DNA from: Patescibacteria group bacterium
Lineage (GTDB): Bacteria; Patescibacteriota; Minisyncoccia; UBA6257; GWB1-50-10
Direction of reading: 5' to 3'
NCBI GenBank assembly: GCA_023474215.1
Contig: JAMCYI010000007.1
Location: 1 to 42,968, forward strand
DNA length: 42,968 bases
A program made the translations under genes and the position numbers. Shown here one piece after another: positions 1 through 42,968 of this stretch. The stretch's first letter is position 1; each line of letters begins with the position of its first letter. Under the pieces are notes generated by a model. That model was not told the DNA's origin, did no database searches, and worked only from the letters and a program-made list of their open reading frames with translations.

Positions 1-57
1 GGCATCGTGACGCGCGAGGACATTTACGGTACCATACTCAAGAAACACTTGGGTTAA
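1..57 (+). CDS. 3' end of a gene, possibly CBS-domain protein (partial)
   Basis: Frame 1 is open from the window edge to a TAA at 55-57 and encodes 18 residues containing GIVTREDI. That string resembles the end of a CBS-domain repeat, where G-[IV]-[VI]-T-x-x-D-[IL] is typical. The stop overlaps the next start as TAATG, so this is probably the preceding gene of the same operon. Too little is present to assign a function; the CBS call is an inference from one short motif. Confidence 0.4.
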   Translation, partial: GIVTREDIYGTILKKHLG

Positions 58-326
58 TGTACTTCGTCTATATCATCGAATGCGAAGACGGAAGTTTGTA
101 CACCGGCATCACGACGGACGTCGAGCGGCGCTTCCTTGAACACCGAAAAGGCATCGGCGGTGGGTATACCGCTGCGCACAAACCGAAGAAAATCGCCTAC
201 ACCGAAAAGCGCAAAACGCGGAGCGCGGCCTTGAAGCGCGAGGCCGAGATTAAAAAACTGAAGCGAGAAGAGAAATTAAAGCTGATAGGAAAACGATCGG
301 GAAAGGAGTACCATATAATGCTATGA
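57..326 (+). CDS. GIY-YIG nuclease-superfamily protein (YhbQ/UPF0213-like)
   Basis: This 89-residue protein starts FVYIIEC and continues LYTGITTDVERRFLEH, which is the GIY-YIG core as it appears in stand-alone YhbQ-type proteins (Y-[IV]-[IL] then Y-T-G-x-T-x-D-x-x-x-R). The conserved Arg of the RR pair and the following His are present. The C-terminal third is Lys/Arg-rich and may bind nucleic acid. Stand-alone members of about 80-100 residues are small DNA-processing proteins whose exact role is unsettled. It overlaps the preceding gene (TAATG) and the next one (ATGA), so it is cotranscribed. Confidence 0.85.
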   Translation: MYFVYIIECEDGSLYTGITTDVERRFLEHRKGIGGGYTAAHKPKKIAYTEKRKTRSAALKREAEIKKLKREEKLKLIGKRSGKEYHIML

Positions 327-817
327 ACCACATTATCATCTACACTGCGGAGTACCTTTATCTCGTCGTGCTCCTTGTCGCTGCGATCTTCTTCTTTAAG
401 CAGCCGCGGAAGATCCAGAAGAGCATGATCGTCTGCGGCGTGATCATCGCGCCGGTTTCCTACATTCTCGCGAAGATCGGCTCGCATCTCTACTACGACA
501 CCCGACCCTTCGTTGTGGGCCATTTTACTCCCCTCATCGCCCATGCCGCCGACAACGGTTTCCCATCAGACCACATGCTCCTTGTATCCGCCGTTGCGAT
601 GATCGTCACGTTCTACAATAAAAGACTCGGTGCGGTGCTTTGGGTACTCGCGCTCTTCGTTGGCATCGCGCGCGTCTTGTCCGGCGTCCACCATGTCACG
701 GACATCGTGGGAAGCATCGTCTTCGTCCTCATCGCAGCCGCTATCTACTACTTCACCGTCGGCAAGAAACAGATCGAACGAGAAAAGAACCCTCTCGAAA
801 ACCGCATCCGCATATGA
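323..817 (+). CDS. PAP2-family membrane phosphatase (BcrC/undecaprenyl-diphosphatase-like)
   Basis: The protein has 164 residues with about five hydrophobic segments. The three PAP2 signatures are present: K51 with R61-P62, PSDH at 81-84, and R117-x5-H123-x3-D127. The family dephosphorylates lipid phosphates such as undecaprenyl diphosphate or phosphatidate at the membrane; which substrate applies here cannot be read from sequence. The start ATG overlaps the previous stop (ATGA). A TATAAT at 314-319 lies just before the start and could be an internal promoter, though it may be chance. A second PAP2 protein is encoded at 36232-36801; the two differ in the second motif (PSDH here, PSAH there). 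Confidence 0.85.
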   Translation: MNHIIIYTAEYLYLVVLLVAAIFFFKQPRKIQKSMIVCGVIIAPVSYILAKIGSHLYYDTRPFVVGHFTPLIAHAADNGFPSDHMLLVSAVAMIVTFYNKRLGAVLWVLALFVGIARVLSGVHHVTDIVGSIVFVLIAAAIYYFTVGKKQIEREKNPLENRIRI

Positions 818-1428
818 AATACAAAGCGGTGATATTCGACTTCGGCGGCGTCATTGAGCTCGACGGCGGCGGGAGCATGCTGGAGGATATCGCCGAAAAC
901 CTCCATGTCCCCCCAGAAGACCTCAAAAGAGCCTACTTCGAACGCAACCACCTCTCGAATGTACACAACGTAAAGTGGGAAGATATGATGAAAGAAGTGA
1001 TACGCGTCTTCGATAAAAGCAAGGCTGCTGAAGACCGCGTTATGGAGCTGGTACGTGAACGCCGGAACAGGAGCGCCATCAACACAGAACTTTTGAAGCT
1101 GTTTCCTATTCTCCGCCGGGAAGGATACAAAGTCGCTATTTTGAGCAATAATACGTCGGACCTCAGAAAATTTCTGGGAGAAAAAGGGATCGACAAACTC
1201 GTGGATGAGATCGTGATCTCCGGAGAAATAGGATTTCAAAAACCCCACAAGGAGGCATTCGACATCGCTTTCAAAAAATTGGGAATCCGGGCGGAAGAAG
1301 CTGTCTTCGTCGATGATTCGCCGAAAAGTCTCGAAAAAGCAGCCGAAATCGGCTATCACCCGATCCTCTTCACGGACAATGAGTCTCTGAAATCGGCCTT
1401 GGATAAGGTCGACATAACGATACAATGA
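814..1428 (+). CDS. HAD-superfamily hydrolase
   Basis: The 204-residue protein shows all four HAD motifs: nucleophile D9 in FDFGGV, LSNNT for motif II, the Lys of GFQKPHKEAF for motif III, and VFVDDSPKSLEKA for motif IV. The Asp normally two residues after the nucleophile is Gly11, as in YihX-like phosphatases, so the usual general acid/base is absent. Length and cap layout fit a soluble HAD-IA phosphatase or dehalogenase-like enzyme. The start at 814 overlaps the PAP2 stop (ATGA); an upstream in-frame extension only reads through the PAP2 gene. Substrate unknown. Confidence 0.87.
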   Translation: MKYKAVIFDFGGVIELDGGGSMLEDIAENLHVPPEDLKRAYFERNHLSNVHNVKWEDMMKEVIRVFDKSKAAEDRVMELVRERRNRSAINTELLKLFPILRREGYKVAILSNNTSDLRKFLGEKGIDKLVDEIVISGEIGFQKPHKEAFDIAFKKLGIRAEEAVFVDDSPKSLEKAAEIGYHPILFTDNESLKSALDKVDITIQ

Positions 1429-1961
1429 AGAGAGCAGAGAAATTTATCATCATTCTGGACGGGCCAATGGGTGCCGGGAAAAGTACGGTAGGAGAACTCC
1501 TCGCAAAGAGGCTGAAGCGAACTGCCATCGTGAACGAAGACAAGATCAAATGGTTCATCTCGGATTTCAAGCGGTGCAAGCGGGACAATGCCATCGTCCG
1601 CGCAGTCCTCATCGCCATGTGCAAGGAATATCTGCAGCAAGGCATCAATCTCGTGATCGCGCAGGGATTTTCGAAAACGGCGCGGCCACTCACGCCGTTT
1701 TCGACCATGGCAAAGAAGAGCGGCTACCGGCTCTTCGTCTACCACCTCAATGCCCCGAAAAATGTTCTCTTGAAGCGTATCAAGACCAGGAAGACATCGA
1801 AGAACGTTCGGGTCCCGATCGCCCAATCGAGGATCCACCGGAACATCAAAATTTGGAACGCGAACCGTTACTTCGTCGGGAAAGAGTTCCCGACCGAAAA
1901 AATGAGCGCAGAGAAAATCGCCCGGTCGATTTTGAAAGAAATGAAGCCGATCATCAAATGA
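1425..1961 (+). CDS. P-loop nucleotide kinase-like protein (AAA_33 type)
   Basis: This 178-residue protein carries a Walker A loop GPMGAGKST near residues 14-22. It is followed by an acidic NEDK stretch like the substrate-binding segment of small-molecule kinases, and by an R-x(n)-R lid region around RIKTRKTSKNVR. The overall shape is that of a nucleoside or polynucleotide kinase-type P-loop protein rather than a AAA+ machine. The start overlaps the HAD gene by four bases and its own end overlaps the next gene (ATGA). The phosphate acceptor is unknown. Zeta-toxin-like kinases share this fold, but no antitoxin partner is adjacent. Confidence 0.75.
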   Translation: MKRAEKFIIILDGPMGAGKSTVGELLAKRLKRTAIVNEDKIKWFISDFKRCKRDNAIVRAVLIAMCKEYLQQGINLVIAQGFSKTARPLTPFSTMAKKSGYRLFVYHLNAPKNVLLKRIKTRKTSKNVRVPIAQSRIHRNIKIWNANRYFVGKEFPTEKMSAEKIARSILKEMKPIIK

Positions 1962-2680
1962 AACTGAAAATTCTTTCGTGGAACATCTGGGGCGGACAAC
2001 ATCTCCCCGAAATACTGGAACTCATCGAACGGGAAAAACCGGACGTCATCGGCCTCCAGGAAGTCATCGAAGACCTCGACGGGACGAACAATACCGCGAG
2101 AACCATCGCGGAAAGGCTGGGATACGAATGGTTTTTCTACCCGACATACGAAGTGGATACCGGCCGGCTCTATCATCTCCTCGAACCCCGGACGGTACGC
2201 ATGGGAAACGCGATCTTGAGCAAACCCAAGATCGCGGAAACGGACGTGCGCCAGTTATCTGAAGAAAAGGGCAGGTTTGCCGTCGAAGCCGTTATCAACG
2301 CAGGCGGGAAAGATATCCGTTTCTTCTCGACCCACCTGAAACACACCCATCAGAAACCCGAGGAATTGCAGAACGCGCAAGCACAGTCGCTCGTGAAACT
2401 CATGCCGAAAGAGAACGCCATCCTCATGGGCGACTTCAACGCGACGCCGGAAAGCGATTGCCTCGCAATCATAAACGGAGGAACGATGAAAAATACGGAT
2501 GCGAAGCTCAAGCCAACCTGGAGCGTATACCCCGAAGGCTGCCCAATCTGCAAACCGCAGAAACTCGACACCCGCCTCGATTACCTGTTCGCCTCGAAAG
2601 ATCTGAAAACCGATTCATTCATTATTTACGATTCAAAGGGGTCCGACCACCTTCCCATTTCGGTCGTTCTCAAGATTTGA
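1958..2680 (+). CDS. Endonuclease/exonuclease/phosphatase-fold protein
   Basis: The 240-residue protein has the EEP landmarks in order: SWNIWGG near residue 9, the metal-binding Glu35 in GLQEV, an STHLKHTH segment, MGDFNATP, and the terminal GSDHLPI with catalytic His near 231. The fold covers AP endonucleases, sphingomyelinases and inositol phosphatases. No signal peptide is seen, so a cytoplasmic phosphodiesterase role is likeliest. The substrate cannot be named. It is translationally coupled to the kinase gene before it and stops four bases before the next start. Confidence 0.83.
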   Translation: MKLKILSWNIWGGQHLPEILELIEREKPDVIGLQEVIEDLDGTNNTARTIAERLGYEWFFYPTYEVDTGRLYHLLEPRTVRMGNAILSKPKIAETDVRQLSEEKGRFAVEAVINAGGKDIRFFSTHLKHTHQKPEELQNAQAQSLVKLMPKENAILMGDFNATPESDCLAIINGGTMKNTDAKLKPTWSVYPEGCPICKPQKLDTRLDYLFASKDLKTDSFIIYDSKGSDHLPISVVLKI

Positions 2681-2684
2681 ACCG

Positions 2685-3422
2685 ATGATCGTCAAATCCA
2701 TACAAACGCGCATATTCAGGGAAGGAGAACCACTTCTGCCGTTCATCAACCGCTATATCAAAAAACTGAACGATAAGTCCATTCTCGTCGTGACGTCGAA
2801 AATCGTTTCCCTCTCGGAAGGGAATGTCCGAGAAATAAAAAACTCCCGCACGCGGGAAAATCTCATTAAAGCGGAAAGCGAATTCGCGATGCGCACGAAG
2901 TACACCTGGCTCACCGTGAAAGACGGCATGGTGATGTCCTCGGCCGGCGTCGACGAATCAAATGCAAACGGGAAGATCGTTCTCCTTCCGCGGGACAGCT
3001 TTAAAACGGCGGGAATGCTGCGGCTCGATCTCATGAAACGGCACCGCATCAAAAACCTCGGCATCATCATAACCGACAGCCGTCTCCTTCCCCTCCGCGC
3101 CGGTGTCGTGGGCGTCGCTCTCGGCTGGAGCGGCTTTTCAGGCGTGCGGGACTACCGCGGGAAACCCGATATTTTCGGCAGAATCCTCAGACTTTCGCGA
3201 ACCGACCTCGCGGACAGTCTGGCGACCGCGGCAGTCGCGGTCATGGGCGAAGGCGCGGAACAACAACCGCTGGCCCTCATAACCGGCGCACCCGTGGAAT
3301 TCAGGAAAAATACCGATAGAAACGAGCTCTCCATCGACATTAAGGAGGATATTTATCAACCCCTCTTCGAAAAAATAAAGAAACTGAAACTGCCGAAAAA
3401 ACATGCGGGAAATAGAAATTAA
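2685..3422 (+). CDS. CofE-like gamma-glutamyl ligase (coenzyme F420-0:L-glutamate ligase family)
   Basis: This 245-residue protein resembles the CofE/FbiB ligase family: it has a VTSKIVS segment near residue 37, the SAGVDESN motif near residues 86-93, and the TDSRLLPLR region. CofE adds gamma-linked glutamate to F420-0 using GTP. CPR homologues are usually named putative folate-metabolism gamma-glutamate ligases because the rest of the F420 pathway is absent. No F420 biosynthesis gene is visible in this window, so the acceptor could be folate or another cofactor. The CYTH gene starts inside its last 20 bases. Confidence 0.78.
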   Translation: MIVKSIQTRIFREGEPLLPFINRYIKKLNDKSILVVTSKIVSLSEGNVREIKNSRTRENLIKAESEFAMRTKYTWLTVKDGMVMSSAGVDESNANGKIVLLPRDSFKTAGMLRLDLMKRHRIKNLGIIITDSRLLPLRAGVVGVALGWSGFSGVRDYRGKPDIFGRILRLSRTDLADSLATAAVAVMGEGAEQQPLALITGAPVEFRKNTDRNELSIDIKEDIYQPLFEKIKKLKLPKKHAGNRN

Positions 3423-3951
3423 ACTCAGGGTAAAAAATTTCAAAGCATTGGAAGTGAAGCTCACCGCCGATAACTGCCGGCTCTCGGATCCGATCCGACA
3501 GGAAGACGTCATCTATTCGCTTCGCGGAAGTGAAAATGAATGGCGGGAAGCCAAAGAGGGTGATATCATCGTCCGGATACGACGAGAAAACAACCGCTCT
3601 CTTTTTACTTTGAAAAAGCAGCAAACAAATGAAATGGACAACACGGAGCTTGAGACGGAAGTGAGCGATCCGGATGCTCTCCACGAAGCACTTCTCCTCA
3701 TGGGATACGTTCCTCAGGTAGAGGTCAAGAAAAACCGAAGGGAGGGCAAATGGGGAGAATATGAGATTTGCCTCGACGAGGTCGATGAACTCGGCACGTT
3801 TGTCGAACTTGAGAAACTAACATCCGAAGACGCCGATCCGAATGAGGTCCGGGAAGAATTATTTAAAGTCCTCGAAAACCTTGGCCTCTCGCGGAATGAT
3901 GAAGAAACGCGGGGATACGATACCCAGATGTACCTCCTCCGGAAAAAGTGA
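3403..3951 (+). CDS. CYTH-domain protein (class IV adenylate cyclase/CyaB-like)
   Basis: The 182-residue protein begins with the ExExK signature (E3, E5, K7), followed by alternating charged beta strands such as IVRIRR and ELETEV, and YEICLDEVDELGTFVELE. This is the CYTH tunnel fold, which binds triphosphates with divalent metal. Members include CyaB adenylate cyclase, thiamine triphosphatase and inorganic triphosphatases; the layout is closest to CyaB-type proteins, but the reaction is not determinable here. It is the last gene of the left operon and abuts the convergent histidine-kinase gene: its TGA ends at 3951 and the kinase stop begins at 3952. Confidence 0.85.
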   Translation: MREIEIKLRVKNFKALEVKLTADNCRLSDPIRQEDVIYSLRGSENEWREAKEGDIIVRIRRENNRSLFTLKKQQTNEMDNTELETEVSDPDALHEALLLMGYVPQVEVKKNRREGKWGEYEICLDEVDELGTFVELEKLTSEDADPNEVREELFKVLENLGLSRNDEETRGYDTQMYLLRKK

Positions 3952-6127
3952 TCACTGTTTTTTGAGGGGGAACGAAACCGTAAACGTACTCCCCTTTCCT
4001 TCCGAAGATTTGAACGTGACGGCACCGCCCATCTTGTCCGAGAGCATCCGGACGATAAAGAGCCCCAACCCCGTACCCGAGACCTCTTGAGTGTTCTTTC
4101 CGCGGACCCGGAAAAACTTTTGAAAGATATGTTCCTTTTGGTCCTCCGGAATGCCATAGCCGGTATCCTTGAATTCCATAACGACGCTCGACCCCTTTTT
4201 TGAGACGACAATGCCGAGCGTTCCGCCGGTTTTATTGTACTTGATGCCGTTGCTCACCAGATTCATAATGACCTCCTTCACTTTGTCGGAATCCACGAGC
4301 GCCGGAGGGATCTTGCCGCTGGAACGGAACGTCACCCGGACTTTCTGCTTGCGGGGCCAGCGAAGACATTTCCTTCACGACCGACTGAACGATCGGAACG
4401 ACATCGGTCGGCTGCACGGAAACTTTCACGGTGCCGGATTCCGAACGAGCGATCTCAAGGAGATCATTGATAAGCTGGTTCAAAATGTCGCTCGCCGAAT
4501 TGATCGCCTTTAAATTTTCCCGTACGTCCTTCGGGAATTTCACGCTGGTCTTTGAAACCATTTGAAGGAATCCCTTGATGGCCGCAATGGGAGTTCGAAG
4601 CTCGTGCGCGGCGATGAACACGAATTCGTCCTTCAACCGGGCGACGTTCCTTGCCTCGGCGAGTTCGCGCTCTTCGGTTTCTTTCAACTCCTTCGTGCGC
4701 TCTTCCACGCGCCCTTCCAATTCCTTGTTGAATTCCTTGATTTCGGCGTAAGACTGCGCATTGTCGATGGCAACGCCGGCGCTTAAAGCAAAGGTATTCA
4801 AAAACTTCAGATCCTGGCTGTAGTACACCTCCCCCGATCTCTTTTCTCCGAGCACCAGAAGGGCAACTTCGCGCTTTTCGACGCGGATAGGGATGGCAAC
4901 GGCAACATCGAACGACCGGAAAAGCTGTTTCAACGGCCCTTCCTCAAGATCGTCGAAGAGGAAATACGGCACCGCATCGAAAGACCCGTGAAAAAGTCCC
5001 TCGAACCCCGAAGCGGTCAAAAGCCGCTTGTCGTAACCGACACCAAAGACATTCACAAAAACATGATCACGCATAATGAGGAATGCCCCCTTCGAAATAT
5101 TCATGCTTTTCATGAGCGCTTTGAGGATTTGATCCGTCAGCGCCTCAAGATCGATCGTCTCCGCCATGATGTGAGTAAGCTCCGAAAGAAGGATGTCGCT
5201 GTCGTACGACCCGGCGAAAAAGATCTTGTTCGTTATGCGCCGCATCGAGCGCTCAAGCGGTTCGAAAGAAAGAGCGGTCACGGCTAAAAGGATGAGGAAT
5301 ATGATGAAAAGATTGAAACTGATGGGAATGAAACGATCGGCAATCAAGAGAAGCACAAGAGAATATGCACCAGCGAGGAGGACGACCAGGACCACGAAAG
5401 AAACTATGCGGACGATGACGGGCTTGATGTCCAACAGATGATACCTGCTGATGGCGTATGCGATGGCGGTAAGCAGTACAAAGAGATAGGACGGACCCAA
5501 AAACACCGTGGCGGAAGTCTTGAAAAAAACCACGAGAATGAACGTCAAAACAGCCAAGACTGAAAAAGAAAATGACATGCCGACCAAGAGGGTGCCCCAC
5601 CCGGCTTTTTCGATGCCCGTCGCCCGGTGATACTTCCTGACCATAATGACCAAACTGAGAGCTATGAGCGCCACAAAATCAATGAAGTAGAGGAAAATAC
5701 CCGGCCCCGGCACGGGAACCGGCTGGCCATTCGGATACTGAATGCCTTGGAAGATGAGCGGGGTGAACGACAAGACGGCCGTCGCCCCCATGAGAAGGAT
5801 GAGCGGAACGGAATACCGCTTCTTCATTTGAAATTTTGCACGGGGAAAGGTAGCCGCAAAAAACACCAAAAGAGGGCCGAGGAACGCGCTGAAAAACATC
5901 ACCACCCGTATCCAAAAAAGCTGATCGCCGGGGGTTTGTATCGGCGGATGCAACGACAAGAAATTCGAAATATCGTAAATGTCGATATAAACGGCGATAA
6001 GCAGGAAAAATCGGTGCGTCCAACTTTTGGGATTCTTGAGAAAAACAGCAAGACCAATGAACGTCGTAATGGCAAACACGGCGATCCCCAACACAACTTC
6101 TATCGTTTTCACCTCAAGAGGCATCAT
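3952..6127 (-). pseudogene. Sensor histidine kinase (7TM-GAF-HisKA-HATPase), broken by a one-base frameshift
   Basis: Reading from 6127, the gene encodes about seven N-terminal membrane segments resembling HisKA_7TM, then a GAF-like domain, a coiled coil, and the H-box HELRTP with phospho-acceptor His near residue 508. The frame is lost at a run of four G (4353-4356). The HATPase domain continues in another frame, with N box NLVSNGIKYN, G1 DTGYGIP, F box FQKFF and G2 GTGLGL, to the stop at 3952. Removing one base of the run restores a 724-residue kinase reading SLARKQKV at the junction. This is either a genuine recent mutation or an assembly error. The start follows a TGGTATAAT box with almost no leader. 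Confidence 0.85.
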
Positions 6128-6140
6128 TCCTATTATACCA
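6128..6140 (-). promoter_or_regulatory. Extended -10 promoter of the kinase gene
   Basis: On the minus strand TGGTATAAT (TATAAT at 6132-6137) ends four bases before the ATG at 6127, so transcription should begin at or next to the start codon. No ribosome binding site can fit. No good -35 is visible because the upstream terminator occupies that space. Confidence 0.55.
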
Positions 6141-6152
6141 ATACAAAAATAA

Positions 6153-6175
6153 AAGGACCGCGGAATGCGGTCCTT
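6153..6175 (-). terminator. Intrinsic terminator after the three-gene ThiF cassette
   Basis: A 9 bp perfect stem (AAGGACCGC with its complement, loop of five) is followed on the minus strand by TTATTTTT. It lies 14 bases after the stop of the 331-residue gene and separates the cassette from the kinase gene. Confidence 0.85.
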
Positions 6176-6188
6176 GAAAGGCAACAGA

Positions 6189-7184
6189 TCAATGATCGGC
6201 CGCCCGTATCATTTGCCGGATGCTCTTCGATCGGTCCGGTAGAGATGTGATCTTGAGTCTCAAAGCAGGGTTGTCCCCGACCTCGCGATCGAGGATATCC
6301 CGAAGCTTGCCGTCATCGGACTTGATAAAGAGTCCGATATCGTCGACCGAAAGATGCAGTTTTCTCACGGAAGCATACAACTCCTCGTTATTCAAAAAAT
6401 ACAACGGGAATCGATACACATACGAAGAAAGTGCTTGCCGATCCAAGCGGATCGACGCTTCCGGAACGCCGAGGATCACATGCGCCGGTGTGAAGGCAGG
6501 TGGAAAGATAGCGTCATTGCGTCTCACGGACAACGCTTTGACAATGAGCTCATCTCGAATGATGCCGAAGAGATACCGAAACGGAAACCCTTTCCGGGAA
6601 CATTCATCGAGGAACGATTCGTTGATGACGGCGAAACCCAGTGCAACATCCGCATGTTTCGACGGCAAGAGATCCGAGTACTTTTCGAATCCTCGGTCGC
6701 GAAAAAAGGGACGGATGCCGCAAAGCCGCGAACTGTTCACGATAAAATCCCGATAATCGGATCGGGAGCCGAAAAGAATCTCCTTCGCCGCTTCCATGAC
6801 GGGCTTGCCGTTGCAAACGAAGAGCGACAATTCCTCCACGTCAGGAGGATCGCCGCTGGCCGGTACAAAACGGTAGCTCACCCATTCTTCGATCATGGCT
6901 CCATCGAGCTTTTTCCGGTGAGGATAATCCAACCGAACAAGATACACAACGGCTTTCCCGTCGTCGCGATCGAGCGGCCGGAAATCTCCCCAACGCTGAT
7001 ACGAAGTTCTCGAAGCAACGACGAGCTTCCGCAGCGCATCGCTTTCCCATTCGTCGCGGAAAAGGCTCTTTGCTCGATACACCTCGAACTGAATTCCACC
7101 GATGACACGCTTTGCGATCGGCGGAGGAAGTGCTGTTCCGAGCTCCCGTATTTCGACAAGAGAAATTGCGGATTCGTTCTTCAT
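6189..7184 (-). CDS. Uncharacterised 331-residue protein, third gene of the ThiF-nitroreductase cassette
   Basis: I do not recognise this protein. It is soluble with no signal peptide or membrane segment. The first half contains a beta-rich stretch with FEVYRAKSLFRDEWE followed by VVYLVRLDY and WVSYRFVPASG. This arrangement loosely recalls autoinducer-synthase or FeeM-type GNAT N-acyltransferases, in which an R-x-K/R-x-x-F-x-x-E segment precedes the acyl-CoA core. That resemblance is weak and is only a hypothesis. Its start overlaps the nitroreductase stop (ATGA) and a terminator follows, so it is the last gene of the cassette and probably acts in the same pathway as the ThiF-like and nitroreductase proteins. 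Confidence 0.7.
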   Translation of the reverse strand: MKNESAISLVEIRELGTALPPPIAKRVIGGIQFEVYRAKSLFRDEWESDALRKLVVASRTSYQRWGDFRPLDRDDGKAVVYLVRLDYPHRKKLDGAMIEEWVSYRFVPASGDPPDVEELSLFVCNGKPVMEAAKEILFGSRSDYRDFIVNSSRLCGIRPFFRDRGFEKYSDLLPSKHADVALGFAVINESFLDECSRKGFPFRYLFGIIRDELIVKALSVRRNDAIFPPAFTPAHVILGVPEASIRLDRQALSSYVYRFPLYFLNNEELYASVRKLHLSVDDIGLFIKSDDGKLRDILDREVGDNPALRLKITSLPDRSKSIRQMIRAADH

Positions 7185-8257
7185 AGCAACTCCCCTTCCT
7201 CGGCAATGATCTCTCCGACCTCGTTGACCGAAAGACGCGGTGCATGGGGCATTGTTTCTTTCGCATACCCCATTCGAAAGAGCATGGTCGGACGACCCTT
7301 GCCTTTCAATCTCAGCCGGAGCATTTGATTTGCCAGGCCGACTTCGATGATGCCTGCATGAACCGCGACGCTCAGTCCGTTCGATTGAGCGGAGAGGGCG
7401 GCTTTTTCAAAAGCCATCCCGACCGTAAGCCACGACCGCGGCGTATCTTCCGGAGCGCTCACCACAAAAACGGCAGGCGAACTCCGGATACCGTTGCGGC
7501 TTGAACGGGCGAATCCCGCCATTTTTCCGGGATTCACCGGTCCGACTTTCCCCAGTTCCTGCTTTATGGAAGATGCCGTCATATCGTCCAAACCGAACGT
7601 CATTCCGGGCATTCCCCTCCCTTCCAGAGAATTGTTTACCAAAAAGAACTTCGACAGTTCGTTTCGGAAACGAGTTCTCATCACGACCGTACTGTCGGCC
7701 ATATACTGGAAGTCGGAAATGGCGAGAATGGTCGGCATATCTGTTATGACCTGCAGTTCCAAGCCCATGTCTTGAATCATTCCCGTGATCCGATCGATGA
7801 TTGCGGAAGGGATCGGCTTCGTTGAATCGTATTCGTTCCGATTCATGCTCCGCGCTTTCATGACATTCAAAAGTTCACGGTCACTGTGGAGCACGTACGA
7901 TTCGCGGACATCTTCAAGGCGGAATGAAACAATGGGCGCCGGGTACAACGGCATGCCGGGCAGAAAATCGAAGGAATAGGACAAATGGTATGATTCCGCT
8001 GCCGAAACGACATTTTGGAGCGCGCATCCGATACTGACGACCGACTGGCGCCCCCGTTTGTCGGATTCCGGTAAAACGAACCGACCGTCCAAGCAAAGAT
8101 CGATCACTCCTTTCGATGGAATGATGCGGAATTTCCACGGCTGGGTGTTATGCGTGCTTGGCGCAAGGATCCCCCACCCGACAAGATGTTCCAAGAGCTC
8201 TTCGACACCGACATCCCCTTCGAGGATCGGGATATTCCAAGGATCGTAGTTCTTCAC
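7181..8257 (-). CDS. Nitroreductase-family protein (Acg-like FMN-binding oxidoreductase)
   Basis: The 358-residue protein has the nitroreductase opening motif APSTHNTQPWKF at residues 32-43, which contacts FMN phosphate. Late segments SWLTVGMAFEKAALSAQSNGL and GKGRPTMLFRMGYAKETMPHAP match the family's second FMN and dimer region. It is longer than the typical 190-220 residue enzyme, as in the Acg group, where two nitroreductase-like halves occur in one chain. Acg proteins in actinobacteria may sequester flavin rather than turn over. It is coupled to the ThiF-like gene before it and the unknown gene after it through ATGA overlaps, implying equal expression and a joint pathway. Confidence 0.88.
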   Translation of the reverse strand: MKNYDPWNIPILEGDVGVEELLEHLVGWGILAPSTHNTQPWKFRIIPSKGVIDLCLDGRFVLPESDKRGRQSVVSIGCALQNVVSAAESYHLSYSFDFLPGMPLYPAPIVSFRLEDVRESYVLHSDRELLNVMKARSMNRNEYDSTKPIPSAIIDRITGMIQDMGLELQVITDMPTILAISDFQYMADSTVVMRTRFRNELSKFFLVNNSLEGRGMPGMTFGLDDMTASSIKQELGKVGPVNPGKMAGFARSSRNGIRSSPAVFVVSAPEDTPRSWLTVGMAFEKAALSAQSNGLSVAVHAGIIEVGLANQMLRLRLKGKGRPTMLFRMGYAKETMPHAPRLSVNEVGEIIAEEGELL

Positions 8258-9456
8258 CGACTCACCCTCCTTTCAGCGTTCGTTATGTTGATGAATGTTC
8301 GTTCCTTCAGCTCGTGTCCCAAAATGATCCGCGGAACCGCTTCTCCGGCGAGACCAGCAGCAACCATGGCGGTCGATCCGAGCTGAGGCGCACCGCCGAA
8401 CTCCGGCGGAACGCCGTCGTGCATAAGACTTTCGACAATGATCTTGAATTCGGGCATCTGCCGATAGGTATGGCCTATCAGACCGAAGGCGAATTGAAAA
8501 AAATTGCCGAGGCTCGGATTTTTCCGGTACTGCTCTTCGACGGCGGAAATCTCTTCGTCCGACATGCCGCCGATGACAAGCGGTGATCCGGGATCAAGGT
8601 CGTACCGCTGGACATCCCGCTCGGCACCGGAACCGACATCTGAACTCATGACGACCGGTTTTCGAAGCTCGCGCGCTTTGCGGCGGATAAGCATTTTGAT
8701 GTCCGGATTGTCCACTTCATCGATGACGACGGTTGCCGGCGGCTCCCCGATAGACGGATTTCCGCCGATGAAATCATCGATGTTTCCCGCGTGGATCCCT
8801 TCGTTGAAGACGGAAATCTTCAAAAAGGGGTCGATAGCGTGGAGCTGTTCGGCAGTAACGATTGCCTTGTTCCTGCCAAGCTCATCGTAGCTTATCCGCA
8901 TCCGATTTGCGTTCGTGAGATCGAATATATCTTGATCTGCAATCTTGACATGCAGGGGGCGTACATTGAACACCACGGCATGAACGACATGGTTGCCCAA
9001 GCTGCAACCGGCAACCGCCGGAACGGACTGTTCGAAACGGTTGCGCACCTTCTGCCAATCGAGTTTCATCTCGGGATCGAGGAACAGCGTTCCGTTCCTC
9101 ACCACAAGCGACAAACGGTGCCAAAACGGCGGTGCAAACCGCACCACGTGTCCGCGGCGCGGATAGTAAACGAGTGTACCGTACCCGGACATATCGCTTT
9201 CCCCTTCTTCATATGCCTCCCATTCTTCCTGGAAACTCTCGGCAAGGGGCGAACCTTGCGTCAGATCGGCGAGGAGGCCCCTCATGGTGGGGATCAGTTG
9301 ATCGAAAAAATTCTTCCGCTCCACCATGCGGAAAAATTTACCGTTCCGATCCGCCAGCTCGATGCCGTCGTCTCGGTCGCGGATTTGAAATCCTTCCGGA
9401 AGCAGAAATTCCGGTTTCCCCTCGTAATCGGCGTAGGGATTCTTTTGCGCTTCCAT
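8254..9456 (-). CDS. ThiF/E1-like adenylyltransferase-fold protein
   Basis: The 400-residue protein has a ~140-residue N-terminal extension and then an E1/ThiF Rossmann domain. A nucleotide loop AGCSLG lies at 149-154, followed by D174-x-D176, N184-R185 and K197 of the GRNKA motif, and D246/D249 with the RRKARE helix. These are the residues that bind ATP and catalyse C-terminal adenylation in ThiF, MoeB and E1. The only cysteine visible is C151 in the loop, so the usual catalytic Cys and the zinc CxxC pairs are missing; adenylation without thioester transfer is likelier. AAAGGAG lies ten bases before the ATG. First gene of the cassette. Confidence 0.83.
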   Translation of the reverse strand: MEAQKNPYADYEGKPEFLLPEGFQIRDRDDGIELADRNGKFFRMVERKNFFDQLIPTMRGLLADLTQGSPLAESFQEEWEAYEEGESDMSGYGTLVYYPRRGHVVRFAPPFWHRLSLVVRNGTLFLDPEMKLDWQKVRNRFEQSVPAVAGCSLGNHVVHAVVFNVRPLHVKIADQDIFDLTNANRMRISYDELGRNKAIVTAEQLHAIDPFLKISVFNEGIHAGNIDDFIGGNPSIGEPPATVVIDEVDNPDIKMLIRRKARELRKPVVMSSDVGSGAERDVQRYDLDPGSPLVIGGMSDEEISAVEEQYRKNPSLGNFFQFAFGLIGHTYRQMPEFKIIVESLMHDGVPPEFGGAPQLGSTAMVAAGLAGEAVPRIILGHELKERTFINITNAERRVSR

Positions 9457-9583
9457 GGACGCAAACTCCTTTCTTTAAAGTTATTTCGTTCGTTATGAAA
9501 TTATCAAGAGAGCACTCTCTCATCTGCTATAAAATAGCGTGGCACGGCAGCAACACCTTGTCAAAGTATGATATAATGGAAAA
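9457..9583. promoter_or_regulatory. Divergent promoter region with two palindromes
   Basis: Minus strand: TTGATA (9502-9507), an 18 base spacer and TAACTT (9478-9483) precede the ThiF-like gene, followed by AAAGGAG. Plus strand: an extended -10 TGATATAAT (TATAAT at 9572-9577) ends six bases before the response-regulator ATG at 9584, giving a leaderless mRNA. Two palindromes lie between: AGAGAG-CA-CTCTCT at 9507-9520, touching the ThiF -35, and GCTAT-AAA-ATAGC at 9526-9538. Both are candidate operators; no binding protein can be named. Confidence 0.6.
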
Positions 9584-9991
9584 ATGACAACTCAAACGGA
9601 TGCCCCCTTGAACGGCGTGACCGTCCTTATTGCCGACGACGATCCGCTTATTTGCCAGCTGTACCGAGAAACCGTGGAACGGGCGGGCGGAAGTGCCGTC
9701 GTGGCAGTCGACGGCGGCGATGCGCTCCGGAAACTCGGAGAAGCGAGCGTTGATTTGATCCTCCTTGATATTAAAATGCCGAATATGAACGGCTATGAGG
9801 TGGTTCGAAGGCTGCGGAGCGACCCGAAAACGAAGGACATTCCGGTCTTTATTCTCACGAGCCTCGATACTCATCCGGAATACTTGGAAGAGACGACTGG
9901 CGTAAAGGTGGATGAATATATCATCAAAACGAAAATACTGCCGGATGAGATCGTGGGAAAGATACGCGAACACTTGAAGAAAGAAAATTAA
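9584..9991 (+). CDS. Single-domain response regulator (receiver only)
   Basis: The 135-residue protein is a complete REC domain and nothing more. It has acidic pocket D18-D20, phospho-acceptor D62 in LLDIKMP, the signalling Thr at 92 and conserved Lys115. With no output domain it must act through protein contact, as CheY- or Spo0F-like receivers do. It is divergent from the ThiF-like operon, and the nearest kinase is the frameshifted gene at 3952-6127 on the other side of the cassette, so the two are probable partners by position. Its mRNA should be leaderless and ends at a strong terminator. Confidence 0.92.
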   Translation: MTTQTDAPLNGVTVLIADDDPLICQLYRETVERAGGSAVVAVDGGDALRKLGEASVDLILLDIKMPNMNGYEVVRRLRSDPKTKDIPVFILTSLDTHPEYLEETTGVKVDEYIIKTKILPDEIVGKIREHLKKEN

Positions 9992-9996
9992 AAATC

Positions 9997-10029
9997 AAAC
10001 GGCATCTTTGGACAAGATGCCGTTTTTTT
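9997..10029 (+). terminator. Intrinsic terminator of the response-regulator gene
   Basis: A perfect 12 bp stem (AAACGGCATCTT with its complement) and a five-base loop are followed by seven T. It begins six bases after the stop and may also serve the convergent gene that ends at 10044. Confidence 0.92.
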
Positions 10030-10043
10030 ATTTTGCCTTACGG

Positions 10044-10610
10044 TCAGTTATACATGATCCCCCGCGTGAGCCGGAATCCTCGTATCGCCTTCAGCGCCAC
10101 CTCGTAGGCAGCGAACAACACAAAGCTGTACGCGAACGTACTGAGGAAAGTGTTCCCGAGGAACGGTACAGCGGCGACATAGCATGCAACGAGTCCGTTC
10201 CAGGTTATGGGGTACATTCCGCTTGCTGCCCACACGCCGAAGTTCGATATCAAAAAGAATGTTATCGAACCAGCAAGGGACCCTGCGAACGATGCAGGAA
10301 CTACCTTCTTTCCGCCGATTTCCTTCCTGTGCATGGTAAGAGCCATGCCAATCACCATGACAAGAATGACGGCAAGGTAATCAACTCCCGCCACGATACC
10401 GAAGTGATATTGTCCGGGATGGTAGTACATCCAAAGGGCATCGCTGAATGCCATGGAACCGAATGCAACGAGCGTTCCGCGCGCCCCTCCCAGATACGCT
10501 CCCGCAAAGAGAGCAGCTGCCAAGACCGCGGTGAAATTCGGTGCGGGTTCTGTAAATCTGGAAATGGTCGCAATGGCAATCAATGCGATTGCCAACAATG
10601 TTTTTTTCAT
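10044..10610 (-). CDS. DUF6580-like integral membrane protein (putative transporter component)
   Basis: The 188-residue protein is almost entirely hydrophobic with about five membrane spans. It opens with an N-terminal segment followed by R-x-x-x-P-x-P-NFT, then a Gly/Ala-rich span ending SDALWMYYHPG. This is the layout I associate with DUF6580, a family resembling the substrate-binding S components of ECF transporters. The function is unproven and no ATPase partner is adjacent. AAGGAG lies seven bases before the ATG, making this one of the few genes here with a classical ribosome binding site. Confidence 0.75.
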   Translation of the reverse strand: MKKTLLAIALIAIATISRFTEPAPNFTAVLAAALFAGAYLGGARGTLVAFGSMAFSDALWMYYHPGQYHFGIVAGVDYLAVILVMVIGMALTMHRKEIGGKKVVPASFAGSLAGSITFFLISNFGVWAASGMYPITWNGLVACYVAAVPFLGNTFLSTFAYSFVLFAAYEVALKAIRGFRLTRGIMYN

Positions 10611-10690
10611 TTTTATCTCCTTACTTTATTTTTCAGATATTCAGCTTATATTCAAATGTTAAGAAGCTGACTTGGGATTTCCAGTATATC

Positions 10691-11245
10691 CTACCCCAGC
10701 TTCCTTGTCCACGCGACAAGCGCTTCGATCATTTCTTTCACCTTGGCCTTCGTCGCTTCGTCTGTGAGGTTGCCACCCGCATCGAATTTGTCCTGGATCA
10801 TCGAGACCATCACCTCGGGTTTATTCAAGGGGTGCATATCGAGAAAAACCATCATCTGGCGCAAGTGATACTGGGCGCGGGAACCGCCCAGCATACCAAC
10901 TGAGCCGCTTATGATGGCCGCGGGCTTGCCAGACCAAGCGCTCTCCCCGTACGGACGGGACCCGCAATCAATGGCGTTTTTGAGGGCGCCCGACACGGAA
11001 TAGTTGTACTCCGGCGTCACAAAAAGCACCGCGTCACTTTCTTTGATTTTCTTCTTGAATTCCTTGACCGCTTCCGGCATATCCATTTCCCAGTCTTGAT
11101 TAAAAAGCGGCAATCCGCCGATGTCGACGATTTCCACTTCCGCGTCCTCAAATTTCATCCCCGCCGCCGCTTTCAGAAGCTTCGTATGAAACGACTCTTT
11201 CCGCAAACTCCCCGAAATACCCACGATCTTTATTTTATCGTTCAT
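10691..11245 (-). CDS. NADPH-dependent FMN reductase-family flavoprotein
   Basis: The 184-residue protein has the flavodoxin-like FMN reductase motifs: phosphate loop GISGSLRKESFHTKLL at the N terminus, PEYNYSVSGALKNAID in the middle, and a GGSRAQYHLRQ loop. Family members reduce FMN, quinones, azo compounds or chromate with NAD(P)H in the cytoplasm. The ATG at 11245 is chosen because it puts the flavin loop at the usual distance from the N terminus; an upstream in-frame ATG would overlap the ArsR gene. It begins four bases after the ArsR stop, so the repressor very likely controls it. Confidence 0.9.
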   Translation of the reverse strand: MNDKIKIVGISGSLRKESFHTKLLKAAAGMKFEDAEVEIVDIGGLPLFNQDWEMDMPEAVKEFKKKIKESDAVLFVTPEYNYSVSGALKNAIDCGSRPYGESAWSGKPAAIISGSVGMLGGSRAQYHLRQMMVFLDMHPLNKPEVMVSMIQDKFDAGGNLTDEATKAKVKEMIEALVAWTRKLG

Positions 11246-11249
11246 GCCA

Positions 11250-11558
11250 TTATTTGTTTTTATTTTTCGTATTTGACCTTTGTTTTTTGACATCGCTGAC
11301 CAAGTTCATCAGAAGGTCGAGCGTATATTTGGAATTTAAAGTGTAGAATATCTCCTGGCCGCGCCGCTCGTCGATGACCAGATTGCAGGCCTTCAGAACT
11401 TTCAGATGCTGGGAAACCGCCGGCTGGGAAAGTTTCACGATCCCGACGAGCTCCCCGACGGTCTTCCGGCCCTTCAGAAGCGCTTCGATGATGCGGTAGC
11501 GCGAGGCATTGCCGATGCCCTTGCCGAATTTCTCTATCTCGCTGCACAAATCACTCAT
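11250..11558 (-). CDS. ArsR-family winged-helix repressor
   Basis: The 102-residue protein has the ArsR fold: NASRYRIIEALLKGRKTVGELV, then recognition helix QPAVSQHLKVLKACNLV and the beta wing RRGQEIFYTL. The cysteines that bind metal in helix alpha-3 of ArsR/SmtB sensors are absent; only Cys5 and one Cys after the recognition helix remain. It is therefore probably not a classical metal sensor and may respond to redox state or a small molecule. The start at 11558 is placed by the promoter: TTGACA-16-TAATAT puts the transcript start about two bases upstream. Cotranscribed with the FMN reductase. Confidence 0.88.
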   Translation of the reverse strand: MSDLCSEIEKFGKGIGNASRYRIIEALLKGRKTVGELVGIVKLSQPAVSQHLKVLKACNLVIDERRGQEIFYTLNSKYTLDLLMNLVSDVKKQRSNTKNKNK

Positions 11559-11560
11559 AT

Positions 11561-11594
11561 ATAAACATATTAGCATATGCTTATATATTGTCAA
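11561..11594 (-). promoter_or_regulatory. arsR promoter with overlapping operator palindrome
   Basis: On the minus strand TTGACA (11589-11594), a 16 base spacer and TAATAT (11567-11572) form a near-consensus promoter. An inverted repeat at 11561-11584 (plus strand ATAAACATAT-TAGC-ATATGCTTAT, 9 of 10 positions matching) covers the spacer and the -10. Its size and placement fit an ArsR dimer site, so autorepression is expected. Confidence 0.7.
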
Positions 11595-11601
11595 CCCCAA
11601 C

Positions 11602-11630
11602 CAAAAACCGCCCGGAAAGGACGGTTTTTG
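11602..11630 (-). terminator. Intrinsic terminator after the Zwf-Gnd fusion gene
   Basis: CAAAAACCG(T/C)CC arms form a stem with one G-U pair and a short loop. The arm itself supplies the T run on either strand. It lies between the fusion gene stop at 11635 and the arsR promoter. Confidence 0.8.
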
Positions 11631-11634
11631 AATA

Positions 11635-14001
11635 TCAGCGCCTTTTCGGTCCCTTTATGGAATGTCCACCAAATTGATTCCGCAGCATCGAAAGGATCTG
11701 ACCGATGTAACTCGGATGTTTTTCCGATTGGACTCGGAAATCGAACGAATCCTTGATCACTTTGACCGACACGCCGAGTTTCTTCGCCGTCTTCACGGTC
11801 CACTCGCCTTCCCCGGTATGCGCCACGGTTCCCGAAACACCCCTCAAGTCGTCGCCGTACTCCGCAAAACCTGATTTCAGCCAATCAACAAGGCGCGACG
11901 TGATGACGCTCCCGTGGCCGTATACCCGCGCGATCTCCTGTAAATCCAGCGCGAGCTTCGATTTCTTGATGACCGCGAACCCTTCCGCCAGAGCCTGCAT
12001 CATGCCGTACTCGATTCCGTTATGGACCATCTTCACGAAATGCCCCGCGCCATGGCGACCCATATACCCATAGCCATCCTTGAGTGCGAGATCGAAGAAG
12101 AGCGGCTCGAGATAGTCGAAATCTTTCCGATCGCCGCCCACCATGAGGGATGCCCCGTTCAGGGCGCCTCCCGGTCCCCCTGAAACGCCCACATCGATAA
12201 ACCGGATGCCTGCTTTTTGAAGTTTCTTCGCGCGCGTGATTGAATCTTCAAAAAACGAATTGCCCCCGTCAACGATGACATCTCCTTTTTTCAAATATCT
12301 GAGGATCCCCCCACTTCCGAAAATCATTTCATCAACCGTCTTGCCGGCGGGAACCATAAGCCATACGACTTTTGGAGAAGGGAGTTTCGAGACAAGTTCC
12401 TCGATCGAAGAAGCCGCAATAAGGCCTTCCTTTCCCATATTCCTTGCAATTTCGGTCGTCCGGTTCCATACATGGACTTTCCACCCCTTCCCATGCAATT
12501 GCCGTGCGAGCGCGGCGCCCATCTTCCCCAAACCAACAATGCCGATTTCTTTCGGCATGCCGACTGAAACGGCCGGCCCGTCCACAACTTCAGCCTCCTT
12601 TGCAATGCGGCTTGAATCGGGCTCATAACGCATCAAGGGAACTGTCCCCCTTCGCCATCCGGCGATGATCGGATCGATGAATTTCCACATCGCCTTGATT
12701 TCGCCCGATGAAACGAAGAGTGTTTGATCGTCTGAAATGCAATCAAAAAGGAGCTTCTCGTATTCTTCGGTATACTGAGAGTGTTCGCCGCTCCTCCTGA
12801 ATTCGAAACCGAGCGTACGTTTCTCAAGCTCCATCCGGTGCCCCGGCTTTTTAGACCAAAAACATACCGTAATCCCCTCCTTCGGTTCGAGATGGATGGT
12901 AAGTGAATCTTTGTACGGCGTGTCGTTCCTGAAAACGACTTCGATCTCCTTCAGGGGCTTTCCCATCCGCTTTCCGGATTCCAAGGTGATGTCGACACCC
13001 TGCCAGCGGGGATGCATAAGCGCGGCCTTGATCTTGAAATAGGTTTCAGTATCCGAGTCGGTCGTAACGCCCTTGATCGTTCGGTAACCATTGTACTGGG
13101 CGCGGAAAGTTCCTCTTTGAACCTCGCCGGCCGAGGGCGTTTTCAACGTTTCGATGATCCTCGCCCGTTCCCGCCTGATGTCCTCGGCCGAAAACGATGC
13201 CGGCTTTTCCATCGCAATGAGCGCGAGCATTTGAAGCAGATGATTTTGCCCGACGTCCCGGAGGGCCCCCACACCGTCGTAAAACCCTCCCCGCTCTTCG
13301 ACGCCGATCGATTCCCAAAGGCGGATATGAATGCTTTCGATAAGCTCCTTATCCCACGCCGACTCGAAGAGATTGTTCGAGAAACGGAATACCAGGATGT
13401 TTTGAAGCATCTCTTTTGCAAGGTAGTGATCGATCCGGTAAATTTGTTTTTCCTTGAACAGTTTGTCGAGCAGGCCGTCGAGCGCCTTCGCGCTTTTTTC
13501 GTCGCTCCCGAACGGCTTTTCGACAATGACGCGCGTCCACCCTTCGTCGGGCCCGCCGCACGGCTCATTCAGACCCGTTGCCGCAAGATTGTTCAAAATT
13601 TCCGGATACATCCGGGGCGGAACGGCCAAATACAAAAGTTTATTGGAACACATGCCCCATGATTCATCGATCGATTGCAGCGTCTTCGCTAGGGCTTCGA
13701 AGTCTTTCTTGCTCTCGAATGTTCCCCGCTGATACGAATAGAGGGACAGGAAATCCTTAATGATCGTATCACTCTTCTTCACTTTGTGGCGCTTCGCGAG
13801 AACCTCGAATGCCCGATCCCGGAGATCTTGGTCGGTAAGATCGCGCCGCGCAAAACCGACGAGGCGAAACCGTTCGGGAAGCAAACCTTTCTGATAAAGA
13901 TTGAAAAGCGAGGGAACGATCTTTTTCCCCATAAGGTCTCCTGTTGCCCCCAAAACCACGACAATGGTCGGTATTTGCGGCGTCTTCGTTTTCTTTTTCA
14001 T
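11635..14001 (-). CDS. Bifunctional glucose-6-phosphate dehydrogenase / 6-phosphogluconate dehydrogenase fusion
   Basis: One 788-residue frame holds two complete oxidative pentose-phosphate enzymes. Residues 1 to about 480 are Zwf-like: coenzyme loop VLGATGDLMGKK, active-site RIDHYLAKE, and DVGQNHLLQMLALIAMEKP. From about 490, a GndA-type decarboxylating 6-phosphogluconate dehydrogenase follows: GIVGLGKMGAALA, DGGNSFFEDS, SGGPGGA, GAGHFVKMVHNGIEYGMMQA and terminal RNQFGGH. No stop or ribosome site separates them, although an internal Met starts the second module. The lactonase for the intermediate is not fused and not in the window. The enzyme would yield two NADPH and ribulose-5-phosphate, with possible channelling. 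Confidence 0.93.
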   Translation of the reverse strand: MKKKTKTPQIPTIVVVLGATGDLMGKKIVPSLFNLYQKGLLPERFRLVGFARRDLTDQDLRDRAFEVLAKRHKVKKSDTIIKDFLSLYSYQRGTFESKKDFEALAKTLQSIDESWGMCSNKLLYLAVPPRMYPEILNNLAATGLNEPCGGPDEGWTRVIVEKPFGSDEKSAKALDGLLDKLFKEKQIYRIDHYLAKEMLQNILVFRFSNNLFESAWDKELIESIHIRLWESIGVEERGGFYDGVGALRDVGQNHLLQMLALIAMEKPASFSAEDIRRERARIIETLKTPSAGEVQRGTFRAQYNGYRTIKGVTTDSDTETYFKIKAALMHPRWQGVDITLESGKRMGKPLKEIEVVFRNDTPYKDSLTIHLEPKEGITVCFWSKKPGHRMELEKRTLGFEFRRSGEHSQYTEEYEKLLFDCISDDQTLFVSSGEIKAMWKFIDPIIAGWRRGTVPLMRYEPDSSRIAKEAEVVDGPAVSVGMPKEIGIVGLGKMGAALARQLHGKGWKVHVWNRTTEIARNMGKEGLIAASSIEELVSKLPSPKVVWLMVPAGKTVDEMIFGSGGILRYLKKGDVIVDGGNSFFEDSITRAKKLQKAGIRFIDVGVSGGPGGALNGASLMVGGDRKDFDYLEPLFFDLALKDGYGYMGRHGAGHFVKMVHNGIEYGMMQALAEGFAVIKKSKLALDLQEIARVYGHGSVITSRLVDWLKSGFAEYGDDLRGVSGTVAHTGEGEWTVKTAKKLGVSVKVIKDSFDFRVQSEKHPSYIGQILSMLRNQFGGHSIKGPKRR

Positions 14002-14070
14002 GATTGTTTATACATTTTATACCTTTGTAAGGGATACGCAAAAACCGGGAAAATGTTCCCTAAAAACATG

Positions 14071-14103
14071 AAGAGCGCTCAAGATTTGAATCTTGGCGCT
14101 CTT
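14071..14103 (-). terminator. Intrinsic terminator after the PLP-enzyme gene
   Basis: A long hairpin with AAGAGCGC arms and an inner CAAGATT/AATCTTG stem lies 16 bases after the stop at 14119. On the minus strand a TTTTTA run follows after a short gap. It insulates the Zwf-Gnd gene from the gene before it. Confidence 0.7.
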
Positions 14104-14118
14104 TTGCGTCAACGGAAA

Positions 14119-15165
14119 CTACAAGATTTCCCATGGCATCGGCGCCGTGGAGGGTCTTTGCCACTCGAGAGGCAGAAAAACGGTGAATCGGTCTGCCACG
14201 TACGGTCTGAAATTGTCATGAAATATCATGACAACCTTGATAATCCCGCTTTTTTTGTGGCGGAGACGGTCAAGTGTCCCCTTTTCCTTTTCGGATCTCA
14301 GGAACTTCAAACCAGCGGCATACGTGAGTCCACTGCTCACCCCAGGAGTTATTCCCTGGTGCCAGGCAAAGTGGAGCGCAGAGAGATACGAAACCCTCGT
14401 CTCGACCTCAATCCGCTCATCGATGGCATCCCGCCAGGGAAGGAGAATCTCTTTCATTCCCATAAGATCGCGTACGCCGGGAACTTCGTGGCCCGGAGCA
14501 CACATAGCTCCAACCACCGTCACTTTCCCGTCGAGCTTCTCCCGTACCCCTCCACCGATTCCGACAACCGAACCACCCGTACCGACCGGTACGACAAGTG
14601 TCGTCACTTGAGGTACCTGAGCTAAAATCCGCGGAGCAGCCCACGTTCGATAGAAGGAAGCATTGGCGGGGTTGGCATACTGATCCAGATCCAACCAACC
14701 TTCCGGTGACATTGTCCATTCTCCGTCGGGTTTCCATCCACCGCCGCCGAGCTTCCGCGCGGTCGCAATCGGACTTAACCCTTCAAGAGGTGGAATGATA
14801 TGTGCACCGACCAAGTACGGGGGATATTTTTTACCGTGCGGAACATCCTCCTTCATGACCAAGGTTATCTTCGGAATGTTGAACGGCTCCGCTGGAGCAA
14901 TCGCCGCCATAACCAATCCGAAAGCACCGGACGTTCCGTCGATCAGCGTTTTTACCCCTTCAAGCATTCCCTTCGCCTTTGCATCTTGGAGAAGCCCCAA
15001 GACAGCCAAAAACTTCATCGTCTCGTAAGGCATTGAGTATCCAAGAACGGCATACATTTCAACCTTATCTTCCTTGAAGGGATTCAACGCATCAGCTACC
15101 GGAACGACCAAAAGAGGCCAATCTCTGTGCTTATCCGCAAACGTCTCTAGATAAAAGTTCTTCAT
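14119..15165 (-). CDS. Fold-type-II PLP-dependent enzyme (cysteine-synthase/tryptophan-synthase-beta superfamily)
   Basis: The 348-residue protein has the PALP-fold landmarks: a probable PLP Lys in YETMKFLAVLGLL, the substrate loop DGTSGAFGLVMA (equivalent to TSGNTG), the phosphate-binding PVGTGGSVVGIGGG, and the late GVSSGLTYAAGL. The lysine context differs from the usual G-S-[VF]-K-D-R of cysteine synthase, and the N terminus is unusual, so O-acetylserine sulfhydrylase activity should not be assumed. GAGGTGAT lies just before the ATG. It is followed by a terminator and is probably monocistronic. CPR genomes often carry unassigned members of this fold. Confidence 0.83.
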   Translation of the reverse strand: MKNFYLETFADKHRDWPLLVVPVADALNPFKEDKVEMYAVLGYSMPYETMKFLAVLGLLQDAKAKGMLEGVKTLIDGTSGAFGLVMAAIAPAEPFNIPKITLVMKEDVPHGKKYPPYLVGAHIIPPLEGLSPIATARKLGGGGWKPDGEWTMSPEGWLDLDQYANPANASFYRTWAAPRILAQVPQVTTLVVPVGTGGSVVGIGGGVREKLDGKVTVVGAMCAPGHEVPGVRDLMGMKEILLPWRDAIDERIEVETRVSYLSALHFAWHQGITPGVSSGLTYAAGLKFLRSEKEKGTLDRLRHKKSGIIKVVMIFHDNFRPYVADRFTVFLPLEWQRPSTAPMPWEIL

Positions 15166-15236
15166 ATTATCACCTCATTTTGATGAACTTCCCCCAGTTT
15201 GCCTCTCTTTAAAGCCATCTGTCAAACCCCACAACA

Positions 15237-16760
15237 TCAAGCAAACCCCGGGAAAAAGTCGGATTTCACGTTTTTCTTTTCGACACCCATATCGTGCAGA
15301 ACTTTCTTCACGTGCTCCACCATGGCATTGGTGCCGGAAATATAAAACAATCTCTCCCGATAATCGGGGATGCGCTTTCGGATCATTTCGCCGTCGATGC
15401 GCCCCCGTTCACCTTTCCATCCCGGAGGAGCCTCGCCCGTCAGGGTATAGATCGTCTTCATGCCGAGCGATTGCTCCGCTCCATCAAAAACATCGCGGTA
15501 TGCCAAGTCATCGGCCGTCCGCGCCGAATAAAGGAGAATGATCGGGCGGCGGTCATGCATATCCACGAGATACCGCACCATGCTCCGGATCGGCGTGACG
15601 CCGATGCCGCCCGCGATAAGAACCAACTTTTTCGACTTGTCGCGCGGCAGCGTAAAATCGCCCGAAAGCTGCGATGCGACAATGGTATCACCCTTTTGCA
15701 TGGTACCGAGCGCCTTTTTGAACGAGCTGGGATTCGGGTTGAACCGCACCCCCATCCGCATATCGCGTTCGGTCGGTGACGACGCAATGGTAAAGTAGCG
15801 GCGGTTGCCGCGCGAATCGGGATGCGCGTGCGAAAGCGTCCACTCGAGATACTGCCCCGGCTTGAAGCTCAATTTTTCATCCGTCTTGAAAACGAAATCG
15901 TAAAGATTGGTGCCGATCTTCTTCCGCTCGGCAAGCGTCAGGATCAATTTTTTCTTCGAGCTCACGAGATACGAAAAAACGTTCCCGGCAATGAGTGCAA
16001 GTTCCGGCGAGAAATAAAACGACCCGAGGTGCACTTGCGGCGCAAAGAGGAAGCCGACGAGCATCCCATACATCATCCGAAGATTTTCCGTGGGCGGCGC
16101 CGTGAGGGGCTCCGTGAGCATCACGAACGCGAAGAAAAAGAGCGGCGAATCAAGAAGGGCTTGGGACATGAGCCTTGCGATATCCTGGCCGGCAGCGATC
16201 CCGAGAAACAAGGCGGTAACGAGCGCCGTTGCAAGGAAACTGAAAACTAAATCAGACCGCAGAAGTTTTCTGACCATCAAAATGCCTCCCGCAAGAACAA
16301 ACGGCAAAAGAGATACGGTCCCAACCCACCAGCTCGCCGCTTGATTGATCGTCAAGGCCGTCAGCGCAACGCCGAACGCCGCTGGATTGAACAGGTGTTT
16401 CTTTTTGATCGCAAAAATATACTTCGAAGCCATGGCCCAAATGGAAGCCCACACGGCGATCGAAAAATAAGAAGCGGCATGAGATCCGGAAAAAGGCGTT
16501 ATGATGAGGGTCAAGATGAGCGCGGTAATGTAAACCGACTCGACGTTCGTCTGCGCCCTGAAAACACGCGCAAAAACGGAGTTGGCTATCCAAGAAACGC
16601 CCGTTATAAAGAGAGCTGAAAATAAAAGGCCGACCGGGCTGTAGGGAAGAATGCGGACGGCCGAAAAAACGACGGCGACCAAAAGAAGCCCGAGGAGGTA
16701 GTAAAGCACCACCCGGTACATCGTCGTGTTATTCAAAAATCTATCAATGAAACGCAACAT
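15237..16760 (-). CDS. RnfD/NqrB-like membrane domain fused to a ferredoxin-NAD(P)+ reductase module
   Basis: The 507-residue protein begins with about nine membrane segments. It includes LFNPAAFGVAL and a TEPLTAPPTENLRMMYGMLVG segment equivalent to the DPVTSPVT region of RnfD/NqrB. After residue ~270 comes a flavin reductase: FAD site RYFTIASSPTE, GDFTLP, NAD(P) loop AGGIGVTPIRSMV and a terminal ISGTNAMVEHV. The architecture would move electrons between pyridine nucleotide and a membrane flavin or quinone. I cannot find the S-G-A-T type flavinylation motif expected of an ApbE target. The ATG at 16760 is preferred over an upstream non-ATG start. Follows apbE. Confidence 0.85.
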   Translation of the reverse strand: MLRFIDRFLNNTTMYRVVLYYLLGLLLVAVVFSAVRILPYSPVGLLFSALFITGVSWIANSVFARVFRAQTNVESVYITALILTLIITPFSGSHAASYFSIAVWASIWAMASKYIFAIKKKHLFNPAAFGVALTALTINQAASWWVGTVSLLPFVLAGGILMVRKLLRSDLVFSFLATALVTALFLGIAAGQDIARLMSQALLDSPLFFFAFVMLTEPLTAPPTENLRMMYGMLVGFLFAPQVHLGSFYFSPELALIAGNVFSYLVSSKKKLILTLAERKKIGTNLYDFVFKTDEKLSFKPGQYLEWTLSHAHPDSRGNRRYFTIASSPTERDMRMGVRFNPNPSSFKKALGTMQKGDTIVASQLSGDFTLPRDKSKKLVLIAGGIGVTPIRSMVRYLVDMHDRRPIILLYSARTADDLAYRDVFDGAEQSLGMKTIYTLTGEAPPGWKGERGRIDGEMIRKRIPDYRERLFYISGTNAMVEHVKKVLHDMGVEKKNVKSDFFPGFA

Positions 16761-16774
16761 AAAATTTGATCTTC

Positions 16775-16912
16775 CAACCAATCCATCGTTAAGTCAGCCG
16801 TCTCGCAGGGTGAACGGGCACGGTTCGAGCGAAGCGAGAGAGCGAACCCGAGAGCGAGCCGAATTCCTCGCCGGGGAATTCGATAGCGTGCTGGCGTACG
16901 ATGGATTGGTTG
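16775..16912. repeat. Long-armed palindromic element P1 between apbE and the RnfD-like gene
   Basis: Perfect 15 bp arms (CAACCAATCCATCGT at 16775-16789 and its complement at 16898-16912) enclose 108 bases. Inside are a GTTCG...CGAAC hairpin rich in GAGCGA steps and a GAATTCC/GGAATTC hairpin with loop TCGCCGG at 16861-16881. The right arm ends two bases before the apbE stop region. The core is shared with the element at 25018-25160, but the arms are not. Confidence 0.85.
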
Positions 16913-16914
16913 AA

Positions 16915-17658
16915 TTAGAGCACATAATTTTCAAAGCCTGAAGTCATGGTTGCAATACCCCATCGATCGATCACATATCCTTCGATGCCCGGTACCTGCT
17001 CGATGAATTGAATGCCGCTTCTTCCCATCGCGAAAGCCGCCGTCGCGAATCGATCCGCTTCGTAAACGTTCGGTCCTACGACGCTCACGCTCACAATATC
17101 GGGATCGGCGGCTTTCCCCGTCTTCGGATTGTAAATATGGTTTCCCCGCTCATACGTCCCTGAAGTGGCGATGCCGCCGTCGGTCAATGCAACCTTCTTT
17201 ACGACCTCGCTGACATTGAAGGGATTTCGGATGCCGATGATCCATCGCTCACCTTTTCCATTGGCGCCGGAAACCTCGATATCCCCCCCTGCATCGACAT
17301 AAAAATTCTTAAAGCCCTTCTTCCTTAAAATGCCGGCGGCCCTCCAAATTGCCCATCCCTTTACCACACCGGAAGGATCGTAAGAACCGCCGGGAGTTTT
17401 TATGTCAAAATAGCCATTCGTCTCGTTCTTCGTTCTTTCGGCAAGATCGAAGATCTCTTTCATATCAGGACTCCACTGCGATCGATCGAGCTCCCCCCGA
17501 TTGATCCTCGTTATTTCGCTCGAACTTTTGAACGTGCTGAAGGTATCGTCAATATACTCAAAGTAAGAAAAAACGTCGTCGATATCGCGGGAATTCGCGC
17601 CGGGATCGGCGATCTCCACGGTGACGGGCATGCCCATCAGTATTTTCGTTTCCTTCAT
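16915..17658 (-). CDS. apbE: ApbE-family FAD:protein FMN transferase
   Basis: The 247-residue protein shows ApbE signatures in order: DDTFSTFKSSSEITRIN near the N terminus, YDPSGVVKGWAIWRAA (the usual G-x-x-K-G-x-x-x-D/x loop), YVDAGGDI, GTYERGNHIYNPKTGKAA and EADRFATAAFAMG. ApbE uses FAD and Mg2+ to attach FMN to Thr/Ser of exported or membrane proteins such as RnfG, NqrB/C and RnfD. Here no lipoprotein or Sec signal peptide is evident, so it may work on the cytoplasmic side or have a reduced N terminus. The adjacent RnfD/NqrB-like gene is the natural substrate candidate. Confidence 0.9.
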   Translation of the reverse strand: MKETKILMGMPVTVEIADPGANSRDIDDVFSYFEYIDDTFSTFKSSSEITRINRGELDRSQWSPDMKEIFDLAERTKNETNGYFDIKTPGGSYDPSGVVKGWAIWRAAGILRKKGFKNFYVDAGGDIEVSGANGKGERWIIGIRNPFNVSEVVKKVALTDGGIATSGTYERGNHIYNPKTGKAADPDIVSVSVVGPNVYEADRFATAAFAMGRSGIQFIEQVPGIEGYVIDRWGIATMTSGFENYVL

Positions 17659-17706
17659 ATACGTACGCGATTCGATTCGTTTTCGTTTCAAGAACCCAGC
17701 CGGTCT

Positions 17707-18717
17707 TCACAAATAATTCGGCTTGTTGCTGAACGATTCAGCCTGCCGCACGATCTTCGCCATGGCCTTCAGGGCCTGTACCGGGTATTCGCCGGACGCC
17801 GTTTCGTCGGAAAGCATGACCGCATCCGTTCCATCCCAAATCGCATTTGCGATATCGGAAACTTCGGCCCGCGTCGGATGCGCATGATTGACCATCGATG
17901 TCAACATTTGCGTCGCCGTAATGGAAAACTTCCCGTGCCATGCAGCATGGCGGATCAGGTTTTTTTGAATGAACGGCAGTCTTTCTTCCGGCACCTCGAT
18001 GCCCAAATCGCCGCGGGCGATCATGATGCCGTCGGAAGCTTGGATGATCGCATCGATGTTCTTCAAGGCCAGCGCCGTTTCGATCTTTGCAATGATCTTC
18101 GCCCTGCCGCGTATGATCCGCTTCGCTCGGACGATATCATCCGCCGTCTGAACGAACGAAACTGCGACGTAGTCGATCCCTTCCCGAAGACCGAATTTCA
18201 AATCCGCAACATCCTTCTTGGTAAGGCCGGCAGCGGAAAGTTTCGTATCCGGAACGTTGACGGCTTTCCGGGAATACAGCACCCCTCCCCGCACGACACT
18301 GGCGAAGATCTTCCGATCCTTGACCCTGAGAGTCTTCAGTTCCATGTCGCCGTTCGAAAGAAAGATCGAATCCCCCTTCTTGATCTCAAGATGAAGCCGC
18401 GGGCTGTCGACGAAAATGGCATCCCGGTCGAGAGCGTTGGTCGAAAAAACGATCGTACTTCCCTCTTCCAGTTTTATGCCCTCGGAAGGCAGTTTGCCGA
18501 CCCTGATGCGGGGCCCTTGAAGGTCCTGCAGCACCCGGATCTCTCTTCTGCATTTTTTAGCCGCCCACAGTAGCGTTTTTTTGACTTCTTTCAGCTCCTC
18601 ATGGGTGCAATGGGAAAAATTCAGCCGAGCGATATCCATCCCCGCTTCCCCGAGTTTCACGACGGTATCGCGGCCCTCCGAAACCGGACCCAATGTCGCT
18701 ATGATCTTCGTTCTCAT
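17707..18717 (-). CDS. pyk: Pyruvate kinase lacking the C-terminal domain
   Basis: The 336-residue protein has the catalytic barrel and B domain: KIIATLGP, RLNFSH, DLQGPRIRVG, IAKIE, MIARGDLGIEVP, TATQMLTSM and SDIANAIWDGTDAVMLSDETASG. It stops where the ~120-residue C-terminal allosteric domain would begin. It should convert phosphoenolpyruvate and ADP to pyruvate and ATP, probably without classical effector control. The ATG at 18717 is chosen because a -10-like TATATC at 18727-18732 would start transcription near it; an ATG nine bases upstream is possible. Upstream of apbE on the same strand, 48 bases away. Confidence 0.93.
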   Translation of the reverse strand: MRTKIIATLGPVSEGRDTVVKLGEAGMDIARLNFSHCTHEELKEVKKTLLWAAKKCRREIRVLQDLQGPRIRVGKLPSEGIKLEEGSTIVFSTNALDRDAIFVDSPRLHLEIKKGDSIFLSNGDMELKTLRVKDRKIFASVVRGGVLYSRKAVNVPDTKLSAAGLTKKDVADLKFGLREGIDYVAVSFVQTADDIVRAKRIIRGRAKIIAKIETALALKNIDAIIQASDGIMIARGDLGIEVPEERLPFIQKNLIRHAAWHGKFSITATQMLTSMVNHAHPTRAEVSDIANAIWDGTDAVMLSDETASGEYPVQALKAMAKIVRQAESFSNKPNYL

Positions 18718-18726
18718 ACTCCTCAT

Positions 18727-18734
18727 GATATACT
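18727..18734. promoter_or_regulatory. Overlapping divergent -10 elements
   Basis: ATGATATACT is nearly self-complementary. Plus strand TATACT (18729-18734, preceded by TGA) ends seven bases before the zinc-ribbon ATG. Minus strand TATATC (18727-18732) lies nine bases before the pyk ATG at 18717. Polymerase can occupy only one direction at a time, so the two genes may compete. Confidence 0.5.
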
Positions 18735-18741
18735 GGAAGTT

Positions 18742-19113
18742 ATGGAAAGTGAATTGCGGTTTTGCCCTCATTGCGGGGCAGGCGTGACCCCCGATGCGAT
18801 CTTTTGTTCACACTGCGGCAAGCCGCTCGAAGAACCGAAACTCTCGACATCGATCGGAAAACAGATCCTCATTTACTTCGTGAGCCTTTTTTTGCCGCCG
18901 TTCGGCCTCGCATGGACATTCAAGTACCTCCGCCAACAAAATAAAACGGCGAGGACTGTCGGCCTCGTCTCGCTTATCCTCACCATCGTCGGCATCATCG
19001 GGACCGTTTGGATCACGATGGGTCTCCTCAACAATTTAAGTTCTTCCTTGAATTCTTCCCTCGGCGGTTCAATCAACGACTCCCAACTAAACCAGTTTCT
19101 CCAAAACTACTAG
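18742..19113 (+). CDS. Zinc-ribbon membrane protein
   Basis: The 123-residue protein opens with a zinc ribbon (C8, C11, C22, C25 in CPHC...CSHC). Two hydrophobic segments follow (around 42-60 and 70-92) and then a Ser/Asn-rich tail. Such proteins are common and uncharacterised; the ribbon faces the cytoplasm if the positive-inside rule holds for KYLRQQNKTAR between the spans. No catalytic motif is seen. The start is set by the ribbon position and by the promoter placing the transcript start near the ATG. Its TAG overlaps the stop of the convergent dCTP-deaminase gene by four bases (CTAG). Confidence 0.8.
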   Translation: MESELRFCPHCGAGVTPDAIFCSHCGKPLEEPKLSTSIGKQILIYFVSLFLPPFGLAWTFKYLRQQNKTARTVGLVSLILTIVGIIGTVWITMGLLNNLSSSLNSSLGGSINDSQLNQFLQNY

Positions 19114-20207
19114 ATCTCCTTGAAATGCTTTGAGAGTTTCGCGTTGGATTGCGCGGTATAATTCGACGTGCCGATGGAGTCATAAATGACCTCGGGAATC
19201 TCCGTCAAATATTCGAATTTCACTTTTGCGATCGCTTGCTTATTCCGGATGATCATATCCTCGAACGGCCTCACCTCCAAGGTCGCCGGACGTCCCTTTG
19301 CTTCGCCGTTTTTGCCGTATCCCCATCCCGGGTCGAAAAAGCCGGCATAGTGCGATCGGAATTCGCCGCTTCGTTCATCCATCGGCGCAACTTCAAGCGC
19401 CATTGAAGGCGGCACTCGGACAGCTTCCTTCGTCGAAAGGATATAAAACCCGCCTTTTTTCAAGGAAATGCTTTCTTCTTCTTTTTTTACTTCGCGGAAA
19501 AAGTCATCGGGATGGTAGAACTTCCGCTTCGAAAAATCCATCACCTTGTTCGACCCCAAACATTCAAAGCCAACGACATCTTGATCGAGATCCAGCCTTA
19601 AAATGACCGATCCGTCGCCGTCCTTTATCTTTATGTCTTCGTAGCGGATCGGCTCGCCGTGACTGTCAAAAACAAGGGATTCCTTGCTCATAACTTCCTC
19701 CAATTCCTGCTCGGAAAGCCGCGTATCACGATTGAAAAAACGGCCTTGGGTCAACCGTTCACCGGGAGAAACCTTCACGGGGTATGAGCGGGGGTTCACT
19801 GCAAGCCAAAGCGTCCCGCGGTATCCGCGCGGGATCGTATCGTAACGGGAAACGCCGTCCGCGAGGACGCGGACATGGACATCGTTCCGCCCCGTCGAAC
19901 TTTTCGGATTGCAGTAGCCGTAAATGTCCGGCGGCAGAGCGATAACCTCATTGAGGCGCGCAAGATACGTGACGTCGCGCTCGAGCGGATTTTCGAACGT
20001 GTGCTTCGAATGCTCGGCTTTTTCCAAAAGCTCCGCCACCTTTTCCCCCGGCCGCGGGAGAAAAATCCCTTCCACTCGGTATATTTCTTCGGAGAGGGAA
20101 AAATCGAGCGAGGCCGGATTGACGTTTTCCTCTTTTGCGTTCTTGAACGTGCCGTCCGCGATGAACGCTTTGATGCTTTGATAAGGCAGCGCTCCCAGTT
20201 TATCCAT
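19110..20207 (-). CDS. dcd: 2'-deoxycytidine 5'-triphosphate deaminase (double-length DCD family)
   Basis: The 365-residue protein resembles the long DCD family found in alphaproteobacteria. Two dUTPase-fold halves are visible: the first contains YCNPKSSTGRNDVHVRVLADG, with the S-S-x-x-R catalytic segment, and the second has the ALEVAPMDERSGEFRSHYAGFFDPGWG stretch. It deaminates dCTP to dUTP for dTTP synthesis, which suits an organism that must make thymidylate. The ordinary enzyme is ~190 residues, so this is the duplicated form. It overlaps panD by eight bases and is translationally coupled to it. Confidence 0.87.
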   Translation of the reverse strand: MDKLGALPYQSIKAFIADGTFKNAKEENVNPASLDFSLSEEIYRVEGIFLPRPGEKVAELLEKAEHSKHTFENPLERDVTYLARLNEVIALPPDIYGYCNPKSSTGRNDVHVRVLADGVSRYDTIPRGYRGTLWLAVNPRSYPVKVSPGERLTQGRFFNRDTRLSEQELEEVMSKESLVFDSHGEPIRYEDIKIKDGDGSVILRLDLDQDVVGFECLGSNKVMDFSKRKFYHPDDFFREVKKEEESISLKKGGFYILSTKEAVRVPPSMALEVAPMDERSGEFRSHYAGFFDPGWGYGKNGEAKGRPATLEVRPFEDMIIRNKQAIAKVKFEYLTEIPEVIYDSIGTSNYTAQSNAKLSKHFKEI

Positions 20208-20589
20208 TTGAAAAGGGTTCGATGAGCTTGTGCTTTTTGACTTCGGTTATTTTATTTTTGTCGTCGACGAATACGACGACCGGTTCGATGTGTTCCATTT
20301 CCTCCGGTTCCACCCATGCTTCCGCAAGAATGATCACCTTATCCCCCGGCTGAAAGATCCTCGCTGGCGGCCCATTGAGGCAAATATCTCCCTTCCCTCG
20401 ATCGCCTGCTATCGCATACGTTCTCCACAAAGACCCGTTCGAACAATTGGTTATTTGGAGGATTTGGTACGGCTTGATGTGCGCCGCGTCCATAAGATCT
20501 TGGTCGATGGTAATGGAGCCGACATAGTTCAAGTCGGCCTCGGTGACCGTCGCCCGGTGTATTTTCGACGTGCAAATGGTTATTTTCAT
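20200..20589 (-). CDS. panD: Aspartate 1-decarboxylase proenzyme
   Basis: The 129-residue protein matches PanD. Lys9 and the self-cleavage site Gly24-Ser25 in YVGSITID are at canonical positions; cleavage there yields the pyruvoyl cofactor. It makes beta-alanine from aspartate for pantothenate and CoA. No other pantothenate gene is in the window. The ATG at 20589 gives the normal N terminus; a longer reading runs through the palindrome upstream and adds no conserved sequence. Followed by dcd with an eight-base overlap, an unusual pairing. Confidence 0.92.
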   Translation of the reverse strand: MKITICTSKIHRATVTEADLNYVGSITIDQDLMDAAHIKPYQILQITNCSNGSLWRTYAIAGDRGKGDICLNGPPARIFQPGDKVIILAEAWVEPEEMEHIEPVVVFVDDKNKITEVKKHKLIEPFSNG

Positions 20590-20599
20590 CGTGATTTCA

Positions 20600-20669
20600 G
20601 TATACCTCCACACCTGACGGCGGACAATCCCATCGCCATGCACATCCACTGCTAGGTGTGGGGGTATAC
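20600..20669. repeat. Palindrome P3 between the DUF5667 gene and panD
   Basis: Arms of 16 bp with one mismatch (GTATACCTCCACACCT at 20600-20615, complement at 20654-20669) enclose 38 bases containing an inner GGCG...CGCC pairing. It starts nine bases after the DUF5667 gene stop and ends 11 bases before panD. It lacks the core shared by the elements at 16775 and 25018 and lacks a T run, so simple termination is not evident. Confidence 0.75.
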
Positions 20670-20677
20670 CTCCGGCC

Positions 20678-21319
20678 TTATTCCAGTTCAATCTTGAAAT
20701 CCGAAGGGGTTCCTCCGCAATACTTTTGGAAACTTTCCCATGATGCCTCTTCGACAACGGCCCGGCTCTTTTTGCCGCTCTTCGAGATCATATCTCCGAA
20801 TGAACTGCAAAAGGATATGGCGTCGATCTTCACATTTTTCTTCTTGGCGCTCGTAAAAGCTTCATTGACCTCCGTCTTGAAATCGTCGTCCAAAGTCTTC
20901 ACGATTTGATTTTTCTTCGTCGAGGAAGCGGCCGAAGAAACCTCTTCAATTTCCTCCAAACGCCGCTCGGCAAACTCACGATGGAGATACGGTTTGCTCC
21001 CCGAAGAAGCGAAGGTGAGCGTAATGTCTTCCCCGAGCCGCTTCAAAGGATATAAAGGATGGGTCGGCGGAACATTTTGGGCGTCGGCGTAAGCGACCAA
21101 TCCCCCGCCGAGTCCCACAATGATCGCAAAGGTTACGGAATATTTGAGCATCCAGCCGAATCTTTTCCTTACGGGAACAGCAATGCCCTTCGTGCCGGAA
21201 ATGCGCGAAAGAAAATCGGCTTTGGCGGCTTCCAGAAACGCAGGATCCGGCGAAAATTTCTTCCGGAGAAGCTTCTTTATTTTCCGCGTATGGACGTGAT
21301 GCTGGATGAATTTAATCAT
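20678..21319 (-). CDS. DUF5667-type membrane protein, probable anti-sigma partner
   Basis: The 213-residue protein has a basic cytoplasmic N terminus of about 55 residues, one membrane span (about 57-77) and an outer helical domain. After the span comes PPTHPLYPLKRLGEDITL, the start of the region I associate with DUF5667, followed by RRLEEIEEVSS and coiled helices. No zinc HxxxCxxC anti-sigma motif is present. Its gene overlaps the ECF sigma gene by eight bases and follows it directly. That position and topology suggest it holds or regulates the sigma factor at the membrane, which is inference. Confidence 0.75.
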   Translation of the reverse strand: MIKFIQHHVHTRKIKKLLRKKFSPDPAFLEAAKADFLSRISGTKGIAVPVRKRFGWMLKYSVTFAIIVGLGGGLVAYADAQNVPPTHPLYPLKRLGEDITLTFASSGSKPYLHREFAERRLEEIEEVSSAASSTKKNQIVKTLDDDFKTEVNEAFTSAKKKNVKIDAISFCSSFGDMISKSGKKSRAVVEEASWESFQKYCGGTPSDFKIELE

Positions 21320-21857
21320 GATAAAGATTTTTGATTTTTTTGATCAGGCGATGAGCGGCAACGCGAAGCGAGACTTCGGTTTTCCCCAAGGCAGCCGACA
21401 TTTCCCGGTATGACAATCCTTCAATGTATCTCATGAGAAAAATGTCCTGGTCTTCTTCTGAGAATTCTTTGACTTTGTTCAAGATTTCCGAGACGAATTC
21501 CTTGGTATCCAAAGACTCATCGATCGCAAACTCATCCTCTTCGACGTCCTCGATCCCGGAAAGCGATACGTTCTTCCGCTCCCGGAAGTAGTCGTTCAAG
21601 GTATTTCGCGCAATCTGCCAAAACCAAGGCGTGAAATTTCCGACCGAAGGGTTGAACGTTTCGATCCTCCCGACCAATTTGACGAAGACTTCCTGAACCA
21701 GATCTTCGGCAACGCCTTTTATGCCGGTCCGCTGCAGGAAAAAACCAAAGAAAAGCGGGGCGAATTTTTCGAAAATGGCCGCACCCGCCCGCTCATCGCC
21801 ATCCTTGAGCCGCACCGCCAATGCATTCCAATCCTCTGGTGTGGAAGTTTTTCTCAT
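21312..21857 (-). CDS. ECF-type RNA polymerase sigma factor
   Basis: The 181-residue protein has sigma region 2 (FGFFLQRTGIKGVAEDLVQEVFVKL then FTPWFWQIARNTLNDYFRER) and region 4 (FSEEDQDIFLMRYIEGLSYREMSAALGKTEVSLRVAAHRLIKKI) with no region 3, as in ECF/group 4 factors. The acidic linker between them is long. It redirects RNA polymerase, typically for envelope stress. The ATG at 21857 is preferred; TTGACA at 21876-21881 lies upstream but the -10 spacing is poor. Coupled to the DUF5667 gene and placed 28 bases after ftsX on the same strand. Confidence 0.92.
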   Translation of the reverse strand: MRKTSTPEDWNALAVRLKDGDERAGAAIFEKFAPLFFGFFLQRTGIKGVAEDLVQEVFVKLVGRIETFNPSVGNFTPWFWQIARNTLNDYFRERKNVSLSGIEDVEEDEFAIDESLDTKEFVSEILNKVKEFSEEDQDIFLMRYIEGLSYREMSAALGKTEVSLRVAAHRLIKKIKNLYHD

Positions 21858-21884
21858 ATAATATACGGGACGTTTTGTCAATTG

Positions 21885-22790
21885 TTACACGTTCAGGTAG
21901 CGTCTCGTTGCAACGATGCTCGAGACAACTCCCAATCCAATTCCAAAAAGTGCCTGGTACAAAAACAAAATGAGAAAATTGCCGGCAAAGTAAGAACTCA
22001 AGTTCACCTCCGGAATGAAACTATTCACGTGGGGAGATATGAACGTGATGACGGGGATCATAACGAGAAAGCTCACGAACGCCGCAATGAGTCCGTACAT
22101 GGCCCCTTCGATGAGATACGGGCCGCTGATGAATTTGTTGGATGCCCCCACGAGGCGCATGATGCCGATTTGATCTTTGTTCGAAAAGATCGCAAGGCGA
22201 ATGGTATTGAACGTCACCGCAGCCGCGAGGAACGCCAGAAACACCGTAAGGACGAAACCTCCGGTCGTAAAATTGTCGACCAACGATACCAAACGGTTGA
22301 TGACCACTTGGTTTTGGGCGTAATTGATCTTGTAGATGATATTCTGGAAGTCCGGCTTTTCGAGATACGCGGCGATCGTGTCGTAATGGTGGATATCCTT
22401 CGCCTTGATGTCGAGCGAAGGAAGAAGCGGATTGGAGCCGAGGGTATCGAGCGTCTTCGTGATCGCTTGATCGCCCGCATGGAGCGCTTTGAAGTTGGCA
22501 AGCGCTTGCTCTTCGGAAACGTAGGTCACATACTGCACTTCGTTCAATCCTTCAAGCGACTGTTTCAAGTTCAAAATGGTATCTTCTGGCACATTGCTCT
22601 GGAAATAAACCGTGATATCAACCTTGTCCTGAATGGTTTGAATGGCACCTTGAGAAATGATGTTGAAAAGTATGAGCCCTTCGAAGACGATAAGCGCGAG
22701 GATCATGATGGCGATCGTCGAAAAAGAGAGCCACCCATCCCTCAAAAAACTCTGAACGCCGTATTTAAAAATCCTGAATAAATTGATCAT
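21885..22790 (-). CDS. ftsX: Cell-division ABC transporter permease FtsX
   Basis: The 301-residue protein shows FtsX topology: a first span after an N-terminal amphipathic segment, an outer domain of ~130 residues with DITVYFQSNVPEDTI and VSEEQAL, then three C-terminal spans. The segment RLVGASNKFISGPYLIEGAMYGLIAA is the FtsX-family permease signature. With FtsE it controls peptidoglycan hydrolases at the septum in response to divisome state. It begins seven bases after the ftsE stop. Confidence 0.94.
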   Translation of the reverse strand: MINLFRIFKYGVQSFLRDGWLSFSTIAIMILALIVFEGLILFNIISQGAIQTIQDKVDITVYFQSNVPEDTILNLKQSLEGLNEVQYVTYVSEEQALANFKALHAGDQAITKTLDTLGSNPLLPSLDIKAKDIHHYDTIAAYLEKPDFQNIIYKINYAQNQVVINRLVSLVDNFTTGGFVLTVFLAFLAAAVTFNTIRLAIFSNKDQIGIMRLVGASNKFISGPYLIEGAMYGLIAAFVSFLVMIPVITFISPHVNSFIPEVNLSSYFAGNFLILFLYQALFGIGLGVVSSIVATRRYLNV

Positions 22791-22797
22791 CTTTTTC

Positions 22798-23481
22798 TTA
22801 ATCTATTATAAATCTTCCGTGGGCCTCGTCTTTTATAACCTCCCCCTTTTCGAGCGTGATCACCCGCTCCCCGAGCGCATTCACGATCTCCTTGTCATGC
22901 GTTGCAAGGATCACGACGCTCCCCAACTCATTGATCTTCTTCAAAAGCTTGATGACCTCCCACGTATTGAAGGGGTCCAAGTTGCCGGTCGGTTCGTCCG
23001 CAACGAGAACGTCCGGTTGGTTGATCATTGCCCGGGCGATCGCGACCCGCTGTTTTTCTCCGCCCGAGAGCTCGGCTGGAAAATTCTGCGCCTTATCCTT
23101 CAAACCGACCATATCCAAAACTTGCGGGACCAGTTCATTGATATCGCGCTGCGGCCTCCCTTCAACCTCCAAGGCGAACGCAACGTTCTCAAAAGCGGTC
23201 TTCTTGGGCAGGAGACGGAAATCTTGGAAGATGACGCCGATATGCCTTCTGAACTCCGGCAACTCCGACGGCTTCAGCTTGTTCACTTCATACGAACCGA
23301 AGAAGATCTGCCCTTTGGTTGGTTTTTCTTCGCCGGTAAGGAGTTTGATGATGGTCGATTTCCCCGCGCCGGATCGGCCGACGAGCGATACGAATTCGTT
23401 CGGCTGTATCTTGAAGCCCACCTTGTCGAGCGCAACTGTTCCATGGTTGTACGTTTTCGTTACGTTTTGAAACGTGATCAT
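22798..23481 (-). CDS. ftsE: Cell-division ATP-binding protein FtsE
   Basis: The 227-residue protein is a complete ABC ATPase: Walker A GRSGAGKST near residues 35-43, Q-loop VIFQDFRLLP, signature LSGGEKQRVAIARA, Walker B VLVADEPTGNLD and H-loop ATHD. FRLLP after the Q-loop and the NLDP ending are typical of FtsE. It partners FtsX at the cytoplasmic membrane. A promoter TTGTTT-17-TATAAT (TATAAT at 23526-23531, minus strand) lies upstream, leaving a leader of about 40 bases. Confidence 0.95.
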   Translation of the reverse strand: MITFQNVTKTYNHGTVALDKVGFKIQPNEFVSLVGRSGAGKSTIIKLLTGEEKPTKGQIFFGSYEVNKLKPSELPEFRRHIGVIFQDFRLLPKKTAFENVAFALEVEGRPQRDINELVPQVLDMVGLKDKAQNFPAELSGGEKQRVAIARAMINQPDVLVADEPTGNLDPFNTWEVIKLLKKINELGSVVILATHDKEIVNALGERVITLEKGEVIKDEAHGRFIID

Positions 23482-23554
23482 GATAATAAAAAGCTCTAAG
23501 CTTCCGCTTTTAGCCTCACGTGGTGATTATAGAACATATCCCCTCTTGAAACAA
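23482..23554 (-). promoter_or_regulatory. ftsEX promoter and short leader
   Basis: On the minus strand TTGTTT (23549-23554), 17 bases, then TATAAT (23526-23531). The leader can fold a small hairpin, CTAA(A)AGC-GGAA-GCTTAG, followed by AGAGCTTTTTATT just before the ATG. That could be an attenuator or a weak structure; the sequence alone does not decide. Confidence 0.5.
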
Positions 23555-23566
23555 CCAGTTACCTAA

Positions 23567-23700
23567 AAACTCTAAATCCTAAGCACTAAATCCTAAACAA
23601 CGAACGAAATCAAAAATCACAATGACCAAAACGTGTTTAGCACTTTGGATTTGGAACATTGGAATTTATTTAGGATTTAAGATTTTGAATTTAGGATTTC
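23567..23700 (-). repeat. AT-rich 3' repeat, copy 1 (after prfB)
   Basis: Read on the minus strand, a ~130 base element begins in the last codons of prfB, where AAATCCTAA supplies Lys-Ser-stop. It shares TCCTAAATAAAT, TTTTGGTCATTG and GTTTAGGATTTAGTGCTTAG with copy 2 after miaA. Its ends are mutually complementary (AATCCTAAAT/ATTTAGGATT), so it can fold. No coding capacity. Confidence 0.85.
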
Positions 23701-24401
23701 AGATCTTGCTTGATAAGGTCGAGGTTTCCCTCTAAAACCTCCTCCACTTTCGTGATCTTGAGTCCCGTTCGATGATCTTTCACTTGCTTGTACGGGTGGA
23801 GGACGTATGAACGGATCTCATGCCCCCATTCCGGTTCCACCCTGACACGCAAATTGGCGACTTCCTTTTCGTGTTTTTCTTCCATGATTTTCACGAGCTT
23901 CGATTTCAAAAGCATCATTGCCTTTTCGCGATTTTGGCTTTGCGACCGCTCACTTTGAGAAGAAACCGCAATGCCGGTCGGCACGTGCACAATGCGGACG
24001 GCCGTCTCCACCTTGTTGACATTCTGTCCCCCAGGGCCGGAAGACCGGGCAAATTCAATCTTCAGATCTTTCTCCGGGATCACGAGGTCGTCGGCGCCGA
24101 CCCTCCGGAACGCCGGGACGGCTTCGACGAGAGCGAACGACGTATGGCGCAGTTTCTTGGCGTCAAAGGGCGAAATGCGGACCAGCCGGTGTACGCCCGA
24201 CTCATCCTTCAGAAGGTCGTAGACATCTTTTCCCCTGACCTCTAAAGTGTTGTCGTTCACGAAAGAATATTTCAATCCTTTCCGGTCGGAATATTTCTTG
24301 TACATAAGAAGAAGCATCCGCGCCCAGTCCTTGGCGTCTTCTCCTCCTGCACCGGCAAAAACGGAGAGGTAAACCGTATTGGTATCGAAATGCGAATCCA
24401 T
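23691..24401 (-). CDS. prfB: Peptide chain release factor 2, without N-terminal domain 1
   Basis: The 236-residue protein matches RF2 domains 2-4: YLSVFAGAGGEDAKDWARMLLLMY, GVHRLVRISPF with the SPF stop-codon motif of RF2, SSGPGGQNVNKVE containing the GGQ catalytic loop, and RSYVLHPYKQVKDHRTG. It should read UAA/UGA and trigger peptide release. Usual RF2 is ~365 residues with a ~110-residue helical domain 1 and a programmed frameshift near codon 25; both are absent. The ATG shares its A with the last base of the CCA end of tRNA-Thr. No better start is visible, since the upstream frame only reads through the tRNA. Confidence 0.88.
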   Translation of the reverse strand: MDSHFDTNTVYLSVFAGAGGEDAKDWARMLLLMYKKYSDRKGLKYSFVNDNTLEVRGKDVYDLLKDESGVHRLVRISPFDAKKLRHTSFALVEAVPAFRRVGADDLVIPEKDLKIEFARSSGPGGQNVNKVETAVRIVHVPTGIAVSSQSERSQSQNREKAMMLLKSKLVKIMEEKHEKEVANLRVRVEPEWGHEIRSYVLHPYKQVKDHRTGLKITKVEEVLEGNLDLIKQDLKS

Positions 24402-24476
24402 GGAGCCAATGGTCGGATTTGAACCGACGACCCACGCTTTACGAAAGCGTTGCTCTACCAGCTGAGCTACATTGGC
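24401..24476 (-). tRNA. tRNA-Thr (anticodon CGU)
   Basis: The minus strand folds as a full cloverleaf: acceptor GCCAATG/CATTGGC, D arm GCTC...GAGC, anticodon stem ACGCT/AGCGT with loop TTCGTAA (anticodon CGT), and T arm with GGTTCAAATCC. Discriminator T and an encoded CCA follow. It decodes ACG. It lies five bases after the RNase P RNA and its final A is the first base of the prfB start codon. Confidence 0.95.
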
Positions 24477-24481
24477 AAAAT

Positions 24482-24834
24482 AGGCAAGCCGTAAGCGGGA
24501 TTCTGTGTCGCCCGCGAATCCGCGGGCTAGCGACAATCTGTCTGGGCCCTCGATCGCTCTCGGGCTCTGGCGGCGCTTCCGCCTCATGGGCGGACACGGC
24601 CTTGCATCCCGTAAGGATTTAGCCGTTTCACCTCCGCTTTTTTGTCCCTATGGCGGAGTTGAGCCAACGAGCTTGGGATTGGGCTCCTCCGGGCTTTTCA
24701 ACCCGAAGCGTCACTGCTCGCACCTCTATCCTTTCGGACGACGGCTGTTAGCCGCTACGTTTAGCCCCTATGGGCTGGATGTCCCGACTTTCCTCCCCGA
24801 TCTTGCGACCGGAGCTGTCGCCTGGCTTGCCGGG
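24482..24834 (-). ncRNA. rnpB: RNase P RNA (bacterial type A)
   Basis: On the minus strand the 5' part has GGCGACAGCTCCGGTCGC then GAGGAAAGTCGGGACA, the conserved P4 side of RNase P RNA. The distal part has the ACAGAATCCCGCTTACGGC segment that completes P4 near the 3' end. P1 pairs CGGCAAGCC with GGCTTGCC at the termini. A -10 TACTAT at 24839-24844 sets the 5' end near 24833. It is the RNA catalyst that trims tRNA 5' leaders, and it is transcribed toward tRNA-Thr, which it should process. Ends are accurate to a few bases. Confidence 0.93.
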
Positions 24835-24899
24835 TACCATAGTATCATGAAAACCTCGCAAAATAAAGGGCCAGCACCGTTTACCTTCTCCCCATAAGA

Positions 24900-25000
24900 T
24901 ATTGCGTTTAAATAAAAAGACTCGGGACAATAGCCACATATTCCCCCGAGTTCCCGAGAATAGTGTGTGGCCACTATTCTCGGGTGGAGCGGGTATAGCC
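24900..25000. other. Noncoding region with strong hairpins upstream of rnpB
   Basis: A perfect 13 bp stem (CCCGAGAATAGTG at 24953-24965, complement at 24972-24984) has a six-base loop. Just left of it CTCGGG (24921-24926) pairs with CCCGAG (24945-24950). No ORF with coding character is visible. The region may be an RNA structure, a terminator of an unseen transcript, or a protein site; I cannot tell. Confidence 0.5.
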
Positions 25001-25017
25001 CAATAAAACCTTCAAGC

Positions 25018-25160
25018 AAGTGTGAGTACTCTTTGAGCAAACCGTTGCGGAGTCCGAGCGGGCACGGGTTCCGCCGGAGGCGGAAGAGCGAGGACGAGCA
25101 CGAGCGCGCATTCCACGCCGGGGAATGCGACGCGTGTTTGCAAAGAGAGTACTCACACTT
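25018..25160. repeat. Long-armed palindromic element P2 behind rnhB
   Basis: A 15 bp perfect outer arm (AAGTGTGAGTACTCT at 25018-25032, complement at 25146-25160) continues past a two-base bulge into TTTG/CAAAC pairing. Inside are TTCCGCC-GGAG-GGCGGAA and CGCATTCC-ACGCCGG-GGAATGCG hairpins. The core, from CGGGCACGG through the ATTCC-NCGCCGG-GGAAT hairpin, matches the element at 16775-16912 in sequence and order. It ends four bases before the rnhB stop. Confidence 0.85.
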
Positions 25161-25164
25161 ACGC

Positions 25165-25764
25165 CTACACGAACTTGCAAAACGTCTTCCGGTGCACCGG
25201 CGAGAGTCCGTGCTTCTTGATCGCTGCAAGGTGCGCGCGCGTTCCGTACCCGACATGCCTCTCGAATCCGTACGCCGGATATTTTATGGAAAGCCTTTTC
25301 ATATACCGATCGCGATGCACTTTTGCCAAGACAGACGCAGCGCGCACGGCATTGATCTTTTGATCGGCTTTAATCATGGTCCGTCCGCCTTCAACAAAAA
25401 GGCCGCCGTCCAAAAAAACAACCGAGTGCTCGATCGGTATCCCCTTTTCTTCCGTGAGCTTCTTTAACGAGCGCTTAACCGCGAGGTTTGCCGCACGGGA
25501 AATGTTCACGCGGTCGATAACCGCGGGCGAGATGCTCGTAACGGCAAAGGCGACTCCGGCCTTTTTCAATTTTTTTACCCACGCTTCGCGCGACTTTGCG
25601 GTGAGTTTTTTCGAATCATCCAAACGGACGCCGTTTTCAAGCGGAGTGAATTTCATGCCCCGCGGGATGGCCGCGGCGCAAACCGTAACGGGCCCCGCCA
25701 AAGGTCCTCGCCCCACTTCATCGATGCCAATAATGTATCTATTCACAGCGTTATTACCCATCAT
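25165..25764 (-). CDS. rnhB: Ribonuclease HII
   Basis: The 199-residue protein has the RNase HII active-site set: D15-E16 in GIDEVGRGPLAGPV, the later Asp in VVFLDGG, and the Asp of AKVHRDRYM, with the GYGT motif of the RNase HII fold. It removes RNA from RNA/DNA hybrids and nicks at single ribonucleotides. The start may be either of two adjacent ATGs. It is divergent from dnaE and its 3' end abuts the palindrome at 25018-25160. Confidence 0.95.
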   Translation of the reverse strand: MMGNNAVNRYIIGIDEVGRGPLAGPVTVCAAAIPRGMKFTPLENGVRLDDSKKLTAKSREAWVKKLKKAGVAFAVTSISPAVIDRVNISRAANLAVKRSLKKLTEEKGIPIEHSVVFLDGGLFVEGGRTMIKADQKINAVRAASVLAKVHRDRYMKRLSIKYPAYGFERHVGYGTRAHLAAIKKHGLSPVHRKTFCKFV

Positions 25765-25809
25765 ATCTCAAATGAGCCCAGCTATAAAACAAATCGGCCG
25801 ATCGGGCAA

Positions 25810-25917
25810 TTGCCTTTCGAAAGGAACTTTTTATAATGAAGGGGTATTCAGAGATAAACGCACTCCGCCATCCGGGAAACCGGCGATCGGCGAGACGGCG
25901 CAATCTCCCCATTCATT
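25810..25917 (+). promoter_or_regulatory. dnaE promoter and leader
   Basis: TTGCCT (25810-25815), a 16 base spacer and TATAAT (25832-25837) give a leader of about 75 bases, longer than most in this window. The leader contains GGCGATCGGCGAGACGGCGC, able to form weak GC pairing, but no recognised riboswitch. No clear Shine-Dalgarno sequence precedes the ATG at 25918. Confidence 0.6.
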
Positions 25918-28900
25918 ATGACCAAATTCGTTCACCTCCACACACACTCGCACTTCTCGCTCTTGGACGGTCTTTCGAAAATCGACGGCATTGTGGAGAA
26001 AGCAAAGAGCTACGGCATGGATGCCGTGGCGATCACGGACCACGGTAACCTCTACGGCGCCGTGGAATTTTATAAGAAAGCGAAAAAAGCCGGCGTGAAG
26101 GCGATCAACGGCGTCGAAGCGTACATCGCGCCGTTCGGGCGACTGAACCGGCGGCCGAAAATGGACGAGCTTCGCTACCACGTGATCCTCCTCGCAAAGA
26201 ACGAAACGGGATGGAAGAATCTCATGAAGCTCGTTACGTCATCCCACCTCGAAGGGTTTTACTACAAGCCGCGCATCGACAAGGAAATTCTCGCGGAGTG
26301 GCACGAGGGGATCATTTGCATCTCGGGATGTTCTTCCGGCGAAATTTCCCGGCTCCTCGCCGCAGGCAAGGCAAAAGAAGCGGAAGAGGTCGCGGGGTGG
26401 TATCAAAACATTTTCGGTGAAGATTTTTACATCGAGCTTCAGCCGCATACGCCGGAGTTGAATCAAAAAGCGATCGCGCTTGCAAAAAAACTCGGCATCG
26501 AGGTCGTTGCAACACAGGACAGCCACTACCTCGACTTGAGCGACAAAACGGAACACGAGATCCTTCTTGCTATCCAAACCAACAATCGCGTGACGGAGGA
26601 TGAACGAATGTCCTTAAAAAACTACGACTTGCATTTCCGGAGCGGCGACGAGATGGCGGAGTTTTTTAAAGACGTTCCCGAAGCGATCGAAAACACCGTG
26701 CGTATCGCCGAAAAATGCGAATGGGAATTCACGCTCGGCAAAACCCATCTTCCCAAATTCCCCCTTCCCGAAGGAAAAACATCGATAGCATACCTCAGGG
26801 AGCTTGTGGACGAACGGATCGGCAAGCACTATCCGGAAGTGACCGACGAAGTGCAGGAAAGGGTCAAAATGGAACTCGGTGTCATCGAGAAAACAGGGTT
26901 TGCCGATTACTTTTTGATCGTCCAGGATTATGTAAATTGGGCGAAAGATCACGGCATCATCGTGGGGCCGGGCCGTGGATCGGCCGCCGGCAGCATTGTT
27001 TCTTACATCCTTGGCATTACGGCGCTCGATCCTATGCGCTATGAGCTCCTTTTTGAAAGATTCTTGAATCCGGACCGCATCCAAGCACCGGACATCGACG
27101 TCGACTTCACCGACCTCCGGCGGGACGAGGTCTTGGCATACGTCAAAGAAAAATACGGGGAAGACCGTGTTGCCCAGATCATCACGTTCGGAATGATGAT
27201 GGCAAAAGCAGCCGTCCGCGACGTCACGCGCGCCTTAGGCTTCCCTTATTCCTTGGGCGACCAAATAGCGAAGCTCATCCCCTTCAACCTCGACCTCAAG
27301 CAATCCCTTGAAACCATCCCCGATCTCAAAAAGATATACGACACAAATCCCGACGCGAAGCGGATCCTTGATTCCGCCGTGAAACTCGAGGGAACGGCGC
27401 GGCACGCATCGGTCCACGCCTGCGGCGTCGTGATCGCACCGGAGCCGCTTGTAAACTTCATGCCCCTTCAGCACGCTCCCCAAAGCGACAATGCGATCTT
27501 GACCCAATTCGAGGGCCATGCCGTCGAAGATCTCGGACTTTTGAAGATGGACTTTTTGGGACTCCGCAATTTAAGCATCATTGAAGAAACGCTCCGCGTC
27601 ATCAAGGAAACCAGGGGCGACGACATCGATATCGAACATCTTCCTTTGGACGACCCCAAAACATTCAAGCTTTTCCAGTCGGCGGAAACCACCGGCATCT
27701 TCCAACTCGAGTCATCCGGCATGCGAAGGTATTTGAAAGAACTCAAACCGACCGAGCTCGAGGACATCATCGTCATGATCTCGCTCTACCGTCCGGGACC
27801 GATGGAACTGATCCCTTCGTATATCAACCGGAAATTCGGCAAGGAAAAAGTCACCTACCTCCATCCGAAATTGGAACCGATCCTCAGAGCCACGTACGGC
27901 GTCGGCGTCTACCAGGAACAAATGATGCGCATTGCGCGCGATCTTGCGGGGTTCACGCTCGCCGAAGCCGATACGCTCCGCAAAGCCATCGGCAAAAAAA
28001 TCAAAGCTCTCCTCGACGAACAGCAGGAAAAACTCGTGAAGGGAATGGTAAAGAACGGCATCGACGAAAAGACTGCACAGGAGATCTGGGAACTCTTCCC
28101 GCCCTTCGCCCGGTACGGCTTCAACCGATCGCATGCAGCATGTTACGCAATGATCAGCTATGAGACCGCCTATCTCAAAGCCCATTACCCGATCGAATTC
28201 GCCGCAAGCTTGCTCAATATTTCCGGAACGGACGTCGAACGGATCAGCTTCCTCATCAACGAGACGAAACGCCTCGGCATCAAGGTGCTGCCGCCGGACA
28301 TCAACTTAAGTTTCGAAAAATTCACCGTCGACGGCGAGAACATCCGCTTCGGCCTCTCGGCCGTGAAAAACGTCGGCGCCCATATCGTGGAAAAGATCAT
28401 CGAGGAGCGCTCGCTCCGCGGCCCGTACGAAGACTTGAGCGATTTTCTCTCAAGAGTGCAAGACCGGGATCTCAACAAAAAATCCCTGGAAAGCCTTGTG
28501 AAGGTCGGGGCTTTCGACTCGTTCAGTTTGGATCGGGGACAGCTTTTGGAAGGCCTCGACGACCTCGTCCGGTTCAATCAAGCCGCCAAGAAGAGCGCTT
28601 CGAGCAACCAAACATTCCTTTTTTCCGGAGAAAAGCAATTCAGCAAAATAAAATTGAAACCCGCAAAACCGGCCGACAAGAAGTCGATGCTCTCGTGGGA
28701 AAAAGAGCTTCTCGGCCTTTATCTCACCGATCATCCCGTGAACGGCCACGTCGCAAAACTCAACTCGAGCGAGCTCATCAAACCCGTCCGGTATGCCCTC
28801 TCGCTCCCCAAGAGCGGCGAGCGGTCCCGCAAGATCATCATGGGGGGCGTCATCACGAAAACGCAAAAGATCGTGACGAAAAACGGACAGCCGATGATGT

Positions 28901-29070
28901 TCGTCACGCTGGAGGATATGTCCGATTCGATAGAACTTTTGGTTTTCAATAGTACTCTCAAAAACAATCCAGACGCCTGGCAGGAAAACAAGGTGGTGAT
29001 GGTGGAAGGATGCATCTCGTGGAAGAACGGCGACACGAAATTCATTTGCGACCGCGTGAAGGAGCTCTGA
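25918..29070 (+). CDS. dnaE: DNA polymerase III alpha subunit
   Basis: The 1050-residue protein starts with a PHP domain (HLHTHSHFSLLDG at 6-18, ITDHGNL, QDSHYL) with metal ligands kept. The C-family polymerase core has GPGRGSAAGS, catalytic D392 and D394 in PDIDVDF, and D545 in MDFLGLRNL. FARYGFNRSHAACYA marks the fingers, followed by a helix-hairpin-helix region, and an OB-fold near the C terminus (KIIMGGVITKTQKIVTK...). It is a DnaE1-type replicase, about 110 residues shorter than the E. coli protein, with the shortfall at the C terminus. It replicates the chromosome with the sliding clamp. A palindrome follows three bases after the stop. Confidence 0.97.
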   Translation: MTKFVHLHTHSHFSLLDGLSKIDGIVEKAKSYGMDAVAITDHGNLYGAVEFYKKAKKAGVKAINGVEAYIAPFGRLNRRPKMDELRYHVILLAKNETGWKNLMKLVTSSHLEGFYYKPRIDKEILAEWHEGIICISGCSSGEISRLLAAGKAKEAEEVAGWYQNIFGEDFYIELQPHTPELNQKAIALAKKLGIEVVATQDSHYLDLSDKTEHEILLAIQTNNRVTEDERMSLKNYDLHFRSGDEMAEFFKDVPEAIENTVRIAEKCEWEFTLGKTHLPKFPLPEGKTSIAYLRELVDERIGKHYPEVTDEVQERVKMELGVIEKTGFADYFLIVQDYVNWAKDHGIIVGPGRGSAAGSIVSYILGITALDPMRYELLFERFLNPDRIQAPDIDVDFTDLRRDEVLAYVKEKYGEDRVAQIITFGMMMAKAAVRDVTRALGFPYSLGDQIAKLIPFNLDLKQSLETIPDLKKIYDTNPDAKRILDSAVKLEGTARHASVHACGVVIAPEPLVNFMPLQHAPQSDNAILTQFEGHAVEDLGLLKMDFLGLRNLSIIEETLRVIKETRGDDIDIEHLPLDDPKTFKLFQSAETTGIFQLESSGMRRYLKELKPTELEDIIVMISLYRPGPMELIPSYINRKFGKEKVTYLHPKLEPILRATYGVGVYQEQMMRIARDLAGFTLAEADTLRKAIGKKIKALLDEQQEKLVKGMVKNGIDEKTAQEIWELFPPFARYGFNRSHAACYAMISYETAYLKAHYPIEFAASLLNISGTDVERISFLINETKRLGIKVLPPDINLSFEKFTVDGENIRFGLSAVKNVGAHIVEKIIEERSLRGPYEDLSDFLSRVQDRDLNKKSLESLVKVGAFDSFSLDRGQLLEGLDDLVRFNQAAKKSASSNQTFLFSGEKQFSKIKLKPAKPADKKSMLSWEKELLGLYLTDHPVNGHVAKLNSSELIKPVRYALSLPKSGERSRKIIMGGVITKTQKIVTKNGQPMMFVTLEDMSDSIELLVFNSTLKNNPDAWQENKVVMVEGCISWKNGDTKFICDRVKEL

Positions 29071-29073
29071 GGC

Positions 29074-29150
29074 GCAACGAATATCCCCTCGCTCAGGCTG
29101 TCTCCGGGGCGACGCCCAAGTCTTAGCCTTCGCGAAGGAATATTCGTTGC
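29074..29150. repeat. Palindrome P4 behind dnaE
   Basis: Arms GCAACGAATAT (29074-29084) and complement (29140-29150) enclose a CCCC...GGGG hairpin and a perfect CCTTCGCGAAGG palindrome (29128-29139). It begins three bases after the dnaE stop. A CT-rich stretch rather than a T run follows, so it may terminate weakly or protect the 3' end. Confidence 0.75.
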
Positions 29151-29236
29151 TCTCTCTATCATTATTATTGGAAAATCCTTCGGGCAATGTGCGCGGGAGG
29201 TTCTTCTTATTGTTAGTATTGTTAGTAAAAGGATAG

Positions 29237-29364
29237 TTGACAGGGAATGATAAACGTGATAGAATAGCGACCATTGATTGCTGGGTATTTTCTTTTTTAT
29301 CCGGAAATCAAGAGGGGTTAGTTCTTTGTCATATTTATTCACATATAACAGAAAGGAATACGCC
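29237..29364 (+). promoter_or_regulatory. Consensus promoter and leader of the coiled-coil protein gene
   Basis: TTGACA (29237-29242), exactly 17 bases, then TAGAAT (29260-29265). The leader is about 93 bases and ends in GAAAGGA eight bases before the ATG at 29365. This is the closest to consensus of all promoters seen in the window. The rest of 29151-29236 holds nothing recognisable. Confidence 0.75.
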
Positions 29365-29805
29365 ATGTTGGTAGTATTTTTTATTATCGTTGCACTCGTC
29401 ATCGGTTACTACGCAGGAAAGAAGATCAATCAACCTCTTCCCATCGCCGTTGATCTTCAAACATTCGAACGCATGTTCGACAATCTCAATGGCCAAGCCG
29501 ACGGCGCTGGATCTATCGTTGTTCAAACCACCAAGCAGCTCACGGCAGCATCGCGAGGCAGAATGGTTTTTTCCGCTCCTGCGGAAGCCAAAAAGGCTGA
29601 ACAGGAAGCGCTTACATCAGCTGAGCTGAATGAAAATTCAGCGAAAAGCGTGGTGGAGAACAGCGAGCAGACAGCCCGCAGTCTTGAGCAGCAGGCTCAA
29701 GATGTCCGGAAAAGCGGCAAAGTGAGAGCAGAGTCGATGAAACGTCTAGCCCAAGGACAGCGCACCAGAGCGGCAAAGCTTCAGGGCATGCAGCAATATA
29801 TGTAA
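29365..29805 (+). CDS. Membrane-anchored coiled-coil protein of unknown function
   Basis: I do not recognise this 146-residue protein. An N-terminal hydrophobic span (residues 1-16, MLVVFFIIVALVIGYY) is followed by GKK, then an Ala/Gln/Glu-rich helical region with heptad character (AEAKKAEQEALTSAELNENSAK, then SLEQQAQDVRKS) and a basic C terminus. It looks like a single-pass protein with a cytoplasmic or outer helical stalk. The strong consensus promoter, good ribosome site and dedicated terminator suggest high, independent expression. The start at 29365 is set by GAAAGGA; an in-frame upstream reading adds a leader peptide with no support. Confidence 0.75.
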   Translation: MLVVFFIIVALVIGYYAGKKINQPLPIAVDLQTFERMFDNLNGQADGAGSIVVQTTKQLTAASRGRMVFSAPAEAKKAEQEALTSAELNENSAKSVVENSEQTARSLEQQAQDVRKSGKVRAESMKRLAQGQRTRAAKLQGMQQYM

Positions 29806-29831
29806 ACTCCAGGGCATTCATCTTGCCCATC

Positions 29832-29864
29832 CAACCCCGCACGACATTCGTCGTTGCGGGGTTG
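29832..29864 (+). terminator. Intrinsic terminator of the coiled-coil protein gene
   Basis: CAACCCCGC pairs with GCGGGGTTG, with an inner ACGA/TCGT stem, then ATTTCTTTT. The -35 of thrS (TTGCGG at 29854-29859) lies inside its right arm, so termination and thrS initiation share sequence. Confidence 0.85.
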
Positions 29865-29890
29865 ATTTCTTTTCCCTATAATACCCCTAT
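29854..29890 (+). promoter_or_regulatory. thrS promoter giving a leaderless mRNA
   Basis: TTGCGG (29854-29859), 17 bases, TATAAT (29877-29882), then eight bases to the ATG at 29891. The transcript should start at or within a base or two of the start codon. There is therefore no room for a T-box or the structured operator known for thrS in other bacteria. Confidence 0.7.
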
Positions 29891-31711
29891 ATGGCAAAAC
29901 TCGAGAAAATAGAGGAAATACGGCACTCGCTCGCGCACTTGCTTGCAGCAGCGGTTTTGAAAAAATTCCCGAAAGCGAAACTCGGCATCGGCCCTGTCAT
30001 CGAAAATGGCTTTTATTACGACTTCAAGCTCCCCCGCCCGCTGACGGAGGCTGATCTCAAGGAATTGGAGCACACGATGCGCGCTCTCATCATGGAGAAA
30101 CTCCCGTTCTCCGGCAAGAAGATCACTCCGGCCGCGGCGAAGAAATTATTCAAAGACCAGCCTTTCAAATTGGATCTCATTAAAGATTTTCAAAAAGAAA
30201 GAAAACCCCTTACCGTATACGAAACGGGCTTCCCTCCGAGCAAAAAATCTAAACCCAATACCCTATCCCCTAAACCCTATTTCGTGGACCTCTGCCGCGG
30301 CGGCCACGTGAAGAATACGTCGGAGATTAATACCGACAGCTTCAAACTGACGTCGATCGCCGGAGCCTATTGGCGCGGCGACGAGAAAAACCCCCAACTC
30401 CAGCGGATCTACGGCGCGGCGTTCATAACAAAAAAAGAACTCGACGAGTACTTCGCCATGCTCGAAGAGGCCAAACGGCGCGATCACAAGAAACTCGGCG
30501 TTGATCTCGACCTCTTCACGTTCTCCGATCTCGTTGGCGCGGGGCTACCCCTCTGGACGCCGCGGGGCACGCTCGTCCGGAACCTGCTCGATAATTTCGT
30601 CTGGGAACTCCGCAAGAGGGTTGGCTACGAGCAAGTGGACATCCCTCACATCACAAAGAAAGACCTCTACGAGCGGAGCGGCCATTGGGAGAAATTCAAG
30701 GATGACCTCTTCAAGATCCAAACCCGCGAAGGACACCTCTTCGCTATGAAACCAATGAACTGTCCCCACCACACGCAAATCTACGCCCGAAAGCCCTGGA
30801 GTTATCGCGATCTTCCCCAGCGCTACGCCAATACCACCAAGGTATACCGCGACGAGCAGACGGGCGAACTTGCCGGCCTCTCGCGCGTCCGCGCCATCAC
30901 CCAGGACGATGCCCACGTTTTCTGCCGACTTTCGCAGACCAAGGAGGAATTCCTGAAGATCTGGGACATCGTCCAAACCTTCTACGGATCGTTCGGGTTC
31001 AAACTCAGAATCCGCGTCTCGACGCACGATCCAAAACATCCGGAAAAATATCTCGGCGACAAGAAAAAATGGAAATTCGCCGAGGATATGCTCTATGAAA
31101 TAGCGAGATCGAAGAGGGCCGATACATTCGACGGCATCGGCGAAGCTGCTTTTTACGGCCCCAAGCTCGACTTCATGGCGAAGGACTCGCTCGGCCGCGA
31201 GTGGCAGGTTGCGACTATCCAGCTCGACGTCAATATGCCCGACCGCTTCGATCTCACCTGCACGAACGAGGAAGGCAAACCGGAACGGATCGTCATGATC
31301 CACGCAGCCATCATGGGTTCCATTGAGCGGTTTTTGTCAGTCATCATTGAACACTTGGCCGGCGATTTCCCGGTCTGGCTTTCTCCCATCCAAGCGCGCA
31401 TAATCCCGATCTCGGAAAAGCATCTCAAATATGCGGAAGAATTGCGGAAGAAAATGAAGGAGCAAAATCTCCGCATCGACATCGCTTCGACCGGCGAAAC
31501 GCTCAGCAAGAACATCCGCCAAGGAGAATTGGAAAAGATCCCCTACCTCCTCGTCGTCGGCGACAAAGAAATCGAGGCTAAATCAGTAAATGTCCGTGAG
31601 CGCCACAAAAAAGAAACCTCGACCGTTCCGATCGAGAAATTCATAGAAAAGATAAAGAAAGAAGACGAGGAAAAAAATAGAGGAGAAGAAAACATTCGAG
31701 GTGGTGCATAG
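29891..31711 (+). CDS. thrS: Threonyl-tRNA synthetase, without TGS domain
   Basis: The 606-residue protein starts directly in the editing (N2/SAD) domain: RHSLAHLLAAAVLKKF carries the HxxxH-type site, and FVDLCRGGH its second half. The class II core has MNCPHH (motif 2 region, zinc Cys), TGELAGLSRVRAITQDDAHVF and the motif 3 HAAIMGSIERFLSVIIEH, then an anticodon-binding domain. The ~60-residue TGS domain is missing. Residues ~115-130 are an insertion encoded by CTAAACCC-type repeat sequence (30248-30280) just before FVDLCRGGH. The stop lies inside the terminator stem. Confidence 0.95.
   Translation: MAKLEKIEEIRHSLAHLLAAAVLKKFPKAKLGIGPVIENGFYYDFKLPRPLTEADLKELEHTMRALIMEKLPFSGKKITPAAAKKLFKDQPFKLDLIKDFQKERKPLTVYETGFPPSKKSKPNTLSPKPYFVDLCRGGHVKNTSEINTDSFKLTSIAGAYWRGDEKNPQLQRIYGAAFITKKELDEYFAMLEEAKRRDHKKLGVDLDLFTFSDLVGAGLPLWTPRGTLVRNLLDNFVWELRKRVGYEQVDIPHITKKDLYERSGHWEKFKDDLFKIQTREGHLFAMKPMNCPHHTQIYARKPWSYRDLPQRYANTTKVYRDEQTGELAGLSRVRAITQDDAHVFCRLSQTKEEFLKIWDIVQTFYGSFGFKLRIRVSTHDPKHPEKYLGDKKKWKFAEDMLYEIARSKRADTFDGIGEAAFYGPKLDFMAKDSLGREWQVATIQLDVNMPDRFDLTCTNEEGKPERIVMIHAAIMGSIERFLSVIIEHLAGDFPVWLSPIQARIIPISEKHLKYAEELRKKMKEQNLRIDIASTGETLSKNIRQGELEKIPYLLVVGDKEIEAKSVNVRERHKKETSTVPIEKFIEKIKKEDEEKNRGEENIRGGA
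30248..30280 (+). repeat. CTAAACCC-like low-complexity insertion inside thrS
   Basis: TCTAAACCCAATACCC followed by TATCCCCTAAACCCTAT reads in frame as roughly SKPNTLSPKPY. It resembles the CTAAATCC-type intergenic repeats at 23567-23700 and 32867-33002 in word structure but is C-rich. The flanking thrS sequence keeps its GC-rich codon style, so this patch stands out. Confidence 0.55.
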
Positions 31712-31731
31712 AGAGTACCACCTCGTTTTTT
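31697..31731 (+). terminator. Intrinsic terminator of thrS
   Basis: CGAGGTGGT pairs with ACCACCTCG around an 11-base loop, followed by seven T. The left arm and loop encode the last thrS codons and the TAG at 31709-31711. It may also stop transcripts of the convergent small gene at 31740-31910. Confidence 0.92.
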
Positions 31732-31739
31732 GAAACCTT

Positions 31740-31910
31740 TTAATCGTCGACTCGCCGCGGTCCCGGCATTTCGGAAGAACCGACGAGTTCTTCTTCGAGC
31801 CCGTCATCCGGCGGCGAAGTGACTTCTTTTGCCACATGCCAACTGACCACCGTGGCAAGGACGATGGTCGGCGCAAGGACGAGGCCGACAACAAGTAACA
31901 ACCTTTTCAT
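31740..31910 (-). CDS. Small single-span membrane protein (56 residues)
   Basis: From the ATG at 31910, this short frame encodes MKRLLLVVGLVLAPTIVLAT, a signal-anchor-like segment, then WHVAKEV and an acidic tail ending GPRRVDD. GGAGG stands five bases before the ATG, a strong ribosome binding site by the standards of this window. The stop is at 31740-31742. I do not recognise a family. The SD, the clean hydrophobic N terminus and GC-rich third positions support a real gene. It is convergent with thrS and divergent from miaA. Confidence 0.7.
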   Translation of the reverse strand: MKRLLLVVGLVLAPTIVLATVVSWHVAKEVTSPPDDGLEEELVGSSEMPGPRRVDD

Positions 31911-31969
31911 GACTGCCTCCGGTTTTTAGTGTGCAGCTTGTTTTAAAATAATATACAATCGTACTTACC

Positions 31970-32875
31970 ATGAGTCAAGAAGGGGAAAAACTGCTGGTTA
32001 TTGTTGGGCCGACCGCCTCCGGCAAGAGCGCCCTTGCGGCCGCCCTAGCAAAAAAACTGAATGGTGAGATCGTATCGGCCGACTCCCGGCAAGTGTATCG
32101 TGGCCTCGAGATCGGTTCGAATTATCCGACAAAAACGGAATTGAAAGCCGTCCCCCATCATCTGGTCGGCTTCGTGGACCCGAAAAAAACGTTCACTGTT
32201 GCCGAATACCAAAAGAAAGCAAGGAAAACGATCGATGACATTTGGAAACGGCATAAATTGCCAATCCTCGTCGGCGGCACCGGTTTTTACATCCAAGCTG
32301 TTGTCGACGGAACCGTCATGCCCGAAGTGCCGCCGAATGAAACGTTACGAGGGAAGCTCAAAGCGAAATCGACCGAAGAGCTCGCCAACATGCTGCGGAA
32401 CAAGGACAAAAAGCGCTGGGAAACCGTCGATCGGCGGAACCCACGGCGCCTCGTCCGCGCGATCGAAATCGCAACGGTTCTCGGCAAGGTGCCCGCTCCG
32501 CGATCGAATCCGATCAAGGCCGACGTGACAATGATCGGCATCGATCCGGAGAAAGAGCTTCTTGAAACCGCCATCAAGAAAAGATCCCGAGGGATGGTGC
32601 ACAGCGGATTTATTCATGAAGTCAAAATGCTCCTCAAGGACGGCATCAAGGAGGAAAAGATGCAGGAACTGGGATTTGAGTATCAGGCCGCTCTCCGCTA
32701 CCTCAAAGGAGAAATTAAATCGAAACGGGAACTTGAGAACGAAATATCGAAAATGACGTTGCAATACGTGAAACGACAAATGACCTGGTTCCGTAAGGAT
32801 TCCCGCATCATCTGGGTACGCAGTTCCAATGAGATTTTATCCGTAGTTCAGCAATTCCTTAAAAAGAAATCTTAA
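31970..32875 (+). CDS. miaA: tRNA dimethylallyltransferase
   Basis: The 301-residue protein has the P-loop GPTASGKSAL at 13-22, the substrate loop VSADSRQVYRGLEIGS, LVGGTGFYIQAV, and DRRNPRRLVRAIEI, all typical of MiaA. It transfers a dimethylallyl group to A37 of tRNAs that read codons starting with U. The last motif, QYVKRQMTWFRKD, is also conserved. A TATACAAT -10 (31952-31959) lies ten bases before the ATG, so the leader is nearly absent. The AT-rich repeat copy 2 begins at its stop codon. Confidence 0.96.
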   Translation: MSQEGEKLLVIVGPTASGKSALAAALAKKLNGEIVSADSRQVYRGLEIGSNYPTKTELKAVPHHLVGFVDPKKTFTVAEYQKKARKTIDDIWKRHKLPILVGGTGFYIQAVVDGTVMPEVPPNETLRGKLKAKSTEELANMLRNKDKKRWETVDRRNPRRLVRAIEIATVLGKVPAPRSNPIKADVTMIGIDPEKELLETAIKKRSRGMVHSGFIHEVKMLLKDGIKEEKMQELGFEYQAALRYLKGEIKSKRELENEISKMTLQYVKRQMTWFRKDSRIIWVRSSNEILSVVQQFLKKKS

Positions 32876-33002
32876 TTTCAAAATCCTAAATCCTAAATAA
32901 ATCCCAAGGCGCCAAATGCCAAATTCAAAACACGCGTTTTGGTCATTGGAATCTTGGATTTCGGCATTGTTTAGGATTTAGTGCTTAGAATTTAGAATTT
33001 AT
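32867..33002 (+). repeat. AT-rich 3' repeat, copy 2 (after miaA)
   Basis: Starts in the last miaA codons (AAATCTTAA gives Lys-Ser-stop) and runs ~135 bases. It has the same order of shared blocks as copy 1 at 23567-23700: TCCTAAATAAAT, then ACGCGTTTTGGTCATTG, then GTTTAGGATTTAGTGCTTAG. Both copies have the same orientation relative to the gene they follow. Base composition is far below the flanking genes. Confidence 0.85.
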
Positions 33003-33045
33003 TTGACTTTGACCTCCTCCTATACTAAAATAAGGTTAAACTACT

Positions 33046-33246
33046 ATGGGTGGCGTACCTACCAAACATCATTCAAAATCGAAGGTCGGCAGACGGCGTT
33101 CACAGCTCGGCATGAAGAAGGTGAACGTCATCCCCTGCCCCGAGTGCGGGGGACCGGCACTACCGCACAAGATTTGTCCGCAATGCGGAACGTACGTGAA
33201 AGTTGCAAAATCCAAGCCGCAGACCTCGAGCACAACGCAACAATAA
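33046..33246 (+). CDS. rpmF: Ribosomal protein bL32
   Basis: The 66-residue protein begins [19 protein letters not shown], the standard bL32 opening, and carries a four-cysteine zinc ribbon (CPEC...CPQC). It is a component of the 50S subunit. A TATACT at 33021-33026 lies 19 bases before the ATG, so the promoter is probably its own, next to the repeat. The nusB gene follows four bases after its stop, an arrangement likely to coexpress ribosome and antitermination functions. Confidence 0.96.
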
Positions 33247-33250
33247 GAGC

Positions 33251-33685
33251 ATGGCGACGCGCCATTTAGCCCGCACGATTGTCCTCCAATCACTCTACGA
33301 GTGGGATTTTTACGGTAAAAAAACTGATCTCGCCGAAATCCTCGACCGGAACTTGAACGAGTTCGGCCCCGGCATCGATGAACCGGAATTCGCGTGGCGG
33401 CTTATGAAAGGCGTCATTGAACATCTCCCCCAAATTGACGAATTCATCCGGACCTACGCCAGCGAATGGCCGCTCGAACAGATCGCCATTGTCGACCGAA
33501 ACATCCTCCGTATCGGACTCTACGAACTCATCTACGCGGATAAGAACGAGGTGCCGCCGAAAGTCGCCATCAACGAAGCGATAGAAATAGCCAAGAACTA
33601 CAGCGGCCAGAATTCTCCCCGGTTCATCAACGGCGTTTTGGGAACTGTTTATAAGGAAATGGAAGAGGGGAAGATCAAGCCTTGA
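33251..33685 (+). CDS. nusB: Transcription antitermination factor NusB
   Basis: The 144-residue protein matches Nus[20 protein letters not shown] at the N terminus, then [55 protein letters not shown]. It joins NusE (S10) at boxA of rRNA leaders to prevent termination. The ATG at 33251 is chosen for the family N terminus; a longer frame overlaps rpmF. Its end overlaps the convergent thymidylate-kinase gene by 11 bases. Confidence 0.95.
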
Positions 33686-34361
33686 GAACTTTCTGAATCT
33701 CTTTCCATACTTTCTCGTGTACCTCCTCGATCGTGAGGAGTTTTTTGTTTGGGGCGCACCGAACCACTCTGAAATCGCGGGGGAATAATTTTGCCATTTC
33801 GAGGTATGTTTCCTCGGCCCTTCTCAAATGCGATCTGTCCTTCTCATGAATATCCCGTCTCTTTCCTTTGAGATACCCCCTTGAGTGCTTTCGGCTGATA
33901 AGGGTGTATGCCATTTCGGCCGGCACATGAAGAATGAGGGAAATATTCGGCTTCGGGATACCCATAACGCCGTACTCGAAATCGCGAACCCACTGAAGAT
34001 AATCCTTCCTCTTCTGAGCGTCATCTATCTTGGCTCCCTGATGTCCCATATTCGACGGCACGTAGCGGTTCGAGATCACCACCCGACCCTCATCAATCCA
34101 CTTTTTGATCTTCGGCCCCACATCGAATCGGTCCAGGGCATAGAAAACCGATGCCTTGTAGGGACCAACTTCTCGCCAACCGCCGTAGCGACCGTTCAGA
34201 TACTGCTCCACAAAAAAAGCCGACGGCTTGCCGTACTGGGGAAAATCGAACGTCGCAATCCTGAAACCCTCGCGCTTCAATCGGCGGAGAAGAAGCTTGA
34301 ATTGTTCCCCCTTTCCCGATCCGTCGATCCCTTCGATTGCGATGAATTTCCCTTTTTTCAT
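33675..34361 (-). CDS. tmk: Thymidylate kinase (dTMP kinase)
   Basis: The 228-residue protein has the P-loop [11 protein letters not shown] near the N terminus, [11 protein letters not shown], the DR-x motif in YALDRFDV, and a lid [19 protein letters not shown]. It makes dTDP from dTMP with ATP, directly downstream of the path fed by dCTP deaminase. The second P-loop residue pair is KG rather than KT/KS-T, a minor variation. Slightly longer than the usual ~210. A TATAAT at 34368-34373 (minus strand) ends six bases before the ATG, implying a leaderless mRNA. Confidence 0.88.
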
Positions 34362-34378
34362 AATCTCATTATAAACAA

Positions 34379-34401
34379 AAAACGGGCCCGAGGCCCGTTT
34401 T
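34379..34401 (-). terminator. Intrinsic terminator after rplK
   Basis: A ten-base-pair GGGCC-rich stem with a three-base loop is followed on the minus strand by TTTTTTGTTTAT. The tmk -10 (34368-34373) sits in the tail of this terminator, so ending one transcript and starting the next are only a few bases apart. Confidence 0.93.
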
Positions 34402-34404
34402 CCT

Positions 34405-34830
34405 TTAATCGATGATCTCTATCCCCATGTTCTTCGCGGTGCCCGCGATGATCTTCATCGCTGACTCCACGTCGTTCGCATTCAAATCCACCATCTTCTT
34501 TTCGGCGATCGCCCGAAGGTCTTCGCGCGTTACTCTGCCGACCGCCTTCCTTCCGGGTTCAGCGGAAGCTTTTTCGAGGCCGGCAGCTTTCTTCAAAAGA
34601 GCCGATGCCGGAGGTGTTTTCAGCTTGAAATCAAAAGAACGATCCTCGTAGATGGTGATCTCAGCCGGAATGACATCGCCCCGCATATCTTTCGTTGCCT
34701 CATTGAACTGAGCCACGAACGCGCCGATATTGACGCCGTGCTGGCCGAGCGCCGGACCGATTGGCGGCGCCGGAGTCGCTTCACCGGCCTTGATCTGTAA
34801 TTTTAACGTTGTTTTAATTGGTTTTGCCAT
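34405..34830 (-). CDS. rplK: Ribosomal protein uL11
   Basis: The 141-residue protein has the uL11 signatures: [30 protein letters not shown] at the N-terminal domain and the rRNA-binding C-terminal domain ending [21 protein letters not shown]. It forms the GTPase-associated center with 23S rRNA. The ATG at 34830 is the canonical start; earlier sequence in frame is the AT-rich spacer and nusG. Unlike most bacteria, no rplA (uL1) follows; a terminator comes four bases after the stop. Confidence 0.97.
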
Positions 34831-34900
34831 ATTAGTATTTTGTATTTTGTAGTTAGTATTTAGTATACGAAATACCAAATACTGTATACTACCTACTCGT
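34831..34900 (-). repeat. AT-rich spacer between nusG and rplK
   Basis: About 65 bases made of ACTAAATACTAACTAC-like words with an AGTATAC...GTATACT inverted repeat. It resembles, in style but not in exact sequence, the AT-rich 3' repeats at 23567 and 32867. It holds no ribosome binding site; rplK may use a leaderless or unusual start, or the AT-rich leader itself. Confidence 0.5.
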
Positions 34901-35455
34901 CTATAATTTTCTGACCTGCAAAGAGTCCAGTTCGACAACCGTATCTCTTCCGAATATCGGAACGAGCACCTTAATCCTCCCCCGCTCGTCATCGATTTCG
35001 GAAATCCTCCCTTCCTGATCCTTGAACGGTCCGTCGGTTATTTTTACCATTTCATCGACTTTGAAGTCAACTTTGAATTTCGGCTCCTGTCCGCCCATCC
35101 GCATCATAAGCTCATCAACCTCGTTCTTGGAAAGCGGCGTCGGCTTCGTTGAATCGGCCCCGACGAATCCGGTGACGCGCGGCGTATTCCTCACCACGTA
35201 CCACGAATCGTTGTCCAAGACCATATGGACGAGAACATAGCCGGGATAAATTTTTTCCTCCGTCTTTTGCCGTTTGCCGTTTCTGATCTTGATCTTCACC
35301 TCTTTCGGCACTACGACATCAAAGATCTTGTCGGTCATGCCAAGCGACGATATCCTCTGTTTCAGGTATTTCGCCACTGCATCCTCGTAGCCTGAATAGG
35401 TATGCACCGCATACCAAGCCTTATTTCTTTGGGTTGTATCTTTTTCCGGTTCCAT
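34901..35455 (-). CDS. nusG: Transcription termination/antitermination factor NusG
   Basis: The 184-residue protein has the NGN domain ([55 protein letters not shown]) and a C-terminal KOW domain ([31 protein letters not shown]). It binds RNA polymerase and couples it to Rho or the ribosome. It starts two bases after the secE stop. Confidence 0.97.
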
Positions 35456-35457
35456 TC

Positions 35458-35643
35458 TTAAAAAACAATCCGTTGAAGGATTTGAACGAAGACAAAATCA
35501 AGAATTCCCAAGAATACCGATAAACCGACTGAAAATCCTATCACAAAAAGCGTATATCGGGTCGTCTCTTCGCGGGTCGGCCAATTCACCTTCTTCAATT
35601 CTTGCTTGGAATCTTGTATAAAATTACCTATTTTTTCGAACAT
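35458..35643 (-). CDS. secE: Preprotein translocase subunit SecE
   Basis: The 61-residue protein has the short SecE form: an amphipathic helix with SKQELKKVNWPTREETTRYT, which contains the conserved K-V-x-W-P motif, and one membrane span (VIGFSVGLSVFLGILDFVFVQIL). It clamps SecY in the membrane. Its promoter TTGATA-17-TATTTT lies in the end of tsaC. Confidence 0.96.
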   Translation of the reverse strand: MFEKIGNFIQDSKQELKKVNWPTREETTRYTLFVIGFSVGLSVFLGILDFVFVQILQRIVF

Positions 35644-35655
35644 GCCAGTAGGTAC

Positions 35656-35684
35656 AAAATACCATGAAATCGTTATTTTATCAA
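35656..35684 (-). promoter_or_regulatory. secE-nusG-rplK promoter
   Basis: Minus strand TTGATA (35679-35684), exactly 17 bases, TATTTT (35656-35661), then 12 bases to the secE ATG at 35643. The leader would be about five bases. The promoter overlaps the tsaC stop at 35673. Confidence 0.7.
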
Positions 35685-36272
35685 CCCTTTAAGGCTGGAA
35701 GCGCCTTCTCGCAGGATTTTCGGCTCATGGACCAAGGATACGAGAGTCGAAGGGGCGGAAATCAAATTTCCCCTTGAAACATAGAAATCCACTTTGTCGC
35801 CGAAGTACTTCCTCGCCTCGCGTACGTTTCTCGAGGGCTCCTTCCCCTCCCAATTGGCGGAAGGTGCAACGAGAGGACCTGAAGCCGACAAGAAATCGCG
35901 GAGCCATACCGGCTTGGGAACACGGAAGGCCAAACTGCCTTCCCCTCTCATTAAATGATCGAATTTCCCGCTCGATATCGCAAAAATCAAGCTCGTAGGC
36001 CCCGGCCAAACGGCATTCATGATCCTCCTCTGCCGGGCCAAGGGCTGCACACCGAACTTCGCAAGGTCGCGGGGAGAGGAAATAAGTATGATGAAAGGTT
36101 TCCGCGGGTTTCTCTTTCGCAGGCGATAAATACGGCGAACCCCCTGAGAGGAAAAGGCCGAAGCGACGATGCCGTAAATGGTATCTGTCGGGAAAATTCC
36201 CACCGCACCGTTCCGAAGCGATGCAGCAAGATTATTCTTCAGTTCTTTCGAGATTTTCCCGCGGTATTTCAT
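35673..36272 (-). CDS. tsaC: L-threonylcarbamoyladenylate synthase (TsaC/Sua5/YrdC family)
   Basis: The 199-residue protein has the YrdC signatures: IFPTDTIYGIVASAF, RIYRLRKRNPRKPFIILI, WPGPTSLIF and APSANWEGKEPS. It makes threonylcarbamoyl-AMP for the t6A37 modification of ANN-decoding tRNAs, which include the tRNA-Thr in this window. The start at 36272 overlaps the PAP2 gene by 41 bases; a second ATG six codons upstream is possible, and no internal Met gives a shorter alternative. Confidence 0.92.
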   Translation of the reverse strand: MKYRGKISKELKNNLAASLRNGAVGIFPTDTIYGIVASAFSSQGVRRIYRLRKRNPRKPFIILISSPRDLAKFGVQPLARQRRIMNAVWPGPTSLIFAISSGKFDHLMRGEGSLAFRVPKPVWLRDFLSASGPLVAPSANWEGKEPSRNVREARKYFGDKVDFYVSRGNLISAPSTLVSLVHEPKILREGASSLKGLIK

Positions 36273-36801
36273 CGGGGATGATCGATTCATGTCGAGAATG
36301 GAAAAGGAATTTATAAATGAGGAAGGTGACGAACCCGATCACGACCCCTCCCACGATATCCGACGGATAGTGGACCCCGACGAATATCCTTGCGATGCCC
36401 ATGACCGTCGAAAGGAAAAGGAACCAAACTCCCCACTTTTTGTTTATCGAAAGAAGGACGAAGGATACGGCAAAGAAGAAGGCTGCGTGCGCCGACGGAA
36501 ATGAGGTGCCGTTCGCCGCTATCAGCGGGGTGATATTGAGAGATACGGACGGCCGTTCACGCGGAAAGAAAAAATCAACGAGCGCGGTCAAAACGGAATA
36601 AGAAACAAGAGCGGTAAAAACGAGGGAAAAGAAGGCCATGAGCTTGTTTTTTGTCCCCTCACGTTTGAAAATAAAAAAAAGGAGCGCTACTCCCATAAGA
36701 TACGGCAAGTATTCCGCCAAAAAAACACCGAAGAAATCCACGATACCCGAAATACCGGACAGTCCGTGGATCAACTGGAAAACCTTGAGGTCCAAAGCCA
36801 T
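36232..36801 (-). CDS. PAP2-family membrane phosphatase (second copy)
   Basis: The 189-residue protein has about five membrane spans and the three PAP2 motifs: RERPS, PSAH, and ARIFVGVHYPSDIVGG with catalytic Arg and His. It probably dephosphorylates undecaprenyl diphosphate or a related lipid. It lies between rpsR and tsaC in the ribosomal/polymerase operon, seven bases from rpsR. The N-terminal region before the first motif is longer than in the paralogue at 323-817, so the two are not a recent duplication. Confidence 0.88.
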   Translation of the reverse strand: MALDLKVFQLIHGLSGISGIVDFFGVFLAEYLPYLMGVALLFFIFKREGTKNKLMAFFSLVFTALVSYSVLTALVDFFFPRERPSVSLNITPLIAANGTSFPSAHAAFFFAVSFVLLSINKKWGVWFLFLSTVMGIARIFVGVHYPSDIVGGVVIGFVTFLIYKFLFHSRHESIIPDEIPRENLERTEE

Positions 36802-36808
36802 CGCTTCT

Positions 36809-37018
36809 TTACTTCTTCACGAAGGGTAAAAGGCCCATAACCCTCGCGAGCTTCACAGCCTTTGCAAGCCTCCGTTGATGCTTCGCGCAAATATGGCTAT
36901 GGCGCGGATCGATGATTTTAAGCTGGCTCGAGACGAACTTCTTCAAGGTATCGACATCGTGGTAATCGATGACCTTCGAGTTCTGCGAACAAAAAAAACA
37001 CTGTTTTTGCTGTTTCAT
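36809..37018 (-). CDS. rpsR: Ribosomal protein bS18
   Basis: The 69-residue protein matches bS18, with VIDYHDVDTLKKFVSSQLKIIDPRHSHICAKHQRRLAKAVKLARVMGLLPF containing the conserved R-R-L-A-x-A-I/V-K-R/L-A-R helix. Three cysteines (CFFC and HICAKH) suggest a zinc-binding form. It partners bS6 on the 30S platform; bS6 is encoded two genes upstream. Confidence 0.96.
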   Translation of the reverse strand: MKQQKQCFFCSQNSKVIDYHDVDTLKKFVSSQLKIIDPRHSHICAKHQRRLAKAVKLARVMGLLPFVKK

Positions 37019-37036
37019 GGCAATAAATACTCTTTT

Positions 37037-37881
<845 letters not shown>

Positions 37882-37904
<23 letters not shown>

Positions 37905-40900
37905 CTGGTGTAGTTTGAGTCACATTATCAGAAACGACGGTTCCTGTCAATTTTATCTTCATTTCACGCAAAGCTTCTTCTGGTATCTTTTTCACCCCCG
38001 TACCGGCCGGTATGAGACGGCCGATGATCACGTTTTCCTTGAGTCCCTTCAGCGAATCAACCTTCGCAGCGACAGCGGCTTCGACGAGCACTCGTGCGGT
38101 TTCCTGAAATGAAGCAGCCGAAAGGAAGCTCTCGGTGCCGAGCGCGATCCTTGTAATGCCGAAAACCTTTTGGACGGCGCGCGGCGGCTTTTTCTTCGAT
38201 CGCTTTGCTTCTTTTGCAACCGCTATGAACTTGGACTTACCGACGATTTCCCCGAGCATAAATTCGGTATCCCCCGGATCCTTCACGGTAACTTTGGAAA
38301 GCATCTGCCGCACCATGATCTCGATATGTTTGTCGTTGATGACCGATCCTTGCGTCACATAGATCTTTTGGATTTCGTTCACCACATAGTGGATGAGTTT
38401 ATTGAGACCGCGGTAAGCGAGAATCTCCCGCAAGTCCATTGGTCCTTCGTATATTTGCTCCCCGCGCCGCACCGTATCCCCGATTTTAACCCGAATGCCG
38501 GCGCGCGGCGGAACCAAGTATTCGTAAACGTTCTTTTCTTTTGAAGTTCTCCTGCCTCTCCGCTTCACGCCGGACGAGGCTTCTTCTCTGACTGCAATGA
38601 CGGTCGAAAGGCCCCGATCGGCGATATCGGTCACAATGCCGTCGGCCCGTACCAAGGTTGCCTTTCCCTTCGGGATCCTGGATTCGAAGATTTCCTCGAT
38701 CCTCGGCAAGCCGTGCGTGATGTCCGATCCGGCAATACCGCCGATGTGGAACGTTCTGAGCGTAAGCTGAGTACCGGGTTCACCGATAGATTGAGCGGCT
38801 ATAACACCGACCGCTTCTCCCCGCTCGACTTTCTTGTTTCTCCCCAGGTCCAACCCGTAGCACGTCGCACAAATGCCGGAAGTTGCTTTACAAGTAATGG
38901 GGGTTCTCACCTTGATCGATTCCAATTTCGAATTTTGGATCTCCTTCGCCGCTTCGCGGCCGATCGGCTCGCCGGCCTTCACGACAACTTTTCGGTCGAC
39001 ACGGATATCTTCCAATGCCGTCCGTGAAAAGATGCGCTCGGCAAACGAATACCCGTACGCATCACCTTCAGCTCGTATGATCTCGATCCCTTCTTTCGCT
39101 CCGCAATCCGGCTCGCTCACGAAAACGTCCTGCGCGACGTCAACCAAGCGCCGCGTCAGGTACCCGGCGGCTGCAGTCTTCAAAGCTGTATCGGTCGAAC
39201 CCTTTCGGGCGCCGTGGGCGCTGATGAAGTACTCAAGGACGCCTAATCCTTCCTTGTACGAGGATTTGGCGGGCAATTCTATCGTTTCGCCGCGCACGTC
39301 TTGAATCAATCCCTTCATACCGACCATCTGGATCATTTGCGACCAGCTGCCGCGTGATTTGGAGTTCAAGATCATGGAAAGAGGATTCTCTTCTGTCAGC
39401 GTCTTGGGAAGGATTTTTGCGATCCGTTCCCGAGCATCGGTCCAAATCGTAATGATCCTGCTCTTTCGCTCTTCAAATGTTAAGAGCCCTTCGCTATATT
39501 GATCTTCGATCAAAGCGACTTCCTTTCCAGCACTTTCGAGAATACCCTTCTTCTCTTCTGGAAGTATCGTATCGAGCATGCCCCACGTTATCGAAGAGAT
39601 CGTCGAGTAGTAGAAACCAAGGTCCTTGATCTTATCGACATAAAACCTGCTTTCATCTACGCTTCGATCCTCAATGATCCGAGAAACCAAGCTCTTCAAG
39701 CCGCCCTTGTCGAGCGTATCATTCACGTATTCGAAATCATCCGGCAAAACCTCGTTGAAAATGAGGCGGCCGAACGATGTCTCCATAAGCTTTCCTTCGA
39801 CATACACCTTGACCATCGCGCTTATATCAACCAAGCCGTTCTCGACGGCAAACGAGAGATCCCGGACGTCGGCGAACGATTTCCCCTCCCCTTGTGCGCC
39901 TTTCTTCACATGGGTCAGGAAATAAACGCCCAAAATGACGTCATTGGTCGGCGTGACGATCGGTCCGCCGTCGGCCGGCTTCAAGAGGTTCTTTCCGGCA
40001 TCCATGAGATTTTCCGCCTCGTACTGCGCCTCGGCGGTCAAAGGCAAGTGGATAGCCATTTGATCTCCATCGAAGTCGGCATTGAAAGCGGTGCAGACCA
40101 AAGGCGGGATCCGAATCGCAAGGTCCTCAATCAGAACTGGCTTGAATGCTTGAATGCCGAGGCGGTGGAGAGTCGGAGCGCGATTCAAAAGCACCCTCCT
40201 CGATTGAATGACTTCTTCCAAGATTGCCCACACTTCCGGCGGCCCCTGCTCGATCAAGCGGTTTGCTTGCTTGATATTGAACGCGAATCCGCGCTCTATT
40301 ATTTTATTGATGACGAACGGCCGGAAGAGTTCGATCGCCATGTTCTTCGGAAGACCGCATTCATTGAGCTTCAATTCGGGGCCGACAACGATGACCGAGC
40401 GGCCGGAATAGTCGACGCGTTTTCCGAGAAGATTTTGACGGAACCGCCCTTGCTTCCCCTTCAACATGTCGGCAAGCGACTTCAAGGGCCGGCGCTTGGA
40501 CGACAAAAGCTGGCTTCCCAAGCGAGCTGTGTTGTCGATAAGCGCATCTACCGCCTCCTGGAGCATCCGCTTTTCGTTCACGATGATGACTTCAGGTGAT
40601 TTAAGTTCGATAAGCTTTTTCAATCGGTTGTTCCGGTTGATGACCCGAGCATAAAGATCGTTCAAATCGGCCGTCGCATAAAACCCGCCATCCAAGACCA
40701 CCATCGGGCGGAGTTCCGGAGGAAGGACCGGCAACGTCGTCAAAACCATCCATTCGGGACGGACGCCGGATTTCAACATCGAGCGGACAAGCTTCAAGCG
40801 GAGGAGGATTTTCTTTTGCTTCAGAGCGTCATTCACTTCTTCCAATTCTTTTTCAAGCTGCTTCAAAAGAGCTTTCAAGTCGACGCTTTCCATGATCTTC

Positions 40901-41568
40901 CGTATCGCTTCCGCTCCTTGGCCAGCCTCGAAAACATCGCCGAACCGTTCGACCAAGCTGTAGTATTCATCTTGGCTCAAGATCAACCCCGGCTTCAAAA
41001 GCGAAAGGATTTCCTTGACTTCGGTTTGTTTCTTTTTGAGTTCTTCCGATTTAAAGCCTTCTTCTTTCAACGATTTAAACTCCTTACTGATATTTTCAAG
41101 AGCCCTCTTTTTGTTCTCCTCGTTCACCTTGGTGACAATGTACGCCGCATAGTAGATCACCTTCTCGAGTTTCGGTTCGGAGATATTCAAAACAAGACTG
41201 AGCCGCGAAGGGACCGTCTTCAAAAACCAAATGTGAGCAACCGGCGCGGCGAGCTTGATATGCCCCATCCGCTCCCGGCGGACCGACGAATGGGTGACTT
41301 CGACGCCGCATTTTTCGCACACAATACCCTTGAACTTCACCTTTTTGTACTTCCCGCAGTAGCACTCGTAATCCCTCGTGGGTCCGAAGATCCGTTCGGA
41401 AAACAAGCCGTCCTTTTCCGGGCGCTGCGTCCGATAGTTCAACGTTTCCGGCTTTGTCACTTCGCCATAGATCTTTTCGCCGTCCGGCCCCTTATGGGCG
41501 GACCATTCCATGATCTCGTCCGGCGAAGCCAACTTGATACCGATTTTTTTGATGTCGTCTCTGGTCAT
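37882..41568 (-). CDS. rpoC: RNA polymerase beta' subunit
   Basis: The 1228-residue protein has the N-terminal zinc finger (CYCGKYK...CEKCGVEV), the catalytic NADFDGDQ at 496-503 with Asp498, 500 and 502, and the trigger-loop and second zinc site region (CKATSGICATCYGLDLG). VGVIAAQSIGEPGTQLTLRTFH marks the bridge helix/trigger-loop module. It forms the active site of RNA polymerase with beta. At ~180 residues shorter than the E. coli protein it lacks large lineage inserts. Starts 15 bases after rpoB and overlaps rpsF at its end. Confidence 0.98.
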
Positions 41569-41583
41569 GGTCGTAATATTTGG

Positions 41584-42968
41584 TTATTCGTTTTCTTCGT
41601 TTTGACCTTCCTCCTCGCGACTATGCTCGTATTCGTAACTCACGTCGAGCCCCAAGGATTTCATTTCGGAGACCAATACATTGAACGAAGCGGGAACATT
41701 CGGCTTGCGTATTTCTTGTCCTCTGATGATCGATTCGAACGCCGCCGAGCGGCCCATGACATCGTCCGACTTGATGGTCAGCATTTCTTGAAGGGTGTGA
41801 GCCGCTCCGTATCCTTCGAGCGCCCACACCTCCATTTCTCCGAAACGCTGGCCGCCGAGATTCGCTTTTCCGCCTAAAGGTTGCTGAGTGATCAAGGAAT
41901 ACGGCCCAGTGGACCTGACGTGCATCTTGTCTTCCACCAAGTGATTCAATTTCATGATATACATATAGCCCACGGTGATCGGTTTGGCGAAAGGCTGGCC
42001 CGTAAGGCCGTTCATGACTGTCATCTTTCCGCTCGATTCATATCCTGCAGCCACAAGTTCGTCCTTGATATCATCGTCGGACGCACCGACGAAGTTCTTC
42101 ACGACGGCTCGATAGCCGAGTTTTTTTGCAGCGAGGCCCAAGCTCACCTCCATGATTTGACCCAAATTCATGCGAGAGACGACGCCCAAAGGATTTAAAA
42201 CAATGTCGACAGGCGTCCCGTCAGCAAGATACGGCATATCTTCCACTTTCCGTATCTGGGAAATGACGCCTTTGTTGCCGTAGCGTCCCGCAAGCTTGTC
42301 GCCCGCTTTGATCTTTCGGAGCTGCGCAACTTCTACCTGGATCTTTTTGATGATGCCAGGATCGAGTTTGTCGCCTTTGTCGCGCGAGAATATCTTGATA
42401 CCGATCACCCTTCCTTCCTTGCCGTGTGGCAGCGTAAGCGATGTATCCTTGATGTCTCTCGCCTTCTCACCGAAAATGGCGCGGAGGAGTCGCTCTTCGG
42501 AAGTAAGTTCCGATTCACCTTTCGGAGAGATCTTCCCGACCAAGATATCGTTCGCACGTACCTCGGCGCCGATCCGGATGATTCCTTCGGCATCCAAATT
42601 CCTCAATTTTTCCTCGGAGACATTCGGAATGTCGGGTGTCGTTATTTCAGGGCCCAGCTTCGTATCTTTTACAAGACAGGTATGCGTATCGATGTAGACG
42701 GAAGTAAAGAGGTCCTCGCGGGCAACCCGCTCGGAAACGACGATGGCGTCTTCGAAGTTTGCTCCGTAGAACGGAACGAAGGCCACGAGAAGATTTTTAC
42801 CGAGCGCCAAGACGCCGTTCTCGGTCGCCGGACCATCTGCTAAAACCGTTCCGGGTTTCACTTTCTCGCCGACGGAAACGACGGGGCGCTGGGACATACA
42901 CGTCGAATTGTTCGATCGTTTGAATTTATAAAGATTGTAAACTTTGTTTCCTTTCTCCGATTTCACCG
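41584..42968 (-). CDS. rpoB: RNA polymerase beta subunit, C-terminal part (window edge)
   Basis: The frame is open to the window edge and encodes about 460 residues of the beta C-terminal half. It includes the segment [51 protein letters not shown], and [29 protein letters not shown], all diagnostic of RpoB. The N-terminal part, with the rifampicin cluster, lies outside. Transcribed into rpoC. Confidence 0.97.

Follow-up and report, generated by a model that had tools for sequence, protein, structure and literature searches.

The window (the whole stretch of 42,968 nucleotides that was analysed, from a Patescibacteria genome of 704 kb and 93% completeness) carries a cassette of three genes, encoding a ThiF/E1-like protein, an Acg-type nitroreductase, and a 331-residue protein with a predicted acyltransferase-like fold. 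The cassette is real: its genes are coupled and closed by a terminator, and the family of the 331-residue protein recurs beside ThiF genes elsewhere. We propose that the trio and the adjoining 7TM sensor histidine kinase constitute an autoinducer-like pair of an N-acyl-azolone-type signal synthase and its receptor, a reading that in our judgment is as likely to fail as to hold; both the product and its sensing are inferred. The enzyme chemistry involved is already known; the novelty lies in the acyltransferase-like family, in finding the cassette in Patescibacteria, and in its almost invariable association with 7TM kinases in two phyla.

Organization of the cassette

The features of the locus are collected in Table 1. 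The ThiF and nitroreductase genes share a 4-bp overlap (GTGA), and the nitroreductase and 331-residue protein genes another (ATGA); the original prediction, made from the sequence alone, had all junctions as ATGA overlaps, which held only for the second. Its single terminator was confirmed as a hairpin (9-bp stem; z, −3.0) conserved in the sister genome G383, and for its single promoter there is no evidence either way, promoter-like matches being no commoner than in shuffles. The TATAAT box possibly serves as a separate promoter of the kinase, a function that is inferred. A 127-bp intergenic region splits the ThiF gene from the divergent gene of the receiver-only regulator, an arrangement also found in G384. 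The predicted flanking of the trio by a kinase and a receiver-only regulator was confirmed by domain matches, with the kinase frameshifted: its frame is broken near positions 4325-4353, placing residues 1-607 and 592-724 in two frames, although the 7TM, HisKA, and HATPase_c domains are all present. An intact copy of 724 residues with HisKA_7TM, HisKA, and HATPase_c is found in G383.

Table 1. Positions of the cassette genes, flanking genes, and putative signals in the window
Feature	Position	Strand	Basis
ThiF/E1-like protein, putative adenylating cyclase, 400 aa (TyzB / TrzS N-half type)	9456-8254	minus	Pfam PF00899, NCBIfam
Acg-type FMN nitroreductase / flavin-dependent oxidase, 358 aa, GTG start	8257-7181	minus	NCBIfam, PDB
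331-aa protein, predicted AHL-synthase/N-acyltransferase-like fold	7184-6189	minus	AlphaFold2, Foldseek, hhalign
Terminator-like hairpin and T tract, between 331-aa gene and kinase	6175-6153	minus	Also in G383
TATAAT box, 4 bases upstream of kinase ATG	6132..6137	minus	Sequence; identical in G383
HisKA_7TM sensor histidine kinase (7TM-GAF-HisKA-HATPase), frame broken	3952..6127	minus	Domain matches; intact G383 copy
Receiver-only response regulator	9584..9991	plus	Pfam Response_reg 1.1e-21

The ThiF-like and nitroreductase proteins

The ThiF-like protein matched Pfam ThiF (2.5e-15) and the N-terminal half of the NCBIfam Rv1355c family (2e-37, under the curated cut-off of the family). The nitroreductase matched Pfam Nitroreductase (9.8e-11), the NCBIfam Acg family (1.3e-55) and the C-terminal half of Rv1355c (9.7e-20), both under their curated cut-offs, and the Acg structure in the PDB (2ymv; 1.9e-6). 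The earlier identification of a long Acg-like nitroreductase, and the statement that ThiF–nitroreductase combinations occur in actinobacteria, both held, the pair corresponding to the two halves of Rv1355c/TrzS. Rv1355c is TrzS, which carries FMN and performs the ATP-dependent cyclization of N-acyl tryptophan and its O2-dependent desaturation; the equivalent steps on N-acyl tyrosine are performed by TyzB and TyzC as separate proteins (PMC12856293, PMC10404671). Both TyzC and TrzS require O2. Replacement D217A in TrzS led to loss of cyclization, and R540A impaired desaturation (PMC12856293).

Among 21 CPR relatives, Gly150, Gly154, Asp174, Asn182, Asn184, Arg185, Lys197, and Asp249 of the ThiF-like protein are invariant, and the adenylation residues are common to the Rv1355c-family fusions too. 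Of the residues predicted to be kept for adenylation, Lys197, Asp174, and Asp249 were thus upheld, and Asp176 is not invariant in the same set. The comparison with Rv1355c/TrzS covered the ThiF adenylation residues, with the key residues Arg540 and Gln651 of TrzS lying outside it. Cys151 is the sole cysteine of the protein, as predicted, and its lack of conservation fits a cyclase that needs no thioester. We infer, from homology to TyzACB and TrzAS and without product or activity data, that the ThiF-like protein acts as a cyclase and the nitroreductase as a desaturase of the acyl-oxazolone type. The predicted carboxylate-activating, flavoprotein-using pathway is likewise supported by sequence, fold, and context, with no biochemistry in this organism. 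ThiF relatives of the Rv1355c family are also present on plasmids; the plasmids searched for the 331-residue protein gave no match, and its direct alignment with two hypothetical proteins adjoining plasmid Rv1355c-family genes gave chance scores.

Predicted fold of the 331-residue protein

No match to the 331-residue protein was obtained in Pfam, NCBIfam, or PDB sequence searches, and a single-sequence search of 380 genomes of the phylum returned nothing except the window itself. The orphan-gene reading suggested by that search was ruled out by iterated profiles, built stepwise, which recovered the family. Structure prediction from the single sequence reached a pLDDT of only 33; an AlphaFold2 model based on a 10-row alignment reached a pLDDT of 87.3 and a pTM of 0.87. 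In a Foldseek search of the PDB with this model, the highest-ranking match was LasI (E, 0.03), followed by FeeM in the next two places; the 19 best matches were almost all GNAT-fold acyltransferases, and scores were modest throughout. In an independent viral library, a phage AHL synthase ranked first (E, 0.007).

The 331-residue family was also aligned by hhalign with a LuxI profile composed of nine AHL synthases (the LasI seed matched an annotated lasI at 100%). The score was 25.8, as compared with 13.7 ± 2.6 (maximum, 22.1) for 60 column-shuffled controls and about 15 for the ThiF and kinase profiles. In the alignment, D72xxD75 is paired with D44xxD47, R105xxP108xxG111 with the segment from R70 to G76, and SR152-153 with SR103-104. 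The probability assigned by hhalign was only 4%, and with no Pfam or NCBIfam match the protein cannot be counted by sequence as a member of the LuxI family. The M. tuberculosis acyltransferase TyzA is reported to be nearest to FeeM and the AHL synthase BjaI. Based on the LasI and FeeM fold matches, the LuxI motif alignment, and this affinity of TyzA, it is likely that the 331-residue protein is an N-acyltransferase of AHL-synthase-like fold, with the reservation that the fold is predicted, its matches are weak, and activity data are lacking. The original prediction of an acyl or peptide transferase is accordingly supported by likeness to AHL and N-acyl-amino-acid synthases, without biochemistry. 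The features of an acyl-oxazolone cluster comprise a TyzB/TrzS-type ThiF and an adjoining flavin oxidase of the nitroreductase superfamily, both of which are present here (the ThiF by NCBIfam match and residues), and an N-acyltransferase, for which there is only fold and motif likeness with weak scores. The family is new and unrecognised by current libraries, and has an extra C-terminal region relative to LuxI and FeeM.

Recurrence of the trio and interchange of the putative amide-forming gene

Homologues of the 331-residue protein were found beside ThiF in nine further families, of which eight have a nitroreductase and eight a kinase at the locus; the gene trio is thus more than a chance assembly. 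Neither outcome that would have refuted the original prediction, homologues never found together or a housekeeping fold, was encountered. The order is ThiF–nitroreductase–331–kinase in L117, L120, and L131, and ThiF–331–nitroreductase–kinase in L129 and L132. In L119, the regulator, 331, ThiF, and kinase genes follow one another with the nitroreductase on the opposite strand; L118 has ThiF–331–kinase without a nitroreductase, and L128 has regulator–ThiF–331–nitroreductase, truncated by the contig end. In L130, which also has a kinase, the 331 gene adjoins a fused ThiF–nitroreductase gene and stands in place of the Bacteroidota acyltransferase-like gene.

Most other CPR genomes have a PaaK-like adenylating enzyme (PDB ID: 2y4o, E, 6.5e-10; NCBIfam PaaK, 1.3e-13) where the 331 gene would stand, and these loci often contain a tyrosine ammonia-lyase-like, tryptophan-dehydrogenase-like, or aminotransferase gene. 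The 331 family and the PaaK-like ligase never occur in one locus (10 versus 38 loci). The ThiF tree, obtained by a quick search and weak at several forks, requires five changes of the 331 label, three or more of which fall on well supported branches; the label also appears once on a Bacteroidota-type fusion. The interchange of the 331, PaaK-like, and Bacteroidota genes points to a shared step, amide formation. Direct comparison of the 331-family profile with the third gene of Bacteroidota gave no match, and that of the third gene with LuxI was not significant (P, 0.11); the label "acyltransferase-like" for this gene rests mainly on its position.

Linkage to 7TM histidine kinases

Among 384 sampled genomes of the class, 40 matched the ThiF profile, from which two weak outliers resembling another subfamily were dropped to leave 38. 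Three loci (L128, L191, and L193) were left out because the contig ends before any kinase could appear. All of the remaining 35 ThiF loci, those with enough flank, have a histidine kinase among the cluster genes: 34 by cluster reads, and one (L171 of G621), where the fetched stretch ends inside the nitroreductase gene, by a HisKA match just past it (C7:142465-142671). The class average of 3.1 HisKA domains per genome gives a chance expectation of about 4.6% near the cassette. HisKA_7TM, HisKA, and HATPase_c were all present in 11/11 cluster kinases tested, and a GAF domain in some cluster kinases too. Gene order and orientation vary among the loci, yet the kinase linkage persists. The linkage is shown in the sampled loci, and to this extent the kinase belongs constantly to the cassette; owing to the kinship of many loci, the counts are not independent. 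This constancy had been missed by the original prediction, as had the fact that the product class was already known.

Two genomes of the same genus have lost parts of the locus. G382 retains the syntenic neighbours and the regulator, with both the trio and the 7TM half of the kinase gone, and G425 has a broken relic of the 331 gene just upstream of a kinase split in two frames. Loss as a unit in these genomes fits a shared function of the trio and the kinase.

A kinase that matches the 7TMR-DISM type lies no more than five genes away in 33 of 34 fully flanked Bacteroidota loci; many of these genomes are related (about ten are Algoriphagus), and the count overstates independence. The kinase gene usually follows a gene of 240 aa that occupies the acyltransferase slot, and the genes overlap in the loci read. 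The input domain of these 7TM kinases is unrelated to the HisKA_7TM domain of CPR.

Proposed pathway and alternative explanations

In the proposed pathway, whose three enzyme steps are inferred from homology to the characterised TyzACB and TrzAS, the 331-residue enzyme would acylate the amine of an amino acid. The carboxylate of the resulting N-acyl amino acid would then be adenylated with ATP by the ThiF-like protein, which would close the five-membered oxazolone (azlactone) ring, and the FMN nitroreductase would remove two hydrogens by alpha-beta desaturation to yield an N-acyl-azolone. The 7TM histidine kinase may bind this product or its hydrolysed form and pass phosphate to the receiver-only regulator; its role as sensor is inferred from linkage and co-loss only, without ligand-binding data. 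A bolder reading, on which we would place slightly less weight than on its opposite, is that azolone-type molecules sensed by dedicated 7TM kinases form an unrecognised signalling class in Patescibacteria and Bacteroidota, with interchangeable amide-forming enzymes (the AHL-synthase-fold family, the PaaK-like ligase, or a GNAT-like protein) as a part of that reading.

Several difficulties remain. Neither an acyl carrier protein nor an AMP-binding ligase was found in the source genome, which leaves a problem of the acyl donor for the 331-residue enzyme; it is possible that the enzyme uses an acyl-CoA, either short or scavenged, or another donor such as aminoacyl-tRNA. The use of O2 by the studied desaturases may possibly not suit these organisms, which would count against the proposal. 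The terminator lying between the trio and the kinase and the frameshift of the window kinase also speak against a signal system.

The donor problem leads to an alternative that we consider possible, in which the 331-residue transferase uses another donor (aminoacyl-tRNA or acetyl-CoA), and the product is a dipeptide-like or short-chain compound, cyclised or desaturated, rather than a lipid. The genome without an acyl carrier protein or AMP-binding ligase, the many general GNAT enzymes in the fold search, and the preference of TrzA for short acyl-CoAs (C4-C5) as a short-chain precedent favor it, whereas the best fold matches are specifically AHL and N-acyl-amino-acid synthases, and the LuxI motifs align. 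Less probable, in our view, is that the product of the trio is an N-acyl amino acid derivative with antibiotic-like or membrane activity, directed at neighbours or the host cell, and that the kinase senses the resulting envelope stress rather than the molecule. N-acyl tyrosines are reported to be antimicrobial (PMC12856293), and the GAF domain of some kinases could sense other cues; however, no transporter or immunity gene is constant in the clusters, and two unrelated 7TM inputs in two phyla fit direct small-molecule sensing better.

Also unlikely is an explanation by operon accident, in which the kinase linkage was handed down from a single ancestor and is uninformative about ligand sensing. 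The CPR kinases are mutually homologous and many loci are related, as this explanation would have it, but the linkage stays while order and orientation vary, the Bacteroidota kinase is different, and G382 lost the synthase and the sensor half together. A ubiquitin-like role, with a protein or peptide as the substrate of the trio and no part in small-molecule signalling, was considered and dropped as very improbable. Adenylation of small proteins at their C-terminus is a common activity of ThiF/E1 proteins; against this role, none of the recurrent clusters showed a recognisable small partner of ubiquitin-like type, the sole cysteine of the ThiF-like protein is not conserved, and its nearest relatives are small-molecule cyclases.

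Comparison with known systems

TyzACB and TrzAS of M. tuberculosis (PMC10404671, PMC12856293) likewise combine an acyltransferase, a ThiF-like cyclase, and an Acg-like oxidase in adjacent or fused form, and share the ThiF adenylation motif with the window cassette. The latter differs in its acyltransferase family, which is different and unrecognised, in its Patescibacteria host, and in the presence of a 7TM sensor kinase and a response regulator at the locus; no histidine kinase is mentioned in those papers, and the Mycobacterium trzAS locus lies by c-di-GMP genes, which counts against the proposed signal system. The NasY–ThiF–nitroreductase clusters for stieleriacines, thalassotalic acids, and kyonggic acids have the same three-enzyme composition with overlapping genes, and their products are N-acyl dehydrotyrosines, with no oxazolone seen and no histidine kinase mentioned (PMC12479983). 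Since the producers of stieleriacines share this gene set, their failure to yield oxazolones is a point against an azolone product. In the open-licence literature searched, no paper tied these clusters to histidine kinases.

Sensing of AHLs by membrane histidine kinases is known in the LuxM/LuxN type, where an acyltransferase-made signal is likewise found beside a multi-span histidine kinase; the window system has a different synthase chemistry and a different 7TM domain, and no evidence of ligand binding. The role of bacterial acyl-oxazolones is described as a major unresolved question in a 2025 paper (PMC12856293), and the kinase linkage in two distant phyla makes the idea of acyl-oxazolones as signals directly testable in cultivable Bacteroidota. 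If the idea is true, it would provide a candidate for small-molecule signalling in Patescibacteria, which are gene-poor and dependent on other cells. The 331-residue protein resembles LuxI AHL synthases and FeeM, with weak scores, in its predicted fold and in the order of the D..D, R..P..G, and SR motifs; it differs in showing no detectable homology to them in Pfam, NCBIfam, or PDB sequence searches and in that ring closure is assigned to the ThiF-like protein, not to the synthase. As far as the predicted fold can be relied on, the protein thereby adds an AHL-synthase-like family of enzymes unrecognised by current libraries.

Further enzyme genes in PaaK-type clusters and other cassette-like loci

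Aromatic ammonia-lyases are encoded within patescibacterial clusters in which a PaaK-like adenylating enzyme fills the slot of the 331-family gene (L012, L045, L061, L167, L171, L172, L175, L178, L181, and L183), and the nearest relative of the L012 enzyme is a flexirubin tyrosine ammonia-lyase. Because of these lyases, the acyl part in such clusters may be an aryl acid, e.g., p-coumarate. Genes for ScyB-like tryptophan dehydrogenases lie upstream of the PaaK-like gene in L028 and, similarly, in several patescibacterial loci. The 308-aa product in L118 had no match in Pfam and, judged by eye, possibly resembles a methyltransferase. On a Streptomyces plasmid (L017), a cassette-type ThiF gene overlaps a gene annotated as GNAT, without an adjoining annotated nitroreductase gene.

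Table. Coordinates of the features
Feature	Locus and positions	Strand	Remark
Kinase frame break	window 4325-4353	-	residues 592-607
Kinase relic frame break, G382	L205 3719-3749		residues 580-593
Glucose-6-phosphate/6-phosphogluconate dehydrogenase fusion, 788 aa	window 11635-14001	-	Pfam
308-aa gene	L118 1074-2000	-	between 331-family gene and kinase
Cassette-type ThiF gene and overlapping gene annotated as GNAT	L017 4812-6610		Streptomyces plasmid
Aromatic ammonia-lyase	L012 6053-7657		inside PaaK-type cluster
ScyB-like tryptophan dehydrogenase	L028 5197-6276		match 4.5e-88
G384 nitroreductase and adjoining recombinase zinc-ribbon genes	L009 12107-13624

Possible interruptions in the window and in related genomes

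The G384 nitroreductase matches no further than residue 227, and the adjoining gene encodes a recombinase zinc-ribbon domain; this arrangement suggests that a mobile element inserted into the cassette. The reading frames of the window histidine kinase and of its relic in G382 are broken at almost identical positions, unlike the unbroken frame in the sister genome G383; a sequencing error, decay, and a labile site are all conceivable. Separately, glucose-6-phosphate dehydrogenase and 6-phosphogluconate dehydrogenase form one protein in the window, and G382, G383, and G384 have matching fusions.
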